A DNA stretch of 64,000 nt, taken from positions 620,001 to 684,000 of the forward strand of contig NZ_VAWF01000001.1 of assembly GCF_005869845.1 (NCBI RefSeq), read 5' to 3'. This document shows, in pieces, positions 1-64,000 of the stretch. Position numbers and translations under genes: made by a program. Positions within the stretch are counted from its first letter, which is position 1; each line of letters opens with the position of its first letter. The notes below the pieces were generated by a model, which ran no database searches, had not been told where the DNA came from, and worked only from the letters and a program-made list of their open reading frames with translations. The DNA comes from Fodinibius saliphilus (GTDB lineage: Bacteria > Bacteroidota > Rhodothermia > Balneolales > Balneolaceae).

Positions 1-407
1 TGGGCTAGTTCAGCAAGTTTTTTATCAATTTCTAAAAGGGTTTCAGCACTGGTGTCTTTATTTAAAAGACCATCAATATATGTTAGTTCGTGCTGGTTCC
101 CGCCACGTTTTTCAGCCTTCTTTTTACGAGCATGATCAATTAATATCTGACGCATACAGCGCGATGAAATGGCAAAAAAGTGGTTGCGATCAGTCGCTTC
201 TATACTCCCTTGCTGCACCATTTTTAGATACACTTCATGGACCAATGCTGTTTTGGAATAGGTTACTTCAGAATATTCCTTGTTTAGCCGAGCATGGGCA
301 AGCTGTCTAAGTTGGTTATACACTAAAGGAAATAAAGCGTCGTAGGCCTTTTCCGAACCTTCCTTAATATGTACCAATAGCTGGGTTATTTCCGCTTGGG
401 ATTTCAT
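1..407 (-). CDS. ECF-type RNA polymerase sigma factor, C-terminus cut by window edge
   Basis: Reading the minus strand from the ATG at 407 gives an open frame of 135 codons that runs off the window. It begins MKSQAEITQLL and contains RCMRQILID followed by ARKKKAEKRGG, nearly the same as the sigma factor at 8464-9042, so region 2 is complete and region 4 lies outside. Region 2.2 reads SKTALVHE (Thr53), where classical ECF sigmas have an acidic DAED-like motif. The family recruits RNA polymerase to alternative promoters. It is divergent from the lipoprotein gene at 592, the same arrangement as at 8464/9153. The sequence to its left, if conserved, would hold a kinase gene. Family assignment is firm; the regulon is unknown. 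Confidence 0.9.
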   Translation of the reverse strand, partial: MKSQAEITQLLVHIKEGSEKAYDALFPLVYNQLRQLAHARLNKEYSEVTYSKTALVHEVYLKMVQQGSIEATDRNHFFAISSRCMRQILIDHARKKKAEKRGGNQHELTYIDGLLNKDTSAETLLEIDKKLAELA

Positions 408-448
408 AGGTGCAAAAGGGGTATTAGATTCCAATAATTGTGTAGAGA

Positions 449-456
449 TATATTTG
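449..456 (+). promoter_or_regulatory. Possible -7 promoter element for the lipoprotein gene
   Basis: The octamer TATATTTG matches the Bacteroidota -7 consensus TAnnTTTG and lies about 135 bases before the lipoprotein start at 592. No clear -33 TTTG is found 19-21 bases upstream, so this is only a candidate, and an ECF-type promoter elsewhere in 408-591 is equally possible. Confidence 0.25.
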
Positions 457-591
457 TGATGAATATAATAAATACTTTGAACCAATTGTGCTTACCGGCT
501 CGCATTTACAAGCAGTAGCCCCCAAGGCTCTTCAAGAGTAGATAACAATAGATGTCTTGGATCTTAATCTCAATAAATAAAAAATAAAATT

Positions 592-2610
592 ATGAAATAT
601 TTAGTTACTGTTATAGCGGTTATTGCTTCTGTTTTTTTAATACAGGGGTGTAGCAGCAGTCCTTCAGGCTCAGGAAAGTCGACTAATCCACCTACCTTAG
701 ATGCGGTAATCGATCATTCGCCTAGTTTACCCGAAACCAATGTTGAAGTTAACTTGGATGCCGGCAATTCCAAAGACGAACAGAATATCGGCTATGATAT
801 TCAGTGGTCACTTACGAACAAACCAACAAATAGTTCAGTTACCTTAAGTAATACCACTCAACCAAAGATAAAGTTTATCCCCGATGTCGCGGGTGACTAT
901 GAAGTTAAACTGGAAATAGAAAATAGTTCAAAAGGCATAATCGATGATGCCACTACAACAATATCCGTTATATCATCTGAATCAACAATAGAACTTGAAG
1001 GTGATATTAATACCGACAGTACCTTAACAGATATATTTTCAGAACCTAGTATTCCGGACTATTTAGTAGTTGGTGATGTTGACGTCAATGCTAAGTTAAC
1101 CGTTGATCCAGGTGTTGTAATACATTTTAAAGAAAACTTGGGGCTAAAAGTAGCGAGCGACGGTATATTATCGGCAGTTGGTACTGACAGTAATAGAATT
1201 ATTTTTACTGGTGAAAGCCAATCTGTAAATGGATTTTGGAAAGGCATTAATATTTATTCAAATACTGTAGAGAACGCTATCAAATATGCCGAAATAAGTT
1301 ATGGGGGCAGTAAATCTGCGGGTACTTATTTTGAGGCTGCAAATATAACGATTGATCAGGCTAAAGTTCAGCTTGCCAATACTAAAATATCTAACAGTGG
1401 AATGTTTGGGATTCAAACACGGCGAAGTGGTTCAGAATTCCCAATGGAAAATATGGAGTTCAGTAGTAATGATGATGAACATGCATATGTCCATATCAGT
1501 CAATTGGGTTATTTTGACAGTGGAAGTTCTTTTGACGGTGGATATGTAGAAGGCTTTGGCGGCTCAACAAAAGCTGACCTGGATATTTCGGTGTTGAATG
1601 GGGCAAAGTATAGTATTTTGGATAATGTAGGTTTCGATCACCTTGTGACTATTGATGCAGGTACCCAAATCGAGTTTGTAGCTGATGCGGGTTTTAAGGT
1701 AGGTAATAATGGAACCATCAAAGCCATTGGGGCAGCTAATAATAAAATTATATTTACCGGTACGGCAAAAACTCCAGGGGCCTGGCGAGGCATATTTATC
1801 GGGTCACCTTCTGTTGATAACATCTTGAAGCATGTTGAAATCAGCTATGGTGGCAGTATAAATATGGCTACCTACTTCAATAAGGCCAATATGGTCATTG
1901 ATCGGGCCAAAGTTGAGCTAGACAATGTCGAAATAACCGGAAGTGCAGGTTATGGTATTCAAACCCGCCGAAATGGATCTACATTCACTCTAACCAACTC
2001 CTTGTTTGATAATAATCAGAACTCTGATATGCGAATTCATCCAACGCAGGTTGATTTTATTGACAACCTAACCAACTTTAATGACGGAGATGTGGAAGTC
2101 TATGGAGGAGATACAGAGGCCACTGGCAGCGAAACCTGGAGTAACCTTAACAACGGGACGTTCTATTTTTCAAGTTCGGTAAGTATTGAAAAGGAAGTGT
2201 CGATCGAGGCCGGAACGCTGTTTGAAATGGGGACTGATGTTAAGTTATTAGTATCTAGTGGTACTGATCCGGGCGTAATAAAAGCGATAGGGACTAGTAG
2301 TAATCCTATTATCTTCACAGGGCGTTCTAAAGTGAAAGGAGCTTGGCGTGGTGTCTTAATAGCTTCTGGTTCTGTTGATAACGAGATGGATCATGTTAAA
2401 ATAGAGTATGGAGGAAGCAGCGATTTGGCGACTTATATGCCAGCCGGGAATTTAGGGGTATATAACGATGCTTATCTGACTATTTCGAATACAGAGATCC
2501 AGAATAGTGCCAATTATGGTTTCATGGTACGGGAAACCCGGGGTGCTACCGTTGCGGGAACAAATATCACTTATTTGGATAATTCAAACTCTGATTTTTA
2601 TGATTATTAG
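592..2610 (+). CDS. Exported lipoprotein with PKD-like domain and three large repeats
   Basis: The 672-residue protein has a lipoprotein signal peptide ending at Cys20, a Ser/Gly-rich spacer, then a PKD/Ig-like domain (about residues 38-130, with FIPDVAGDYEVKLEIE near its end). The rest is three copies of a roughly 185-residue unit, each with IIFTG, then G-x-W-x-G and an I-x-YGGS motif followed by TY. The alternating short hydrophobic strands suggest a parallel beta-helix like those of polymorphic outer-membrane or pectate-lyase folds. No catalytic residues are recognisable. It is probably outer-membrane anchored and surface exposed. The gene is divergent from an ECF sigma gene and its PKD domain is related to that of the lipoprotein at 9153. 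Function unknown; adhesion, glycan binding or sensing are possible. Confidence 0.8.
   Translation: MKYLVTVIAVIASVFLIQGCSSSPSGSGKSTNPPTLDAVIDHSPSLPETNVEVNLDAGNSKDEQNIGYDIQWSLTNKPTNSSVTLSNTTQPKIKFIPDVAGDYEVKLEIENSSKGIIDDATTTISVISSESTIELEGDINTDSTLTDIFSEPSIPDYLVVGDVDVNAKLTVDPGVVIHFKENLGLKVASDGILSAVGTDSNRIIFTGESQSVNGFWKGINIYSNTVENAIKYAEISYGGSKSAGTYFEAANITIDQAKVQLANTKISNSGMFGIQTRRSGSEFPMENMEFSSNDDEHAYVHISQLGYFDSGSSFDGGYVEGFGGSTKADLDISVLNGAKYSILDNVGFDHLVTIDAGTQIEFVADAGFKVGNNGTIKAIGAANNKIIFTGTAKTPGAWRGIFIGSPSVDNILKHVEISYGGSINMATYFNKANMVIDRAKVELDNVEITGSAGYGIQTRRNGSTFTLTNSLFDNNQNSDMRIHPTQVDFIDNLTNFNDGDVEVYGGDTEATGSETWSNLNNGTFYFSSSVSIEKEVSIEAGTLFEMGTDVKLLVSSGTDPGVIKAIGTSSNPIIFTGRSKVKGAWRGVLIASGSVDNEMDHVKIEYGGSSDLATYMPAGNLGVYNDAYLTISNTEIQNSANYGFMVRETRGATVAGTNITYLDNSNSDFYDY
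1001..2600 (+). repeat. Three tandem diverged ~550-base coding repeats
   Basis: Units start near 1001, 1558 and 2105 within the lipoprotein gene. Each carries in order an IxxGTxIEF-like segment, an 'IKAIGxxxNxIIFTG' segment and an 'xHVxIxYGGS' segment. The first two also share GIQTRR. Protein similarity is clear while the DNA has diverged, so the triplication is old and kept by selection rather than recent slippage. Confidence 0.75.
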
Positions 2611-2637
2611 AATAATGGGCTAATTGATAAATGATTT

Positions 2638-2671
2638 AAAGGACTGTCGTTAATCTGGCAGTCCTTTTTTA
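2638..2671 (+). terminator. Rho-independent terminator of the lipoprotein gene
   Basis: AAAGGACTG (2638-2646) pairs with CAGTCCTTT (2659-2667) around a 12-base loop and is followed by a T run. It lies 28 bases after the lipoprotein stop. Confidence 0.85.
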
Positions 2672-2746
2672 TTTAAAACTCTTTTTTATCCTCTTGTTAG
2701 AGGATTTGTATATTTACATTCATCGTTGATTTTAAAAGTGCGCTCC

Positions 2747-3619
2747 ATGAATATAAAAAAGGTAACGTTAGCACTAATACAGTGCAGATGCTCTTCTGAT
2801 ATCACAGTAAATATGAAGAAGACTATAAAAAAGATTGAACAGGCCTCAAATGATGGGGCACAAATAATATTATTACAGGAGTTATTTCAGACACCATACT
2901 TTTGTCAAACTGTAGATGAAAAATATTTCGATTTGGCACAATCCATACCAGGTCCAGTTACTGAAGAGCTTTCAAAACTGGCAAAAGAACTGGAGGTCGT
3001 AGTTGTAGCGCCGTTTTTTGAGCGAAGGGCTGCTGGTATTTACCATAATTCCGTTTGTGTTATAGATGCAGATGGTAACTTAATGGGGACATATCGCAAG
3101 CATCACATCCCGGATGACCCTGGTTTTCATGAGAAATATTATTTCACACCCGGAGATGGGGGATATCGGGTTTTTGATACCAAATATGCTAAAATTGCTC
3201 CATTGATATGCTGGGATCAATGGTTCCCTGAAGCTGCCCGTATTGCAGCACTAAAAGGCGCTGAACTGCTTGTATATCCAACTGCTATTGGGACATTGCC
3301 GGATGAAAAAGGTGAGATTGGAAAGAGCTATCTAGATGCATGGCAAACAATACAAAAAAGTCATGCAATCGCTAACAGTTGTTTTGTGGCAAGTGTGAAT
3401 AGAACTGGAGAGGAGGGAGAGGTCAATTTCTGGGGACATTCTTTTGTAGCAAGTCCTTTTGGAAAAGTATTGGCAGAAGCAGGTCATGATGAAGAGACTG
3501 TGATCGCTGAAATCGACATTTTAGAAATTGAAAATCAGCGAAGAGTTTGGCCATTCTTTAGAGATCGAAGGATAGATACTTATCAACCTATAGGAAATCG
3601 GTATATTGAAAATGATTGA
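2747..3619 (+). CDS. aguB: N-carbamoylputrescine amidase
   Basis: A 290-residue nitrilase-superfamily enzyme that hydrolyses N-carbamoylputrescine to putrescine, CO2 and ammonia, the second step of the agmatine route to polyamines; cytoplasmic. The catalytic triad is visible: Glu45 in LLQELFQTPYF, Lys118 in YRKHHIPDD and Cys155 in PLICWDQWFPE. These surrounding sequences are typical of AguB rather than general nitrilases. I chose the ATG at 2747; the frame extends upstream to a TTG at 2726, but the family begins at VTLALIQ, so the extension is unlikely. Agmatine deiminase lies at 4562 on the same strand, separated by an opposite-strand sigma factor gene whose stop is only 3 bases from this gene's stop. 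Confidence 0.93.
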   Translation: MNIKKVTLALIQCRCSSDITVNMKKTIKKIEQASNDGAQIILLQELFQTPYFCQTVDEKYFDLAQSIPGPVTEELSKLAKELEVVVVAPFFERRAAGIYHNSVCVIDADGNLMGTYRKHHIPDDPGFHEKYYFTPGDGGYRVFDTKYAKIAPLICWDQWFPEAARIAALKGAELLVYPTAIGTLPDEKGEIGKSYLDAWQTIQKSHAIANSCFVASVNRTGEEGEVNFWGHSFVASPFGKVLAEAGHDEETVIAEIDILEIENQRRVWPFFRDRRIDTYQPIGNRYIEND

Positions 3620-3622
3620 ACG

Positions 3623-4195
3623 CTAATCACTTTTTAAATTATTATACAACCAGTTTTTAGCTTGGTTCCAGTCACGCTTTATGGTTCTTTCTGATAATTT
3701 TAGTGATTTGGCAATATTATGCATGGTCATATCATGGAAGAATCGCATTCTAACTACTTTGGCGAGCCGTTTGTTATAAACTGAAAGTTCTTCGACCGAT
3801 TTACTTACAAGGCTGTAGCTTTTTGGGCATTCATTTGCTGATCCCAACTCTTCATGAAAAGTTATTTCCTGGTAGTTGGTACCACGTATTTCTGTATCCT
3901 GTTTACGAGCCTGATCTATTAGAATTTGATGCATACAGTTAGAAGCAATAGATAGAAAGTGATTGTAGTTATTACATTTCAAACTTTTTTGCTTCAGCAT
4001 CTTTAAATATAGCTCATGTACCAGGTCAGTGTTGCTAATACCATTTTTATTTTTCTCAGGCATTAGTTGTAGATACGCACGTTTTTTTAGCTCTTCATAA
4101 AGAAGTGAGAATAGTTTGTTATATGCTTTCTGAGTGTTGACGTGAATATTATTAACAAAATACGATCTCTTTGTATCATCCTTTTTTATAGTCAT
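3623..4195 (-). CDS. ECF-type sigma factor, diverged paralogue without adjacent kinase
   Basis: This 190-residue protein has region 2 (LVHELYLKML, HQILIDQARKQ) and a region 4 helix-turn-helix near the C-terminus (MTMHNIAKSLKLSERTIKRDW). It is the same subfamily as the sigmas at 1-407 and 8464-9042 but more diverged; for instance the KRGG after region 2 has become IRGT. The DAED position reads SNTDLVHE with Thr56. No kinase or lipoprotein gene is beside it; it separates aguB from aguA. It is rich in Lys/Asn and AT compared with its neighbours, which may mean relaxed constraint or a different history. DNA-binding residues look intact, so I call it a gene and not a pseudogene. Confidence 0.88.
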   Translation of the reverse strand: MTIKKDDTKRSYFVNNIHVNTQKAYNKLFSLLYEELKKRAYLQLMPEKNKNGISNTDLVHELYLKMLKQKSLKCNNYNHFLSIASNCMHQILIDQARKQDTEIRGTNYQEITFHEELGSANECPKSYSLVSKSVEELSVYNKRLAKVVRMRFFHDMTMHNIAKSLKLSERTIKRDWNQAKNWLYNNLKSD

Positions 4196-4340
4196 ATCCT
4201 ACCCCTTTTTTATTAATTCCCTTAATTAAAAAAGCATTTTTCAGGTAAAATTGAAATAAATTAGGAAAATTTGTCACTTTTCTCATAAATTTTACGCATT
4301 ATATAAGTGAGGGTATTTGTAAAAGGTAGGAAATTAAAGA
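4196..4340. promoter_or_regulatory. AT-rich divergent intergenic segment with the promoters of the sigma gene and of the downstream RNA element
   Basis: This part of the 366-base gap between the sigma start (4195) and aguA (4562) is AT-rich with no gene. A TTGTCA at 4271-4276 and several TATA-like hexamers occur, but spacing fits no consensus well, so promoter positions are not assigned. The rest of the gap holds the structured RNA element at 4341-4484. Confidence 0.35.
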
Positions 4341-4484
4341 GAGGCGCATATTAAGCATCACAGGAGTGATGTTATGTTAAACCGCTGTAAAATACAGCGT
4401 TAGAGGGTCGCGGAGAGATGTCAATAAATGACGCATATTAAGGTTAAGGGCAGTGGGGTTGATACTCACTGCCCTTTTATTTTT
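4341..4484 (+). ncRNA. Candidate structured small RNA or attenuated aguA leader
   Basis: Three plus-strand hairpins follow each other: CATCAC/GTGATG with loop AGGA (4356-4371), CGCTGTA/TACAGCG with loop AAA (4383-4399), and the terminator at 4446-4476. A weaker GTCA/TGAC pair lies at 4420-4432. The 11-mer CGCATATTAAG occurs twice, at 4345-4355 and 4432-4442, framing the middle structure. There is no open reading frame of note. The element ends 77 bases before aguA, so it is either an independent small RNA or a leader that can stop transcription ahead of agmatine deiminase. It does not match a riboswitch consensus I know. Class unassigned. Confidence 0.55.
4446..4484 (+). terminator. Strong rho-independent terminator upstream of aguA
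   Basis: AAGGGCAGTG (4446-4455) pairs perfectly with CACTGCCCTT (4467-4476) around an 11-base loop and is followed by TTTTATTTTT. It ends a transcript begun upstream, within the sigma/aguA gap. Confidence 0.88.
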
Positions 4485-4561
4485 GTCTGTATATAGTATA
4501 TTTGAGCAACCCTCATAACTTGAAGTGTAGAGCTACTGGCATCTCAAAATTAGATTGAAAT

Positions 4562-5629
4562 ATGCTTGAAAAGATACCTGCAGAGTTGAACTATTCCCTG
4601 TTACCCGAGTGGCATAACCACTCAGCTACTCAAATGCATTGGCCTTCAAATAAGAAGACGTGGCCTGGCAAACGTTTACAAAAGGTGGAGTATGTTTATC
4701 TGGATATTATTGAGGTATTACATCGCTATGAGAATATTCACCTCTTTGTTGATAACAGGATACTACATGAGCATGTTGTAAATTTGTTGAGGGAGCGAAA
4801 TATTAATCTAGATAAGATTATATTTCATATCCAATCAATTAATGATGTTTGGGCTCGAGATTGTGGCCCCATTTTTGTTTATCGAGAGGGGGAAGAAGAG
4901 GCTGAGTATGCGATAACAGATTGGGAATATAATAGTTGGGGAGATAAATATCCTCCATATGATTCAGATAATAAGTTACCTAGCTACCTTGCCTCGAAGT
5001 ATGGTATAAGTCGTTATGAACCGGAAATGGTTTTGGAAGGTGGGTCTATAGATACCAATGGGGATGGAGTCTTGATAACAACGGAATCTGTATTATTAAA
5101 TCGCAATAGGAATCCCCAAATGACAAGAGATGATATTGAGCAACGATTACAAGATTTTTTAGGGATACAGAGAGTAATTTGGCTAAAAGGAGGGTTGGCA
5201 GGAGATGATACCGACGGCCATGTGGATGATGTTGCCCGTTTCTTAAATAAAGATACAATACTGGCAATGCGTTCTGATATTGAGCATGATATCAACTATA
5301 AGGTGTTAGATGAAAATTTAGAAATATTACAGCGGGCCACTGACCGCCATGGATATTCATTTGCGATAGAAACCTTGCCATTACCTGAAACCCGTATAGA
5401 GGATAGAACAGTTGATGGGTCAAGTCACGTGCCGGCCAGCTATACCAATTTTTATATTGCAAATGAGGTCGTATTGGTCCCATTATATGATGAGCGTTAT
5501 GATCAAGAGGCCCTTAGGCTTTTCAGACAATATTACCCTGGTCGCGATATTGTTGGCATACCATGTGCCGATCTAGTATGGGGACAAGGAGCAATACATT
5601 GTATTACGCAGCCCCTATACGGCTTATAG
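4562..5629 (+). CDS. aguA: Agmatine deiminase
   Basis: The 355-residue cytoplasmic enzyme converts agmatine to N-carbamoylputrescine and ammonia, the step before AguB. It is a Porphyromonas-type peptidylarginine deiminase family protein: WARDCGPIFV, EGGSIDTNGDG, the GDDTDGHVDD motif with the substrate-binding Asp and His, and the catalytic Cys347 in GQGAIHCITQ near the C-terminus. Length fits the family. Together with aguB (2747) it gives putrescine from agmatine; an arginine decarboxylase is not in the window. A hairpin-rich element with a terminator ends 77 bases upstream, so expression may depend on readthrough or on a promoter in 4485-4561. Confidence 0.93.
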   Translation: MLEKIPAELNYSLLPEWHNHSATQMHWPSNKKTWPGKRLQKVEYVYLDIIEVLHRYENIHLFVDNRILHEHVVNLLRERNINLDKIIFHIQSINDVWARDCGPIFVYREGEEEAEYAITDWEYNSWGDKYPPYDSDNKLPSYLASKYGISRYEPEMVLEGGSIDTNGDGVLITTESVLLNRNRNPQMTRDDIEQRLQDFLGIQRVIWLKGGLAGDDTDGHVDDVARFLNKDTILAMRSDIEHDINYKVLDENLEILQRATDRHGYSFAIETLPLPETRIEDRTVDGSSHVPASYTNFYIANEVVLVPLYDERYDQEALRLFRQYYPGRDIVGIPCADLVWGQGAIHCITQPLYGL

Positions 5630-5649
5630 AATACCAGGGGGATAGGCAG

Positions 5650-8385
5650 CTAACGCTTGTGGTGCCTTTCTTTTATGTTTTTAATATAGCTCAGGGCTTT
5701 TTGTATACGTAAATCGTTATCATTAAAGTTTTTCTTGAATATGGAAACCGCTTTTGAGAAATATTTTTCTGATATTGAAAAATTTTGTTGGTGATATTTA
5801 AGGAGACCATAATTCATAAAAAACTCCCCAATCCGGTAGTGATCTTGCGGGAAATGGTTTTCATAGATAGGTTTCGCCTTAGTAAAAATGGAATCTGATT
5901 TTGCATATTTCTTGGCCTTCATTAAGATTGAACCTAATTTATTCAGGTCTAAGCCAACTTCAGGATGTTTTTCTCCTAGGCGTAGCTTGTCTATAGTGAT
6001 TACCTGTTTTAACAACTTTTGGGCTTTACTATATTTTCCTAGATCCATTAATACATCTCCAAGGTTATACATAGGAATTGCCAAGTCTGGATTGGTGCTG
6101 TCCATTTTACTTCGATAAATAGCCAGTGATTTCTCGTAGTTATTCTTTGCCTGTTGTAAATTGCCTTGAGCTTTTTGAATAATGGCAAAGTTATTAACAC
6201 TCTTTGCATATATAACAGAGGAATCGCCATAGATACTTTTAGTTAGGTCAATATCCTTGAGTGCATATTTTTCGGCTTGTTCCCATTCGCTTAAGACGCG
6301 GTAATTTCTGGCTAATAATCCATAGCTGGCACTTAATTCAGAACTATTGGGACCATACAACTTGATGAACTCTTCCAATGCTTCAAGTAGGTATGATTCA
6401 GCTTTCTTATGTTTGCTGGTACGATGATATAATAATCCCATTCGATACTTTGTACGGGCAATTTCGGGATGGGAGTGTTCATAATAATTCTTGAAATAGG
6501 AGAGAGCCTTTTTAAAATGTTTCTCAGCTAGCCCATATTCACCCAAAAATAACTGAGTTTCTCCTAAGTTTGCTAAAGTAACGTGATAAGAAATATTGTC
6601 TGTCTTATGATATCTTTTTTTAAGACTATCCGATTTTAGAAATAAGTTTTCTGCTTTTTGATATTGAGATTGCAAAAATTGATTACTTGCGTATATCGCA
6701 AAAGGTTCTGCCAACTCAGGTGAATTGTCTCCATATAACTGTATTTTAATATCAATTGCTTTGCGAATGTGTTTTTCAGCCAAGTTGTATTTGTGGACTT
6801 CGTGATAGTAACTTGAGAGATGGGAATGAATGTTAGCAGTTTGTAATGACTTTTCACCATAGTGTGTAATACTTCTATTTAATGCTTTTGTTAAAGCTTC
6901 TTTAGCGGTTTCGAATGCATCCACATTTGATAAAGCATCCCCAATTGCAGAGAGCATTTCAATGTATATTTTCGGTTGATCATTTAGCTCTCGTTCTGTT
7001 CTATGGAATCCAGCCAAGAGTAAATCATTGACTGTGGCATTATTGCCAGCATAGCTTTTCATATCTGGATTGCCGGTATTAAACATCTGAAGCATAAAGT
7101 TTTTTACTTGTTCAGCGCGTTCTGCTTCAAAACGCGCCTGATCACGCTCTTTGGCAATGCGCCAAGTATAAAAGCTTGCAAAACCGATGATGAGTAAAAT
7201 AACACCTACAACTGTAGCAAGGCCTTGTTTATGTCGTTGGAAAAACTTTTTTGACCGATACTGCACTGAATTTTGACGTGCGGTAACTGGTAATCCCTTA
7301 CGGTAATTTTCTAAATCACTTAAAAAATCATTGGCAACACGGTAGCGTTGGTCAGCTTCTTTACGAATGGCTTTGAGTACAATTGCATCCAGATCGCCTC
7401 GTAGCTTTTTTTTAAGGGTTATCGAATCAACTGATGAGCTTGGGGATGAGGGGTCCTTTTTTAATATAATATGTTCAATTTCATGTTGTGAGATATCTTC
7501 AAAATTGAAAGGAAAGGCCCCTGCTAATAATTGATAAAATATGATACCGAGGGCATATAGATCGGTAGCTGTTGTGATATTGGTTTCCTTAATTTGTTCA
7601 GGTGCTGCATATTTTGGAGTCAGAAGTCGTGCTCCTGTCTGTGTTAAAGAAGCATCCTCTTCTTGGTGGAGTTTGGATATTCCAAAATCGAGTATTTTAA
7701 CATTCCCGGATTGATCGACCAGGATATTTCCAGGTTTCAAATCCCGATGAATAACCAGGTTCTCATGGGCATGACGAACGGCTTGTAGTACTTGTTTAAA
7801 AAGCTCAATTTTATCATCAATCGAAGTATTGTATTTGCGGCAATATTCATCAATAGGCATGCCGTTAACATATTCCATGATGATATAGAGAAACCCGTCA
7901 TCGGTAACTCCGCCGTCAAAAAGCTGGGCTATTCCGCGATGGCTAAGGTTCGCTAGAATCTGCTGTTCTCTTTTAAATCGTTGTATATTTGATTGTGTAG
8001 CTCTCCCATGTCGAATTATTTTGATAGCCACCTTGTGATCAAATTTTTTATCATCACGTTCAGCCATATAGACTGTACCCATACCACCTTCTCCCAAGAT
8101 GCTTTTAATAGAATAGGAGCCAACTTTTTTACCTATTAGGGAATTTTCTTCAGTAATACTCTCAATTTCGTTACCTAGTTCGTTATAAAACTCCTTCTTG
8201 TATGTAGATGGGTTGTCAAGCCAGCCTTCTGACTCAAAAATCGAGTTAAGGAGTTGGGTGACTTCTATTTTGAGGGTTTTATTATTTTTACACCTTTTTT
8301 GGATGAAAGCAGGGTGCTGATCTTGGGGTAAGTCTAATACTTCATCAATAATAGTCTCTACTTCTTGCCAGTCGAGTTCACTCAT
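5650..8385 (-). CDS. Transmembrane Ser/Thr protein kinase with C-terminal TPR region
   Basis: The 911-residue protein has an N-terminal helical segment (1-75), a complete PknB-like kinase domain (about 91-360) and one membrane helix (about 389-407), then about 500 residues of TPR repeats of the kind with 42-residue spacing. The kinase looks active: Gly loop GEGGMGTV, Lys122 in VAIK, HRDLKPGN with Asp215, DFG at 233-235 and AAPEQ. The kinase should face the cytoplasm and the TPR part the periplasm. It lies 78 bases downstream of the sigma gene at 8464 on the same strand, so they are probably co-transcribed. That pairing of ECF sigma and kinase recurs in several phyla, and the sigma factor is the likely substrate. 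That last point is inference. Confidence 0.92.
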   Translation of the reverse strand: MSELDWQEVETIIDEVLDLPQDQHPAFIQKRCKNNKTLKIEVTQLLNSIFESEGWLDNPSTYKKEFYNELGNEIESITEENSLIGKKVGSYSIKSILGEGGMGTVYMAERDDKKFDHKVAIKIIRHGRATQSNIQRFKREQQILANLSHRGIAQLFDGGVTDDGFLYIIMEYVNGMPIDEYCRKYNTSIDDKIELFKQVLQAVRHAHENLVIHRDLKPGNILVDQSGNVKILDFGISKLHQEEDASLTQTGARLLTPKYAAPEQIKETNITTATDLYALGIIFYQLLAGAFPFNFEDISQHEIEHIILKKDPSSPSSSVDSITLKKKLRGDLDAIVLKAIRKEADQRYRVANDFLSDLENYRKGLPVTARQNSVQYRSKKFFQRHKQGLATVVGVILLIIGFASFYTWRIAKERDQARFEAERAEQVKNFMLQMFNTGNPDMKSYAGNNATVNDLLLAGFHRTERELNDQPKIYIEMLSAIGDALSNVDAFETAKEALTKALNRSITHYGEKSLQTANIHSHLSSYYHEVHKYNLAEKHIRKAIDIKIQLYGDNSPELAEPFAIYASNQFLQSQYQKAENLFLKSDSLKKRYHKTDNISYHVTLANLGETQLFLGEYGLAEKHFKKALSYFKNYYEHSHPEIARTKYRMGLLYHRTSKHKKAESYLLEALEEFIKLYGPNSSELSASYGLLARNYRVLSEWEQAEKYALKDIDLTKSIYGDSSVIYAKSVNNFAIIQKAQGNLQQAKNNYEKSLAIYRSKMDSTNPDLAIPMYNLGDVLMDLGKYSKAQKLLKQVITIDKLRLGEKHPEVGLDLNKLGSILMKAKKYAKSDSIFTKAKPIYENHFPQDHYRIGEFFMNYGLLKYHQQNFSISEKYFSKAVSIFKKNFNDNDLRIQKALSYIKNIKERHHKR

Positions 8386-8463
8386 GCCAAGTACGAGTCA
8401 ATTAATAGTTATTGTGGTCCTTCATTATGCACCTACGTAAAAGAATATGTAAGGTAGGTCAAA

Positions 8464-9042
8464 TTACTCCATCTTAAACCGCCCTTTCAATTCTTTGTAT
8501 AGCCAGCCCCGAGCCTTCATCCAATCACGTTTAACAGTACTCTCAGAAATGCCTAAGGTATTTGCTGTTTCTGTAATTGTCATTTCTCCAAAGAAACGCA
8601 TTTCAACAACTTTGCTGAGTCTGCTATTTAGTTTTTCCAGTCTATCAAGTGCTGCATCAATATCCAGAAGTTCTTGTGACTTTTTATTCTGATTCTTAAA
8701 AATTTCGTCTATATACGTGAGATCTTTCTGTTTACCTCCACGCTTTTCAGCCGTTTTCTTGCGGGCATAATCGATTAAAATTTGACGCATACAGCGAGAG
8801 GAAATTGCTAAAAAATGGCTTTTATCAGTGAAGTTAATCTTCGACTGATCTATCATCTTTAAATAGGTCTCATGCACGAGTTCAGTCTTTGAGAGGGTGT
8901 GGTCCGGTGACTGACGATGCATGTGTGAATAAGCTAGCTTCCTAAGCTCTTCATAAATAAGTGGGTAAAGCTTTTCGTAGACCTTCTTTTGACCATCTTT
9001 TAACTGGCAAAGTAGTTGAGTGACTTCTGATTGAGATACCAT
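8464..9042 (-). CDS. ECF-type sigma factor paired with a Ser/Thr kinase
   Basis: 192 residues with region 2 (TELVHETYLKMI, RCMRQILIDYARKK, AEKRGG) and region 4 (MTITETANTLGISESTVKRDW). It closely resembles the truncated sigma at 1-407. The site normally occupied by the acidic DAED motif reads SKTE, with Thr53. In the Vibrio EcfP/PknT system a Thr at about this place is phosphorylated to restore polymerase binding; the kinase gene just downstream makes the same mechanism plausible here. It is divergent from the lipoprotein gene at 9153 across a 110-base gap, which suggests that gene as a target. Family firm, mechanism inferred. Confidence 0.92.
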   Translation of the reverse strand: MVSQSEVTQLLCQLKDGQKKVYEKLYPLIYEELRKLAYSHMHRQSPDHTLSKTELVHETYLKMIDQSKINFTDKSHFLAISSRCMRQILIDYARKKTAEKRGGKQKDLTYIDEIFKNQNKKSQELLDIDAALDRLEKLNSRLSKVVEMRFFGEMTITETANTLGISESTVKRDWMKARGWLYKELKGRFKME

Positions 9043-9152
9043 AGATGATTAATCTGGATGAGCTGTTTTATAATCTCTTGTCGTATGTAACAATGGAAGA
9101 CCGTAATAAATGTTCCTGAAATTAAAGATTTCTAATATCAAATTACTAAATC

Positions 9153-10886
9153 ATGACTAACAAAGCTACAATATTCGGATTAATAATGTCAGTGCTAATC
9201 CTCTTCGGCTGTTCAGGAAACAGTACTAGCCCAGACAATGGAGGAGGTGATGATGGAGGCGGAAATGGCGGAACACCTACTGCAACTGCAGATGCAGGAA
9301 CAGATTCGGAGGAAGCTGTTGGGTTTGAAATATCAGCAGATGGATCCGGTTCGACGGGAAGTGGAACTATCAGTTATTCCTGGAGTTTTACTAATCAGCC
9401 TGCCAACAGTACAGTCACCTTGTCAAATGCATCCTCAGAAACCCCTACTTTTACACCTGATCTGCCTGGGGAGTATATTTTGGAACTGGAGGTGAGTTCT
9501 GACGGTGAAACAGATGCTGATACTGTTGTATATTCAGCAATAGCTAAAAGAATATTTGTTGATGCAAATAGCGGTACTGATGAAGATATTAACGGCTATA
9601 TGGAGGCAACACCTTTGAAAACGGTATCCGCAGCATTGACACGCATTGGCAATAATGATAGTGATCCCTTTTTGGCAATCGATACCATGCGTGTTGCAAA
9701 AGGGACCTATGACGAAAATAACGGAGAAAGTTATCCTTTGTCCTTTATCGGCAACTTGATTGTTAAGGGAGACCAGAGTGTCGATCGTAGCAGTATACAC
9801 CTGCTGAGTCCAGATGTTGAGAGGGACCCGGCAATTAAAATTGGAGAGGGAGTAATATTAAGACACCTACATATTGAAAATGGTTATACCGGGGGAACGT
9901 TTAATGGCGACCCCGATGCGGTATATATATGGAGCGGAAGCGACATGAGCTCATCAACAGTTGCATTGGAGGATATTAAAATAACAATGAATGCCAGGGA
10001 AGGAGTAGCCATATCAACCGGCTCAAATATGACAGTAGATGTTCGGGGCTATAACGGTACCCGGAGCTATATTAACGGGAATAATGTTGGACGTGCTTAT
10101 CTAAACCGATTTAACACTTCAAATGTAACCCTAAATATTAAAGATACGGATATTTCAAATATGGGAGATGTTGGAGCTATCGAGGTTGATGATGTTCATA
10201 ATCTTACTATTAATGTCACCAATTCGGTATTTAAACCCGGTACAGGGCATGTGAATGCCTATGCTTTCGACCTGGAAGATGATGTGGATCTAACATTAGA
10301 AAATACGACTATTACCAGCAGTACCGGGTCAACATCAGGTGCTCGTTTTAAATATGGGATAGTAATGGACAATGATCAGCCAAATACTAATATCGAGATT
10401 CTGAACTCTACTATAGAGTATACGCAGTGGTCAGCAGTTTTAATGCGTGCTTCTGTTGTTAAAATAACTGATAGTATTATTGAAGGAGTGCTTACACAAG
10501 AGTCTAATGTGAATTTAGCCTATGATGCTATCAGGCAACTCGATGGTACACTGATAGTGCGTGGAACTACATTCAAAGATATTAATACCAGTGCAATAGA
10601 TGTTGGAGGACCTAATTTGCCCAATGACAATAACTTTTCTGTGGATTTGGGTACTGATCAGGATCCGGGTAACAATGTTTTCCAAAATGTTAGGGGATGG
10701 GATGTACAGGTATCGCGTAGTGGTGAGGTAGTGAGTGAATTACCGGCATTCGGAAATAGCTGGTCTAATGGAGCTAGTCCAAGATGCAGACAAGATGTAA
10801 GCGATTATGATCTTGGAGAAATATATGTAAATGATCAGGGGGGGAGCCTACGCTGGGGAACCGGCAGCTCAGAGATATGTAACTAA
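9153..10886 (+). CDS. Exported lipoprotein with PKD-like domain and right-handed beta-helix
   Basis: 577 residues. The signal peptide ends at lipobox Cys20, followed by a Gly/Asp linker with a run of Gly, Asp and Asn. A PKD/Ig-like domain (about 45-130) is clearly related to that of the lipoprotein at 592: both have TNxPxNSxVTLSN and later PGEY or AGDY. From about 135 comes a DUF1565-type start (FVDANSGTDE, ATPLKTVSAAL) and a parallel beta-helix with repeated short strands to the end. Such folds often bind or cut polysaccharides, but I see no catalytic signature. It is divergent from the sigma/kinase pair, so it may be a target or a sensor partner of that system. Confidence 0.82.
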   Translation: MTNKATIFGLIMSVLILFGCSGNSTSPDNGGGDDGGGNGGTPTATADAGTDSEEAVGFEISADGSGSTGSGTISYSWSFTNQPANSTVTLSNASSETPTFTPDLPGEYILELEVSSDGETDADTVVYSAIAKRIFVDANSGTDEDINGYMEATPLKTVSAALTRIGNNDSDPFLAIDTMRVAKGTYDENNGESYPLSFIGNLIVKGDQSVDRSSIHLLSPDVERDPAIKIGEGVILRHLHIENGYTGGTFNGDPDAVYIWSGSDMSSSTVALEDIKITMNAREGVAISTGSNMTVDVRGYNGTRSYINGNNVGRAYLNRFNTSNVTLNIKDTDISNMGDVGAIEVDDVHNLTINVTNSVFKPGTGHVNAYAFDLEDDVDLTLENTTITSSTGSTSGARFKYGIVMDNDQPNTNIEILNSTIEYTQWSAVLMRASVVKITDSIIEGVLTQESNVNLAYDAIRQLDGTLIVRGTTFKDINTSAIDVGGPNLPNDNNFSVDLGTDQDPGNNVFQNVRGWDVQVSRSGEVVSELPAFGNSWSNGASPRCRQDVSDYDLGEIYVNDQGGSLRWGTGSSEICN

Positions 10887-10990
10887 TGGTAAATTTGAAT
10901 ACTCTGACCTTGAGCATAACTTTTACCTATGTTAGGCTGAACCTTATTTGAGCATCTGGTAGGCAAATAGTAACAATCCTTATACCTATT

Positions 10991-11027
10991 AAAAGAGGGC
11001 GGTACCGATATTCCAGGTGGCCGCCCT
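10991..11027 (-). terminator. Terminator of the peroxiredoxin operon
   Basis: On the minus strand AGGGCGG (11027-11021) pairs with CCGCCCT (11002-10996), followed by CTTTT. It lies 25 bases after the stop of the AhpD-like gene. On the plus strand the same hairpin lacks a T run. Confidence 0.75.
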
Positions 11028-11051
11028 TGGGGATTGTAAAAAGGATATAAG

Positions 11052-11645
11052 TTAATATATAACCTTGTCAAGACTCGTTATAACTGATGCCAGTCGAATT
11101 GCATCAAAGATACGTTTTTCGTTGCTGTCTAGTTTAAGAAGTGATTGTTCATGCGATTGTACACACAATTCACATCCATTAGCTGCTGAAACAGCAAGGC
11201 TGACAAGCTCAAAAAACTCTTTTTCAAGTTTTGGCTTTGCCATGATATTCATTTTGATGCCGGCTGATTGCTTGTCGTACTCTTCTTTGTCAACAAAATG
11301 GCGGAACCGGTACAGTACATTATTAGCTGCCAACAGAGAAGCACAAGCTACGGCGTCACCAATTTCTTCTTCCGTGGCCTCATGGTCTCTAGCCAGTGAT
11401 TGGAAGTACTTTTTAAGCGGTTCGTTTTTTTCATTGACAGCTATAGCCAGTGCAATAATAGCTGCTTCCTTTTTGCTCAAATGATCTGACTTTAGCGTCT
11501 TTTTCAGGTTAACTCTGAGATCTTTGATATAGCGAGAATCGCCATCAACGAGTGCATCAAGGGAAGAGGAAGAGTATTCTTCCTCTAGCCCTAAATCTTC
11601 AACCAGATCATCTTTTACATCTTTAGTATCTGCTATTCCAAACAT
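11052..11645 (-). CDS. AhpD-like alkylhydroperoxidase (carboxymuconolactone decarboxylase family)
   Basis: The 197-residue protein is all-helical and has the AhpD active-site pattern CxxCxxxH in GCELCVQSHEQ (Cys158, Cys161, His165). In such proteins the cysteine pair passes electrons to a peroxiredoxin. The upstream neighbour, only 18 bases away on the same strand, is an AhpC-type peroxiredoxin, so the two very likely form a peroxide-reducing pair. The protein is longer than the minimal CMD domain; a helical N-terminal half appears to be a second, diverged CMD repeat. Cytoplasmic. The pair is probably transcribed from a promoter upstream of 12209. Confidence 0.88.
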   Translation of the reverse strand: MFGIADTKDVKDDLVEDLGLEEEYSSSSLDALVDGDSRYIKDLRVNLKKTLKSDHLSKKEAAIIALAIAVNEKNEPLKKYFQSLARDHEATEEEIGDAVACASLLAANNVLYRFRHFVDKEEYDKQSAGIKMNIMAKPKLEKEFFELVSLAVSAANGCELCVQSHEQSLLKLDSNEKRIFDAIRLASVITSLDKVIY

Positions 11646-11663
11646 AAAACGTAAGAGCTTAAA

Positions 11664-12209
11664 TTATACGGTAAGAGTTTCTTCACCCTTTTCCCAGTTG
11701 CATGGGCAGAGTTCATCTGTTTGAAGCGCATCAAGAACCCGAATAACCTCATCAACGTTACGTCCAACATTAAGGTCATTAACGCTTACCCAACGGATAA
11801 TTCCATCCGGATCGATGATGAAGGTAGCACGGTAAGCTACTTTTTCATTGGGCTCCAGAATGCCGAGTTCTTCAGCAAGAGACTTAGAGGTGTCAGCCAA
11901 CATTGGGAACTTTAGATCACGAAGATCCTCATGGTCATTTCTCCATGCAAGGTGAACAAATTCAGAATCTGTGGAAGCTCCGATGAGGGTACAGTCCCGG
12001 TCACGAAACTCGTCAAAACTGTCATTGAAAGCAGCAATTTCTGTGGGGCAAACAAAAGTAAAATCTTTTGGCCACCAAAACATGGTTGTCCACTGATCAA
12101 CATCATTATCTAAGATATCGTCAGCGATATCAGTGAACTCTTCCCCTTTTTCTAAGGAAATGCATGCTGTTTTTTTGAATTCTGGAAACTTTTGACCTAC
12201 TGTGATCAT
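11664..12209 (-). CDS. AhpC/TSA-family peroxiredoxin
   Basis: This 181-residue thiol peroxidase reduces hydrogen peroxide and organic peroxides in the cytoplasm. The peroxidatic Cys54 lies in FTFVCPTEI, preceded by FWWPKD. The C-terminus ends with LCPCNWEKGEE, giving two candidate resolving cysteines, 168 and 170, where typical AhpC proteins have VCPANW. It lies upstream of the AhpD-like gene in one operon, so AhpD rather than AhpF is the likely reductant. Symbol ahpC would be reasonable but family subtype is not certain. Confidence 0.93.
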   Translation of the reverse strand: MITVGQKFPEFKKTACISLEKGEEFTDIADDILDNDVDQWTTMFWWPKDFTFVCPTEIAAFNDSFDEFRDRDCTLIGASTDSEFVHLAWRNDHEDLRDLKFPMLADTSKSLAEELGILEPNEKVAYRATFIIDPDGIIRWVSVNDLNVGRNVDEVIRVLDALQTDELCPCNWEKGEETLTV

Positions 12210-12350
12210 TCGTTAGTATTGTTTTTTAATTGCAATTTGTTTTGAAGGAATTTTAAATCGAAGAGAAGGTAGGAGTGTTCAGGAGAAGTCTAAAATCGAG
12301 TTTATCTATCGGGGCTAATAGAGAAGGTTTATTAGGATCTGATATTGGTT

Positions 12351-12899
12351 TTACAGATTGAAATAGGTCGCCTGCTCCTTTGGGATATGTACTTCTGGTT
12401 TTTCTTTTTTAATGAATCGCATAATATCAGCAATGTCTTCAACTTTCAGTGTGATAGAGGCTGACTCTACATCAATAAGTTTGTGATAGCTGGCATTTTC
12501 ACGACTTTGGTACATAAGATGGTAAGAAGTGGAAAAGTCGAATAAAGCTTCTGAAGGTTTGCGCTCATTGTGGGAAGTAAATTTTAATGATTCAATATTA
12601 TCAACCGGTATTTTTATAGTATTTTCATATAAGGTGCCTTTACTAATTTCAATGATGAGCGTTCGTTCCTCAAAATAGAGTACAAATTTATAAAGGGGCT
12701 CAGATAAAATAAAAATGCCTCGAAAACTAATTAGAAATAAAATAAGGGCTGCAACTTGGTTGGGATTGAACATATTCCAATCTATAAAAATGAACGATCC
12801 TGCCAGCAGGTAAGTGCCGAGAGAGGTACACACAAAAATCACCAATCCCCAAAAAAGATGCTGGCTCTCCTCAAAAATATGTAATTCGTTATACACCAT
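12351..12899 (-). CDS. Small membrane protein of unknown function
   Basis: About 182 residues from the ATG at 12899; the frame continues upstream to a TTG at 12944, which I consider less likely. Two hydrophobic helices occur near the N-terminus (LFWGLVIFVCTSLGTYLLAG and the segment around VAALILFLISFRGIFIL). The C-terminal half is soluble and strand-rich, resembling the PH-like domains often found after two membrane helices in bacterial proteins. No catalytic motif. It is alone between the peroxiredoxin operon and the divergent gatB. I do not recognise a family. Confidence 0.65.
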   Translation of the reverse strand: MVYNELHIFEESQHLFWGLVIFVCTSLGTYLLAGSFIFIDWNMFNPNQVAALILFLISFRGIFILSEPLYKFVLYFEERTLIIEISKGTLYENTIKIPVDNIESLKFTSHNERKPSEALFDFSTSYHLMYQSRENASYHKLIDVESASITLKVEDIADIMRFIKKEKPEVHIPKEQATYFNL

Positions 12900-13040
12900 T
12901 AAATTGGGATTAATCAAAAATTTTGCCAATATAAATTTCCTCAAAGAGGAAATCCTTAAATTTTGAGATATTCATTAATAAAAGTCCCAGACGTTTAATA
13001 TCTTTCGCCATCAAAATTAACTGATAATCAATAGTTGTAC

Positions 13041-14489
13041 ATGAGCAGTTCGGTTCACGAAAAATATGAAGCAGTTATTGGGCTTGAAGTCCACGCCCAG
13101 CTTTTAACAGAAAGTAAAGCTTTTGCGCCGGTATCCACAGAATTTGGCGGATCACCGAATACCCAGGTCTCACCACTTTGTTTAGGACATCCGGGTACAC
13201 TTCCTGTCTTAAACGAGAATTTAGTGCGTTATATTATTAAGATGGGGTTGGCTACCAACTGTGATGTTGCCCGGAAGTCTATATTTGCGCGGAAAAATTA
13301 TTTTTACCCAGATCTTCCTAAGGGATATCAGATTTCGCAATATGATACACCGATTTGCCACGATGGGCATATAGATATTACAACGGATGGTGAAGATAAA
13401 CGGATCGGTATAACCCGTATACACATGGAGGAGGATGCCGGAAAATCGATTCATGATCAGGACCCTTATCATACCTTGATCGATTTAAATCGGGCCGGGG
13501 TACCGTTGATTGAAATTGTATCCGAACCCGATATCCGAACACCTGCTGAAGCGTATGAATACCTGAAACGAATTAAGCAGATTGTACAGTACCTGGAGAT
13601 CTGTGATGGCAATATGGAAGAGGGTAGCCTCCGATGTGACGCTAATGTTTCGGTACGTCCTATTGGTCGAGAAAAGTTTGGTACTCGTACCGAGCTAAAA
13701 AACATGAACTCTTTTCGTAATGTTGAGCGGGCCATTCAATACGAAATTGATCGGCAAATTGCACTTATCGAAGATGGTGGGGAAGTTATACAACAGACAT
13801 TGCTCTGGGATGCTAATAAAATGGAAACCCGGACTATGCGTAGCAAAGAAGAAGCGCATGATTACCGTTATTTTCCCGAGCCGGATATTCCACCGGTTGT
13901 TGTAACCGACGAGATGTTAGGGGAAATTAAGGAAAAACTTCCGGAAATGCCTGATGTGCGAAAAAAGCGATTTCGGGATGATTTTGATATGAGCATCGCT
14001 GATGCCCAAACGCTTACCGAAGATCGGTATCTGGCTGATTATTACGAGACGGTGCTTTCTTATGTTGATTATCCAAAAGCGGTAGCAAACCTAATTTTAT
14101 CTGAAGTACTGCGTGTACTTAATGAGCAAAGCATTGGGATTAAAGACTTTTCTATTTCAGAAGAACGACTAGCAGGGCTTATTGAGCTTCGGGAAGGAGA
14201 TAAGATAAATTCTTCAGCAATGACTGAGATTTTTGATGCGATGCTTGAAGAAGATAAAGAAGCTGAAATACTTGCTAAAGAGATGAACTTGATACAAGTT
14301 TCTGATAGTAGCTTTATTGAGCCGATTATTGATGAAGTTCTTGAAAAGAACCCTGATGAAGTAGAACGATATAAGGATGGAAAAAAAGGACTAATCGGAT
14401 TTTTTATTGGCCAGGTGATGCAACGTTCACAGGGAAAGGCCAATCCCAATATGGTTCGTGAGATCATTAGTGAACGGTTGGATGACTAA
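13041..14489 (+). CDS. gatB: Asp-tRNA(Asn)/Glu-tRNA(Gln) amidotransferase subunit B
   Basis: Subunit B of GatCAB, which amidates Glu-tRNA(Gln) and Asp-tRNA(Asn) in the cytoplasm. The GatB signature is plain: IGLEVHAQL, ARKNYFYPDLPKGYQISQY, GVPLIEIVSEPDI and NMEEGSLRCDANVS, plus the DYRYFPEPDIPP segment and a C-terminal YqeY-like tail ending in GKANPNMVREII. It has 482 residues from the ATG at 13041; an in-frame TTG two codons earlier is possible but less likely. gatA and gatC are not in the window. Antisense open frames inside it are shadows. Confidence 0.97.
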   Translation: MSSSVHEKYEAVIGLEVHAQLLTESKAFAPVSTEFGGSPNTQVSPLCLGHPGTLPVLNENLVRYIIKMGLATNCDVARKSIFARKNYFYPDLPKGYQISQYDTPICHDGHIDITTDGEDKRIGITRIHMEEDAGKSIHDQDPYHTLIDLNRAGVPLIEIVSEPDIRTPAEAYEYLKRIKQIVQYLEICDGNMEEGSLRCDANVSVRPIGREKFGTRTELKNMNSFRNVERAIQYEIDRQIALIEDGGEVIQQTLLWDANKMETRTMRSKEEAHDYRYFPEPDIPPVVVTDEMLGEIKEKLPEMPDVRKKRFRDDFDMSIADAQTLTEDRYLADYYETVLSYVDYPKAVANLILSEVLRVLNEQSIGIKDFSISEERLAGLIELREGDKINSSAMTEIFDAMLEEDKEAEILAKEMNLIQVSDSSFIEPIIDEVLEKNPDEVERYKDGKKGLIGFFIGQVMQRSQGKANPNMVREIISERLDD

Positions 14490-14524
14490 TTAGGGGTATT
14501 GCATAAATTCTATTCTATTTTAAT

Positions 14525-15895
14525 ATGACAACTTTTATACATCGGTATTTGGGGATAGTCCTGATCGGGCTAATGGCATTGGCATGTTCTAAAAAATCAA
14601 ACATAAAGACGGCACATATATCGGCTGAATTTTCAGTTGCTGACTCAGTACAGAGATCGAATGATTACTCCGGTATTGGGTTGGCTGTTATAAAAAAAGA
14701 TTCAGCAAATACTAATGCTGATACCCTGTTTTATGCCATTACGGATTCAGCAGGTGAATTTTCGGGGCAAGTTTCATTTGAGAAGAAACAGCGATATCCT
14801 GCTATCATAAGTCGAAACAGCACAAATTTGGGAAGGGTTGGAATAATACTTGCTGATGGAGATTCTATCCATATTAGTGGAACGTTACCAAATTTGGAAA
14901 AGTCATTTTCAATTTCCTCGACAGAGCATAATGCGATGGAAGTGTATGACCGAGTTAATAAAAACTTCAGTAGAGTTCAGCGTTATGCACAAGCAGGACT
15001 GCTAAAAGGAGATACTCTCAGGCAAGAATACGTGAAATTTAGCGATATCTATTGGGATGTCTACGCTGAACAACGAGGTACTTTTGCATCAGAACTTGCG
15101 GCACGCAGGGCAATTCAGGTACTGCAGGGGATAGATAATAATAAAATGATGGCACGTCTCCGCGCAGTGCAAAAACAAGATAAATTTAGTGATGTGGGGG
15201 CAACGATTGGTAAAAACTATATCGCTAAGACTAGAGGATTAGACCCGGCTCTCAGCTATTTGGATACATTAAACGATATTACAGAGAATAAGAACAAATT
15301 GATGCTTATAAACATGGAACGCATCAAACTTTTGTATGACAGTGCTCGTGTTGATGCAGCAAAAAAAGAATTAGATGCATTTAAAGAACGGTTCTCTGAG
15401 AGTAATCAGCCTGAAGAATGGGTTAAATCTATGAGTTATGACTTAAGTTATTTATCACCGGGTGATACTATCCCAACTTTTGCATTTGAGGATAACGGTC
15501 GAAAAATAAGTCAACAATCCTTATTGGGTACTCCTTATATCCTTGAAATAACAGATCTGTCGAATCGATTATATCAGAGCCAATTTGATCGGACAATAGC
15601 AATTCATAGTATTTATAAAAATTTTGGTTTACAGGTCATAACGTTACCACTCAATCAAAGCCAGATTACCATTGATGCTTTCTTTGAAGAACGACTTAAA
15701 CCGTGGCCGGTTGCCGATGCCGAGTCTTTTGATAGACAACAGTTAGTAGAAAAATTCAATATTCGATTGGTCCCAACACGTTTCTTGGTTAGTAGTAAAG
15801 GAAAAATTATCCGAAAATATGTAGGTACTGAATATCAAGACGTCATTAATGGTATTAGAACACTCATTAAAAAAGAAAAAAAACCAGCATCATGA
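14525..15895 (+). CDS. Lipoprotein with thioredoxin fold lacking the redox cysteines
   Basis: 456 residues with a lipobox at Cys21 (LMALAC). The N-terminal part resembles the DUF4369-like domain of Bacteroidota TlpA-type proteins, the middle is helical, and from about residue 310 a thioredoxin-like domain follows (PGDTIPTFAFEDNGRKIS, later RLVPTRFLVSSKGKII). Where TlpA/ResA have WCxxC, this has PYILEITDLSNR, so it cannot do thiol chemistry. It probably works as a periplasmic binding or scaffold protein. The stop overlaps the start of tpiA by 4 bases (ATGA), so the two are translationally coupled. Cellular role unknown. Confidence 0.8.
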   Translation: MTTFIHRYLGIVLIGLMALACSKKSNIKTAHISAEFSVADSVQRSNDYSGIGLAVIKKDSANTNADTLFYAITDSAGEFSGQVSFEKKQRYPAIISRNSTNLGRVGIILADGDSIHISGTLPNLEKSFSISSTEHNAMEVYDRVNKNFSRVQRYAQAGLLKGDTLRQEYVKFSDIYWDVYAEQRGTFASELAARRAIQVLQGIDNNKMMARLRAVQKQDKFSDVGATIGKNYIAKTRGLDPALSYLDTLNDITENKNKLMLINMERIKLLYDSARVDAAKKELDAFKERFSESNQPEEWVKSMSYDLSYLSPGDTIPTFAFEDNGRKISQQSLLGTPYILEITDLSNRLYQSQFDRTIAIHSIYKNFGLQVITLPLNQSQITIDAFFEERLKPWPVADAESFDRQQLVEKFNIRLVPTRFLVSSKGKIIRKYVGTEYQDVINGIRTLIKKEKKPAS

Positions 15896-16665
15896 GGAAC
15901 TTTTTAATTGCCGGCAATTGGAAAATGAATTGTGGCATATCTGCTACAACCGAACTTCTTAATGGTATAAAAGAAATCACAACGTCACTGCCCAAGGGTG
16001 TAGATGGTTTGGTATGTCCGCCTTCGATCTCATTACATGCTGCAGCCAATGTATTGCAAGGTATTGAAGGCCTCTCTCTGGGAGCACAAAATGTCCATTT
16101 TGAAGATAATGGAGCCTATACCGGAGAAATAAGCACTCAGATGTTAAATGAAATTGGGTGTGAATATGTGATTTTAGGCCATTCAGAACGGCGTGAATAC
16201 TTTGGAGAGACAGATAAAATTGTAAATGCCAAGGTGCTAAAATCGTTAGACGATGACTTGAAAATAGTTATCTGTGTTGGTGAATCTCTAAAAGAGCGAA
16301 AAGCGGATGAGCATAAGTTACGGGTTCGTAAGCAAATACAGGCTGCTCTAACAGCCGTTGAAGAGAAAGATGCCGCAAAGGTCGTGATCGCCTACGAACC
16401 TATTTGGGCTATAGGCACAGGAGAAACAGCAACTCCTGATCAGGCTCAAGAAATGCATAAGATGATTAGATCAGTGCTTGAAGGAGTGTTTAGCCAGAAA
16501 AAGGCCGAAAAGATTCGAATACTATATGGAGGTAGTATGAAGCCCCATAACGCAGAGGAACTTTTACAACAACCTGATGTTGATGGAGGGCTTATTGGTG
16601 GAGCTTCATTAAAGGCCGATAGTTTTACTGAGATTATTGATATTGCTGATCAACTTTCATCATAA
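15892..16665 (+). CDS. tpiA: Triosephosphate isomerase
   Basis: 257 residues; interconverts dihydroxyacetone phosphate and glyceraldehyde-3-phosphate in glycolysis, cytoplasmic. Signature elements in order: AGNWKMN with the catalytic Lys, ILGHSERREYFGE with the catalytic His, and VIAYEPIWAIGTGE with the catalytic Glu and loop 6. The phosphate-binding LYGGSMKPHN and GGLIGGASL follow near the C-terminus. Starts inside the stop of the preceding lipoprotein gene. Confidence 0.98.
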   Translation: MRNFLIAGNWKMNCGISATTELLNGIKEITTSLPKGVDGLVCPPSISLHAAANVLQGIEGLSLGAQNVHFEDNGAYTGEISTQMLNEIGCEYVILGHSERREYFGETDKIVNAKVLKSLDDDLKIVICVGESLKERKADEHKLRVRKQIQAALTAVEEKDAAKVVIAYEPIWAIGTGETATPDQAQEMHKMIRSVLEGVFSQKKAEKIRILYGGSMKPHNAEELLQQPDVDGGLIGGASLKADSFTEIIDIADQLSS

Positions 16666-16761
16666 CAGAAATAACAACTTGTTTTGAAGTTGAAGTCGGT
16701 TGTTGTAAACATTATTTGTAAATAAAAAATATTTCCAGGAAGAATAAACCAGCAATAACAC

Positions 16762-18045
16762 ATGAATGTACTACTTCTAGGAAGCGGTGGACGTGAACAT
16801 ACTATGGCGTGGAGCATCGCCCAATCAGATAAGTTGAACCAACTATATATTGCGCCGGGCAATCCGGGGACCGCAGAGTTAGGGACAAATGTTGATCTGT
16901 TACTGTCAGATTTTGATGCCATCCTCAAATTTATAGAGAAGCATGATATATCGCTAACGGTAGTGGGGCCCGAAAAGCCGTTAGTCAATGGCATTACTGA
17001 TTTCCTAGAAAAACACGGTCATAGTGTTTTTGGACCGTCGAAATATGCTGCTCAACTCGAAGGTAGCAAGAAGTTTGCCAATGAGTTTATGAAGGAAAAC
17101 CGTATTCCAACAGCCGATTTTGAAACCTATACCCGCAGAGAGTTCGATAAAGCACTTGGAGTCATTAAATCAAAGGGGGAATATCCCGTAGTGCTGAAAG
17201 CAGATGGTTTGGCCGGTGGAAAGGGCGTTTTTATCTGTGAGACAGAACAAGAAGTTGAAAAGCGTCTTAATGAGCTTAAAAAGAGTGATAAATTTGAAGA
17301 TGCTGCCCAAACCCTGGTCGTTGAAGAATTTATGGAAGGGCAGGAGGCTTCGGTCTTTGTTATTTCTGATGGTCAGACTGCTAAAATTCTACACTATGCG
17401 CAAGATCACAAACGAATTGGGGATGGTGATACCGGACTGAATACTGGTGGTATGGGAGCTTATGCCCCAACTCCTGTAATTGGCAGTCGTATGCTCCAGC
17501 GCGTTGAAAAAGAGATTATCTTGCCCACAATATCAGCAATGTTATTAGATGAGCATCCTTATAAAGGTATTCTTTATTGTGGTCTCATGATTACAATTGA
17601 CGGACCCAAAGTGGTAGAGTTTAATTGTCGATTAGGAGATCCCGAGTGTCAGGCTATTTTACCTGCAATTGAATCTGACTTTCTGGATTTAATGTATGCA
17701 GCTTCTAATGGTGAGCTCGATTCTCGAGATGTAGCGATAGATAAACTATATCGTTGTTGCGTGGTTTTAGCCTCCGATGGGTACCCTCTGGAATACGAGA
17801 AAGGGAAAGAAATTTCGGGTATTAATGATGTTTCTGATGATACATTGGTATTTCATGCTGGCACAAAAGAAGAAGATGGCCATATTTATACCGACGGCGG
17901 CCGGGTAATGAGTGTAGTAGGTGCTGCTGATACGTTAGGTAAGGCTATTAAAAAGACTTATGATGAAGTAGATAAAATCTCTTTTGAAAACAAATACTAT
18001 CGAACGGATATTGGAGCAAAAGGACTAAGGTACAAAGACCAATAG
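16762..18045 (+). CDS. purD: Phosphoribosylamine-glycine ligase
   Basis: 427 residues; ATP-grasp enzyme of step two in purine synthesis, joining phosphoribosylamine and glycine to GAR. Visible motifs: N-terminal LGSGGREHTMAW, VVGPEKPLVNGI, the ATP-grasp KADGLAGGKGVFI, DGDTGLNTGGMGAYAP and the metal-binding FNCRLGDPECQA. Length and layout fit the family. Ninety-six bases separate it from tpiA. Its stop faces that of menE with 42 bases between and no convincing terminator there, only a weak CTTTT/AAAAG hairpin. Confidence 0.98.
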   Translation: MNVLLLGSGGREHTMAWSIAQSDKLNQLYIAPGNPGTAELGTNVDLLLSDFDAILKFIEKHDISLTVVGPEKPLVNGITDFLEKHGHSVFGPSKYAAQLEGSKKFANEFMKENRIPTADFETYTRREFDKALGVIKSKGEYPVVLKADGLAGGKGVFICETEQEVEKRLNELKKSDKFEDAAQTLVVEEFMEGQEASVFVISDGQTAKILHYAQDHKRIGDGDTGLNTGGMGAYAPTPVIGSRMLQRVEKEIILPTISAMLLDEHPYKGILYCGLMITIDGPKVVEFNCRLGDPECQAILPAIESDFLDLMYAASNGELDSRDVAIDKLYRCCVVLASDGYPLEYEKGKEISGINDVSDDTLVFHAGTKEEDGHIYTDGGRVMSVVGAADTLGKAIKKTYDEVDKISFENKYYRTDIGAKGLRYKDQ

Positions 18046-18087
18046 CTTTTTGCTGCAAAAGGGAGTGAGAACCTAATATTATAGTAG

Positions 18088-19590
18088 TTACGTACTATTA
18101 AATAGTTTGGGGAGTTTGCTTCTTTTTACTTTTCCTGTTCTGGTTTTGGGAATTTCGTTGATTTGAATAATCTGTTTAGGAATCTTAAAAGAGGCTAATT
18201 CAGATTTCAATGAATGTTGGATTTTTCCCTCATCAAACGAATGATTTTCTTCGGGCACGACTGCAGCTACAACCTTTTGCCCCCACTCTTTATCAGCTAA
18301 GCCTACTACAGCTGCTTCAGATATACTATCGAGATTGGTAAGAACCTTTTCCACTTCAAAAGGAGATACATTTTCTCCCCCCGTAATGATAAGGTCAGTT
18401 CGGCGTGTTTCTATAAATAATTGATCATTGGCATTGAGGTGCCCAAAGTCGCCTGTATTAAACCATCCGTTACTATCAAAGACTTTTGAATCAGGGATAT
18501 TTACATATCCATCAAAAACTTGAGGCCCTTTAAGCCATATTGATCCCGAGTTATTAAAGCCTAAAGGGGCACCACTTTTGTCTCGGATTTGAATATTGTT
18601 GGGTGAAAAAACTTTACCAACACTACTCATGGGGCCATATGTGCCTTTAGGTTTTAGAATCGGGTTTGCTGCAATCTGGGCACATGTTTCAGTCATTCCA
18701 TAGCTGGGTACTAAGGGTACACCACGATCATTGCATCTTTTTACTAGTTGAGAGTCTATTGGCCCCCCTCCAAGTAAAATTGCATGAAAATTGTTGTGTA
18801 CATGAAAGTTTCTCCTCTTAAGTAACCGTTTAAGCATAGTGGGTACCAGCGAGGCTGCTTGGAATAGCTTATTCTCAGAGAGAAATGTATGAATCATGTC
18901 AGGGTGAAAGCTTTTCATCCTGAAAATCGAAGAACCATATAATAAAGAACGCAAAATTATGGAGATACCCCCAATATGATTGAGGGGAAGGCAAAGTAAC
19001 CAAAAATGATTAAGTCTTGGTTTGAAATTCCGAGCCGATGCTTCAGCAGCAAAATGCATTTGTCTGCGTTTCAGAGGAACTATTTTAGGTGTTCCTGAGG
19101 TGCCGGATGTAAAGAAATAACCAAAAATACTTTCAGGCTCTGTTGATGGCATGAAATTTTCAGCTGCATATCCCAGCTTTACATCAACAGTTAGGGAGCG
19201 AGGTAAATCTAATTGCTTAATGTCAATCTGCTGAGAATAGTCTAGTTTTTTTTGTGATTCTTTACTACTAAAAATTAAGCCGGTATCAATATGTTGAAGT
19301 TGTGTTTCTAGTTCAGCAGCAGTTGATTCGGTATCAAAAGAAATAAAGGGAATACCCAAGTTCCAGCAGGCGGCAATGGCAAAAACCAATGTATCCGTCG
19401 AAGGTGAGATGAACCCAACCGGTTTATCAAAGTCGTGATCAAAATCGAATAAAAATTGAAGAAAAAAACGCTGGAACTGTTTTAGGTCACCATAACTGTG
19501 TAATCCAAAACTGGATCCAAGAAAAAGATCTTCTGCCCTGGGAGCAGAAAATGTAGGGACCTTATTTTTAGTTTGCGTTTTCACTTCCAT
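18088..19590 (-). CDS. menE: o-Succinylbenzoate-CoA ligase
   Basis: 500 residues; ANL-superfamily adenylate-forming enzyme that activates o-succinylbenzoate with CoA in menaquinone synthesis. Motifs: FTSGTSGTPKIVPLKRRQ (P-loop-like), PSYGMTETCAQ, WFNTGDFGHLN, RRTDLIITGGENVSPFEVE and the catalytic Lys region KTRTGKVKRSKL. The assignment to MenE rather than another acyl-CoA ligase rests on overlap with menC (10 bases) and nearby menA. menD, menF and menB are not in the window. Confidence 0.9.
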   Translation of the reverse strand: MEVKTQTKNKVPTFSAPRAEDLFLGSSFGLHSYGDLKQFQRFFLQFLFDFDHDFDKPVGFISPSTDTLVFAIAACWNLGIPFISFDTESTAAELETQLQHIDTGLIFSSKESQKKLDYSQQIDIKQLDLPRSLTVDVKLGYAAENFMPSTEPESIFGYFFTSGTSGTPKIVPLKRRQMHFAAEASARNFKPRLNHFWLLCLPLNHIGGISIILRSLLYGSSIFRMKSFHPDMIHTFLSENKLFQAASLVPTMLKRLLKRRNFHVHNNFHAILLGGGPIDSQLVKRCNDRGVPLVPSYGMTETCAQIAANPILKPKGTYGPMSSVGKVFSPNNIQIRDKSGAPLGFNNSGSIWLKGPQVFDGYVNIPDSKVFDSNGWFNTGDFGHLNANDQLFIETRRTDLIITGGENVSPFEVEKVLTNLDSISEAAVVGLADKEWGQKVVAAVVPEENHSFDEGKIQHSLKSELASFKIPKQIIQINEIPKTRTGKVKRSKLPKLFNST

Positions 19591-20669
19591 AGTTTAATTT
19601 GAGATAATTGTTCTAGTATATGTGAATCTATACTAAAAGGAATATCCTTAAATGGGAGTTGGTACACTCCGTTAAATATATTATTTGAGTCGTAAATAAG
19701 ATCACGATCTAGTAAGGAACCTGTTGTTAAGCCATGTGCTGATTGGTTGCTACCCAGTCCAGAGGCGAAAAGAGCAGTTACTATACGGCCGATTCCACTT
19801 TCCAGACTTGTGGTATATACTGTTTTATTATCATGAGTATTAGCAAGGGTATTTGTTGCAAATATTTTTTTAAAATTTCCTAATACCATCGGTTTTATAA
19901 TCACATGTGATGTAAATGGTAAAATGTCTGGCCAAAAATCATCTTTAATTATAGTTTCGTCGATACCTAATGGCAAATTTGTAGCCTGAAAGAGCTCCTT
20001 ATACATTTGAGTAGTAGCCCGTTTTAAAGGCTCTTCCAGGTATTCAATATCTAAGGGTGAAAATAGCTTGCAGTTTGTAATGGCTTCTTCTAATGTCCAA
20101 GCTCTATTGGCATCGAGTCTAATTGTTAATTCAGGAAAAGTAGAACGAATTTCCCGAAGTTGCTGATATTCAGTCTCAATACTGCGACCTACTTTAAATT
20201 TGATTGTTTTAAATCCTTTTCTGGTTAACTGATGAACTTCAGTACAAACGTTTTCTGACAGTAAATTTCCTAAAGTATTAACTGGTACTGTTTCATTGTA
20301 TGTTGAAAATAAAATATCTGCCATATTAATTCCCTTATCTAATGCAGTAGTTTGATAGGCAATAGTATCAAGGCCGAAGGTTAGAGAGGGACTAAAGGTA
20401 AATTTATCATACATTTTTTGGAGTTCAACGACAGGAGATGAACTTTTTAATGTTTCAATAATTATATCAACATGTTCTTGAAGTTCTGTTTCGATCTTAT
20501 CGAGTGAGTTTTTTGAAAAGCCGGGGAGAGGAGCTATTTCTCCGAATATTTTTTTTCCACTACTAGTTTGGTATACCAGTACAATGCCTTTCCTGTAGGC
20601 GAAAGTTTTGCTACTGGTATCTAATTTTTTTTTGAAAGGTAGGTGATATTGATAAGCTGTTAAACTCAT
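19581..20669 (-). CDS. menC: o-Succinylbenzoate synthase
   Basis: 362 residues, enolase superfamily; dehydrates SHCHC to o-succinylbenzoate. Key residues: Lys pair in FKTIKFKVGRS, metal ligands in RLDANRAW, EYLEEPL and GIDETI, and the second catalytic Lys in IIKPMVLG. It overlaps menA by 4 bases and menE by 10, so the three form one tight transcription unit in the order menA-menC-menE. Confidence 0.92.
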   Translation of the reverse strand: MSLTAYQYHLPFKKKLDTSSKTFAYRKGIVLVYQTSSGKKIFGEIAPLPGFSKNSLDKIETELQEHVDIIIETLKSSSPVVELQKMYDKFTFSPSLTFGLDTIAYQTTALDKGINMADILFSTYNETVPVNTLGNLLSENVCTEVHQLTRKGFKTIKFKVGRSIETEYQQLREIRSTFPELTIRLDANRAWTLEEAITNCKLFSPLDIEYLEEPLKRATTQMYKELFQATNLPLGIDETIIKDDFWPDILPFTSHVIIKPMVLGNFKKIFATNTLANTHDNKTVYTTSLESGIGRIVTALFASGLGSNQSAHGLTTGSLLDRDLIYDSNNIFNGVYQLPFKDIPFSIDSHILEQLSQIKLWK

Positions 20670-21562
20670 AGTACATCTAAAATAATAGCAGTGCTAAATA
20701 AAACACCAAATAAGACCATAAATTGAGCGGTGTGTTCAAGTGTTTTATTTAGTTTCCGTTTATCTTTATTAGTCCAAATTCGAAATAGTAATATAACTGC
20801 TATGGGTAAGCTTAGATAGGGAATTAATATTACTGTACTGTATCCCAGTTGGTAATAAAAATAAAGGGGAACCACCCAGCTAATTATCACCATAGTTAAA
20901 TATTCCCACCGCAATACCCCTTCTCCGAAGAGAACTCCCAGGGTATTTTTTCCGGCCGGACCATCCTGTTCAATATCTCTTAAATTGTTAACGACTAATA
21001 TATTGGTAGAAAGTGCTCCTACAGCCAGAGAGGCCCAAAAGGAGGAAGCACTCCACGTCAAAGTATTTATATAATAGGTACCCATAACAGCAACAATGCC
21101 AAAAAACAGGAATACAAAAAGGTCACCTAACCCATTATATCCTAAGGGGAAAGGTCCGCCCGTATAAAGTATGCCACATATTAATGATAGAATTCCAATT
21201 ACTAAAATTACCCAACCGGCATGCCAAACAAGGTACAACCCCAATAGAAAGGCAAGACCCATAGTAACAAGTGTGGCATTACGCATGGTATTGGCAGAAA
21301 TTTGTCCTGTAGCAGTTGCCCGCTCAAAACCAATACGTTCTTCAGTGTCAGCACCTTTTTTAAAGTCAAAATAATCATTAGCAAAATTAGTTCCGATCTG
21401 AATTAAAAAGGCACAAAGTAATGCGACAATAGTTGGAATTAGATCAAAGGCGTTATTGTGATAAGCAAGGGAAGCTCCAACACAAACGGGCACAAATGCC
21501 GCAGCCAATGTTTGAGGACGCGCAGCTTGAATCCAACATTTCAGATAATTGGTGTTCGGCAT
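20666..21562 (-). CDS. menA: 1,4-dihydroxy-2-naphthoate polyprenyltransferase
   Basis: A UbiA-family membrane enzyme of about 298 residues that attaches the polyprenyl chain to DHNA, giving demethylmenaquinone. The two aspartate-rich metal sites are visible: NFANDYFDFKKGADTEER and NNLRDIEQDGPAGK. Eight or nine hydrophobic helices fill the rest. I start at the ATG at 21562 (MPNTNYLKCWIQAARPQTL), where family members begin; the open frame runs 28 codons further upstream with an unusual Tyr-rich stretch. First gene of menA-menC-menE. Confidence 0.93.
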   Translation of the reverse strand: MPNTNYLKCWIQAARPQTLAAAFVPVCVGASLAYHNNAFDLIPTIVALLCAFLIQIGTNFANDYFDFKKGADTEERIGFERATATGQISANTMRNATLVTMGLAFLLGLYLVWHAGWVILVIGILSLICGILYTGGPFPLGYNGLGDLFVFLFFGIVAVMGTYYINTLTWSASSFWASLAVGALSTNILVVNNLRDIEQDGPAGKNTLGVLFGEGVLRWEYLTMVIISWVVPLYFYYQLGYSTVILIPYLSLPIAVILLFRIWTNKDKRKLNKTLEHTAQFMVLFGVLFSTAIILDVL

Positions 21563-21768
21563 GGTAAAAAATGGGGTAAATATTGGGGATAATTTGTTGG
21601 TCCAATAATAGTAATAAATCCTCTGCTTAAAAAAACAAGCCATCACTGTATTTATACAAAATTAAATTAGATGATAGTTGATATTAAGCCCCCTAAACAT
21701 AAAAAAATTAAATAAATGAAATAATATACCTTTTAAATTAATGCTTTAATAAAAAAATAATTAAAAAA

Positions 21769-21801
21769 TTTGTGCAATTATATAAATCTTAATTATCTTT
21801 A
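21769..21801 (+). promoter_or_regulatory. Candidate Bacteroidota-type promoter of glnN
   Basis: TTTG at 21769-21772 and TATCTTTA at 21794-21801 match the -33 TTTG and -7 TAnnTTTG elements with a 21-base spacer and one mismatch. They lie about 50 bases before the glutamine synthetase start, in a very AT-rich 288-base gap that has no other gene. Confidence 0.45.
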
Positions 21802-21850
21802 GAGCGATTCGAAAACGATCACTTAAAAAAATAAAGAACACACTACTTCA

Positions 21851-24034
21851 ATGACTAAAGCACTTAGACGTTACGACACGCTGGCTGCTGCACGGAACTG
21901 GTCTCCCAACAAAAATGGGGAGCCTATGGAATCCATGAATGTAACGGAAATATTCGGTGAGAATATATTCCAGCAAGAAGATTTAAAGGAGCAACTTCCC
22001 AAATCAATTTGGAAAGATCTTGAAAAGACAATCCACGAGGGGGAGCAGTTGAATCCCGATGTAGCTGATGCTGTAGCCGTAGCGATGAAAGATTGGGCGA
22101 TGAATAAAGGAGCCACACATTTCACACACTGGTTTCAGCCATTAACAGGTTTAACAGCAGAAAAGCATGATAGTTTTATCACCCCTAATCAAGGTGGCGG
22201 GGCTATTGCTGAGTTTTCTGGAAATGATCTGATTCAAGGTGAGCCTGATGCATCCAGTTTTCCTAACGGAGGGCTTCGCCAGACATTTGAAGCTCGAGGA
22301 TATACTGCTTGGGATCCAACGTCTCCGGCTTTTATTATGGAGAATGAAAATGGGTCTTACTTGTGTATTCCAACTGCTTTTGCCTCTTGGACAGGCGAAG
22401 CATTGGATCATAAAACACCGATATTACGATCTAATGAAGCATTGAATAAACAGGCCAAAAGGGCACTTGACCTGTTTGATGTTGAAACCAAACGTGTTGC
22501 TGCTACGGTAGGTACCGAGCAGGAGTATTTCCTGATTGATCAGGAATTCTATTATCGTCGTCCTGATTTAATGACCTCGGGTCGAACATTAGTAGGAGCA
22601 AAACCTCCCAGGGGGCAGGAGATGGATGATCACTATTTCGGTTCTATCCCGGAACGTGTACTCTCTTTTATGCTTGAAGCTGAGAAAGAACTATATAAAT
22701 TGGGGATCCCGGTAAAAACGCGACATAATGAAGTGGCTCCTAGCCAGTATGAAATTGCACCTCTTTTTGAGACCTGCAATATTGCCGCCGATCATCAACA
22801 GCTGATGATGATAACACTCAAGCGTATTGCCAGAAATTATGGCCTTGAGTGTATGCTTCATGAAAAACCGTTTGATGGACTTAATGGAAGCGGTAAGCAC
22901 CTGAACTGGTCTATGGCTACTAAAGAAGGTATGAACTTACTGGAGCCCGGTGATAATCCGCATGACAATATGCAGTTTCTGTTCTTCTTTACAGCTGTAC
23001 TAAAGGCTGTTTATGAAAACCAAGATCTGCTTCGTATCAGTATTGCCCATGCCGGTAATGATCATCGATTGGGAGGAAATGAAGCACCCCCAGCCATTAT
23101 TTCTGCCTATATTGGTGAGCAGCTCGAAGATGTATTAACCCAGCTGCTTAACGGTGTGGCAAAAGAATCAAAGCAGGGTGGTCTTTTAGGACTTGGTTCA
23201 CCTGTATTACCTTCACTGCCAAAACATGCCGGTGACAGAAATCGCACTTCTCCTTTTGCCTTCACCGGTAATAAATTTGAGTTCCGTGCGGTAGGTTCCA
23301 GTCAATCGATTTCATTCCCAATTGTGGTGCTAAATACCATCGTTGCAGATGCAATTGATGAATTATGCACTAATCTGGAAGCTGAAGTTGATGGAGCTAA
23401 CTCATTTGAAGATGCTCTGGGTACTGTAATGCAAGACGCATTGGGGGAATGTAAAGATATCATCTTTAACGGTGATGGTTATTCAGAAGAATGGGAAAAG
23501 GAAGCTGAGGAGCGTGGTTTACTTAACCTTAAAACTACTATTGATGCATTGCCAAAATTAACTGATGAGAAAAATATTTCGCTTTTTGAGAAGCACAAAG
23601 TGCTAAATAAACGCGAAATACACTCACGTCAGGAGATATGGGCAGAGCAATATTTAACAACCTTAAATATCGAAGCAGATACCACTGAATCGATGGCAAA
23701 AACAATGATCTATCCTGCCGCAGTTCGTTATATGAATGAATTGGCAGAAAATGTGGAGCGTGTTCAAGAGCTTGGCATTGACAGCAAAGGATCTAAGAAC
23801 ATGCTTAAAAAAGTTAATAAGGGGTTAAATGACCTCGGCACTGCACTTGAGGAATTGCGGGAAGCCGTACTAAACTCTGATAGTGATGAGGTAATCGATA
23901 GCGCAACTCATGTTAAGGAAAATGTTAAACCCGCGATGACGAAGATTCGTGATTCGGTTGATTTCCTTGAGCGACATGTTGCCGATGACTATTGGCCACT
24001 GCCAATTTATCGGGAAATGTTATTTGTTAAATAA
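21851..24034 (+). CDS. glnN: Glutamine synthetase type III
   Basis: 727 residues, the large GSIII form common in Bacteroidota and cyanobacteria; makes glutamine from glutamate, ammonia and ATP in the cytoplasm. Motifs: [33 protein letters not shown] (metal-binding Glu residues), [12 protein letters not shown] and [15 protein letters not shown], with the long C-terminal helical region typical of GSIII. Monocistronic: a promoter candidate sits upstream and a strong terminator follows. Confidence 0.97.
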
Positions 24035-24058
24035 CCAATATGTTCATTAGTGAGAATA

Positions 24059-24088
24059 GGCGACGTCATTTTTGGCGTCGCCTTTTTT
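24059..24088 (+). terminator. Terminator of glnN
   Basis: GGCGACG (24059-24065) pairs with CGTCGCC (24076-24082) around a 10-base loop and is followed by six T. It lies 24 bases after the glnN stop. Confidence 0.9.
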
Positions 24089-24188
24089 AATGAATATCTG
24101 TGAAAATTTGGGTTAACATTTTGCGGATTTGAAAATAATTCGACAGTATATGACAAACTAATATCTAATTAAGGGCTATGTATCAATT

Positions 24189-25517
24189 ATGAAATGTTTT
24201 CAAAGAATGATTGTGGTATTATTTATTATGTCTTTAGGGCTTCAATTTCAGAGTTTTGCCCAAGAAGACGAGACGAAAAGGATTCACCAACAGATAAACC
24301 AGCAGGCGGATCAAATTTTTGACCAGGTGATAGAATGGCGACGTCATTTCCATGAAAACCCAGAACTTTCTAACAGAGAAGATGAGACGGCTGCTTATAT
24401 TGCTGAATACCTGCGTTCTTTGGGAATGAAAGTGGAAACCGGAGTTGCACATACTGGTGTGGTTGGTGTTCTTGAAGGAGGAATGAAAGGACCAATAGTA
24501 GGTTTGCGCGCAGATATTGATGCTTTACCTGTGAAAGAACGCACCGATGTCCCTTTTAAATCGACAAAGAAGACTACCTATCTTGGACAAGAAGTGGGGG
24601 TTATGCATGCATGTGGGCATGACACTCACATTGCAATGCTTCTAGGAGCGGCAAAAATTTTAACTGATATAAAAGAAGAACTCAGGGGAACGGTTAAGTT
24701 CATTTTTCAACCAGCTGAAGAGGGAGCTCCTCCAGGAGAAGAAGGCGGTGCTGAACTTATGGTGGAACAAGGAGTACTCAAAAATCCAGATGTAGATGTA
24801 ATTTTCGGACAACACATTAACTCTCAAACCGAGGTAGGCACCATTCGCTATCGACCGCGTGGTACTATGGCTGCAGCTGACAGATTCGTTATTACCGTGA
24901 ATGGTAAACAAACACATGGCTCTACACCCTGGACAGGCGTAGATCCTATTGTAACTTCTGCCAAGATTATAGAAGGGTTGCAATCTATTATCAGTAGGCA
25001 GACAGAACTTACCAAGGCGGCAGCTGTAATTTCAGTGGGAAAAATACAGGCTGGGGTTAGAAATAATATTATCCCTGAAAAAGCTGAAATGATCGGGACT
25101 ATACGTACACTTGATACCGAAATGCAGAAGATTATACACGAGAAAATTCGCCATGTTGCCACTAAAACTGCAGAAAGTATGGGTGCTTCTGTTGAGGTAG
25201 ATATTCAAAAAGGATACCCGGTAACATATAATGATCCTGAGCTTACCGAAGAGATGGTGCCCAGTTTACAAGCTATTGCTGGAAATGAAAATGTGGTGCT
25301 TACTGATGCCATTACTGGTGCCGAGGATTTTTCATTTTTCCAAAAAAAGGTTCCAGGTTTTTACTATTTCGTAGGTGGTATGCCCAAAGGAATGAATCCC
25401 GCTGATGCTGCTCCACACCATACCCCTGATTTTTACATTGAGGAAAAAGGAATGAAGCTAGGTGTTAAATCACTTGCTCGTTTGGCCTACGATTATATGG
25501 TTAAGAATGACAAGTAG
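24189..25517 (+). CDS. Exported M20-family amidohydrolase
   Basis: 442 residues with a cleavable signal peptide ending near SFAQE, so periplasmic or secreted. It is a dinuclear metal hydrolase of the amidohydrolase branch (hippurate hydrolase, IAA-amino acid hydrolase, N-acyl-amino acid deacylase). Metal-site motifs in order: MHACGHDTH, FQPAEEGAPPGEEGG, FGQHIN and TGAEDFSFF; the lid domain lies in the middle around KQTHGSTPW. The substrate is probably an N-acylated amino acid, which the sequence cannot fix. Single gene flanked by terminators. Confidence 0.9.
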   Translation: MKCFQRMIVVLFIMSLGLQFQSFAQEDETKRIHQQINQQADQIFDQVIEWRRHFHENPELSNREDETAAYIAEYLRSLGMKVETGVAHTGVVGVLEGGMKGPIVGLRADIDALPVKERTDVPFKSTKKTTYLGQEVGVMHACGHDTHIAMLLGAAKILTDIKEELRGTVKFIFQPAEEGAPPGEEGGAELMVEQGVLKNPDVDVIFGQHINSQTEVGTIRYRPRGTMAAADRFVITVNGKQTHGSTPWTGVDPIVTSAKIIEGLQSIISRQTELTKAAAVISVGKIQAGVRNNIIPEKAEMIGTIRTLDTEMQKIIHEKIRHVATKTAESMGASVEVDIQKGYPVTYNDPELTEEMVPSLQAIAGNENVVLTDAITGAEDFSFFQKKVPGFYYFVGGMPKGMNPADAAPHHTPDFYIEEKGMKLGVKSLARLAYDYMVKNDK

Positions 25518-25544
25518 TTACTGGTTTTATATAGAATGAATTTT

Positions 25545-25580
25545 AACCCCTGACAATATAAAGGTCAGGGGTTTTTCTTT
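25545..25580 (+). terminator. Terminator of the M20 hydrolase gene
   Basis: AACCCCTGAC (25545-25554) pairs with GTCAGGGGTT (25564-25573) around 9 bases, followed by TTTCTTTTT-type sequence. Confidence 0.9.
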
Positions 25581-25622
25581 TTGGGGAACCTTTCTGTTGG
25601 TTAGTTGTGTTTGTAGCACATT

Positions 25623-27113
25623 ATGAGAAAATCAACGAATTATGACGTGATCATTGCAGGTTCTGGGATGGGAGGAATGACAGCTGCTGCCTTACTGGCA
25701 AGTGAAGGGTATAAGGTGATGGTATTGGAGGCTGCCCATGCACTTGGTGGCTGTAGCTCATCTTACTACCGCAAAGGATATTGGTTTGAAAGTGGGGCTA
25801 CCACTCTTATCGGCTTTGATAAAAATCAACCTCTTCGATACCTTGAAAAGCATACCGATATCAAGATTCCCCGTATAGAAATTAAGCCTGCTATGCAGGT
25901 ACACCAAAATAGTGAAGTGATATGTCGATACAAGGGGCAAAAGAAATGGATTGAGGAGGTTGTGAGAGTATTTGGACAGAGATCTCAACAGCTTTCTTTT
26001 TGGGAATTGGCTTATAAGATTTCAGATGTAATCTGGAAAGTGTCACTGAACAACCATTTTTTCCCTCCGGTAAAGTGGCAAGATCTGATATCGCTATTTG
26101 GTAATAATAATCCCAAAGATTTATGGGTATTACCATATGCCTTAAAATCTGTGGCAGATGTAATGAAGGATTTTCATTTATACTTCCCGGAATTTCGACA
26201 ATTTATCAATGAGCAATTAATGATTACAGCCCAGTCTACAGCTGAAGAAACACCTTTTTTATTCGGGGCAGCCGGACTTACCTATACCAATTATTCCAAT
26301 TATTATGTGCCCGGTGGATTAATTAAAATGATTCATGAAATCAGGGATTACATTCTTAAAAAGGGGGGAGAGGTAAAAACAAAATCTCCTGTTGTGTCGA
26401 TTAGTCACAGAAATGGAGACTATGATATCCATACTGCTAATTCATCGTATAAAGTTCCCGTAGTACTATCTAATATTCCCGTTTGGAATATGCCAAGCCT
26501 TTCCAGAGGAAACATAAGGAATTACTTTGTGGAAGAGTCGAAGCAATATCAACAGGCGTGGGGCGCTTTTACAATGGGGATTGTAACCTCAGATATTTAT
26601 CCCGATAAGATGCCATTACACCATCAACTTCACTTACATGATAATGAAAAGCCTAAAGAAATAGATTCAAATTCGATATTTGTTTCATTTTCTCATCCAT
26701 CAGATAACAAACGGGCTCCTGAAGGGAAGCGGGTGCTCAATATATCAATGCATACACGACCAGACTTCTGGTTTGGTGAGGGTAAATATGCCTATGAAAA
26801 CCGTCGAGAAATCGTAACAAAATTTATTATTGATAAGCTAGATCAACTACTGCCTGGATTTGATAGCAAACATATTGTTGAACAATTTTCGGCCACTCCC
26901 TATACCTGGCAAAATTGGGTATATAGAAAAAAGGGAAGAGTAGGTGGTATTCCACAGAGTATGGCCCGTTCACTTGCCGATTGGATGCCGGCCGAAACAC
27001 CTTTTCCCGGATTGTTTTTATCTGGGGATACGGTATTTCCGGGACAGGGCATTCCCGGCGTTGCAATAAGCGGTATTAATGCTTTTCACAGAATTAAGCG
27101 ATATTTGTCATAA
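25623..27113 (+). CDS. Phytoene desaturase/carotene isomerase-like FAD oxidoreductase
   Basis: 496 residues with an N-terminal dinucleotide-binding site (DVIIAGSGMGGMTAAALLASEG), the following acidic residue in VLEAAHALGG, and a C-terminal FAD motif around GLFLSGDTVFPGQGIPGVAISG. The layout matches the CrtI/CrtD/CRTISO and all-trans-retinol 13,14-reductase-like superfamily, which adds or removes double bonds in isoprenoids, often membrane associated. The exact substrate cannot be read from the sequence. ispG is nearby at 28937, but other carotenoid genes are absent. Confidence 0.8.
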   Translation: MRKSTNYDVIIAGSGMGGMTAAALLASEGYKVMVLEAAHALGGCSSSYYRKGYWFESGATTLIGFDKNQPLRYLEKHTDIKIPRIEIKPAMQVHQNSEVICRYKGQKKWIEEVVRVFGQRSQQLSFWELAYKISDVIWKVSLNNHFFPPVKWQDLISLFGNNNPKDLWVLPYALKSVADVMKDFHLYFPEFRQFINEQLMITAQSTAEETPFLFGAAGLTYTNYSNYYVPGGLIKMIHEIRDYILKKGGEVKTKSPVVSISHRNGDYDIHTANSSYKVPVVLSNIPVWNMPSLSRGNIRNYFVEESKQYQQAWGAFTMGIVTSDIYPDKMPLHHQLHLHDNEKPKEIDSNSIFVSFSHPSDNKRAPEGKRVLNISMHTRPDFWFGEGKYAYENRREIVTKFIIDKLDQLLPGFDSKHIVEQFSATPYTWQNWVYRKKGRVGGIPQSMARSLADWMPAETPFPGLFLSGDTVFPGQGIPGVAISGINAFHRIKRYLS

Positions 27114-27191
27114 AGATAATTAAACAAAACATGTAGCCGTTATCTTCGTAAATTATAAATGTGGTTTTAGCACAATGACTCAGCAGAACTT

Positions 27192-27206
27192 ATTGTATGA
27201 TACAAT
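27192..27206. promoter_or_regulatory. Perfect 7+1+7 palindrome, possible operator
   Basis: ATTGTAT-G-ATACAAT lies in the 160-base gap between the desaturase-like gene and the first rhomboid gene, 68 bases before the latter's start. The symmetry is that of a dimeric repressor site, but short AT-rich palindromes are common. Confidence 0.25.
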
Positions 27207-27273
27207 GGTTAGAATTGATGCATAGGAACCGTATATTCGGATGAAAGAAAACAGCAATTAACTTAATCTATTC

Positions 27274-27900
27274 TTGAATTACCAAAACTCGCAATATAGC
27301 CCAAATACCCAGTTATCAGTTTTTCCGCCAGCGGTTAAACATCTGCTGATCGTGAACGCACTGGTCTTTATAGGAATGTTTACTCCTGTCATTGGTCCAT
27401 ATATTCAAAACTATGGGGTGCTCTGGCCCATTGATTCTGGGTATTTCCATTTTTGGCAACCGGTCACCTATATGTTTTTACATGGAGGAATGGGACACAT
27501 ATTTTTCAACCTTTTTGCTTTGTGGATGTTTGGACAATCCATCGAACGATTTTGGGGAACCAGACGCTTTACGATCTTTTATTTTTTAACAGGTATAGGA
27601 GCCGGTTTCTTTCATATGCTGGTTGGTGGGGGCGGTCCAACGCTGGGTGCCTCAGGAGCAGTTTATGGTATCCTGTTAGCATTCGGAATGATGTTTCCAG
27701 ACCGTCAAATTATGCTCTTAATCCCACCAATCCCTATGAAAGCAAAATATTTTGTAGCTATTTTTGGAGCAATCGAACTTATCAGTGGACTTACAAGAGC
27801 AAACTCGGGTGTTGCTCACTTTGCCCACCTTGGTGGAATGCTAGTAGGTTTTATTCTAATTAAGTATTGGGGATTAAAAAAACAGGAATCCTACTACTGA
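27274..27900 (+). CDS. Rhomboid-family intramembrane serine protease
   Basis: 208 residues with about six membrane helices. The catalytic Ser127 is in GASGAVYG and the catalytic His, probably His185, in AHFAHLGG; the HGGMGHIFFNLFALW segment carries the oxyanion His/Asn. It cleaves membrane proteins within the bilayer. The start codon is TTG at 27274: there is no ATG before helix 1, and the predicted N-terminus of about 20 residues is normal. It stands in tandem with a second rhomboid gene 96 bases downstream. Confidence 0.9.
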   Translation: MNYQNSQYSPNTQLSVFPPAVKHLLIVNALVFIGMFTPVIGPYIQNYGVLWPIDSGYFHFWQPVTYMFLHGGMGHIFFNLFALWMFGQSIERFWGTRRFTIFYFLTGIGAGFFHMLVGGGGPTLGASGAVYGILLAFGMMFPDRQIMLLIPPIPMKAKYFVAIFGAIELISGLTRANSGVAHFAHLGGMLVGFILIKYWGLKKQESYY

Positions 27901-27996
27901 TAATATTTTTTTTTAAATTATAGTAATTGCAGGTTAACCAGTTACGAACTGTTGGCTTAATGTCACGAAAATTGAAGCCAACCAGGTATTTAAAGC

Positions 27997-28863
27997 ATGT
28001 ATGACGATTCATTTGGAAATTCATTAAAGCGTGGTTACCGTGGTTTGCCTGTGGCAATACGAACGTTAATTACGCTTAATGTAGCGGTATTTGTACTACA
28101 GGTAATATTGGGGATTATTAGCCCGGCTTACAGCAATGCCCTGATAAATGCTTTTGCCTTTTATCCGGATTGGCAGACAGCACTGTTTCAGCCATGGCGT
28201 GCTTTTACTTATATGTTTTTACACGGAGGGACGTTCCATCTTGTCTTTAACATGCTTTGGTTATGGTGGATGGGGCGAGCCGTTGAAGAATCACTAGGAC
28301 CACGCACATTTTCTGTAATATACCTTGGGGCAGGTATCGGAGGTGCTCTCTTTAATATAGTTGCTGCTCCTTTATTAGGGTTTAATCCCGTTATTGGTGC
28401 TTCTGGTGCTGTTTATGGCATTATGGTATCTTTTGCAATGCTGTATCCTACAATGCCTATTATGTTAATTTTGTTACCCCCCATACAGGCACGCTATGTT
28501 GTGGCAGGTTTAATAGCTATTGACACCCTTTTGCTGGGATCTTCTGATGGCACAGCTCGCATTGTCCACCTGGCTGGGGCGGGAGTTGGATATCTGATGA
28601 TGAAAGCTCAACATAATGGTACCGAACTTGGTAAATGGATGTTACCGGTTGAACAGCTTTGGTACCGTTTGAAAAGTATTTATCAGCAAAAAAAATCGCG
28701 CCCCCAAAATGATCATATGTATTCGGTTTCTGATGTCGAGATAATTGATGAGACTGAGCAATCTGAACTGGATGAAATTCTCGAAAAGATTTCTGATAAA
28801 GGATATGATGGGCTTACCGATGCGGAAAAGAAAAAACTCTTCGAGCTCAGCAAAAAAAACTAA
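27997..28863 (+). CDS. Rhomboid-family protease with C-terminal cytoplasmic domain
   Basis: 288 residues. Membrane part as in the preceding gene: HGGTFHLVFNMLWLW, Ser136 in GASGAVYG, His191 in IVHLAGAGVGY. After about residue 205 a soluble tail follows, ending with a conserved-looking helical piece (LDEILEKISDKGYDGLTDAE, then KKKLFEL), found in many Bacteroidota rhomboids. The two rhomboids share only the core fold, so this is not a recent duplication. ispG follows after 73 bases on the same strand. Confidence 0.9.
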   Translation: MYDDSFGNSLKRGYRGLPVAIRTLITLNVAVFVLQVILGIISPAYSNALINAFAFYPDWQTALFQPWRAFTYMFLHGGTFHLVFNMLWLWWMGRAVEESLGPRTFSVIYLGAGIGGALFNIVAAPLLGFNPVIGASGAVYGIMVSFAMLYPTMPIMLILLPPIQARYVVAGLIAIDTLLLGSSDGTARIVHLAGAGVGYLMMKAQHNGTELGKWMLPVEQLWYRLKSIYQQKKSRPQNDHMYSVSDVEIIDETEQSELDEILEKISDKGYDGLTDAEKKKLFELSKKN

Positions 28864-28936
28864 TTATAAATTTGAATGATTACTCCCGTTTACTTCGTTT
28901 TTGTGATAAACGGACGCTTTACGAAAAAAAATAACT

Positions 28937-30193
28937 ATGTCTCATATTAAACGACGCGATTCAATACAGGTAATGGTAGGAGATGTACCCGTTGGCGGAA
29001 AAGCACCTGTTGTGGTACAATCAATGACTAATACTGATACCTCAGATATTGCTGCCACGGTTGAACAGATTAAACATTTACACCGGTCAGGGTCAGAAAT
29101 CGTACGTATAACTGTTAATAATGATGCTGCTGCAGAAGCGGTGCCACACATAAAAGAGCAGTTGTTGCAAGATGGGGTGAACGTTCCCATTGTAGGAGAC
29201 TTTCACTATAACGGCCATAAGTTGTTGGTAAAATACCCCGAAGCAGCAAAAGCCTTATCAAAATTTCGTATTAATCCGGGAAATACAGGAACAAAAACAC
29301 GAGATGAAAATTTTTGTACCATAGTTGAACAGGCGATTAAGTACGATAAACCAGTTCGTATTGGTGTAAACTGGGGTTCTCTGGATCAAAAGTTATTGGC
29401 AAGAAAGATGGATGCCAATAATGAGCTCGCAAATCCCAAATCCTCTAAGCAGGTGATGCTCGATACGATGGTGGAAAGTGCCCGCCGATCCGCTGAATTG
29501 GCAGAAAGCGTTGGGTTGGCTTCCAACAAGATTATTATCAGTTGTAAAATGTCGCATGTACAAGATGTGGTTCATGTGTACGAGCGCATTGCAGAACTAC
29601 TGGATTATCCATTGCATGTAGGGCTTACTGAGGCTGGGATGGGCATGAAGGGAACGGTGGCAAGTACAGCAGCTCTTTCCGTGTTGTTGCAGCAGGGAAT
29701 AGGGGATACTATTCGCGTATCTTTGACTCCTAAACCAGGAGGAGATCGTGCCGAAGAGGTTAGGGTTTGCCAACAAGTGCTACAGTCGCTGGGGATCCGA
29801 AATTTCGTTCCGCAGGTTACTGCATGTCCGGGTTGCGGACGAACCAATAGTACCTACTTTCAGGAGCTTGCAGAGGAAATACAGGACTATTTGCGTGAGA
29901 TGATGCCGATCTGGCGGGATGTTTATCCGGGAGTTGAAGAGATGAATGTGGCAGTAATGGGTTGTGTAGTAAATGGACCCGGTGAATCACGAAATGCCAA
30001 TATAGGAATTTCACTTCCGGGGACATTTGAAGAACCAAAAGCGCCGGTCTATATGGATGGGGACCATCATTCTACCTTGCGTGGTGATCATATTGGAAAA
30101 GAATTTAGAGAGATACTGGATAACTATGTAAGACGAAATTATGGAAAGAGCAGTGAAGAAGAGACTGAAACTGTGCAACAGGCAGGGGAATAA
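28937..30193 (+). CDS. ispG: 4-hydroxy-3-methylbut-2-en-1-yl diphosphate synthase
   Basis: 418 residues; the 4Fe-4S enzyme of the MEP isoprenoid pathway that converts MEcPP to HMBPP. N-terminal TIM barrel ([37 protein letters not shown]) and C-terminal cluster domain with cysteines in [10 protein letters not shown] and [11 protein letters not shown]. It is the short bacterial form and lacks the extra insertion domain found in many Bacteroidota. It feeds isoprenoids such as the menaquinone tail and perhaps carotenoids. Confidence 0.96.
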
Positions 30194-30202
30194 TATTGTT
30201 AT

Positions 30203-30263
30203 GAGGAGATTCTTGCGCTTAATAACAGAAAAGGGCAAATAGGGTAGTGATGAGAATCTCCTC
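30203..30263 (+). promoter_or_regulatory. 11-bp inverted repeat covering codons 2-5 of the next gene
   Basis: GAGGAGATTCT (30203-30213) is perfectly complementary to AGAATCTCCTC (30253-30263), with 39 bases between. The right arm begins directly after the ATG at 30250, so a transcript entering from ispG would fold over the start region of the lipoprotein gene and could hold back its translation. Confidence 0.5.
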
Positions 30264-30879
30264 TGCCAGAAGTGTAGGCCTGATATTGGGAATATTAATA
30301 ATATTTGGCGGTTGTGATTCGGCCCCGGTCGATAAAAGGTACCTAAATTCAAAAGAATTTAAACAGTTTAGTAAGACTCAAAAACAAGAGTATGCCGCAC
30401 AAGTTAGTGACAGGCATTCTTTGGAAAAATTTATCAATGCACTTGTAGTGTGTAAAAAAAAGACGAAATTATCCTTTCCTTTGCAGTTTAAGAAAAATCT
30501 TTTGAAAAGTGACGGTTCAAAATGTTCGAGAGTAACGAAGCATTTTAATACCAGTTTTGACGTAGAAATTATAGGTTATTCCTATTTTGAGCCGATATTT
30601 ATTCGATGGATAATATTAGAGAGAGCGTCGGTATACGAAAACTTAGAATTGCTGGTAGTAACACATAAAGAGGATAAAGTACTGGATTTTCAGGTCGTGG
30701 GAAATTTCAGGAAAAATTTGTCACAAAAAATTTCAACGGATATTAGGGTGTCCCAAAAGGGGGATTTCGTATATATTACCTCTGTCAGTGATCGCAATTT
30801 AAAATATCCTATAGAACAGGAACAAATTGTGGAGAATAAATATCTCATTGGTAGGAAAGGGCAGATTGGTATCCAATAA
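30250..30879 (+). CDS. Small lipoprotein of unknown function
   Basis: 209 residues from the ATG at 30250 (a GTG directly before it is in frame). A lipoprotein signal peptide ends at Cys22 (IIFGGC), then a Lys-rich, strand-rich mature part without recognised domain. It lies 56 bases after ispG and 15 before a TPR gene, so it is probably read through from ispG. The start region is paired in a predicted hairpin. No homology recognised. Confidence 0.65.
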   Translation: MRISSARSVGLILGILIIFGGCDSAPVDKRYLNSKEFKQFSKTQKQEYAAQVSDRHSLEKFINALVVCKKKTKLSFPLQFKKNLLKSDGSKCSRVTKHFNTSFDVEIIGYSYFEPIFIRWIILERASVYENLELLVVTHKEDKVLDFQVVGNFRKNLSQKISTDIRVSQKGDFVYITSVSDRNLKYPIEQEQIVENKYLIGRKGQIGIQ

Positions 30880-30894
30880 ACAAACTCAGATGAT

Positions 30895-31656
30895 ATGAGA
30901 AAACTTATACTTTCGATCGCGTTATTATTTATTGTTCCCATTTTATTATTCGCACAACAAGCCGATAGTTCTTTGATTGTTAAGGCTGATTCACTGTATG
31001 AATCCTTTAATGAAGAAAAGGCTCTGGATTCTTACCTGAAGATTTTGGAACAAGAGCCTGAACATTATGAAGCTTTGTGGAGAGGTAGTTTCTTATACTC
31101 CAGAGTGGGAAACAGATTGGATAAGAAATCGGAAAAAAAAGAATATTTTAACAAAGCAATTTCTTTGGCAGAACGGGCATTGAAAGCAGATTCCACCGAC
31201 AGTCAATCCAACTTTGTGATGGCCGTTGCTAAAGGCCGTAAAGCTCTTATTTCCGGGGCTAAAGATCGTGTTGCAGCTTCGCGGGCAATAAAGAAATATG
31301 CTGATCGGGCACTCAAGGATGATGAAAACCATGCCGGAGCCTGGCATGTCTTGGGACGCTGGCATTTTAAAGTTGCTAATTTAAGCTGGATTGAGCGAGC
31401 AGCTGCCAATACCTTATTTGGTGGAATTCCCGGAGATGCTAGTAATGAAAAAGCAGCAGAAGCTATTGAAAAAGCGATCTCTTTAAATGAAGACTACATC
31501 CTTTATTACCTTGATTTGGCAAAAGTATATGAAGAGATGGGACGAGAACAAGATGCCATTGATAAATGTAATGTGGCACTCAAAAAACCATTGCTGACTC
31601 CGGATGATTCTAAATTAAAAAACGAATGTAAAGACCTTGTAGAAGATCTGCGTTAG
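30895..31656 (+). CDS. Exported TPR protein
   Basis: 253 residues with a signal peptide ending near LLFAQQ and no lipobox, so probably periplasmic. The rest is helical with TPR-like units (for example EALWRGSFLYSRVGN, AGAWHVLGRWHFKVANLSW, DYILYYLDLAKVYEEMGRE). The ALxxDxxxxGAWHVLGRW pattern resembles the bacterial relatives of the 'regulator of microtubule dynamics' TPR family. Partner unknown. Follows the small lipoprotein by 15 bases. Confidence 0.8.
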   Translation: MRKLILSIALLFIVPILLFAQQADSSLIVKADSLYESFNEEKALDSYLKILEQEPEHYEALWRGSFLYSRVGNRLDKKSEKKEYFNKAISLAERALKADSTDSQSNFVMAVAKGRKALISGAKDRVAASRAIKKYADRALKDDENHAGAWHVLGRWHFKVANLSWIERAAANTLFGGIPGDASNEKAAEAIEKAISLNEDYILYYLDLAKVYEEMGREQDAIDKCNVALKKPLLTPDDSKLKNECKDLVEDLR

Positions 31657-31719
31657 TTTTTGTGAGAGAATAAGTTAGGAATTTTATATAAACTTTTTTT
31701 AACAAAGTATTTCTGAATA

Positions 31720-32715
31720 GTGGTTGTTGATAAAACTGATCTTAATAGAATTGGTGTGTTAACATCAGGTGGTGATGCCCCGGGCATGAATGCTGCGATA
31801 CGGGCCGTGATAAGAACGTGTGTCTATTATGGAATTACCCCTTATGGCATTTACCAGGGGTATGATGGATTGATAAAAAATAAATTCAAAAAAATGAATG
31901 CCGGTTCTGTGAAACATATCATCCATCAAGGTGGCACGATACTAAAATCGGCACGAAGCTTGGATTTTAAAACTAAAGAAGGCAGGCAAAAAGCATGGGA
32001 GAATGTAAAGAAGCACGAGCTTGATGGGCTTGTAGTTATTGGAGGTGACGGTACTTTTAATGGGGCTATGGTTTTTGGAAATGAACACGATTTCCCGATT
32101 GTAGGGATACCTGGTACTATTGATAATGATATCTACGGCACTGATTTCACAGTAGGTTTTGATACGGCCGTAAATACGGTTGTTGATGCTGTAGACCAAA
32201 TTCGAGACACTGCAACTTCTCATAATCGGTTGTTTTTTATTGAAGTTATGGGACGTGATGCCGGCTTTATTGCGGTTTATTCAGGTATTGCAGCTGGATC
32301 AGAAGAGGTGCTTATTCCTGAAAAAGATCGAGGTATAGAACAGCTTTTCGAATCATTAGATCGTACCTCTCAACGTCAAAAAAGTTCACGTCTTGTGCTA
32401 GTAGCCGAAGGGGATAAAAATGGAAGTGTCTATGATCTCGAGGATGAAGTAAAAGAACGATTTGGTGATCGTTATGAGACAAAAGTGACTATCTTGGGCC
32501 ATGTGCAACGGGGCGGTCGGCCTAGTTGTGCTGACCGTGTTTTGGCCAGCAGATTGGGAGTTAATGCCGTTGAGGCCCTTATGGATGGACATCATAATGA
32601 AATGGTAGGGGTAAGGAACCGGAAAGTGAAGTTCACGGATTTTGAGAAAGCTACAAAGCAGAATCCGAAGATGGACGATGAGCTGCTACGTATTGCTGAT
32701 ATCATATCTATTTAA
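31720..32715 (+). CDS. pfkA: ATP-dependent 6-phosphofructokinase
   Basis: 331 residues; phosphorylates fructose-6-phosphate in glycolysis. Motifs: LTSGGDAPGMNAAIRAV, VIGGDGTFNGA, GIPGTIDNDI and EVMGRDAGFIA. The Gly in GGDG and in PGTIDND point to ATP rather than pyrophosphate as donor. The start codon is GTG at 31720; no ATG precedes the conserved N-terminus. It heads a close-set group (GH13, thioredoxin-like, pabC, pabB) with a 32-base gap to the next gene. Confidence 0.96.
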   Translation: MVVDKTDLNRIGVLTSGGDAPGMNAAIRAVIRTCVYYGITPYGIYQGYDGLIKNKFKKMNAGSVKHIIHQGGTILKSARSLDFKTKEGRQKAWENVKKHELDGLVVIGGDGTFNGAMVFGNEHDFPIVGIPGTIDNDIYGTDFTVGFDTAVNTVVDAVDQIRDTATSHNRLFFIEVMGRDAGFIAVYSGIAAGSEEVLIPEKDRGIEQLFESLDRTSQRQKSSRLVLVAEGDKNGSVYDLEDEVKERFGDRYETKVTILGHVQRGGRPSCADRVLASRLGVNAVEALMDGHHNEMVGVRNRKVKFTDFEKATKQNPKMDDELLRIADIISI

Positions 32716-32747
32716 TTGTATTTCAAGAATAAAAATAAGCAGCTGCC

Positions 32748-34517
32748 TTGTTAGAACAGCAGGATAAAGAATACACTACGCCCGAGTGGGCCAAACATGT
32801 TATTTGGTATCAAATATTTCCAGAACGTTTTTGCAATGGAGATCCCTCTAATGACCCTACTCGTGAGCGGCTGGGAATGCCGGAAGGATGGGAAATTTCT
32901 CCCTGGACAGGTGATTGGTATGAACAGGCTCTTTGGGAAAAAGAATACAGCAATACGTTTCGAAAAAGTGTTTATAAACGACGTTATGGCGGCGACTTAC
33001 AAGGCATTTTAGATAAGCTGGATTATCTGGAAGAGTTGGGAATAGGAGGGATATATCTTAATCCCGTTTTTGATGCGGTATCTCTGCATAAGTATGATGC
33101 CAGTTGTTATCACCATGTAGATCGATTTTTTGGACCCGACCCTGAGGGAGATGCCCAAATTATGAAAGCAGAAGACCCCAGCGATTCGTCTACCTGGCAA
33201 TGGACATCTGCCGATAAGTTGCTTCTTAAGTTGATTAAGGAAGTCCATAAGCGTGGTATGAAAATTATTCTAGATGGCGTTTTTAACCATACTGGAACTG
33301 ATTTCTGGGCTTTCCGGGATATTTTAGAACATCAGGAGCATTCACAGTTTAAAGACTGGTATGCTATACAGTCTTTTAAAGACCCCTCAGAACCCAATAG
33401 TGAATTTTTATATGACAGCTGGTGGGGGGTTAAAAGTCTGCCGGCTCTCAAAGAAGAGGGAAAGACATTGGCAGCACCGGTTAGAGAACATATTTTTGAA
33501 ATTACCAGGCGTTGGATGGATCCGGACGGGGATGGAGATCCGTCAGATGGTATTGACGGCTGGCGTTTAGATGTGCCTGAAGAGATAGGGAAGGATTTTT
33601 GGAAAGAGTGGAATGAGCTTGTTGAGTCTATTAACCCTGAAGCATTTACGGTAGGGGAAATTTGGACCAAGAAATCTAAAGATTGGGTGGGTAAAGATCT
33701 GTTCAAGTCATCGATGAACTATCCATTTACTAATGCTGTCATAGAATATCTGGTAAATGAATCGGTGAAAGCATCAGAGTTCTTAAAAGAATTACGTGCA
33801 CTTCGGCGTCAATTTCCGCATGAGGCCCAATTTGTTTTACAAAACTTGATGGATAGCCATGATACCCCTCGGCTGGCTTCCATGATTGTAAATTCTGATC
33901 TGGAATTTGGTGAAGAAACCAAGCCTAACGAAGGATTCAAGGTACGGAAACCGACTGTTGAGGAGCGTAGACTGCAACGCCTTATTGCCCTGTTTCAATA
34001 TACTTACGTTGGGGCACCGATGATCTATTATGGCACAGAGGCCGGAATGTGGGGTGCCGATGATCCCGATGACCGAAAACCGATGGTTTGGCCAGAGTAT
34101 GAGTATGATCCCGAACAAAAACATCCATTGGGGGAAGATCGTCCGGTAGATGAAAATAGCTTTGACAGCCAGCTTTTCAAGTGGTACAAAAAGCTCGGGG
34201 CCATAAGAAATACTCGCCTTTCGCTTAGGATAGGGGGATTTCAAGAACTAGCCGTTGATAATGCACAAAATGTATTTTGTTATGCACGTATCTTGAATCA
34301 GAACATGTTCTGTATCGTGGTTATTAATAGATCAGAAAAGACACAAAAGGTATCAATTCCGCTCTCAAATTTTGATATTCCAGCAGATAAACATTTTGAA
34401 AATTTAGTAACCGATACACGCATCAGAATAAATGGGGAAGAGGCAACTCTAACTCTTTCTCCTGTAACCGGTGCAATTTTAGCACCTGAGAAACAAGATA
34501 ATGCAAATAGATCCTAA
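32748..34517 (+). CDS. Cytoplasmic GH13 alpha-glucan hydrolase (neopullulanase/cyclomaltodextrinase-like)
   Basis: 589 residues, no signal peptide, TTG start at 32748. A complete GH13 barrel starts directly with HVIWYQIFPERFCNGD. Catalytic residues are visible: nucleophile Asp in DGWRLDVPEEIG, acid Glu in FTVGEIW and the third Asp in MDSHDTPRL; the NPVFDAVSLHKYD segment is typical of neopullulanase-type enzymes. It probably trims imported malto-oligosaccharides inside the cell, close to pfkA and upstream of the maltose phosphorylase group. Its last 17 bases overlap the next gene. Substrate preference cannot be fixed. Confidence 0.9.
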   Translation: MLEQQDKEYTTPEWAKHVIWYQIFPERFCNGDPSNDPTRERLGMPEGWEISPWTGDWYEQALWEKEYSNTFRKSVYKRRYGGDLQGILDKLDYLEELGIGGIYLNPVFDAVSLHKYDASCYHHVDRFFGPDPEGDAQIMKAEDPSDSSTWQWTSADKLLLKLIKEVHKRGMKIILDGVFNHTGTDFWAFRDILEHQEHSQFKDWYAIQSFKDPSEPNSEFLYDSWWGVKSLPALKEEGKTLAAPVREHIFEITRRWMDPDGDGDPSDGIDGWRLDVPEEIGKDFWKEWNELVESINPEAFTVGEIWTKKSKDWVGKDLFKSSMNYPFTNAVIEYLVNESVKASEFLKELRALRRQFPHEAQFVLQNLMDSHDTPRLASMIVNSDLEFGEETKPNEGFKVRKPTVEERRLQRLIALFQYTYVGAPMIYYGTEAGMWGADDPDDRKPMVWPEYEYDPEQKHPLGEDRPVDENSFDSQLFKWYKKLGAIRNTRLSLRIGGFQELAVDNAQNVFCYARILNQNMFCIVVINRSEKTQKVSIPLSNFDIPADKHFENLVTDTRIRINGEEATLTLSPVTGAILAPEKQDNANRS

Positions 34518-35046
34518 ATATTTTAACACTTTTTTAGTGATTGTTGCTCTCGTGGCGGCATCATTAATTACATTTTTCACCTTGCAAAATCGTAGTAATG
34601 AAAAAAGTGCATTTAAAGAACGTATAGCTTCTAACGATTCGTTACAGACGGTCTATTGGCAACAGGTTCAAAAGTCGGACAGTATTAGGATAGCAGACTT
34701 TAAGGGGAATTTTGTTGTGCTGAACTTTTGGGCCAACTGGTCTGATGCTACAATAGAATCACAGCAAGAGTTGGCAACATTGAAATCGCAATATAACGAT
34801 ACGCTACAAGTCATTGCAGCAGCGGTAGGTCTTCAAAAAAAGGAAGCCTTGGATTTTATTGCAGAACATAAATTTCCTTTTCATTTTGTTGCTGGTTCCC
34901 GTCAGTTTTCAGACCTGTCGGTTCCAGGGTTACCGGCACAGTTAATTTTCAACCCTGAGGGCAAGTTGCAGACTGTTTTTTTGGGGTACCAGAATGAAAG
35001 TCAATACGATAGTTTACGTTCACTTTTAAGCAATGGCTACAAATAA
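34501..35046 (+). CDS. Membrane-anchored TlpA-like protein without redox cysteines
   Basis: 181 residues: one N-terminal membrane helix (about 8-26, FLVIVALVAASLITFF) and a periplasmic thioredoxin fold. The place of the WCxPC motif reads NFWANWSDATIES, so both cysteines are lost, although the FWAxW frame and the cis-Pro region VPGLPAQLIF remain. It therefore cannot act as oxidoreductase; a binding or chaperone role is possible. It overlaps the GH13 gene upstream (17 bases) and pabC downstream (14 bases). Confidence 0.82.
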   Translation: MQIDPKYFNTFLVIVALVAASLITFFTLQNRSNEKSAFKERIASNDSLQTVYWQQVQKSDSIRIADFKGNFVVLNFWANWSDATIESQQELATLKSQYNDTLQVIAAAVGLQKKEALDFIAEHKFPFHFVAGSRQFSDLSVPGLPAQLIFNPEGKLQTVFLGYQNESQYDSLRSLLSNGYK

Positions 35047-35905
35047 AGAATGGATATGCTTTGACGGGGTCCTAAGTGATACAGAGACCGCGGTAGCGCC
35101 TGTCAAATCTCGTGGTTTAATGTATGGCGAAGGGGTTTTTGATACTCTTCGTGTTTATTCAGGGCGAACACTTTTCTTTAGTGATCACTATAAAAGAACG
35201 GTAAAAGGGCTTCAGTCACTGGGTATTACCATACCAGATTATTTATCAAAAGAATATCTCAAACAGGCTATAACGAAGCTATTATCGAAAAAAGATCTGC
35301 TTCATTCTGATGCTGTAGTTCGACTGCAGTTTTGGCGAGAAGGAGAACGCGGTTACCGTACAACTGAAGCCGGTCGCCTGCATTTTTCAGTTATGGCCTC
35401 GAAGTGTAAAGAAGTATATCCCCATCCTCACCTTGTTACTGTGGATTGTAGACGCACTCCAAGTCAATCAATGCCATCAGAATTTAAGTATACCAATGGT
35501 ATCAACTATATTCTTGCTGCAAAAGAAGCCAAGCAGCAGAAAGGTAGTGATGCCCTAATGCTGACGTTGGATCGAGATATATCTGAGACCACCATTGCCA
35601 ATATCTTTTGGCGAAAAAATAAGCAGGTCTATACTCCTTCAACAGAATGTGACCTGTTTCCCGGAATTACTCGCAGTATTGTGATGGAAGTAATTGATAA
35701 CCATTCATCTTTGAGTTTACGCCGTGGTAGTTTTGGTCTTAATCATATTAAGCAAGCTGATACTGTATGGATATGTAATTCTGTGCGTGAATTATTAGCG
35801 GTTAAAGCTCTAGATGAAAAGACGTATATTACAGATGACACAATGTTTAATGAGATAAAACATGCATTTGAAACCTATCGCGACCAGCATTTAGAACCTT
35901 TGTAA
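35033..35905 (+). CDS. pabC: 4-amino-4-deoxychorismate lyase (aminotransferase class IV)
   Basis: 290 residues; fold type IV PLP enzyme that releases p-aminobenzoate from aminodeoxychorismate for folate synthesis. Elements: SRGLMYGEGVFDTLRVYSG, the PLP Lys region FKYTNGINYILAAKEAK, and SETTIANIFW followed by TPSTECDLFPGITR. Class IV aminotransferases and D-amino acid transaminases look similar; the immediately following pabB (5-base gap) decides the call. Confidence 0.87.
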   Translation: MATNKEWICFDGVLSDTETAVAPVKSRGLMYGEGVFDTLRVYSGRTLFFSDHYKRTVKGLQSLGITIPDYLSKEYLKQAITKLLSKKDLLHSDAVVRLQFWREGERGYRTTEAGRLHFSVMASKCKEVYPHPHLVTVDCRRTPSQSMPSEFKYTNGINYILAAKEAKQQKGSDALMLTLDRDISETTIANIFWRKNKQVYTPSTECDLFPGITRSIVMEVIDNHSSLSLRRGSFGLNHIKQADTVWICNSVRELLAVKALDEKTYITDDTMFNEIKHAFETYRDQHLEPL

Positions 35906-35910
35906 AACCC

Positions 35911-37197
35911 ATGATGGCATCACTTCACGAGCTTACACAATACTTGTCTGAACAGGGGCCATTACTGCTGCTCGAATCCCAATCTCCAAAACATCCATGG
36001 GGAAGATCTTCGTATATAGCTGGCAAACCTAAAGCGATAATAAAAGCCAGAGATCGAAATATATCTGTTGAGGGGGAAGGGAAGTCTATCTTCAATGAAA
36101 ACCCATGGAAAGCATTGCAAGAGTTTCGAGAGAATCATTCTGATTGGTTATTTGGTTACTTGGGATATGATTTAAAGAATCATACTGAAGAACTTTACTC
36201 GGCTAACAATGATCCTGTTAGAGCTCCTGACCTTTTTTTTATGGTCCCTGAAGTGCTCGTTAAATACCATCATGCAACGGGACATTTTGAAATGATAAAA
36301 GGGGAGTTGCCATCTGATATGCAGTTGAGGAGCGATAATAATAAACCTGGTTCCTTATTTAATTTTATAAATCTGCGTCCTCAATTGAACAGCGCTGATT
36401 ATATTTTAAAAATTAAGGAGGCGCAGCACCGAATTGCGGAAGGTGACTTTTACGAAATAAATCTTTCCCACCAACTTAAGGCCGACTTCAAAGGTAGTGC
36501 TTTTGCATTATATCAACAGATGAAAAGAGTTGGACCGGTACCTTTTGGGAGCTACTTGGATTTCGAAGATATTAAAGTATGCTGCCAATCCCCCGAGCGG
36601 TTTATTCGTAAAGAGAGGAATACCGTTTTTTCTCAACCCATTAAAGGGACATCGCAACGAGGAGAGAATGACCAGGAAGATGAGCAGCTTAAGCGGGCAT
36701 TGATCGAATCCCCAAAAGAACAGGCCGAAAACCTGATGATCGTAGATCTAGTGCGTAATGATTTGAGTAAAATTGCACGTCATGGTACCGTAGAAGTGCC
36801 CAAGCTTTTTGAGATCGAATCGTTTGATACTGTACACCAAATGGTGTCAACGGTAACAGCAGAGGTTGCAGTTGATGATCCGGTAGCCATACTTAAAGCA
36901 TGTTTTCCCATGGGGTCTATGACCGGAGCCCCAAAGATTAGTGCTATGGAAGCGATTGAGGAGTTAGAAGAATATCGTCGGGGAATCTATTCTGGGGCAG
37001 TAGGTTATATACGTCCCAATGGTGATTTCGATTTTAATGTAGTGATCAGAACAGCGATCATTAAAGATGACAAACTATATTATGCCGCAGGTGGAGCAAT
37101 AACTGCAGATTCAAATCCCCAAAGGGAATGGGAAGAAACATTGATTAAGACTCGAGCATTGCAACGGACGATAGCAGAAGAGCCCATAAAAGGCTAA
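35911..37197 (+). CDS. pabB: Aminodeoxychorismate synthase component I
   Basis: 428 residues, chorismate-binding family. It forms aminodeoxychorismate from chorismate and ammonia. PIKGTSQRG carries the Lys typical of PabB (anthranilate synthase TrpE has Ala there). Other conserved parts: EGDFYEINLSHQ, LMIVDLVRNDLSKIA, FPMGSMTGAPKISAMEAIEELE and YSGAVGYI. The N-terminal region is short. The glutaminase partner PabA is not encoded here. End of the pfkA-to-pabB group. Confidence 0.93.
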   Translation: MMASLHELTQYLSEQGPLLLLESQSPKHPWGRSSYIAGKPKAIIKARDRNISVEGEGKSIFNENPWKALQEFRENHSDWLFGYLGYDLKNHTEELYSANNDPVRAPDLFFMVPEVLVKYHHATGHFEMIKGELPSDMQLRSDNNKPGSLFNFINLRPQLNSADYILKIKEAQHRIAEGDFYEINLSHQLKADFKGSAFALYQQMKRVGPVPFGSYLDFEDIKVCCQSPERFIRKERNTVFSQPIKGTSQRGENDQEDEQLKRALIESPKEQAENLMIVDLVRNDLSKIARHGTVEVPKLFEIESFDTVHQMVSTVTAEVAVDDPVAILKACFPMGSMTGAPKISAMEAIEELEEYRRGIYSGAVGYIRPNGDFDFNVVIRTAIIKDDKLYYAAGGAITADSNPQREWEETLIKTRALQRTIAEEPIKG

Positions 37198-37354
37198 TAA
37201 ACGTTGATACAGAATTAATTTTTTTAAAGAGAGCATCTTCTATTTGCTTTAGAATATGGGAAGCCTTTAGTTTAGTAGCCTCAATATTTTCGCGTTTCAT
37301 TCTAAACTACGCATAACGAAAAATAACAGAACGAACTTTAAAAGATCTGCACCA

Positions 37355-38359
37355 TTGGCCGGAAGTACAATTTACGATATCGCAAAAAAAGCAGGGGTAA
37401 GTATTGCTACTGTCTCTCGTGTCATGAATAAGAGCGAGGGTATTGCTGATAAGACCCGAAAAAAAGTATTAAAAGTAGCTGACGATCTTGGATACCACCC
37501 GCAAGCCTATGCCCAGGGATTAGCTCGCAAGAAAAAGAATATTATTATGGTGGTAGTGCCGGTATTATCCAACTATTTCTTCATGGAGGTACTTTCAGGT
37601 ATTCAGGATGAAATATCTAATTATGATTATGATCTGAATATTTTCAATATCCAGAACGAAGGTAATAACATGTTTGAACAGGTAGAGAATATTCTTAAAC
37701 GGCAGTGGGCTGATGGATACCTGTTTATTTCCACACACCTTCGGGATCACCAGCTAAAGAAACTGGAAAGTTATGATGTACCTCTGACTCTTGTTGATGA
37801 AGATTATTCAGGTATAGATTCTGTAAGTGTAGATAATCAAAAGGGTATTCAACAGGCAATGCAATATTTTCTGGAGCAGGGCTTACGTCGTATTGCTATG
37901 ATCAGTGCTTTGAAATCATCAAAGCCGGGTGAAGAACGTATTGAAGGGTATAAGAAGGAGCTGCGCGAGGCAGGAATATCAATTGATGAAGATTTAATTG
38001 TAGCAGGGGACTCGATGTATCGGGATGGGTTTTCTGAACAAAATGGATATGAAGCGATGATTAAGCTTCTAGACCTGGATAATCCACCGGAGGCTTGTTT
38101 TTGTTCTTCAGACATACAGGCTGTGGGAGCTATTAAAGCGATGAAGGAGCGAGGTGTCCATATTCCAATTATCGGTTATGATGATATTACCATCTCCAAT
38201 TACATTGGACTTTCCACAATCCGACAGCCGATGCATGATATGGGGGCATTCGCTACTAAAAACTTGGTTGAGCGTATGCAGAATCGTAAGGAGGGACCTA
38301 TCCAAAAAATATACTCTCCTGAACTTATTTTGCGTTCATCTACTGAAATAAACAATTAA
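37355..38359 (+). CDS. LacI/GalR-family transcriptional regulator of the maltose/starch genes
   Basis: 334 residues. N-terminal helix-turn-helix TIYDIAKKAGVSIATVSRVM followed by the hinge helix (YHPQAYAQGLA), then the periplasmic-binding-protein-like sugar domain with GYDDITISNY near the end. The start codon is TTG at 37355, giving the normal short LacI N-terminus. It is followed by pgmB with a perfect ATGTAAGCGCTTACAT operator between them, and copies of the same operator stand upstream of susC, so it most likely represses both arms until a maltose-type inducer is present. Effector inferred. Confidence 0.92.
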   Translation: MAGSTIYDIAKKAGVSIATVSRVMNKSEGIADKTRKKVLKVADDLGYHPQAYAQGLARKKKNIIMVVVPVLSNYFFMEVLSGIQDEISNYDYDLNIFNIQNEGNNMFEQVENILKRQWADGYLFISTHLRDHQLKKLESYDVPLTLVDEDYSGIDSVSVDNQKGIQQAMQYFLEQGLRRIAMISALKSSKPGEERIEGYKKELREAGISIDEDLIVAGDSMYRDGFSEQNGYEAMIKLLDLDNPPEACFCSSDIQAVGAIKAMKERGVHIPIIGYDDITISNYIGLSTIRQPMHDMGAFATKNLVERMQNRKEGPIQKIYSPELILRSSTEINN

Positions 38360-38420
38360 AATAATTGCTAATTCACTGTTGTTTTGGTTTTTTAAAGGGG
38401 ACGAATTTTTTTAACCTGTG

Positions 38421-38436
38421 ATGTAAGCGCTTACAT
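38421..38436. promoter_or_regulatory. LacI-family operator upstream of pgmB
   Basis: ATGTAAGCGCTTACAT is a perfect 16-base palindrome of the LacI/CcpA operator type with central CpG. It lies 53 bases before the pgmB start and directly upstream of a TATTTTG that may belong to the -7 box. The identical 16-mer is at 57618-57633. Confidence 0.88.
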
Positions 38437-38488
38437 TCATATTTTGCATGCAGGTGCAATAAGAACTAAAAAGATTGTTGGATATCAT

Positions 38489-39145
38489 ATGCACATACCC
38501 AAAACCTGGATATTTGATTTAGATGGTGTAATTGTAGAAACTGCACAATTTCATTTTAAATCCTGGAAACGATTGGCAGACTCTTTGGATATTCCGTTTG
38601 AAGAATCGCATAATGAGGCACTCAAAGGAGTTAGCAGGGCAAAATCACTGCAGATTATTTTAGATCTGGATGAAAGACAGGTTTCTGAGAAAGAGTTCCA
38701 GCATTTGATGGATAAAAAGAATGGCTGGTATCAAAATTATATTGCAGAGCTTAGTCCTGATGATATACTCGATGGGATACCTGCTTTTCTGAATAAATTA
38801 AAAGAGATGGGGGCAAAACTTGTTATAGGTTCTTCCAGTAAAAATGCGCAATATATACTCGATTATTTGCAGTTAACTGAAACCTTTGATGCAATAATTG
38901 ATGGAACAAAGGTGAAAAAGACCAAGCCTAATCCGGAAGTTTTTTTAAAAGGAGCCCGCGCAGTAGGTTCGGAATCCGAAGAATGCATTGTTTTTGAGGA
39001 TGCTGAATCGGGGGTAGAAGCTGCTAAAAGAGCCAATATGGTATGTGTGGGAGTAGGGGGTGAAGAAGTACTAGGTGAGGCGGATCTTGTTGTTGATTCT
39101 TTTGTGGATATGTCGCCCAAAGATCTATTAGAGAAATTGAACTAA
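38489..39145 (+). CDS. pgmB: Beta-phosphoglucomutase
   Basis: 218 residues, HAD superfamily; converts beta-glucose-1-phosphate to glucose-6-phosphate. HAD motif I is IFDLDGVIVETAQFH, with cap domain EALKGVSRAKSLQIIL, motif II VIGSSSKNA, the Lys in KVKKTKPNPEVF and motif IV FEDAESGVEAA. The frame opens earlier at a TTG (38444), but the ATG at 38489 gives the family length. Next gene is a GH65 phosphorylase that makes the substrate, 36 bases downstream. Confidence 0.94.
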   Translation: MHIPKTWIFDLDGVIVETAQFHFKSWKRLADSLDIPFEESHNEALKGVSRAKSLQIILDLDERQVSEKEFQHLMDKKNGWYQNYIAELSPDDILDGIPAFLNKLKEMGAKLVIGSSSKNAQYILDYLQLTETFDAIIDGTKVKKTKPNPEVFLKGARAVGSESEECIVFEDAESGVEAAKRANMVCVGVGGEEVLGEADLVVDSFVDMSPKDLLEKLN

Positions 39146-39181
39146 ACACTTTGAATATTATCAGTATAAAATAAGGATGAT

Positions 39182-41503
39182 ATGAACCAGTATTTAGAAG
39201 TTGATAAATGGAAAATAGTAGAAACGGGCTTTAATCCGGAGCACCAGCGTTCTTCTGAAAGTATTTTTAGTTTGGGAAATGGCCATATGGGACAGCGTGC
39301 CAACTTTGAGGAATGCTACAGTGGAGATTCTCTTCAAGGGAGTTATATCGGTGGTATTTACTATCCGGATAAGACGAAGGTAGGTTGGTGGAAAAACGGT
39401 TATCCAGAGTATTTTGCCAAGGTATTGAATTCGGTAAACTGGATCGGTATTGATATTGAAATAAATGGGGAACCACTCGATATTTTTGAATGCGATGTAA
39501 GCGCTTTCAAACGGGTGTTGAATATGAAGAAGGGCTATCTACAGCGGCTTTTTATTGCAGAACTACCAACCGGAGATAAGATAAAGGTTGAGGTAATGCG
39601 ATTTATTAGTATGGCTCGCAAGGAGATAGGTGCAATAGAATATAATATAGAAGCCCTTAATTTTAATGGAGAAATCACCATTAAGCCATACATAAATGGG
39701 GATGTTCGAAATGAAGATGCTAATTATGATGAACATTTTTGGTCAGAAGTTGAGCAGACTAGTTTTGAAGAAGGCGGATTGGTAACAACACGTACAAAAA
39801 AGCTGGATTTCCATGTCTGTGCCGGTATGACAAATAAGCTCCAAAAAAATGGTCAAGACCTCAATATAAATACTGAAACTGAAGTTATCCCGATGGAGGT
39901 TTCTGAGGAGTACTCAATATCAGTTACGGAAGGGGATGAGGTAACGCTACATAAGATTGCGGCAGTAGCTTCTTCATTAAATCACAAAAAAGAACAATTA
40001 AAGTCTCACGTAGGTGCATTGATAAAAGATACTGCAGCGCTAGGGTTTCCAAAATTATTATATGAACATACGCAGCGCTGGTCAGAAATTTGGGACGGCA
40101 GTGATGTTCTTATTGAAGGAGATGATAAAGCCCAACAAGGGATCAGGTTCAATATTTTCCAGCTTTATCAAACCTATACAGGTGAGGATAAACGATTGAA
40201 TATTGGTCCAAAAGGATTTACCGGAGAAAAGTATGGTGGTTGTACTTATTGGGATACGGAAGCCTATTGTTTGCCTTTTTATCTAAATACGGCACCAAAT
40301 GAGGTGGCACGAAACCTGTTGCTATATCGCTATCAACAACTTTCTGAGGCCATTGAAAATGCTGAAAAGCTTGGTTTTACAGATGGAGCAGCCTTATATC
40401 CCATGGTAACGATGAACGGAGAGGAGTGTCACAACGAGTGGGAGATTACTTTTGAAGAGATTCATCGAAATGGGGCAATGGCTTATGCCATTTATAATTA
40501 TATCCAGCATACGGGAGATGAGGCTTACCTGAGTGATGCTGGCTTGGAAGTACTTATTGCCATTTCACGGTTTTGGAGTCAGCGTTTTAATTACTCCGAA
40601 AAACGAGACAAATTTGTAATGTTGGGGGTCACGGGTCCTAATGAGTATGAAAATAATGTCAATAATAACTGGTATACCACATACATCGGTTGCTGGACAA
40701 TGCAATACACCTTAGAAAGTATTGCAAAAGTTCAATCGCAGTACCCAAAGCGCTTTAAAGAGATAAAGAGGAAAACCAATTACTCTGAAGAGGAAACTAC
40801 TCGTTGGAAAGAGATCATGGACAATGTCTATCTCCCGGAAGATGAGGAACGCGGTATATTCTTACAACAGGATAATTATCTTGACAAAGAACAGCGTACT
40901 GTTCAGGACTTGGATGATGACGAACGCCCTTTAAACCAATACTGGTCATGGGATCGTATTCTACGTTCTTGTTTTATTAAACAGGGAGATGTAGTGCAGG
41001 GACTCTATTTCTTTGAAGATCATTTTGATGAAGAAACGTTGCAACGAAATTTTGACTTTTATGAGCCTCGAACGGTTCATGAATCTTCATTATCGCCATG
41101 TATTCATGCTATAATGGCTTCGAAGCTGGGTTATCGTGATAAGGCTTATGAATTTTATTTGCGTACGGCACGGCTCGATCTTGACGATTACAATGAAGAA
41201 GTTCACCAAGGATTACATATCACCAGTATGGCCGGAACGTGGATGGCTATTGTTGAAGGATTCGCCGGCAAGCGTGCTAAAGAAGGTGAATTATACTTTT
41301 CACCTACTCTTCCAGATAAATGGACAGCCTACTCTTTTAAAATACTTTATAAGGGACGAAGAATGAAGGTTAGGGTAGCAGATGAGGAGATTGAAATCAC
41401 CTGTGAAGATGGGGAGGCCGTCAAATGCTACGTATATGATGAACAATATCAAATAACACCTGATAACCCATTACAGCTGACTCGAAAGAAAGCGGTTGCT
41501 TAA
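39182..41503 (+). CDS. GH65 glycoside phosphorylase, probably maltose phosphorylase
   Basis: 773 residues, no signal peptide, cytoplasmic. GH65 layout: N-terminal beta-sandwich, linker, an (alpha/alpha)6 barrel with the catalytic Glu in the conserved NEWEITFEEIHRNGAMAYAI region, and a small C-terminal sheet domain. FNIFQLYQTY and GYRDKAYEFYLRTARLDL are also typical. The enzyme splits maltose with phosphate into glucose and beta-glucose-1-phosphate, matching pgmB upstream. Trehalose or kojibiose phosphorylase are related alternatives; context with starch genes favours maltose. An operator-like sequence lies inside the gene at 39495. Confidence 0.9.
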   Translation: MNQYLEVDKWKIVETGFNPEHQRSSESIFSLGNGHMGQRANFEECYSGDSLQGSYIGGIYYPDKTKVGWWKNGYPEYFAKVLNSVNWIGIDIEINGEPLDIFECDVSAFKRVLNMKKGYLQRLFIAELPTGDKIKVEVMRFISMARKEIGAIEYNIEALNFNGEITIKPYINGDVRNEDANYDEHFWSEVEQTSFEEGGLVTTRTKKLDFHVCAGMTNKLQKNGQDLNINTETEVIPMEVSEEYSISVTEGDEVTLHKIAAVASSLNHKKEQLKSHVGALIKDTAALGFPKLLYEHTQRWSEIWDGSDVLIEGDDKAQQGIRFNIFQLYQTYTGEDKRLNIGPKGFTGEKYGGCTYWDTEAYCLPFYLNTAPNEVARNLLLYRYQQLSEAIENAEKLGFTDGAALYPMVTMNGEECHNEWEITFEEIHRNGAMAYAIYNYIQHTGDEAYLSDAGLEVLIAISRFWSQRFNYSEKRDKFVMLGVTGPNEYENNVNNNWYTTYIGCWTMQYTLESIAKVQSQYPKRFKEIKRKTNYSEEETTRWKEIMDNVYLPEDEERGIFLQQDNYLDKEQRTVQDLDDDERPLNQYWSWDRILRSCFIKQGDVVQGLYFFEDHFDEETLQRNFDFYEPRTVHESSLSPCIHAIMASKLGYRDKAYEFYLRTARLDLDDYNEEVHQGLHITSMAGTWMAIVEGFAGKRAKEGELYFSPTLPDKWTAYSFKILYKGRRMKVRVADEEIEITCEDGEAVKCYVYDEQYQITPDNPLQLTRKKAVA
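39495..39510. promoter_or_regulatory. Operator-like sequence inside the GH65 gene
   Basis: ATGTAAGCGCTTTCAA lies 313 bases after the GH65 start. Its inner 14 bases, TGTAAGCGCTTTCA, are identical to the second susC-upstream site at 57712-57725. It encodes DVSAFK in frame, so coding constraint is an alternative explanation. Confidence 0.45.
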
Positions 41504-41533
41504 TCTTATTATAAAACATCAAACAAGAATACT

Positions 41534-42928
41534 ATGCATAAAAGTGTAAATAGAATCTCCAATTATTTTCAAGTCGGGATTGTAGTACTTGCATTATTAA
41601 CAGCAGGAATAGGATGTAGCCAATCTGCTCAAAATAATGACAAGAATCCTCAAAATAAGAAACTGGTTGAGCATCCCGAGTGGACCAAGAATGCGAATAT
41701 GTATGAGGTGAATATTCGACAGTATACCCAAGAGGGGACTTTTAACGCATTTAAGGAAGAATTACCTCGCCTCAAAAATATGGGGGTTGATATACTGTGG
41801 CTCATGCCTATTCATCCTATTGGAGAAGAAAAACGTAAAGGAGAATTGGGCAGTTATTATTCTATTAAAGATTATACCGCAGTAAACCCCAACTTTGGGA
41901 CCAAGCAAGATTTTGTTGAATTGGTAACGGCAGCTCATAAGCAGGACATGAAGCTTATTATTGATTGGGTACCAAACCATACAGCTTGGGATCATCCGTG
42001 GGTGAAAGAACATCCTGAATATTATATGAAAGATTCTACTGGAGCTATTACCTATGAAGCAGATTGGACTGATATAGCTCAGCTCAACTATGAGAATAAG
42101 GAGCTTTGGGATAAGATGATAGAAAAGATGAAATATTGGATCGAAGAAGCAAATATAGATGGCTATCGTGTTGATCATGCCGGCCACGATATCCCATTAG
42201 CTTTTTGGAAAAAAGCAGTGCCTGAAGTAGATAAAGCAAAAGAGGATATTTTTTGGCTGGCGGAATGGAATACTCCTGAAATGCATCCCTGGTTTGATGC
42301 AACATATAGCTGGGAATACTTCCACCTCACAACAGATATTGCCAAAGGGGATAAATCTCTGGATGCAATCTCTGATTATATGGCTAAACAGGATACCCTT
42401 TTTCCAGATCACGCCTACCGACTGTACTTTACTTCTAATCACGATGAAAATTCATGGAATGGTACGGATGAAGAGTTGTTTGGAGACAACTTCAAGAACT
42501 TTGCTGTGATGGCCGCTACCATTGAAGGAATGCCACTTGTATATAGTGGACAGGAAACGGGGCTGGACAAGCGCCTGGAATTTTTCAAAAAAGATCCCAT
42601 TAATTGGGATGGATATGAATATGAATCGTTTTACAAGACGCTATTTGGATTGAAGGATCGGAATGCTGCACTTTGGAATGGTCAGTACGGTGGGCATTTT
42701 GAACATCTGGAGACGACTCCATCAAAACGAGTGTATGCTTATAAACGTCTGAAGGGGGATCAAGAAGTCGTTGTGGTTCTTAATTTCAGTGATAAAAAGC
42801 AGGAAATTACTTTGCCTGACTTCGACAGTGAAAAAGAGTATACCAATGTATTTACTGGTGATATCGAAACCCTTAACAACAATGAGGTATCATTAAAAGC
42901 CCATCAGTTTGTTATACTTGAACGATGA
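41534..42928 (+). CDS. GH13 alpha-amylase-type lipoprotein
   Basis: 464 residues with an N-terminal export signal and a Cys28 in AGIGCSQ that fits a lipobox loosely, so probably periplasmic or outer-membrane anchored. It is a compact GH13 barrel: nucleophile Asp in DGYRVDHAGH, acid Glu in FWLAEWN and third Asp in FTSNHDENSW, with the substrate site DWVPNHTAWDHPW. A small C-terminal sheet domain (VVVVLNFSDKKQEITLP) ends it. The probable role is trimming oligosaccharides brought in by SusCD before uptake by the transporter downstream. Thirty bases separate it from the GH65 gene. Confidence 0.9.
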   Translation: MHKSVNRISNYFQVGIVVLALLTAGIGCSQSAQNNDKNPQNKKLVEHPEWTKNANMYEVNIRQYTQEGTFNAFKEELPRLKNMGVDILWLMPIHPIGEEKRKGELGSYYSIKDYTAVNPNFGTKQDFVELVTAAHKQDMKLIIDWVPNHTAWDHPWVKEHPEYYMKDSTGAITYEADWTDIAQLNYENKELWDKMIEKMKYWIEEANIDGYRVDHAGHDIPLAFWKKAVPEVDKAKEDIFWLAEWNTPEMHPWFDATYSWEYFHLTTDIAKGDKSLDAISDYMAKQDTLFPDHAYRLYFTSNHDENSWNGTDEELFGDNFKNFAVMAATIEGMPLVYSGQETGLDKRLEFFKKDPINWDGYEYESFYKTLFGLKDRNAALWNGQYGGHFEHLETTPSKRVYAYKRLKGDQEVVVVLNFSDKKQEITLPDFDSEKEYTNVFTGDIETLNNNEVSLKAHQFVILER

Positions 42929-42974
42929 GTAAACGCGTAATAGATGTGTCATAAAGTTATGCGTAATATATAAT

Positions 42975-42982
42975 TAGCTTTG
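42975..42982 (+). promoter_or_regulatory. Possible -7 element before the sugar transporter gene
   Basis: TAGCTTTG matches TAnnTTTG and lies 35 bases upstream of the transporter start, in the largest gap of the plus-strand sugar cluster (89 bases). No -33 TTTG is found at the proper distance, so an internal promoter is only possible. Confidence 0.3.
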
Positions 42983-43017
42983 ATATGTGATAGTATTTTT
43001 AACTAAGTATTGACCCT

Positions 43018-44565
43018 ATGAATAAACAGAGTACCAAGCCTAAATTAACCTTTTGGGAAATCTGGAATATGAGTTTTGGATTTCTCGGTATTCAGTTTGG
43101 GTTCGCCTTGCAGAATGCCAATGTAAGTCGAATTTTTGAAACGCTCGGGGCAAGTGTGGATGATATCCCGATATTATGGATCGCTGCCCCGGTTACAGGG
43201 CTGGTGGTACAACCAATAATCGGGCATATGAGTGATAAAACCTGGAATAGTCTTGGAAGGCGCCGCCCTTACTTTCTTTTTGGGGCAATTTTTGCCTCTC
43301 TCGCGCTCTTTATTATGCCCAATTCCCCCTACTTATGGATTGCGGCGGGAATGCTCTGGATTATGGATGCCTCGATAAATGTTTCGATGGAGCCATTTCG
43401 CGCTTTTGTAGGTGATATGTTGCCCGAAGATCAGCATACTAAGGGATTTGCTATGCAGACCTTCTTTATTGGCACCGGTGCGGTAATAGCATCAGCACTT
43501 CCTTACATTATGACTAATTGGATAGGGCTCTCAAATACAGCGGCAGCAGGAGAGATCCCCTCGGCAGTAAAGTGGTCCTTTTATATTGGGGGCCTTACTT
43601 TTTTGGGGTCTGTACTTTGGACCGTTTTGAAGACGGAGGAATATCCGCCTGAAAAATTTGATCGATTTGTTAAAGACGAATCAGCCAGTGATTCCTTGAT
43701 TGATGCAGCAAAGGCGACGGAATCACTGGGAGGTCTAAAGAAGAAGTTCGTGATTGGTTCTGCTCTTATGGCTTTTGGTTTGGGGCTTACTTATTACATA
43801 AATGGCGCTGGCTTTGAGAAAGAGTTATTCATATTCAGCATTGGGGTCGCTGTTTTTGGAGCAGTTATGACTATTGCCGGTTTAATGCAGAAAGCAGGTA
43901 TGGAGGACCACGGCTTGGTGGTTGTGGTTTCTGATTTTCTGAGCATGCCGACCACCATGGTACAGTTATCTTTTGTGCAGTTCTTTTCTTGGTTTGCTCT
44001 TTTTGCCATGTGGATATATACCACAGCAGCGGTAACATCCCATATTTATGGGACCAGTGACACCACTTCGATGCTTTATAATGAAGGGGCAGACTGGGTA
44101 GGCATTTGCTTTGCCATTTATAACGGCTTTGCGGCACTTATTGCATTTGCTTTACCAAAGCTTGCTAAGTGGTCAAGTCGTAAAATTGTACATGCCGCTT
44201 CGCTCTTAATTGGTGGGGTTAGTCTTGCGGGTATTTACTTTGTTTCTGATCCGATGATGTTAGTTGTACCGATGTTGGGTATTGGATTGGCTTGGGGTAG
44301 TATCCTTGCAATGCCTTATGCAATTCTATCGGGGGCAATTCCGTCTACTAAAATGGGGGTATATATGGGTCTGTTTAATTTCTTTATTGTGATTCCCCAG
44401 ATTGTAGCTGCAAGTATATTGGGAACGATGTTGCGCAACTTTTTTGGAGGCGAGGCTATCTATGCCCTTATTGCCGGAGGCGTTTCTTTGACTATAGCAG
44501 CAGCCATGATGGTATTTGTTGACGATAAAGCTGCTGAGGATATGGAAGCAGCAGAAATAGGATAA
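43018..44565 (+). CDS. SLC45-type MFS sugar transporter, probably maltose
   Basis: 515 residues with about 12 membrane helices. The first cytoplasmic loop has GHMSDKTWNSLGRRRPYF, the SLC45/sucrose-proton symporter version of the MFS motif GxxSD...GRRRP. An insertion of about 60 residues lies between helices 6 and 7. It probably carries maltose or a malto-oligosaccharide across the inner membrane with protons, linking periplasmic amylases to the cytoplasmic phosphorylase. Its stop faces the susA-like gene, with a long inverted repeat in the 104-base gap. Confidence 0.88.
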   Translation: MNKQSTKPKLTFWEIWNMSFGFLGIQFGFALQNANVSRIFETLGASVDDIPILWIAAPVTGLVVQPIIGHMSDKTWNSLGRRRPYFLFGAIFASLALFIMPNSPYLWIAAGMLWIMDASINVSMEPFRAFVGDMLPEDQHTKGFAMQTFFIGTGAVIASALPYIMTNWIGLSNTAAAGEIPSAVKWSFYIGGLTFLGSVLWTVLKTEEYPPEKFDRFVKDESASDSLIDAAKATESLGGLKKKFVIGSALMAFGLGLTYYINGAGFEKELFIFSIGVAVFGAVMTIAGLMQKAGMEDHGLVVVVSDFLSMPTTMVQLSFVQFFSWFALFAMWIYTTAAVTSHIYGTSDTTSMLYNEGADWVGICFAIYNGFAALIAFALPKLAKWSSRKIVHAASLLIGGVSLAGIYFVSDPMMLVVPMLGIGLAWGSILAMPYAILSGAIPSTKMGVYMGLFNFFIVIPQIVAASILGTMLRNFFGGEAIYALIAGGVSLTIAAAMMVFVDDKAAEDMEAAEIG

Positions 44566-44614
44566 AGCTCTGGTTCCATTCTCATTCGGGAGCTTTACTG
44601 TGAAAATAGGATGG

Positions 44615-44662
44615 GACATATAAGCCATCACATGGCTCCCAAAATTGTGATGGCTATATGTC
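44615..44662. repeat. Long imperfect inverted repeat between convergent genes
   Basis: GACATATAAGCCATCAC (44615-44631) is complementary to GTGATGGCTATATGTC (44647-44662) apart from one bulged A; the loop is 15 bases. Neither side has a good T run. GGGAGC at 44588-44593 can alternatively pair with GCTCCC at 44635-44640 in the loop. It may end or stabilise transcripts arriving from both sides. Confidence 0.6.
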
Positions 44663-44669
44663 AAATGAA

Positions 44670-46529
44670 CTATTCAAGCTCTAGAATTAGTGCAGACCTT
44701 TGGGGAACCGTTAGATTATTCATAGAATACGTTTTGCCGGTCGTAACATCGGTTCCTTTGCTGAAGCCATCTAGTCGTTCATAGTAACGATCAGTATTGA
44801 TCTTCATCGCTTTTTCATTCTTATTGAGGATAATCATTACTGTCTGCTGCTCATTATATCGGAAGTAAATATAAAGACCATCGTGGTTTGGAGTATATTG
44901 CATTAGCTGTCCTTCATGAATTACCGACTTGTCTTTACGCCAGTTAAGAAGCTTTTTTACAAATCTCTTTGCTTCTTGTTGTTTTTCAGAAAGTCCTGCG
45001 CCGGTGAAACCGTTTTTATCATCGGAGTTCCAACCACCCGGGAAGTCTTCTCTAATTTCTCCGTGGTCACCGCCTTTATCATTACTCATTAGTAGCTCAG
45101 TACCATAGTAAAATTGGGGAATTCCCCTCATCGTCATTATATACGTGAGCCCCATTTTATAGAGGTCATAGTCATTGTTCACCTGTCTGTAAAAACGGTC
45201 CATATCATGATTATCAGGGAAGATTACCAAATTATCAGGGTCAGGGTAGGCGTAATCAAAAGTTAGGGTCTCATAGACATCAATAAAGCCGCTGTCCCAG
45301 TTCTCTTCCTCAACAAGTGACTCTATTAGCGAAACCTGAAGTGGGAAATCCATTAAGCTTGGCAGGCAAGATTTAAAATCAGTAGGCAGTTTACTGCCGC
45401 GCTGCCATTTTGAAAGAATAAGCGGATTCACCCCCCATTCTTCGCCTACAATATTGAAATTGGGGTACTCCTCCATAATACGACAACCCCATTCGGCCAT
45501 AAACTTTTCGCCGGCATAGGGGTGGGTGTCGTGGCGAATTCCACGGAGACCGGCATATTCAATCCACCAGAGACTGTTGTAGATCAAGTAGTCGGCTAAA
45601 AGCGGGTTGCTCTGGTTTAGGTCAGGCATGGCCTTTACAAACCAGCCATCGGTGAATACTTTTTTGTCAATTTCTGATGCGTAGGGATCATGGAGAGTAG
45701 TACGCCGATGATTGGTATTTTGATATTCTGAGGGATAGTGCACCCAATCTTGAGTGGGTAGATCCTTCATCCACCAATGATTAGCCCCTGAGTGATTCAT
45801 GATCATATCCATAATCAACTTGATATCACGTTTCTCTGCTTCTTTGCTCAGTTTCTTGTACAGTTCATTATTTCCGAAACGGGGATCTACTTTATAATAG
45901 TCGGTAGTAGCATAGCCGTGGTAGGAACTTTCGGACATAGCATTTTCCAGTACTGGATTGAGCCACAGGGCAGTAAAGCCCATTTGTTCGATATAATCTA
46001 GGTGATCAATAATACCTTGGATATCACCACCGTGGCGGCCGTAATCATCACTGCGATTCTTTTTGTCAGCATATCCTTCTACGCTATCGTTATCTGGATT
46101 TCCGTTGGCAAAGCGGTCTGGGGTTAGCAGATAAATAACATCAGAGGAGTTAAAACCCTTGCGGTAAGCCGATTCTTTTTCCCGTTCTTTTAGTTCATAC
46201 TCATAACTGAGTATCTCTTTATTTTTGCTATTCAGGTGGATTTCAAAGGAGCCAGCTTTGGTGTCGGGGGCAATATTCAGATAAATAAAAAGGTAGTTAT
46301 TATTTTCTACTTTTTGTACACGCTTAATATTGATACCCTTATAATCGATATCTGGATTAAGGTTGCTGATATTGTTGCCGTACATCATAAGTTGTACCTC
46401 GGGGTTCTCCATCCCCACCCACCAATGAAGCGGTTCTACACGTTCAATCTGATAATCTTGTGCTCTGACGAAACTAGTACAGAGAACTAGTATCAGTGAT
46501 AATGCCAAAAAGCGAATATTCAATTTCAT
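44670..46529 (-). CDS. susA: SusA-like periplasmic neopullulanase (GH13)
   Basis: 619 residues with a signal peptide ending near SFVRAQ. N-terminal Ig-like cyclomaltodextrinase domain (about 25-120, PLHWWVGMENPEVQLM), then the GH13 barrel: VIYLLTPDRFANGNPDND, nucleophile Asp in GIRHDTHPYA, acid Glu in NIVGEEWG and third Asp in PDNHDMDRF. A sheet domain ends the chain. By family it degrades pullulan and malto-oligosaccharides in the periplasm, as SusA does. It is the distal gene of the minus-strand cluster, 413 bases from its upstream neighbour, so it probably has its own promoter. Confidence 0.92.
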   Translation of the reverse strand: MKLNIRFLALSLILVLCTSFVRAQDYQIERVEPLHWWVGMENPEVQLMMYGNNISNLNPDIDYKGINIKRVQKVENNNYLFIYLNIAPDTKAGSFEIHLNSKNKEILSYEYELKEREKESAYRKGFNSSDVIYLLTPDRFANGNPDNDSVEGYADKKNRSDDYGRHGGDIQGIIDHLDYIEQMGFTALWLNPVLENAMSESSYHGYATTDYYKVDPRFGNNELYKKLSKEAEKRDIKLIMDMIMNHSGANHWWMKDLPTQDWVHYPSEYQNTNHRRTTLHDPYASEIDKKVFTDGWFVKAMPDLNQSNPLLADYLIYNSLWWIEYAGLRGIRHDTHPYAGEKFMAEWGCRIMEEYPNFNIVGEEWGVNPLILSKWQRGSKLPTDFKSCLPSLMDFPLQVSLIESLVEEENWDSGFIDVYETLTFDYAYPDPDNLVIFPDNHDMDRFYRQVNNDYDLYKMGLTYIMTMRGIPQFYYGTELLMSNDKGGDHGEIREDFPGGWNSDDKNGFTGAGLSEKQQEAKRFVKKLLNWRKDKSVIHEGQLMQYTPNHDGLYIYFRYNEQQTVMIILNKNEKAMKINTDRYYERLDGFSKGTDVTTGKTYSMNNLTVPQRSALILELE

Positions 46530-46942
46530 AATTGTGAGATTTAATTGCGGAAGTAAATATGACCAGAATCGGGATGTGAGTTTCTGCTTCCTAATATTCT
46601 AAAATTTAATAAGAATAATGATAGCCCTGCTGTAAGATCTTGAGGTATTTTATGGTGCTTTGAAAGTTACATTTATCATCTTCTGTAGTTTAAAACAGTG
46701 AATTAACTTCTTAAAACGATGTTCATTAGCCCTTAATTAGGACAAATGAATCCCCATCTATTTTGTCACACCAGATACTCATGATAGGGTTTCAATTATT
46801 TGCTATTAGTTTTTAAAGCCGATTGATAAATCTCCTTTTTCCCTTTTAGCCAGTGAGATTATTTTGCCCATTTCAGTAGTAATATATATGAGATGACTCC
46901 AATTACCTTTTGTAACCCATACTAAATCTCTACACATTCTAT
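46530..46942. other. 413-base AT-rich gap with no gene recognised
   Basis: Between the susA-like start and the end of the FN3 lipoprotein gene. No open frame with coding character, no strong hairpin with T run and no copy of the LacI operator was found on either strand. The part next to 46529 should contain the susA promoter, but no TAnnTTTG with a matching -33 box stands out. Confidence 0.5.
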
Positions 46943-47368
46943 TTATGGCCGGTCGGGGGGATTTGAAAAGGGAGTAATCTCCAGTTCTGTGGAAAGGTTA
47001 CTTTCTTCACCGTCATTATTAACAGCGGTAAGCCGGTAATAGTAGGTTGTTCCATTTTCAAGTTTGTTATCGGTAAAAGTGGCGTTTGAAATCAAACTTC
47101 CACCATTAACAGGATCCATTCCTGATATTTCTGAAAAACTGCTGGTCGACCTGTAAAGATTATAACCGCCCAGATCGTCTTCACTATTGGAATCCCAGTT
47201 TAACTTAATTTCCTGATCCCCCGAGAGACCGCTCAGATTGGTCGGTGCAGAAGGAGTATTCGTATTGTCCTTATTGTCAGGTCCTGTGGATGAACTACTA
47301 CAAGACACAAGTGATAGATGTCCACACAGAGCAAGTATTAATACAGGGAGTAGATATTTACGTTTCAT
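46943..47368 (-). CDS. Small lipoprotein with one fibronectin type III domain
   Basis: 141 residues: lipoprotein signal with Cys23 (LSLVSC), a Ser/Asn/Thr linker containing TGPDNKDN, and one FN3 domain (about 50-135: APTNLSGLSGDQEIKLNWD, NLYRSTSS, TTYYYRLTAVNNDGEES). It begins 11 bases after the stop of the large amylase gene, so the two are one transcript. It is probably a surface accessory of starch use, perhaps glycan binding or a spacer partner; no enzyme site. The ATG at 47368 was chosen over an upstream TTG at 47377. Confidence 0.78.
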   Translation of the reverse strand: MKRKYLLPVLILALCGHLSLVSCSSSSTGPDNKDNTNTPSAPTNLSGLSGDQEIKLNWDSNSEDDLGGYNLYRSTSSFSEISGMDPVNGGSLISNATFTDNKLENGTTYYYRLTAVNNDGEESNLSTELEITPFSNPPDRP

Positions 47369-47379
47369 TAAGTTCAATT

Positions 47380-50300
47380 CTATTTAATTAACATCATTTT
47401 TTGGACAAATCGACGATCTCCAATCTCAAACACGGCAAAATAAATACCGCTGGATTGGCGGCTGGCATCAAACCTAATGGTATGAATACCGGCTTCTCGA
47501 ACTTCATTGTTGATCAAGGTGCTAACACGTCGCCCCAAGATATTATATACCTGAACCCTAACCTTCATCTGTTTGGGTAACTTATACTGCAGGGTAGTAG
47601 ATGGATTAAATGGGTTCGGATAATTAGGAGTGATTTCAACCTGTTTAGGCAAAAAGTTATCCTGCTGTTCATTGATATAACGGCTGTCACCGGTTAGCAG
47701 TAGTAAAGGAGTTTGTTCATTATCAACTGTCAACGTTATGCTATCACTATTGGCCAGATTGTACTTGCGGCCGGTTTGGGGATTTAGCAATACAAGTTGA
47801 TTAGCTCCGCTATTTTGCCAGCCATTAGCTCTGATAGTTACTGTTTTTCCAGGTGTGGCAGATAAGATAAGATCTATCTTATATCCCTGATGATTCGGGC
47901 TGCAATAGATTTGAGCGAATGAACTAGCTCGCGATACATCTTCATTTTCGCCGACAAAACGAAGAGATGCCCCTTCAAATCCTGAGGGTGGAGCTATTAT
48001 ATCAGCATGCGTACTTTCGTTGGAATCAGTGATCACCAGGCTGCTTTTGGAAGTTGTATCACCATTAACTTCGGTAATTAATTGAAGTTCGGTTGTATTC
48101 GTCTCGGTTTTACTCTTGGATGAGGTCTCTTCATAGGGGATAAGAAGATTGTTAATACCCTGATCATTATAAAAGTAATAGGCCTCCCCGGAACGAGCCG
48201 AAGTAAAATTAGCAGACTGGCTGTAAGATCCGTCAAATGCCCATATGGGTTGTAGGCCACCACCATTGGCGGTAGAGACTTTACTCCATTCTATATCAAC
48301 ATGCAGTGGGTTTGAAATAATATTCCATCCCTCATGCAGTGGAATAGAAGCTTGACTATTGCCATTGAGTGCTACAGTAGCAACAGTTTGGTCGAAAGTG
48401 AAATTTCGTTTACTGGTTACCCAGAATCCGTTACCCGATTTCAAGGTAAAAGTAGAACTGTCATCATATTTTACCAAGTAGTCATTGGGTTTCCCGTTAT
48501 CCCAAAAAGCTTGCCAATCAACATCTGCATCACCATTTAATGCATTGGATAGTGATTTATTTACTTGTCCCGGTAATGCCACCAGTCTATAATCTTGGGA
48601 TGAGGAGGTCCCGCTAAATGACTTTGAAATTTGAACGTCTATACTCGAGGGAACCAGTGAAATTAGATCATTATCCGGAGATTTTATTTTTTTATCAGTG
48701 TAAATATAGAATTCTCCCGGTGCAAGCGTCAGGGTGGTATCAGTATTAGAGATATTAACAGAATCACCTCTGAAAAAGCGGTACCACTTACCGCTGCTGG
48801 CAAAGCCGGGTTTTATATCCTGACTTGTTACATCGAAATTTCCTATGATCGTTGCTTCCATATCTGGATGACTGATCCCAATTTTCTTTACAGCATTACC
48901 TACATCCAGTGACAGCTGTGAATCTGAGGAAGTGAAGGCAGGATGTGTATTGCGGAGGCGAATCAAGGCCTTGTAGGTATCATATAGTTTCTTACGTTCT
49001 TTATCAGAGTAGTAGCTCCATTTGATAGGTTTTTCGCCGGTACGTCCATTTTTATTAATGCTGATGTCGTATCCTAGCTCTCCAAACTGCCAGATTAATT
49101 TAGGCCCGGGAATTGTAAGGAAGAAAGCCGCGGCCATTTTATTGCGTTCCAAACCTGTTTTAACTGTTTTAACATCGTAAAACTCATCAGAGCTAATGTT
49201 TCCGGAGGTAAGGTTTTTATACATGAGTCGCTCTTCATCATGGCTTTCCATATAACCAACCAGGTGTGGCTTTGACCATCCCCGTCCATCTGCCGAAACA
49301 TGAGAAAAATTACTTTTCCCCCCACTGTGATATCCCATTGTTGCTTCTGCATAATTATGGTTGGCATTGCCCCAAAGCATCATACCGTAATTAGATAGTT
49401 CTTGCTCTTCGCTACTTTGGGCAAAGTGTTCCAGGATAACATAGGCCGAATCATCAACAGCCCATATTTTATCAGCCATCCGTTTGAGGATGGAAATACG
49501 CGATGCGTCATATTGGCTCATGGCATTAGTGTTACCCAGCGTATTTTTCTGTGTAAACCCTTTTGAAAGGTCAAAACGAAAACCGTCAAAATTAAACTCC
49601 TCAAGCCAATATTTGTTCACACGATCAACAAAATATCGTGTAGCCTGACTCTCGTGGTTGAAATCGTACCCTACATTAAAATTGTGTTTGGGTTCTCGGT
49701 TTAAGTACGGGTTTTCGGTCGTTGGCTTTCCAAAATCACCGTCATTCCAAAGACGAGCGAGGGGAGAGGGGCCCCAGGCATGATTGAGCACCATATCCAA
49801 TATTACAGCTATTCCCCGACTGTGGGCCTCATCAATGAATGCTTTTAGGTCTTCAGCGGGGCCGTAATATTTATCCGTGGCCAAATGGAAGGTGGGGTTA
49901 TATCCCCAACTGCTGTTAGCATCAAACTCCATTATTGGCATTAATTCAATAGCATTGACCCCCAGACTGTCCAGGTAATCGAGAGAATCAGTAAGGGTGG
50001 CAAAATTATGATTAGCAGTGAAATCCCGAATTAGCAACTCGTAGGTAACTAAATTTTCTTTATCCGGACGGTCGTAATTATTGTGTTGCCAATTAAAAGC
50101 TGTTTTACCCGGTTGAAGAACCCCTGCAATTTTTTCTGTTTTTCCTTGTGGATATGATTTTAGATTAGGATACGTTTGACTGTCGATATACTTATCGTTG
50201 TATGGATCCAATATCTTTTCAGAATAGGGATCCGCTACACGTATTTCTCCATCTACAAAATATTGGAAAGCATATTCTTTGCCTGCAGTAAGCCCGTTTA

Positions 50301-51255
50301 ATTCAATCCAATAGTACGTACTGTCGGCATTGACTGTTTCCCGGTTCATGAAGTATTTGGCTTGGGGCTGCCAATCATTATCATTAAAATCCCCGATTAC
50401 ATATACAAACTCTTTATTGGGTGCAAATAAAGATAGGCGTACAGTATTAGCATCAACATAGGTAATACCATCTTGTAATCCTGCCGGTCGAGCCTGTTCA
50501 TTAATTTGTGGATTTACTACCAGTTGTTGTGAAAGCGTATCACTGAGTGAGCCATCGGTGGCTGCTAACTTCATCGTAAAGGTACCAGCGGTGGATGGAG
50601 TAAAGGTATAGCTTAAAGTATCATTTGATACTGAACGCTCTTTTTTGCCGTCAATAAAAAGTGCAAGCTCTGTGGTTTGTTCGCTGGATGAAATACCCTT
50701 AATTGCCAGGCTGCTGTCGCTTGCTATAAAAGAAGGATTATCGGTTGGTTGCAGAAATTTTACGTTCAAACTATTTTCATATACTTTAACAAAGATATCT
50801 TTACCATCAGCCGCTTTACCTTCTTTAGAACCGTCACTGTTACGAAATACAAAATTCATTGACTCGATGGTCTCATCTTCTGCCAGTGAACAACTAGTAC
50901 TTGTGTCTTGGTAGTATGCCCTGATGTCGTTTATTTTAAGCTTGTACTGGTTGTTAGTGCCTTCAACACGGGTTAGTTTTGTATCGCTACGATTGCCGGT
51001 GAAATTTTCGTTTGTTGGCCAACTGTTTTTTACGCACTTCCAGGCTTGGTTGGCGTTTTGATCAGTAGAGATTCCAGTATGTGCATATACGTCACCGATA
51101 TGTCCTTTAAGGCCCTGATCACCCTTTGTAGCGTAAAAATAAATCGTTACCGATTGGTCGACCCTTGGAAATTCGGGATCAGCGGTTACTACTTGTCCTT
51201 GCAGTAGTGAGACAGAAAAAAGTAAAAATAATAGGGTAGAGAGCAGGCGTTTCAT
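47380..51255 (-). CDS. Large multidomain GH13 amylase exported by the type IX system
   Basis: 1291 residues. Order: signal peptide; a CBM-like/Ig-like N-terminal region (about 20-240); a CBM48-type E-set domain (about 255-345, FAPNKEFVYVIGDFNDNDW); a GH13 barrel (about 400-740) with nucleophile in DGFRFDLSKG, acid Glu in YVILEHFAQ and third Asp in YMESHDEERL; a beta-rich domain with NGFWVTSKRN and HEGWNIISNPL; and a C-terminal type-A sorting domain with NYPNPFNPSTTLQYKLPKQ ending in FVQKMMLIK. It should be surface attached or secreted and make the first cuts in starch. The ATG at 51255 is preferred over the TTG at 51267. A terminator separates it from susE. Confidence 0.92.
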   Translation of the reverse strand: MKRLLSTLLFLLFSVSLLQGQVVTADPEFPRVDQSVTIYFYATKGDQGLKGHIGDVYAHTGISTDQNANQAWKCVKNSWPTNENFTGNRSDTKLTRVEGTNNQYKLKINDIRAYYQDTSTSCSLAEDETIESMNFVFRNSDGSKEGKAADGKDIFVKVYENSLNVKFLQPTDNPSFIASDSSLAIKGISSSEQTTELALFIDGKKERSVSNDTLSYTFTPSTAGTFTMKLAATDGSLSDTLSQQLVVNPQINEQARPAGLQDGITYVDANTVRLSLFAPNKEFVYVIGDFNDNDWQPQAKYFMNRETVNADSTYYWIELNGLTAGKEYAFQYFVDGEIRVADPYSEKILDPYNDKYIDSQTYPNLKSYPQGKTEKIAGVLQPGKTAFNWQHNNYDRPDKENLVTYELLIRDFTANHNFATLTDSLDYLDSLGVNAIELMPIMEFDANSSWGYNPTFHLATDKYYGPAEDLKAFIDEAHSRGIAVILDMVLNHAWGPSPLARLWNDGDFGKPTTENPYLNREPKHNFNVGYDFNHESQATRYFVDRVNKYWLEEFNFDGFRFDLSKGFTQKNTLGNTNAMSQYDASRISILKRMADKIWAVDDSAYVILEHFAQSSEEQELSNYGMMLWGNANHNYAEATMGYHSGGKSNFSHVSADGRGWSKPHLVGYMESHDEERLMYKNLTSGNISSDEFYDVKTVKTGLERNKMAAAFFLTIPGPKLIWQFGELGYDISINKNGRTGEKPIKWSYYSDKERKKLYDTYKALIRLRNTHPAFTSSDSQLSLDVGNAVKKIGISHPDMEATIIGNFDVTSQDIKPGFASSGKWYRFFRGDSVNISNTDTTLTLAPGEFYIYTDKKIKSPDNDLISLVPSSIDVQISKSFSGTSSSQDYRLVALPGQVNKSLSNALNGDADVDWQAFWDNGKPNDYLVKYDDSSTFTLKSGNGFWVTSKRNFTFDQTVATVALNGNSQASIPLHEGWNIISNPLHVDIEWSKVSTANGGGLQPIWAFDGSYSQSANFTSARSGEAYYFYNDQGINNLLIPYEETSSKSKTETNTTELQLITEVNGDTTSKSSLVITDSNESTHADIIAPPSGFEGASLRFVGENEDVSRASSFAQIYCSPNHQGYKIDLILSATPGKTVTIRANGWQNSGANQLVLLNPQTGRKYNLANSDSITLTVDNEQTPLLLLTGDSRYINEQQDNFLPKQVEITPNYPNPFNPSTTLQYKLPKQMKVRVQVYNILGRRVSTLINNEVREAGIHTIRFDASRQSSGIYFAVFEIGDRRFVQKMMLIK

Positions 51256-51290
51256 AGTTATCTGCAAACCGATTATTGGTTAGGTATTAA

Positions 51291-51323
51291 AAAACCCACC
51301 CATCACCGAGATGAGTGGGTTTT
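51291..51323 (-). terminator. Terminator of the susCDE transcript
   Basis: On the minus strand AAAACCCAC pairs with GTGGGTTTT (arms 51315-51323 and 51291-51299), with CATC/GATG continuing the stem after one mismatch; a T run follows (plus-strand bases 51289-51294 are A). It lies 34 bases after the susE stop and 36 before the amylase start, so the amylase relies on readthrough or its own promoter. Confidence 0.85.
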
Positions 51324-51357
51324 AAATAAGTTAGGAATTCGAGCTGAATTGGATTTA

Positions 51358-52470
51358 CTATTTTGCTTCCATTTCAACTATATAGTCATTGATATTTACT
51401 TTGACATAGTAGTTCTTGGTTTCACCCGTAAATTGGAAGTTTTTATCACCATCTTCAGCATTGATAAGGAGTTCATCAATAGTACCATCATTATCTGAGA
51501 AATAAGGATAGTTATAGCTTGTAGGACCCCATCCAGCTTGAGCAAAGAATCTAAAAGCACCATCCTTATTAAACTCAGTAGTTGCCTCAAAAACTCCATC
51601 CTGCACATAAGTCATTTTAACACTTTCACCGGTACCAGGCTCGTTCCAGCCACCAATGCCGGAGCCAGTCATATACATTATAGGTTCATCAGCTGCTTCA
51701 AGGGATACAGACTTATCATCCATATTTACTGTAACTTTATACCAGCCGGTTTGACCAGTAAACTGGAAGTTGCTGTCATTATCGTTGGCATTAACAAATA
51801 AATTATCTACCGTTGAGAAATATGGATAATTCCAGCTATCGGGTCCCCAGTCTTCCTGTCCAAAGAAACGGAATGCTTCGCCATTCGTAAATTCAGCTAA
51901 TGTCGAATAAACATTAGGTTCGGTACTTGGAACTATAACAGCCTGGCCCGGATCCCAAGCGCTAACAGCAGTTCCAATCATATAGATAGGAGGGAAGTCT
52001 GTTTGGAATGGAGTAATCGATAAAGCTACAGGACTTGAGACAGTAGTTTGAACTGAGTCACTGATCGTTGCTAATACTCTAATCTCAATACTATGAGCCT
52101 GCCCTCCTGCAAGATTTTTTGACAAGAGCATCTTGTTAAGATCGCCTACTGCTATTGAGTAAGCCGTATCCTGAATACTGGCAACTTCTGTGGCATCAGA
52201 GAAGTTGTTACCGGCCACATCAAGTTGTATATCATAAGTAGGAGCAGAAGTAAATCCATAATCAGGTTTTAGCCATTTTAAAGTCATAACAGTAGCCGTA
52301 TCAGCTTGGTTACGACTTAAAGTATAACTCTCTCCCGAACTCGGAGAAGTGATAGAAGGTGCCTCAGGATCAGTAGTGTTTGCCACCGGCCCCAACTGAC
52401 CTTTATCACAGGAGCTGAACATAACGATACTAAAGATCGATAGAACTAATAATGTTAGTTTTTTCATCAT
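51358..52470 (-). CDS. susE: SusE/SusF-like starch-binding outer-membrane lipoprotein
   Basis: 370 residues; lipoprotein signal with Cys21 (MFSSC), a SusE N-terminal Ig-like domain (about 35-150), then two similar starch-binding modules (about 165-265 and 268-370). Each module has the pattern FRFFGQxxWGPxSWNYPYF, then NFQFTG and a V-x-V-N-x-x-D strand. These belong to the CBM group of SusE/SusF. Surface exposed, binds starch beside SusCD. It follows susD by 25 bases. An alternative start is the second ATG at 52467. Confidence 0.92.
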   Translation of the reverse strand: MMKKLTLLVLSIFSIVMFSSCDKGQLGPVANTTDPEAPSITSPSSGESYTLSRNQADTATVMTLKWLKPDYGFTSAPTYDIQLDVAGNNFSDATEVASIQDTAYSIAVGDLNKMLLSKNLAGGQAHSIEIRVLATISDSVQTTVSSPVALSITPFQTDFPPIYMIGTAVSAWDPGQAVIVPSTEPNVYSTLAEFTNGEAFRFFGQEDWGPDSWNYPYFSTVDNLFVNANDNDSNFQFTGQTGWYKVTVNMDDKSVSLEAADEPIMYMTGSGIGGWNEPGTGESVKMTYVQDGVFEATTEFNKDGAFRFFAQAGWGPTSYNYPYFSDNDGTIDELLINAEDGDKNFQFTGETKNYYVKVNINDYIVEMEAK

Positions 52471-52495
52471 TCTACAGTTTTATAATTAAATTGGA

Positions 52496-54397
52496 TTAGT
52501 AACCCGGATTCTGAGTTAGGTTTGTATTGGAATTCACGTCAGAAGCAGGGATAGGGAAAAGACGGAAATTATCATTTGTCGCCGTCCCGTTAGCATCTTT
52601 GCCTTTGCCGGCCCATACGTAATCTCCTGTAGTAAAAAGATCATACCGCACTAGGTCAGTTCGTCGGTGACCTTCCCAATAAAGCTCGCGCGCTCGTTCA
52701 TCCAGAATAAAGTCTAGTGTTAATTCAGAAGAACTAATGTTCATAGAACTATTCTCGAACGCTCTTTCTCGGATATCATTAACTAAGTTAAGCGCTTTGC
52801 TTACGCTTCCACTTCCACCTCTCAGTGTTGCTTCAGCATACATAAGATAAACATCAGCCAATCTGAACATTGGATAATCGATATCTACAAATTCTTCATC
52901 AGAACCTGCTTGTCCGGTGGAGGTAATATTTTTCCATTTAGTAATGGTATAGCCTTTAGAGAAGTCACTTATATCAGTTTTTACATTTGTGATCTCTTTA
53001 TCTTGTCCATCAGTAAATAACGTATTTCTGTTGTCGATATGTTCTACCTGGTAGGTCATGTCATTTAAATTGACAGTAATATGATGCAACCCGGAACTAG
53101 TATTTGTAATGTTACCACCATTTGCCTCCAAGGTACCATCACCTTCATTATCTCCCCAATTTTGTGACCAAGAATTATCACTAGCAAATTTGAACTCATT
53201 ACCAGCACTTTTGAAGTAAACTAAGCCAGTATAAATATCATTATTGCTATCAGAAACTAGGGGAGAAGAATCTTCTGGGGTCCAATCAGAGCCATAACCA
53301 CTCGATGATTGGTACCCACCGGGCACGAATATTTCATTATCGTTATCCGGGTTATTAGTTTTAAGCCCTGTTTTTTCAAGTTTATTTGCAAATTCAGGGG
53401 TAACGCGATGTCCAGACCATCCTCCGTCGATTCCAAATTCAGCGGGATTCATATTACCACCGACTGCAGCATGCGTAATAAAGGTAGTACCGCCATAGGT
53501 TTTAATATTTACCCCATCAAAAGCAATGGGAAATATAATACCATTGGCAGTATGGTTATCCGCTTTAAAGAGATCTCCATAATTATTCTCTAAGGTATAA
53601 CTACCATCATTAATAATTTTGTCAGCATATGTAACGGCCTCATTGTAGTGAGCTTCTCCGGTATAGACCTCAGCATTCAGATATAACTTGGTGAGTAAGG
53701 TCCATACGGCAGCTTGATCTGCTCTTGCATATTCATTTTGCTTGGGAGCAGGTAACTCAGACTCTATTGCTTTAAGCTCACTCTCAATAAAATTGAAGAG
53801 CTCTTCAGCAGAAGAGGGTTCAGGTAAGTAAGCACCTACACCGTCTTCTTCGGTAACAAAGGGAACGCCGCCTCCATAAAAATCGAGGGCGTGCCAATAA
53901 CTCAGTGCACGAATGAATCGAGCCTCAGCCATATAACCCTGTACTTCTGTGTTTTCGTTGCCTTTGGCATTACGAATAAATTCGTTAGCCAATGAAATTT
54001 CGTAATAGATTCTGCTGTAAAGTCCCATCACAAAATCATTAGAGGCTGTCCATTCTTGAAAATTAAATGAGGGTAGACCAGGATCTTGCCATGCTACTAC
54101 GGCTTCGTCGGTTGGAATTTCTTGGTGCACCCACAATTGGCGTACATAACTTGAGAACCCTTCATCAATGCCTTGAATATCAGCATTTCCTGCAGGTCCT
54201 TGCTGTCCCGTGGTGGCAAAGCCGGCATAGAGCTTGGCCAGTACCTTTTTGTAATCACTGGGACTTTCATACACAGACTCAGATGTTACTACATCATCGT
54301 CAAGTGGTGAAGTATTTAGATCATCCACACATGACGTAATAGCAACAGTCATCAAAGCGATTAATACGATCGCCAGTATTTTATTTGGTTTAAACAT
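52496..54397 (-). CDS. susD: SusD/RagB-family glycan-binding lipoprotein with inserted SusE-like module
   Basis: 633 residues; lipoprotein signal with Cys23 (AITSC), helical SusD/TPR core with FIRALSYWHALDFYGG and the C-terminal YPMFRLADVYLMYAEA, ELYWEGHRRTDLVRY and LFPIPASDVNSN motifs. Between about residues 365 and 455 is an extra segment with EFKFASDNSWSQNWGDN and HHITVNLNDMTYQVE, which has the strand pattern of the SusE/SusF starch-binding modules. That explains the length, about 80-100 residues above typical SusD. It caps the SusC barrel and delivers malto-oligosaccharides. Confidence 0.93.
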   Translation of the reverse strand: MFKPNKILAIVLIALMTVAITSCVDDLNTSPLDDDVVTSESVYESPSDYKKVLAKLYAGFATTGQQGPAGNADIQGIDEGFSSYVRQLWVHQEIPTDEAVVAWQDPGLPSFNFQEWTASNDFVMGLYSRIYYEISLANEFIRNAKGNENTEVQGYMAEARFIRALSYWHALDFYGGGVPFVTEEDGVGAYLPEPSSAEELFNFIESELKAIESELPAPKQNEYARADQAAVWTLLTKLYLNAEVYTGEAHYNEAVTYADKIINDGSYTLENNYGDLFKADNHTANGIIFPIAFDGVNIKTYGGTTFITHAAVGGNMNPAEFGIDGGWSGHRVTPEFANKLEKTGLKTNNPDNDNEIFVPGGYQSSSGYGSDWTPEDSSPLVSDSNNDIYTGLVYFKSAGNEFKFASDNSWSQNWGDNEGDGTLEANGGNITNTSSGLHHITVNLNDMTYQVEHIDNRNTLFTDGQDKEITNVKTDISDFSKGYTITKWKNITSTGQAGSDEEFVDIDYPMFRLADVYLMYAEATLRGGSGSVSKALNLVNDIRERAFENSSMNISSSELTLDFILDERARELYWEGHRRTDLVRYDLFTTGDYVWAGKGKDANGTATNDNFRLFPIPASDVNSNTNLTQNPGY

Positions 54398-54422
54398 AAT
54401 CTTCTGGTTTAAATAATTTCAA

Positions 54423-57395
54423 TTAAAAATTCAGACTTAGTCCGAGAATGAAGGTGCGAGGGCGGGGATAGATATTATTATCTATGCCATTGAAAACCTC
54501 GGGGTCAAGTCCGCTGTAATTGGATATGACAAAAGCATTTTGGACAGTCGCAGAAACTCTCATTGACTGAACTTGATCAAAAATATCACCAAAGGTATAG
54601 CCAACAGAGATATTATCCATTCGCAAGAATGATGCATTTTCTACGTAATGATCTGAATGAAACTGTGCATTGTTGAACTGTAATTCTTTGATATCAGTAA
54701 TAGCGTTACTAAGATATCCCTGTGAGTTATACATTGAACTGTACATTGTATTGGTAGATGCTACATTGTTGTATATGTAGTTACCAATATTGGCTCTGGC
54801 TGAGAATGATGCATCCCAGTTTTTATATTCAAACCGTGAAGACAGTCCAAGTGTAACGTCAGGAGAGGGGTTTTTATAGCGGTATTTGTCCTCCGCAGTT
54901 ATTTTACCATCTTCATTTCGGTCTACGTAGACTCCCTCAATTGGATTTCCATTCTCATCATAAACTTGCTCATACACATAGAATGAACTTCGTGGATGTC
55001 CTACGCTGTGAATTTGAACCGTATTACCAACTCCTCCGGAAATGCCACCTGTTTCAACACCGATATAATCTTCTGAGTTAACGGTGGTGAGTTTGGTAAT
55101 CTTATCAACATTACGTGAAGCGTTTAAGCCAACTTCTAAGTATGTGTCTTCGGTAGACAATACTCGTCCGGTAATGTTTAACTCAACCCCCTTAACTTCC
55201 ATGGAACCTATATTTGAAAGGATCCGGTTGGTAAAGTTTGTTCCAGCTGGAACTGGTATTACGTTTAACAGATCATTTGTTTCCCTATAATAAGCTTCAA
55301 TGGAACCAAACAATCGATCATCAAATAATCCGTAGTCCAATCCAATATTGTAGGTCGTTGTTTCTTCCCATTTTAGGTTTTGGTTGTATCCTTCAGGGCG
55401 TAGAGTCTGGATGAATGTATCTCCAAACTGATATTGAGCAGTAGGTTCACTAAACGTATACTGTGGCAGATAAGGGTAGTTACCCTGATTAATTCGTTGC
55501 TGTCCGGTAACACCATAACCAAGGCGCAACTTAAGTTGATTTATCTCTTCGACATCATCTAGAAAGGATTCTTCATGGATTTTCCAAGCGAGTGCTGCAG
55601 AAGGGAAGAGGCCCCAGCGATTATCTTCTGAAAAACGAGAAGTGCCATCTTGCCGGAGTGTAGCCGTCAGCAAGTATTTATCCTTAAAAGTATAGTTAGC
55701 ACGGCCAAAGAATGATACTAGGTAATGTTCCGTTTTATAATCGGTGTCTTGGTTCACTACCAGGGTGTCCGCTGTGTTATAGTTGGTTGCATAGGTTGAT
55801 CCTTCTTCATAGTGGTGCTCCCAGGAATACCCAGCTGTCAAATCTAGTTTACTATCAATGGACTCCAAGTCTTTGTTATACTTTAGGTAGAAATCCAGCA
55901 ACTCATTTTCTTTTTTCTGAGTATAATCAATACGTTGCCCGTTGGCACCATTTGGACCTTGATATGCATAGGCTGCATCTGCAATTATATTATTTTGTCC
56001 GTCATCTACATCTGAGTAATCATAACCTGCTTTAACTACTGCATTCAGGTTATCTACAAAAGGAAGAGCATAATCAACTTTGATGTTTCCTATTGATCTA
56101 TAGACCGTAGATTCATTGAAATTTTGTTTCAACAAGGCCATAGGGTTTGCCGGAGCAATTGGGATAGGATCACCATTTTGGTTTGTCCAGGTGAAATAAT
56201 CTCCATAAGCATTATTATCGACGGTAACCGGTTGGGTAGGATCAAAGGTCAGTGCTGAACCAATAGCGCCACGGTTGGCAAAACGATTTTTAACCTGCAT
56301 ACCTTTGAGGTTCAGATCAACTTTTAACGCATCATCCAAAAAGGTGGGGTTTACGGCAATGGAGCCTGTAAAACGGTCCATATCTGATGTTTCTAAAAGC
56401 CCGGAATTGCCGGAAAAACCTACAGACAGGCGATAGGGTAAACTCTTATATGCGCCCGACAGGCTTAGGTTGTGGTCTTGGCTAAAGGAATTGGAATATA
56501 TCTGATCCTGCCAGTCAGTATTAGCATCCCCAAGCAATTGGGTGCCCGTTTGCCCGTGTTGTTGTTCAACAATAGTTTGAAATTCATCAGCGGAAAGCAC
56601 GTCCACTTCATTAGACTGCATATGATAAGAAGCTTTACCGGTATAGCTTATCTCAAAATCTTGTCCCTCAACACCTCTTTTGGTAGTAATAAGCACGACC
56701 CCGTTTGAAGCTCGTGAGCCATAAATAGCTGTTGCAGAAGCATCCTTTAAAATAGAGATGGATTCAATATCATTGGGATTGATGGTGTTTAATGGGTTAC
56801 GCATTCCAGACACATTACCACCATCAAGAGGCACTCCATCAACTACATATAGCGGGTTGTTATCAGCTGATAGGGAGGATCCACCCCGAATACGAATGGT
56901 AGCACCACTACCAGGAGCTCCATCATTGGATGTAACAGTTACACCGGCGGCCTTACCCTGGAAAAGCTCTTCGGGAGATGTTATTGCTCCTTCATTAAAA
57001 TCTTCAGCACTAACGGCGGTAACTGATCCCGTGTTATCATCCTTATCCTGCGTTCCGTATCCGATCACAACAACATCTTGGAGTTGTTGCACATCAGGTG
57101 CAAGTTGAATATTAATTGTTGAACGTCCACTTACTGGTACTACCTGTTTGATATATCCAACAAAAGAGAAGGTCAGAGTATCTTGGGTTGACGGTACTTT
57201 AAGGGAGTAGTTCCCGTCGAGGTCTGTTGACGTACCTCTGGTAGCCATTCCATTTACTGTTACATTCACACCAGGCAATGCCTCTTGCGTTTCGGCATCA
57301 GTCACAGTACCTGTAACGGTAATCTGTGCCAAACCGGGCAATGCCAACCCCAGTATGAGACATGACGTAATTAGTATCTTTTTCAAAGGTATCAT
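54423..57395 (-). CDS. susC: SusC/RagA-family TonB-dependent outer-membrane transporter
   Basis: 990 residues. Signal peptide ending near GLAQ, carboxypeptidase-regulatory-like domain (about 25-105, VTGTVTDAETQEALPGVNV), TonB box region DVVVIGYGTQ, plug with SIRGG-like RIRGGSSLSADNNPLYVVDG and ISILKDASATAIYGSRASNG, then the 22-strand barrel ending in PRPRTFILGLSLNF. With SusD it forms the pedal-bin importer of starch oligosaccharides. First gene of susC-susD-susE; two LacI operators stand 220-330 bases upstream, the nearer overlapping a -7 box. Confidence 0.95.
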   Translation of the reverse strand: MIPLKKILITSCLILGLALPGLAQITVTGTVTDAETQEALPGVNVTVNGMATRGTSTDLDGNYSLKVPSTQDTLTFSFVGYIKQVVPVSGRSTINIQLAPDVQQLQDVVVIGYGTQDKDDNTGSVTAVSAEDFNEGAITSPEELFQGKAAGVTVTSNDGAPGSGATIRIRGGSSLSADNNPLYVVDGVPLDGGNVSGMRNPLNTINPNDIESISILKDASATAIYGSRASNGVVLITTKRGVEGQDFEISYTGKASYHMQSNEVDVLSADEFQTIVEQQHGQTGTQLLGDANTDWQDQIYSNSFSQDHNLSLSGAYKSLPYRLSVGFSGNSGLLETSDMDRFTGSIAVNPTFLDDALKVDLNLKGMQVKNRFANRGAIGSALTFDPTQPVTVDNNAYGDYFTWTNQNGDPIPIAPANPMALLKQNFNESTVYRSIGNIKVDYALPFVDNLNAVVKAGYDYSDVDDGQNNIIADAAYAYQGPNGANGQRIDYTQKKENELLDFYLKYNKDLESIDSKLDLTAGYSWEHHYEEGSTYATNYNTADTLVVNQDTDYKTEHYLVSFFGRANYTFKDKYLLTATLRQDGTSRFSEDNRWGLFPSAALAWKIHEESFLDDVEEINQLKLRLGYGVTGQQRINQGNYPYLPQYTFSEPTAQYQFGDTFIQTLRPEGYNQNLKWEETTTYNIGLDYGLFDDRLFGSIEAYYRETNDLLNVIPVPAGTNFTNRILSNIGSMEVKGVELNITGRVLSTEDTYLEVGLNASRNVDKITKLTTVNSEDYIGVETGGISGGVGNTVQIHSVGHPRSSFYVYEQVYDENGNPIEGVYVDRNEDGKITAEDKYRYKNPSPDVTLGLSSRFEYKNWDASFSARANIGNYIYNNVASTNTMYSSMYNSQGYLSNAITDIKELQFNNAQFHSDHYVENASFLRMDNISVGYTFGDIFDQVQSMRVSATVQNAFVISNYSGLDPEVFNGIDNNIYPRPRTFILGLSLNF

Positions 57396-57502
57396 ATGAA
57401 TTAGGTTTAGTATTTAAATGGTAGAGCAAACACCTTGCCAATTTTTTGATAGGGTAGATGTTCTTTTAATTACCTTATTATTAAGTGTTTTTAACTTTTT
57501 GT

Positions 57503-57589
57503 TTACTGAATAACATTGAGTGAACCGAAGAAAATTCGGTAAATCCCGTTGAAAATTTCCTCAGGTGTTGTTGCATATTTTGGATTCAT
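57503..57589 (-). CDS. Possible 28-residue leader peptide ahead of susC
   Basis: An ATG at 57589 opens a 28-codon frame ending at 57503. The peptide starts MNPKYATTPEEIF and ends FFGSLNVIQ. It lies wholly within the predicted susC leader, 19 bases after the -7 box region and 107 before the susC ATG. Codons near its middle form a perfect ACCGAA/TTCGGT hairpin. It could be a translated leader, or chance; no homologue is known to me. Confidence 0.3.
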   Translation of the reverse strand: MNPKYATTPEEIFNGIYRIFFGSLNVIQ

Positions 57590-57614
57590 AATTGCTGCTC
57601 AGCTAGTCTTACCA

Positions 57615-57622
57615 CAAATGTA
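57615..57622 (-). promoter_or_regulatory. Predicted -7 box of the susC promoter
   Basis: Minus-strand TACATTTG fits TAnnTTTG exactly, with TTTA as weak -33 element 19 bases upstream. Five of its eight bases lie inside the LacI operator 57618-57633, so a bound repressor would cover the promoter. Confidence 0.6.
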
Positions 57623-57633
57623 AGCGCTTACAT
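57618..57633. promoter_or_regulatory. LacI-family operator at the susC promoter
   Basis: ATGTAAGCGCTTACAT, a perfect palindrome identical to the site before pgmB (38421-38436). It overlaps the predicted -7 box of susC. Confidence 0.88.
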
Positions 57634-57690
57634 TATTTGGTTAAAAAAACTTCGGCTTCTTAAAGAAGCAGAGTTAAAGGTTTTTCAGTT

Positions 57691-57712
57691 ATTTATGAGT
57701 CCCCTCATAAAT
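57691..57712. promoter_or_regulatory. Perfect 9-bp inverted repeat next to the second operator
   Basis: ATTTATGAG (57691-57699) and CTCATAAAT (57704-57712) are separated by TCCC. The right arm overlaps the first two bases of the operator at 57711. It could be the site of a second regulator competing with the LacI protein, or an RNA hairpin in a transcript from upstream. Confidence 0.45.
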
Positions 57713-57726
57713 GTAAGCGCTTTCAT
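57711..57726. promoter_or_regulatory. Second, imperfect LacI-family operator upstream of susC
   Basis: ATGTAAGCGCTTTCAT differs from the palindromic site at one base. It lies 93 bases (centre to centre) from the first operator, about nine helical turns, so a repressor bound to both could loop the DNA. On the minus strand it continues as TACATTTA, similar to a -7 box. Confidence 0.8.
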
Positions 57727-57916
57727 CAGTTCTATATCTAACAATTTTTGGACTTTAATTCAAGGCTTATTTCAAAAATCAAGGAGTGGTTTTGCAATCC
57801 AATGCAAAAAAACAGGAAAATAATTTGAAAACTATTCTTGAAAGGTTGCAGTAATGAAATTATTGACTCGTAGAATCAGTTATTCAATTCCAATACATTT
57901 AAATAGATTTGCACTC

Positions 57917-59416
57917 ATGGAAAAGGCCCATAGATCAATTAACACAGTAGGTGCTTTGAAAGAATCGGGATGGGAGTCTGTTTCCGTAAAGGAAGAGATT
58001 CGAAGGAACCTAATTTTAAAAATAAGAAACCAAAAGGACTTATTTCCTAATATTAAGGGATATGATAATACAGTCATTCCTCATTTGCAGCATGCTTTAC
58101 TATCAAAACATGATATTATTCTATTGGGATTGCGGGGGCAGGCCAAGACAAAGATATTACGGCAACTGTTTTTATTACTGGATGAGTACCTGCCTGTTCT
58201 CAAGGATACTGAAATGAATGAAGATCCTTATAATCCGGTCTCCAAACATGGCAAAGAACTTCTCAATGAAGAGAAAGATGAGGCATCTGTGAGCTGGCTT
58301 CACCGCAGTGAGCGTTATGGAGAAAAATTAGCCACTCCCGATACAGCTGTTTCTGATCTTATCGGAGATATCGATCCCATTAAAGCTGCGGCCCAAAAAA
58401 TGACGCTGGCAGATGAAAATGTTATCAACTTTGGGCTCGTGCCCCGGACGAACAGGGGGATATTTGCGATCAATGAATTGCCCGATTTACAACCGCGTAT
58501 ACAGGTTGCACTCCTTAATATAATGCAAGAGCGAGATATACAAATCAGGGGCTTTAATGTTCGAATTCCTTTAGATCTGTTAATGGTTTTTTCAGCTAAT
58601 CCGGAAGACTATACAAATAGGGGAAATATAATTACACCACTGAAAGATCGAATTGATTCTCAAATCCTGACACACTATCCACAAAAAGTGGAGGTGGGTA
58701 TGCAAATTACTGAACAGGAAGCCTGGACTTCACGTGGTAGTAATGTACAGGTTACCGTTCCTCTTGCTTTTAAAAAACTGCTCGAACTCATAGCATTTGA
58801 AGCTCGCTCTTCGGAATATATTGACCAGAAAAGTGGAGTTTCTACGCGGATGACTATTACAGCGATGGAGCAGCTAATATCAGCAGCAGAAAGACGAGCG
58901 TTAACCAATAGAGAAGAACAGACAGTTATTCGCATTACTGATATATACCATATGATACCGGCACTGACAGGCAAATTAGAACTTGTGTATGAAGGTGAAC
59001 AGGAGGGGACCGTCAATGTCGCTAAACATATTATAGGAAAAGCTATTAAAAAAATATTTCTGCAGTTATTCCCGGATCCTGAAATTGAAAAGAAAAAGGA
59101 GAGGGATAGCGAATACAAACCAATACTCGATTGGTTCGCGGCTGGTAATACGCTTGATATTACCGATCGGCAAAACCAGAACCAGTACGAAGAAAAATTA
59201 AAGGAGATTCCGGGCCTACAATCACTTGTTAAAGGGCATTTGGCAGAAAAGCATGCACAAACAGAGCTAGTGCTAATGGATTTTGTTATTGAGGGATTAC
59301 ATCAACATTCGATGCTTGGTAAAGAAGAGATGGATAATCACCGATCCTATTCAGACATGTTGGGTAGTATGCTAGGGTCAATGGATGACCTGAACAATAC
59401 AGATGATTTTGATTAA
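57917..59416 (+). CDS. MoxR/magnesium-chelatase-I-like AAA+ ATPase
   Basis: 499 residues from the ATG at 57917 (MEKAHRSINTVGALKESGW); the frame continues 21 codons upstream, but the family starts here. P-loop variant LGLRGQAKTKI, where an Ala replaces the third Gly of GxxGxGKT; Walker B-like GIFAINELPDL; sensor region MVFSANPEDYTNRG; later LKDRIDSQI. Such cytoplasmic ATPases are common in Bacteroidota and usually act with VWA-domain partners, none of which are here. Role unknown; the family remodels protein complexes. rpmE lies 80 bases downstream. Confidence 0.85.
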   Translation: MEKAHRSINTVGALKESGWESVSVKEEIRRNLILKIRNQKDLFPNIKGYDNTVIPHLQHALLSKHDIILLGLRGQAKTKILRQLFLLLDEYLPVLKDTEMNEDPYNPVSKHGKELLNEEKDEASVSWLHRSERYGEKLATPDTAVSDLIGDIDPIKAAAQKMTLADENVINFGLVPRTNRGIFAINELPDLQPRIQVALLNIMQERDIQIRGFNVRIPLDLLMVFSANPEDYTNRGNIITPLKDRIDSQILTHYPQKVEVGMQITEQEAWTSRGSNVQVTVPLAFKKLLELIAFEARSSEYIDQKSGVSTRMTITAMEQLISAAERRALTNREEQTVIRITDIYHMIPALTGKLELVYEGEQEGTVNVAKHIIGKAIKKIFLQLFPDPEIEKKKERDSEYKPILDWFAAGNTLDITDRQNQNQYEEKLKEIPGLQSLVKGHLAEKHAQTELVLMDFVIEGLHQHSMLGKEEMDNHRSYSDMLGSMLGSMDDLNNTDDFD

Positions 59417-59496
59417 TAATTTGGCATTGCAAGTAGATGAATATACCCTTATATTCTACCACTGAATTTAAGGCAACAAAGAAATTTATTGATCCC

Positions 59497-59715
59497 ATGA
59501 AAGAAGGAATTCACCCGGAGTATAACGAAATTACTGTTAAGTTAAGTGATGGTACTGAGTTCAAAACTCGAAGCACCATGGATACCAAAGACGGTGTCTA
59601 TCGCAGTGAGGTTGACTCAAAAAACCATCCTTTTTACACAGGTAACATGAATTACCAGAAAAAAGCTGGTCGTATCGATCGTTTCAAGAAACGTTACGGA
59701 AACAGCGACGACTAA
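59497..59715 (+). CDS. rpmE2: 50S ribosomal protein L31, type B-like
   Basis: 72 residues from the ATG at 59497. The family pattern is clear: MKEGIHPEYNEITV, then VDSKNHPFYTGNMNYQKKAG and RIDRFKKRYG. No CxxC zinc pair is present, so it is the zinc-independent type. The frame extends 20 codons upstream to an ATG at 59437, but L31 starts at MKxxIHPxY, so I use the later start. A strong terminator follows. Confidence 0.9.
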   Translation: MKEGIHPEYNEITVKLSDGTEFKTRSTMDTKDGVYRSEVDSKNHPFYTGNMNYQKKAGRIDRFKKRYGNSDD

Positions 59716-59735
59716 TTTTTGCTTTTGAAGAAATT

Positions 59736-59774
59736 AAGGATGCATTTCTTACTGAGATGCATCCTTTTTTTATT
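59736..59774 (+). terminator. Terminator of the L31 gene
   Basis: AAGGATGCAT (59736-59745) pairs with ATGCATCCTT (59757-59766) around 11 bases, then a T run. Its position shows that the upstream frame extension of the next gene is not used. Confidence 0.9.
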
Positions 59775-59793
59775 TTTAAACCAACAGATTTTT

Positions 59794-60435
59794 ATGCAGT
59801 TACATTGTTTAACCGTTGGACCATTTGCCGAAAATACATATCTCTTATCTAAAGCAGATCAAGCACTTATTATTGATCCGGGCTTTATGGAACAGGCAGA
59901 ATATGAAAAAATAAAAAACAAAATGGGGCAAGAGAGCCTCTCATTACAGGGCGTTGTTCTTACTCATGCACATGTTGATCATGTATTGGGGCTTCAAAAA
60001 GTACTTGATGATTTCGACGTGCCGGTGTATTTGAGTAAGAAAGATCGTTATTTGTGGGATAACTTTCCTTCACAGGCTTCAAGGTTTGGGTTCCGGGTTG
60101 ATGGCTTTTCTGTTGATCCCAAAACATTACCTATAAAGAAAGGCTGGGAGATTGGTAACTTTGTATTTGATACTTTCTATACGCCCGGCCATGCTCCGGA
60201 CCATGTATCATTGTATAGCAAAGAGGGGGGGCTGCTAATTGCCGGTGATGTCCTTTTTAAAGAAGGTATTGGGCGAACAGACTTATATAAAGGAGACTTT
60301 AACGTACTTGAACAATCTATTCGTGAAAAGTTATATCCACTTCCCGAAGATACTGTAGTTTATCCTGGTCACGGTCCTGAGACAACAATAGGTCATGAGA
60401 AACAAGCTAATCCATTTGTAAAGCCAGCAGGCTAA
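59794..60435 (+). CDS. MBL-fold metallo-hydrolase (glyoxalase II-like)
   Basis: 213 residues from the ATG at 59794 (MQLHCLTVGPFAENTYLLS). Zinc ligands: THAHVDHV (HxHxDH), the His in TPGHAPDHVSLY, the Asp in IAGDVLF and the C-terminal His in VYPGHGPETTIGHE. This short form without the glyoxalase II C-terminal domain is widespread; hydroxyacylglutathione-type or persulfide dioxygenase-like activity is possible but undefined. An upstream start at 59719 would put the L31 terminator inside the gene, so it was rejected. Confidence 0.9.
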   Translation: MQLHCLTVGPFAENTYLLSKADQALIIDPGFMEQAEYEKIKNKMGQESLSLQGVVLTHAHVDHVLGLQKVLDDFDVPVYLSKKDRYLWDNFPSQASRFGFRVDGFSVDPKTLPIKKGWEIGNFVFDTFYTPGHAPDHVSLYSKEGGLLIAGDVLFKEGIGRTDLYKGDFNVLEQSIREKLYPLPEDTVVYPGHGPETTIGHEKQANPFVKPAG

Positions 60436-60446
60436 CTTTTTAGGTA

Positions 60447-61076
60447 CTATTCTTTTTCTTTATTTTCTTTTTTAAGCTCCTGGAGGCGTTGAATTTTTTT
60501 ATTATACTGGTCTTCCTTTTCCTGGTACCTTTTTTTTAATCGCTTGTAGGTGTTGATAGCTGTGTCAAATTTGCCTTGTTTTTCGTGTATCGAGGCCAGT
60601 GTCTCGGATGCGATATCATCTACATTATCTGAGCTCCCTTCTTTTTTGGATGATTGTTCGGATTCCATCTTTCCCGGCTTAATACGTTTAGATTCTACCC
60701 TTGATAACTTTTGAATTAAGTTATCAAGATCTAGTACCGGACCGGGATCATGAGTAGATGAATCCGTAGAACTGCTATTAGGGAGATCTTCAGGAGTCCA
60801 AGCCTTAAACGTATTAGGATGACTTAAGTAATAATGGAGTTTCTCGAAGAAAGGGCTCCCCGGTGCAAACATGCGTGCCTTTAAGGCTTCTTCTATTGCT
60901 TGCTCGTCCAATCCTTTCAGATGGTAAAACCATGCCAGCAAAAAATGTCCTACGGCATCGGGACCTCTCTTTTGAAGTTGTTTTTTTAGTCGGGTGGTTG
61001 CCTTTATAGGATCATTATCAAAATGTTCGGCATAAGAGGCTAATGATTGGGGTATTTCAAAAGGTAATTGAGGCAT
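60447..61076 (-). CDS. TPR/coiled-coil protein of unknown function
   Basis: 209 residues, no signal peptide. The N-terminal 100 residues are helical with TPR-like pairs (GHFLLAWFYHLKGLDEQAI), a Ser/Asp-rich middle is probably disordered (SSSTDSSTHDPG), and the last 60 residues contain one more TPR-like unit (KQGKFDTAINTYKRL) and a highly charged coiled coil rich in Lys and Glu. It stands between lptE (minus) and the MBL gene (convergent). Not recognised; conserved hypothetical in this group by style. Confidence 0.65.
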   Translation of the reverse strand: MPQLPFEIPQSLASYAEHFDNDPIKATTRLKKQLQKRGPDAVGHFLLAWFYHLKGLDEQAIEEALKARMFAPGSPFFEKLHYYLSHPNTFKAWTPEDLPNSSSTDSSTHDPGPVLDLDNLIQKLSRVESKRIKPGKMESEQSSKKEGSSDNVDDIASETLASIHEKQGKFDTAINTYKRLKKRYQEKEDQYNKKIQRLQELKKENKEKE

Positions 61077-61157
61077 TAATATTTGGTAAAAGGTTCCCGA
61101 GCAACGTTAAAGCTATTATACAAACTGAAAGTACTTGCAGTCAATAAAAAAGTAAAT

Positions 61158-61676
61158 TCACCAACCGCTTACAGCATCATTAAACATATTATCAGCAACT
61201 TGGCTTAAGGCTTCACGGGCAGCATCCGTTTCTCCCTCAATAGGGTCTTCATTAGTATCATAAGTTGCTGATCCATTAAAAGAACTGCTCCATTCAGCTT
61301 GTTCTTTGTCAGTATATTTGTAGGTTGCCTGAACAGAAATTTCAACCTCGTTACGACTTGTTTGTTGATTGCCACTGAGACTAAACGCTTGGTTGGTATA
61401 TCTTCGAATTGAACCTTCAAGTACGGCATCAGCATTGCCCCGTGAATTAGCGAGAGTTAACCGACTTTGATTGATAAAACGTTCTATAAGAGCTTGATTA
61501 AGAATATCGCTTAAATTACTGACTCCACTGTTTGATTGGTCAGCGAAAAAAGGGATATAAATAGAGTTGACATTTTCGGGAATGGAAGTACCCGTAAAAC
61601 TATACCTGAAACAGCCTGAGACTGCAAAAAACATTAGAAAAAGCAGTACAAAAGTTCGTAATTTATTGCAGTCCAT
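61158..61676 (-). CDS. lptE: LptE-like LPS-assembly lipoprotein
   Basis: 172 residues from the ATG at 61676: signal with Cys22 (AVSGCFRYSFTG), then the alpha/beta fold of the Bacteroidota LptE family with SIYIPFFADQS, LNQALIERFINQSRL and AVLEGSIRRYTNQAF. LptE plugs the LptD barrel that inserts lipopolysaccharide into the outer membrane. The start overlaps the end of the sigma-54 activator gene by 14 bases, a common neighbourhood in this group. Confidence 0.88.
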   Translation of the reverse strand: MDCNKLRTFVLLFLMFFAVSGCFRYSFTGTSIPENVNSIYIPFFADQSNSGVSNLSDILNQALIERFINQSRLTLANSRGNADAVLEGSIRRYTNQAFSLSGNQQTSRNEVEISVQATYKYTDKEQAEWSSSFNGSATYDTNEDPIEGETDAAREALSQVADNMFNDAVSGW

Positions 61677-62952
61677 ATTGGTCGAGCTTTCGATAAAGAG
61701 TTCGTTCACTTATACCAAGGGCTTCTGATGCTTTCCGGCGATTGCCTTCATATTTACGAAGAGCTTGTTCAATTAAGAACTGTTCTGTCTTCTCTATAGA
61801 GGGAATTTCATCACTGGTGAAAAATTCAGAAAAGGTATCTTCTTCTGTTTCTTCCTCAGAAATATCGGCTTCAGCATAAGATTCAACTCCAATATCTTCT
61901 TCCGCCGCATTACCGATGTCAATATCCATGCCGGTATTTTCAGGATTATTTACTTCATCCTGTATATTTTGAGGCAGGGCTTTGATGTTTTTTTGTGAAA
62001 AAGTAGAATATAAAAAGTTCGCGAGCATTTTTTTCAAATCCCCGATATCACTTTGTAATTCTACAAGAGCACGATAAATCAATTTTTGATCATCATTACC
62101 AAAAGCTCCGTTTTTATTACTATCATTTTGTTCTGCTAAAACAGGTAGGTTATCTGCAGAGCCGGTATGTTGTCGTCCCTTAAGGTATTTCTGAAGTTTT
62201 TCAGTATCAATGAATTGGGATTTTTCGAGAACGACCAGCTGCTCAGCTACATTTCGAAGTTCACGCACATTGCCCGGCCAACGGTATGATACCAACAGTT
62301 CTTTGGCTTCGTCAGAAAATCCTTTGAAAACGGAGTCATACTTTGCGGAAAATTCAGTAACAAATTTTCTAAATATTGGGATAATATCATCCGGACGGTC
62401 TCGAAGAGGAGGTAGTTTTACTTTGACGGTATCTAAGCGATAAAATAGGTCTTCCCGGAAAGTTTCTTCCTGTACCAGCTGCCAAAGATCCTTATTCGTG
62501 GCTGCAATAACACGGACATCAGTAGTACGAACTTTACTGGTTCCTACACGAAAATATTCACCGGATTCTAGTACTCGCAAGAGTTTTACCTGCACATTGG
62601 CAGGGGTATCTCCAATCTCATCAAGAAAGATGGTGCCGCCGTCGGCCTTTTCAAAATATCCTTTACGTGCTTCATGTGCGCCTGTAAAAGCTCCTTTTTC
62701 GTGACCAAAAAGCTCACTTTCAATAATTCCTTCGGGAATGGCTCCACAGTTAACAATGACCATGTTATTGTGTTTCCGATTGCTTATTTCGTGAATTGCC
62801 TTGGCAGTTACATCTTTACCTACACCACTCTCACCCTGCAGTAGTACCGTAATATCTGTATCGGCTACCTGTACAACTTTGTCTATAACCTGCTTTAGAG
62901 CAGCCGATTCTCCAATAAGTCCAAACCTTTCCTGAAATGCTTCCCGATCCAT
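61663..62952 (-). CDS. Sigma-54-dependent transcriptional activator without receiver domain
   Basis: 429 residues. The AAA+ domain starts almost at the N-terminus: Walker A LLQGESGVGKDVTAKAIH, GAFTGA loop in HEKGAFTGAHEA, Walker B GGTIFLDEIGD and arginine-finger region YRWPGNVRELRN. A spacer rich in Glu and Asp follows (about 270-390), and a Fis-type helix-turn-helix ends the protein (GNRRKASEALGISERTLYRKL). With no N-terminal sensor it would be controlled by level or by a partner. Overlaps and precedes lptE. Targets unknown; envelope genes are a guess from context. Confidence 0.93.
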   Translation of the reverse strand: MDREAFQERFGLIGESAALKQVIDKVVQVADTDITVLLQGESGVGKDVTAKAIHEISNRKHNNMVIVNCGAIPEGIIESELFGHEKGAFTGAHEARKGYFEKADGGTIFLDEIGDTPANVQVKLLRVLESGEYFRVGTSKVRTTDVRVIAATNKDLWQLVQEETFREDLFYRLDTVKVKLPPLRDRPDDIIPIFRKFVTEFSAKYDSVFKGFSDEAKELLVSYRWPGNVRELRNVAEQLVVLEKSQFIDTEKLQKYLKGRQHTGSADNLPVLAEQNDSNKNGAFGNDDQKLIYRALVELQSDIGDLKKMLANFLYSTFSQKNIKALPQNIQDEVNNPENTGMDIDIGNAAEEDIGVESYAEADISEEETEEDTFSEFFTSDEIPSIEKTEQFLIEQALRKYEGNRRKASEALGISERTLYRKLDQYGLQ

Positions 62953-63242
62953 AAAGAGATGCTACATCTGTCTTAAATCATTCAATGTTTATTGACTCTA
63001 AAGGTAAGAATTCCACTCCTAGATACATAAAGAGATTCTGATATTATTATAACCAGCTGAGATATTGATATATTTTATTATTTAAAATACTGTCATCAGT
63101 AAATGCTATTTTATTAGAAAATTTTAAAGTTAAGTAACTATTTTAGGTTTTAATCGTCATACATTCAGAAGATGAACTTTAAACTTAAATGCATCTATTT
63201 ATTTAGGTTCCTTCTGATGGTTCTATCAGACAACAGGGTAGC

Positions 63243-63800
63243 ATGAAGCAGCAAAAGGAACGACAGTTAATTGAACAAATACAAAATGGACAAAGCGGTG
63301 AGTATAGAACGCTTGTTGATCGGTATGCACCTATGGTATTTAGTATCGTGAACAACTTTGTTGATGCTGAAGCAGATAGAGAAGAGTTGGCACAAGCTAT
63401 TTTTGTGAAAGCTTATGAACGTCTGGGTTCGTTTAAAGGAGATTCAAAATTTTCTTCATGGCTCTATTCACTGGCAAAAAATCATTGTAGGGACTATGCT
63501 AAAAATATTCGCAGGAATAACAGCAATTTTAGTGAGATGGATGAACAGGATCTTAATTCCCGCCTGCGAGATGATGGGTTGCCGGATAAAGAAGTTGAAC
63601 GTCAACAATGGATAGCACTCTTGCAAGAAGGACTTGATAATATAAATACTGAGTATGCTGAGGCCTTTATGATGAAGTATAATGAGGATATGAGCTATAA
63701 AGCGATGTCAAACAGGCTAGATGCATCTGTTAGTGCACTTAAAGTCCGTGTTTACCGAGCTAAAAAAGAACTTAAGAACTATATTGAAAAACGGGGTTAA
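63243..63800 (+). CDS. ECF sigma factor of the classical RpoE/SigW type
   Basis: 185 residues with region 2 (ADREELAQAIFVKAYERLGS, FSSWLYSLAKNHCRDYAK) and region 4 (AFMMKYNEDMSYKAMSNRL, then ALKVRVYRAKKEL). It keeps the acidic region 2.2 that the three kinase-type sigmas in this window lost. The next gene begins 5 bases after its stop and looks like an anti-sigma factor, the usual partner. A TCTGAT/ATCAGA hairpin lies just before the start (63213-63230). Confidence 0.93.
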   Translation: MKQQKERQLIEQIQNGQSGEYRTLVDRYAPMVFSIVNNFVDAEADREELAQAIFVKAYERLGSFKGDSKFSSWLYSLAKNHCRDYAKNIRRNNSNFSEMDEQDLNSRLRDDGLPDKEVERQQWIALLQEGLDNINTEYAEAFMMKYNEDMSYKAMSNRLDASVSALKVRVYRAKKELKNYIEKRG

Positions 63801-63805
63801 TTATT

Positions 63806-64000
63806 ATGGATAAAGATACTTTACTCCGAAAATACTTAAATGGAGAACTCTCTGATGACAAAGAGAGAGAGGCATTGCATATGATTGCAGATGACCCTGA
63901 TATGCGATCTATGTTACGTTTCGAACAAATGCTTTCCAGTAATTTTTCTGCCGGTGTTTTTGATAAGAAAGAAGCTACAGTCCCCAAAGGGTTTACTGAT
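63806..64000 (+). CDS. Probable anti-sigma factor, cut by window edge
   Basis: Starts ATG at 63806, 5 bases after the sigma stop, and stays open for 65 codons to the end of the window. It begins MDKDTLLRKYLNGELSDDKE, the short helical start typical of FecR-like or anti-sigma N-terminal domains in Bacteroidota (LxxYLxGELSxxE). No zinc-binding HxxxC is seen in the visible part. Function inferred from position and from this start. Confidence 0.7.
   Translation, partial: MDKDTLLRKYLNGELSDDKEREALHMIADDPDMRSMLRFEQMLSSNFSAGVFDKKEATVPKGFTD

Follow-up and report, generated by a model that had tools for sequence, protein, structure and literature searches.

Three sigma factors encoded near one end of a 64,000-nucleotide stretch of Fodinibius saliphilus DNA (contig NZ_VAWF01000001.1, positions 620,001 to 684,000; hereafter the window) are, judged by their sequences, members of the known ECF43-like kinase-activated class, from another bacterial lineage and with several pairs per genome. 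An earlier sequence-only reading had placed them among kinase-linked, threonine-switched ECF sigmas, and that placement held up: they share the TIGR02999 subfamily with EcfK of Xanthomonas, the kinases are relatives of its partner PknS, and s1, s3 and the sigma of a fourth pair each go one-to-one with a kinase. The recurrence of this sigma-kinase architecture in another lineage, as several paralogous pairs within a genome, puts a series of natural variants on offer: uncharged and half-charged motifs, an orphan sigma, a threonine shifted by one and swapped sensors. There is also a candidate promoter motif that would be a direct read-out for testing kinase-sigma specificity, and the orphan s2, the swapped sensors and this motif together make a good test bed.

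The sigma factors and their region 2.2

The sigma genes of the window, in window positions, are:

1..407, minus strand: s1, ECF sigma, SKTALVHE with Thr53, TIGR02999/PF07638, truncated by the window start
3623..4195, minus strand: s2, orphan ECF sigma, SNTDLVHE with Thr56
8464..9042, minus strand: s3, ECF sigma, SKTELVHE with Thr53
63243..63800, plus strand: ordinary ECF sigma serving as negative control, acidic DREE/ADREELAQ, without kinase

The full-length s1 gene is at L025 7851-8486. On rechecking, the three reading frames, their motifs and the numbering of the threonines proved to be as first described, and the ECF at 63243 does read acidic in region 2.2. What needed amendment was the statement that threonine replaces the acidic DAED motif. 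It stands for s1, whose SKTA is wholly uncharged, but s2 (SNTD) and s3 (SKTE) retain the acid at motif position 4, as does EcfK (QATE).

EcfK itself was located by way of its kinase: the sequence of PknS (PDB 9EED) led to named Xanthomonas genomes and from there to the gene directly upstream. It reads QATELVHE, and its start, MSELPITELL, makes the threonine residue 51. In the alignment Thr53, Thr56 and Thr53 of s1, s2 and s3 fall on EcfK T51, column for column, and the TIGR02999 cut-off is passed by all three, by EcfK and by s4, the sigma of the fourth pair. Is a threonine here then a sufficient marker of kinase control? It is not, since 2 of the 11 ordinary ECFs of the same genome carry one at position 3 (EATE and QATE), between acidic residues and without a kinase in the neighbourhood.

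The kinases and their pairing

The kinase genes and the parts of kin3 are:

G000:C1:617151-619673, just outside the window: kin1, kinase of s1, 840 aa, kinase-TM-TPR, 176 bp downstream of the s1 stop
5650..8385, minus strand: kin3, PknS-like receptor kinase, 911 aa, beginning 78 bp after s3
about 8131-8385, minus strand: N-terminal module of kin3
about 7345-8115, minus strand: kinase domain of kin3
about 7162-7224, minus strand: membrane helix of kin3
about 5653-7161, minus strand: TPR ectodomain of kin3
C1:1642559: fourth sigma-kinase pair, with sigma s4 and the kinase directly downstream

Only three intact PF00069 kinases are present in the genome, each directly 3′ of a Thr-type sigma. The transmembrane TPR kinase that the earlier reading had seen right after one of the sigmas is kin3, which adjoins s3 and has HRDLKP, DFG and APE, a single membrane helix and six matches to TPR_12. 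That reading had left a choice between one kinase for three sigmas and a kinase for each. A single kinase serving all three is ruled out for s1 and s3, as kin1, the kinase of s1, sits just outside the window; the second option is correct for these two but fails for s2, which has none. At C1:1365937-1367637 there are a further sigma and kinase, both broken, so the two decayed together.

All intact kinases of the genome have the layout of PknS, i.e., an N-terminal extension (about 85 residues), a kinase domain, one membrane helix and a TPR ectodomain. A profile of the kinases compared with the PDB has PknS (9EED) as its best match, with E 4.6e-82, and among the PDB matches of the profile only PknS also covers the N-terminal extension; the extension of a single kinase gave no match in the PDB, a profile being required. 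By this comparison the window-type kinases are full-length PknS relatives, N-terminal extension included. A PP2C phosphatase partner was sought, and there is no PP2C_2 match anywhere in the genome.

Relation to characterised systems

The closest parallel is EcfK/PknS of Xanthomonas citri (ECF43). There too the sigma gene is directly upstream of the kinase gene, the threonine is at the aligned residue and is followed by an acidic one, as in s2 and s3, the sigma is of the TIGR02999 subfamily, and PknS carries about 83 extra aa at its N-terminus and spans the membrane with a single helix, its TPR region being periplasmic. However, the sigma sequences are very distant from those of the window (a long tree branch separates them), three TPRs are annotated in PknS and a type VI secretion system is under its control, whereas here the pairs are several and paralogous, one sigma is an orphan and the neighbouring genes encode lipoproteins. 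T51 of EcfK is phosphorylated by PknS in vitro, T51A is still functional in X. citri, and a linker residue, T106, matters (PMC13147305). EcfP/PknT of Vibrio parahaemolyticus (ECF43), where EcfP was compared by its published motif alone, has an uncharged STTA whose second threonine is phosphorylated by PknT (PMC8999054); this phospho-threonine is third in the motif, as in SKTA of s1, though the system there belongs to a polymyxin response. The STPK-linked ECF groups of Planctomycetota (ECF59, 61, 62 and 217) likewise have a Ser/Thr kinase gene next to that of the ECF sigma, but their sigmas reportedly retain DAED-like acids or use serine (PMC8999054, PMC8103513).

Is the threonine coupled to the kinase?

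The earlier reading had proposed setting conservation of the threonine against presence of an adjacent kinase. For this, 106 order-level homologues were joined by 60 regions from further families within the class, giving 162 evaluable sigmas, 147 of them with a PknS-like kinase within 1 kb. At the order level position 3 is threonine in 100 of the 106, while positions 1, 2 and 4 are variable; the shared threonine exceeds what chance would give. The expected conservation among kinase-linked homologues is there, but unlinked ones retain the residue too: across the class 133/147 linked sigmas and 12/15 unlinked ones have it (Fisher p=0.20). Within the order the counts are 87/90 and 7/10 (p=0.013, with kinship ignored). 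Kinase linkage has changed only six times independently on the tree, and with so few changes no phylogenetic pairs test could become significant. Strict coupling of threonine and kinase thus finds support neither across the class nor in the tree, and on these counts the threonine is a family trait that is mostly kept after the kinase has gone.

The orphan s2

An adjacent transmembrane Hanks-type kinase is present for s1, s3 and the fourth pair and absent for s2. The gene of s2 has aguB on one side and aguA on the other, both putatively assigned to a putrescine pathway by family match; aguB ends 3 bp past the s2 stop codon. In a congener (G010, locus L112) the same aguB-aguA gap holds a complete sigma-kinase pair, and on the tree s2 and its orthologue in genome G004 cluster with the kinase-paired sigma of that locus (SH-aLRT 96). 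The pair at the same site and this grouping make it most likely that the s2 kinase was lost in the common ancestor of this genome and G004.

Could s2 itself be a decaying pseudogene? This is ruled out, as the gene is intact in two species and its dN, 0.25, is far below its dS, which is saturated. The comparison indicates that s2 is under purifying selection with Thr56 retained, even if it evolves much faster than s1 and s3 (dN 0.04 and 0.07).

Probable mode of activation and its alternatives

We consider it probable that s1 and s3 are activated by phosphorylation in the manner of EcfK/PknS and EcfP/PknT, mainly each by its own kinase, and that s2 lost its kinase by deletion. Phosphorylation, how it alters polymerase binding, the specificity of each kinase for its sigma and the target genes are inferred as follows. 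Unphosphorylated s1 and s3 would have little affinity for core RNA polymerase, as their region 2.2 is short of most of the DAED charges. An envelope or external cue would be sensed in the periplasm by the TPR domain of the cognate membrane kinase, and on the cytoplasmic side the kinase domain would phosphorylate T53, the phospho-threonine then restoring charge at the contact with the beta-prime clamp, and the sigma so activated would switch on the adjacent surface-lipoprotein genes. Each kinase would mainly serve its own sigma, and s2 would either respond to one of the kinases nearby, kin1 or kin3, or be partly active through Asp57. The threonine may not be a strict on/off switch, because s2 and s3 keep the position-4 acid and EcfK T51A is functional (PMC13147305), and linker Thr/Ser may also be relevant.

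That last point is taken further in a reading in which the threonine is a structural or polymerase-contact residue inherited throughout TIGR02999, another site being the main one for phosphorylation, and the kinase acts elsewhere on the sigma, for instance on the linker threonine, or on a third protein. Retention of the threonine in the 12 of 15 homologues with no kinase nearby would fit this, as would its occurrence in ordinary ECFs, and so would the linker itself: besides the significance of T106 and the dispensability of T51 in EcfK (PMC13147305), a linker threonine (LTYID/ITFHE) is common to all four intact family sigmas of this genome and is found in 79/147 kinase-linked homologues. However, the aligned threonine is phosphorylated in two characterised members, and of the 12 linked homologues with a complete motif and no position-3 threonine most have Thr/Ser one residue earlier. 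We regard this reading as unlikely.

For s2 the choice is different. It could have become kinase-independent, being constitutive or transcriptionally controlled, with Asp57 making the polymerase contact and the threonine a relic. Position-4 Asp is found in 8/10 order-level orphans (9/15 orphans overall) and in 15/147 linked homologues, and some orphans have lost the threonine entirely (GTHD, NTHD and KSND), but the orphan lineages are few and related, only 1/5 of the further class-level orphans has the Asp, and both s2 orthologues retain Thr; the Asp enrichment is accordingly a suggestive, phylogenetically weak pattern and independence of s2 a tentative possibility. A little more doubtful is that the cluster is cross-wired, with kin1 and/or kin3 phosphorylating all three sigmas, s2 included, and two signals thereby integrated. 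The upkeep of Thr56 by purifying selection in two species in a sigma lacking its own kinase, with both remaining kinases within about 4 kb, would be understandable on that basis, yet dedicated pairs elsewhere imply insulation, s1, s2 and s3 fall in separate clades on the tree, and the dN of s2 is out of keeping with those of the other two. Activation of s1 and s3 mainly by their own kinases is the reading preferred here.

Exchange of sensor domains

Between kin1 and its G004 orthologue the cytoplasmic part is 89% identical and the TPR ectodomain 26-32%. DNA identity is 0.90 before and 0.47 after a stretch of about 100 bp that lies a few residues beyond the membrane helix. For kin3 and its orthologue the values are even, 70% and 74% for cytoplasmic part and ectodomain respectively. 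More widely, 60 kinases have a close partner for their cytoplasmic part, and for 25 of these the nearest ectodomain belongs to another kinase; the kinase of locus L083 is a visible mosaic, its halves resembling those of L088 and L101. Recombination of modules appears to fit the mismatch better than fast divergence, since many of the unmatched ectodomains share 50-86% identity with ectodomains of other kinases.

Candidate targets

The features that may be under control of the three sigmas are:

592..2610, plus strand: divergent surface-type lipoprotein, candidate s1 output, lipobox, weak PKD and beta-helix matches
4270..4298, plus strand: promoter-like element TTTGTCAC-N14-TTACGCA, divergent from s2
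4330..4485, plus strand: structured RNA, about 180 nt, candidate s2 target, with hairpins and a strong intrinsic terminator
9153..10886, plus strand: divergent surface-type lipoprotein, candidate s3 output, PKD-like domain, DUF1565

It is by position that the two lipoproteins are candidate targets of s1 and s3. To face a divergent lipoprotein gene is frequent for such sigmas: a crude lipobox test is passed by 21/72 divergent neighbours compared with 108/1025 ORFs. Such sigma-kinase systems probably control surface lipoproteins.

The motif TTTGTCMC-N14-TTACGCA was first noticed upstream at the s2 locus and then tested elsewhere. The 4270..4298 element, which is directed away from s2, is its sole exact match in the 3.6-Mb genome. 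There are 9 exact copies in 59 genomes (the reversed control has 1), 7 of them no more than about 6.5 kb away from a kinase-linked sigma though such loci are a small fraction of a genome; 3 of these 7 are the discovery sites and 4 are independent. At a spacing of 14 the set of loci has 7 exact and 5 one-mismatch copies, controls giving none that is exact and at most 1 with one mismatch. The copies are mostly 40-56 bp upstream of start codons of lipoproteins adjoining sigma-kinase pairs, and near the fourth pair of this genome there is a two-mismatch copy 38 bp upstream of a lipoprotein start. They are concentrated in one sigma clade, at 9/12 loci compared with 1/87 others, sets that were defined after the hits were seen. 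The motif was not found at s1 and s3. A promoter common to the upstream regions of all such sigmas was also looked for and rejected, k-mer counting giving only clade-specific elements and AT-rich noise. By its placement TTTGTCMC-N14-TTACGCA is a candidate target promoter, and we infer its use by these sigmas.

Might the whole be seen as a set of modular receptors for surface remodelling, in which TPR domains are exchanged near the membrane helix with kinase-sigma output kept, TTTGTCMC-N14-TTACGCA, as a dedicated promoter, drives the lipoprotein genes next to them, and s2, rewired to paralogous kinases after losing its own, controls a small structured RNA in place of a lipoprotein? Taken with all its parts this is rather unlikely. 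The RNA would be that at 4330..4485, which has no match to an Rfam family. The promoter-like element at 4270..4298 precedes it, and the RNA is present at the s2-type site in three species.

Modularity of the kinases

The kinase just outside the window that partners the first of its kinase-type ECF sigmas is, in its cytoplasmic half, 89% identical to its orthologue in a related species (L057), while its ectodomain (L025 5152-6360) is unrelated to the orthologue's, the breakpoint being abrupt and immediately beyond the membrane helix. Similar ectodomain swaps occur in many congeners. At L087, L103, L107 and L077 the sigma is followed by two PknS-like kinases (kinase, membrane helix, TPR ectodomain and N-terminal module) in tandem, those of L107 having kinase domains that are alike and ectodomains that are unrelated.

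The N-terminal module could be a sigma-docking domain. It also occurs in small stand-alone proteins, whose match to PknS-like kinases is confined to it:

L098 6891-7178, small stand-alone module protein
L048 669-971, small stand-alone module protein
L074 171-377, small stand-alone module protein
L092 9643-9957, small stand-alone module protein
L093 3592-3816, small stand-alone module protein

Two of the five adjoin sigmas with no visible kinase, though L048 is close to a contig end.

Candidate promoter and structured RNA

One stand-alone gene clearly, and another possibly, lies behind the motif TTTGTCMC-N14-TTACGCA, a candidate promoter found at window 4270-4298 and in congeners, 40-56 bp 5' of lipoprotein genes adjoining kinase-linked sigmas. 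By the window's orphan sigma there is also:

4330-4485, + strand, RNA with hairpin structure and a terminator, lying 5' of the agmatine deiminase gene

This RNA matched no Rfam family, and its conservation is limited to loci of that sigma's type in three species.

Departures from the sigma-kinase pair

In the species' own genome no PP2C_2 phosphatase was found, as against three receptor kinases, and a fourth sigma-kinase pair (G000:C1:1365937-1367637, L027) has both genes broken by stops or frameshifts. Elsewhere, the sigmas of L039 (GTHD at the DAED-equivalent motif) and L041 (NTHD) lack both kinase and Thr, and each is followed by a convergent small gene whose product starts MPKYVIEREVPGV.

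Follow-up and report, generated by a model that had tools for sequence, protein, structure and literature searches.

A conserved candidate small RNA linked to an ECF-type promoter upstream of aguA in Fodinibius

The window analysed here is a stretch of 64,000 nucleotides from the genome of Fodinibius saliphilus. Positions 4305–4484 of the window probably encode a structured non-coding RNA that is about 180 nt long and ends in its own terminator. It would be transcribed under the control of an ECF sigma factor from a promoter at 4269–4298 and would act in trans. The presence of a conserved RNA with its own promoter and terminator is supported by comparison with two genomes of the same genus; the sigma dependence, the start site, the action in trans and the targets of the RNA are inferred. 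The initial annotation had placed a structured element at 4341–4484 and offered a small RNA of about 150 bases as one reading of it. This reading is supported by the hairpins, terminator and promoter kept in the two relatives, with the length now put at about 180 nt. The window genome is referred to as G000, and the two other carriers of the RNA as G004 and G010. The features of the region are as follows:

2726–3619, plus strand: aguB, N-carbamoylputrescine amidase-like gene, adjoining aguA in most relatives
3623–4195, minus strand: ECF sigma factor gene, TIGR02999 (Sig-70_X6) / PF07638, whose product probably activates the RNA
4269–4298, plus strand: ECF-type promoter, ATTTGTCAC (−35) N14 TTACGCA (−10), invariant in G000, G004 and G010
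4305–4484, plus strand: predicted non-coding RNA of about 180 nt, start placed by promoter spacing
4339–4344, plus strand: GAGAGR copy 1, from sequence comparison of the three RNAs
4345–4355, plus strand: direct repeat copy 1, CGCATATTAAG, not kept in the relatives
4355–4361 with 4366–4372, plus strand: hairpin P1, GCATCAC/GTGATGT, loop AGGA
4383–4389 with 4393–4399, plus strand: hairpin P2, CGCTGTA/TACAGCG, 7 bp
4413–4418, plus strand: GAGAGR copy 2, part of a motif common to the RNAs, GGGTC with GAGAG a few bases further on
4419–4423 with 4429–4433, plus strand: hairpin P3, TGTCA/TGACG, added to the initial annotation
4432–4442, plus strand: direct repeat copy 2, CGCATATTAAG, not kept as a repeat
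4446–4484, plus strand: intrinsic terminator, 12 pairs and a T-rich tail, conserved in G004 and G010
4497–4504, plus strand: TATATTTG, TAnnTTTG-like −7 element read from the sequence; in G004 and G010 variant forms of it follow the terminator
4562–5629, plus strand: aguA, agmatine deiminase (PF04371), by domain match
5650–8385, minus strand: TPR-containing Ser/Thr kinase, a homologue of which is encoded immediately after the ECF gene in G010

The two short hairpins described at the outset hold: P1 has seven pairs, including one G-U, and P2 is a perfect helix. P3 reads CGTCA/TGACG in G004. The sequence GGAGTGA (4363–4369, within P1) occurs once in each of the three RNAs. The 11-base direct repeat that had been noticed is indeed present in the window, and it is not conserved in G004 and G010. 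The shorter repeat GAGAGR is found in at least two copies in all three RNAs. The terminator stem, AAGGGCAGTG/CACTGCCCTT, is a perfect helix of 10 bp (4446–4455 with 4467–4476), as previously stated, or of 12 pairs when G-U is counted, and is followed by TTATTTTT. It is the sole plus-strand terminator detected in 3620–5640. The 144-nt stretch 4341–4484 folds with −46.2 kcal/mol, compared with −30.9 ± 3.1 kcal/mol for 200 dinucleotide shuffles (z −4.93), none of which was as good. The element extends upstream of 4341 to the promoter at 4269–4298, and the terminator and a non-coding pattern are present in the sequence of 4305–4484.

Intergenic terminators are common, and the region could be regarded as an ordinary insulating terminator accompanied by chance hairpins, with no functional RNA. 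However, no plus-strand gene lies directly upstream that would require the terminator, the left neighbour 3623–4195 being on the minus strand, just as the initial annotation had argued. Furthermore, G004 retains sequence, hairpins and promoter at 79% identity, and in G010 they are still recognisable. This makes the explanation by chance very improbable. The AGGA in the P1 loop and the repeated GA-rich segments would also suit a CsrB/RsmY-like sponge which binds CsrA through GGA motifs. However, CsrA (PF02599) was found in none of four genomes, G000, G004 and G010 among them, by a search that was positive in three of 14 control genomes, including E. coli and B. subtilis. The sponge is largely refuted by this result and can be considered extremely unlikely.

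Of the 11 other genomes of the genus that were searched, two carry the RNA with the same hairpins and at the same place, which brings the count to 3/12 with the window genome; covariation is thin because the copies are few. A DNA search of the whole genomes of 146 relatives gave, besides the window's own sequence, a single strong match, G004, with 79% identity over 164 aligned query bases. The third copy, in G010, came from the survey of aguA loci described below. It is found by the covariance model built from the window and G004 sequences with E 7.7e-5 in 10 kb and E 6.6e-4 in 89 kb. All 31 base pairs are kept between the window and G004, with five one-sided changes and a single compensatory one, located in P2 (T-A to C-G in G004). 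This level was reached in 244 of 500 shuffle controls and is too little for a claim of covariation between these two sequences. The terminator and the promoter are also conserved in both relatives.

A covariance search in Balneolota genomes had been proposed together with the initial annotation. The stems were found to be kept in G004 and G010, and among the genomes of the order only these two and G000 scored well. The model R1, which includes two of the RNAs, recovered G000 and G004 strongly among 128 genomes of the order and missed G010 under strict filters. The model R2, which includes all three, recovered G000, G004 and G010 at E 3.4e-16 or better among 126 genomes; the matches of either model to its own members arise by construction. 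R2 gave weaker matches (E 4e-5 to 0.026) in another 10 genomes. Four of these matches (L209, L210, L211 and L213) were read and judged to be gene-end terminators overlapping coding ends.

The alignment of the window and G004 contains short indels, and no short ORF is common to the three RNAs; a coding function is therefore unlikely. A leader peptide was rejected for the lack of a common short ORF. No match at or above the gathering score of any Rfam 15 family was obtained in the 64 kb window, and the strongest of the weak matches in the region had an E value of 0.62. The RNA shares with the Rfam cis-regulatory RNAs and riboswitches a structured stretch and a terminator before a metabolic gene, but it reaches the gathering score of none of these families. 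A known RNA family or an Rfam riboswitch was rejected on this ground. No description of this RNA was found in the titles and abstract openings of the papers listed.

The promoter is the feature which connects the RNA with a sigma factor. The boxes TTTGTCAC and TTACGCA fall inside 4260–4310, and ATTTGTCAC-N14-TTACGCA stands directly upstream of the RNA, invariant in all three loci. E. coli-type promoter-like sites occur at chance level only. Across the 12 same-genus genomes, 36 near-copies with up to two mismatches to ATTTGTCAC-N14-TTACGCA were found. Half of them (18) lie within 12 kb of the 35 TIGR02999-type ECF genes, where 0.65 would be expected (P 3e-22); with the three motif-defining sites excluded, the count is 15 of 33. 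These sites mostly precede lipoprotein-like genes, as in G002, G003, G004 (at a second locus), G006 and G009; these were recognised by eye from their signal-like N-termini. Around ECF–kinase pairs, six of seven scanned lipoprotein-like proteins match PD40, TIG or, weakly, collagen. Since the motif clusters near ECF genes of the same type and precedes lipoprotein-like genes, the TIGR02999-type ECF factors very probably use it as their promoter, and its product in the window would be the RNA. When a sequence collection was scanned for the promoter with its spacing, three contigs were recovered: G004, one whose locus is identical to that of G010, and a Coxiellaceae MAG, in the last of which no RNA-like sequence was seen downstream. 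At the loci L168, L169, L170, L171 and L173, arrays of lipoprotein-like genes with PD40, TIG or weak collagen matches flank ECF–kinase pairs. Many genes of these arrays carry their own copy of the ECF-type promoter, and a XerD-like gene, identified by eye, lies beside the arrays.

The gene order in the window is the same as in G004, namely aguB, ECF (minus strand), RNA, aguA, kinase (minus strand) and second ECF (minus strand). In G010, kinase, ECF and RNA are found together. The flanking genes diverge as described in the initial annotation, with 3623–4195 on the minus strand and aguA (4562–5629) on the plus strand. The protein encoded by 3623–4195 scores 149.3 bits against TIGR02999, for which the curated cut-off is 126.15. 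From its position, this is probably the paralogue that reads the promoter at 4269–4298, although two further ECF genes of TIGR02999 type, less than 5 kb away, count against the assignment. Two other observations count against the small RNA reading: the window kinase adjoins the second ECF gene (8464–9042) and not the ECF gene 3623–4195, and the ECF proteins of the window and G004 form a long branch apart from that of G010.

Altogether the window contains three TIGR02999-like ECF genes within 9 kb, at 1–374 (read from the genome search), 3623–4195 and 8464–9042. The outer two are divergent from the lipoprotein-like genes 592–2610 and 9153–10886, and the middle one from the RNA. The sequence TTTGAACC-N14-GCTCGCA, found in 375–591 between the first ECF gene and its lipoprotein-like neighbour and largely conserved with G004, is possibly a second type of ECF promoter.

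We propose that the ECF sigma factor encoded by 3623–4195 directs RNA polymerase to transcribe the RNA from ATTTGTCAC-N14-TTACGCA. The sigma factor would be activated by the Ser/Thr kinases that accompany this TIGR02999 ECF type. With the sigma factor active, the RNA would accumulate and act in trans, most likely by base-pairing with mRNAs through its exposed purine-rich segments (GAGAGR twice, GGAGUGA and GGGUC). It would represent the RNA arm of the sigma regulon, and the protein arm elsewhere in the genus would consist of the lipoprotein-like secreted proteins.

The RNA could also act on its neighbour and provide feedback, either by pairing as an antisense RNA with an extended 5′ leader on the ECF mRNA or by transcriptional interference. 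RNA and ECF gene are divergent in all three loci, and in the window about 110 nt separate the predicted RNA start from the start codon of the ECF gene. This explanation requires the ECF promoter to lie within or beyond the RNA. Moreover, the hairpins of the RNA are themselves conserved, which a pure antisense RNA would not need, and we regard such a local action as quite improbable.

All three RNA copies are located directly upstream of aguA, which counts against an RNA acting in trans. In an alternative reading, the aguA mRNA would start at the ECF promoter with the RNA as its 5′ leader, and a protein or a ligand, for which agmatine, arginine and putrescine are candidates, would relieve attenuation at the terminator. 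In its favour, aguA is co-directional with the RNA and is the next gene downstream in all three loci. Also in the sister genus g4, discussed below, a short terminated RNA precedes aguB or aguA; however, it bears no recognisable relation to the window RNA. The pairing of partial transcripts ending in the terminator loop was analysed for the three RNAs. In the window RNA, P2 can pair with the 5′ arm of the terminator, but G004 and G010 keep P2, so that the alternative pairing is seen in one of three. A conserved antiterminator was rejected, as the competing pairing occurs in G000 alone. Furthermore, a TAnnTTTG-like element sits between the terminator and aguA. TAnnTTTG is given as a sigma-A consensus in an excerpt of PMC9723704, and TATATTTG is possibly aguA's own promoter, a weak assignment since such a motif counts for little in AT-rich DNA.

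The survey of aguA loci covered 30 of the 76 genomes in which a match had been obtained, and aguA was parsed in 28 of these 30. In 17 of the 28 parsed loci an aguB-like gene, recognised by eye from its N-terminal sequence, directly precedes aguA at a distance of at most 104 nt, and in two more at a larger distance. The terminator filter used in this survey overlooks the real terminator of G004. In the three RNA loci the ECF–RNA cassette lies between aguB and aguA. The cassette was found at only three of the 28 loci, so the RNA does not track aguA; in G007, a member of the same genus, aguB and aguA are adjacent without the RNA. The initial annotation had also proposed a leader with a sensing function in the control of aguA. 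This finds no support, as the cassette separates aguB from aguA and the RNA is absent at the other aguA genes examined. This setting suggests that the RNA is not an agmatine riboswitch. The leader is unlikely, and is kept at this low level because of its co-direction with aguA in all three loci.

In g4, a genus of the same family (G032, G048 and G053), the promoter AAATGA[AG]CC-N14-TTACGCA stands before another RNA, about 90 nt long. This RNA has a 5′ hairpin and a terminator and is followed by a conserved block and then by aguB or aguA. With a model of this g4 RNA, G067 was recovered at E 2.9e-12 and G060 weakly, in each case next to ECF and aguA, and a similar stretch was recognised by eye in G057. 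Among the further weak matches of the model (E 0.0019 to 0.08) are copies of a second, separate element that resembles a small RNA. The ECF proteins of g4 share 65–76% identity with the window's second ECF and are not relatives of the ECF beside the window RNA. For this reason we regard the modules as related, and the window RNA and the g4 RNA as outputs that are probably independent of each other.

A sequence pattern derived from the g4 RNA, GGNTTTTCGGGGNNCANA, occurs in 28 of 92 family genomes, including all 12 of the Fodinibius genus, and its reversed control gave no match in the 92 genomes. The second element is located outside the window in G000 (G000:C1:972161-972252; L229/L237, reverse strand), reads GGNTTTTCGGGGTACAAA and is present in 12 of 12 same-genus genomes. 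Most copies, on the reverse strand, have TTTGTACCCCGAAAANCC followed by a terminator hairpin, and pairs about 160 bp apart occur in several g4 genomes. The element looks like an unnamed small RNA, and its L224 copy had no Rfam match. The g4 RNA (L191, L193, L196, L221 and L223, upstream of aguB or aguA) carries GG(G/T)TTTTCGGGG, which is complementary to the conserved part of the second element; the g4 RNA is possibly a sponge or partner of the latter. The window RNA is not complementary to the second element. Its predicted pairing was equalled by 38 of 200 shuffles, and that of the G004 RNA was weak (20 of 200). The G010 RNA ranked first of 200, by a method that ignores internal structure and makes this rank uninformative. 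A broader scheme, in which the kinase-linked TIGR02999 modules of Balneolaceae repeatedly put out a short terminated RNA and the g4 RNA is a sigma-controlled sponge or partner, is rather unlikely. In this scheme one RNA in Fodinibius and an unrelated one in g4 would replace the lipoprotein-like gene as output.

Among known systems, MicA, RybB and MicL of E. coli are described as RpoE-dependent sRNAs (PMC8103513). As far as the excerpt of that source goes, the window RNA resembles them in being a terminated non-coding RNA from an ECF-type promoter, with envelope or secreted proteins in the regulon. In contrast to them, the window RNA gene is divergent from the presumed sigma gene, and the sigma factor is of the kinase-linked TIGR02999 type. 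The likeness is one of arrangement, and no relation in sequence is expected. By this analogy the RNA may be the regulatory arm of an ECF response. In the ECF43 pairs EcfP/PknT and EcfK/PknS, the ECF factor stands beside a Hanks-type kinase and can be activated by phosphorylation (PMC8999054, PMC13147305). Such a neighbourhood is directly visible in G010, whereas in the window the kinase adjoins the second ECF gene; the comparison is one of gene neighbourhood. Kinase control of the ECF factor 3623–4195 may be suggested by analogy. The excerpts of the two ECF43 reports do not mention an RNA output (PMC8999054, PMC13147305). Within Bacteroidetes, Rfp18-type sRNAs are conserved independent sRNAs of Flavobacterium psychrophilum, and the excerpt of the report mentions no ECF link for Rfp18 (PMC9723704). 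The window RNA, predicted from sequence, is likewise a candidate for a conserved independent sRNA, but belongs to another lineage. To our knowledge, the sequence of Rfp18 differs from that of the window RNA.

A conserved, ECF-promoter-linked RNA in Balneolota appears to be new here, while its kind is already known. Kinase-linked ECF sigma factors are numerous, and we know of few outputs of these regulators. The analysis gives a concrete promoter sequence for one kinase-linked ECF type in Balneolota, names a short list of lipoprotein-like genes in related species as its probable outputs, and adds a candidate regulatory RNA. It also indicates that an RNA beside a metabolic gene can mimic a riboswitch although its conserved partner is a sigma factor.
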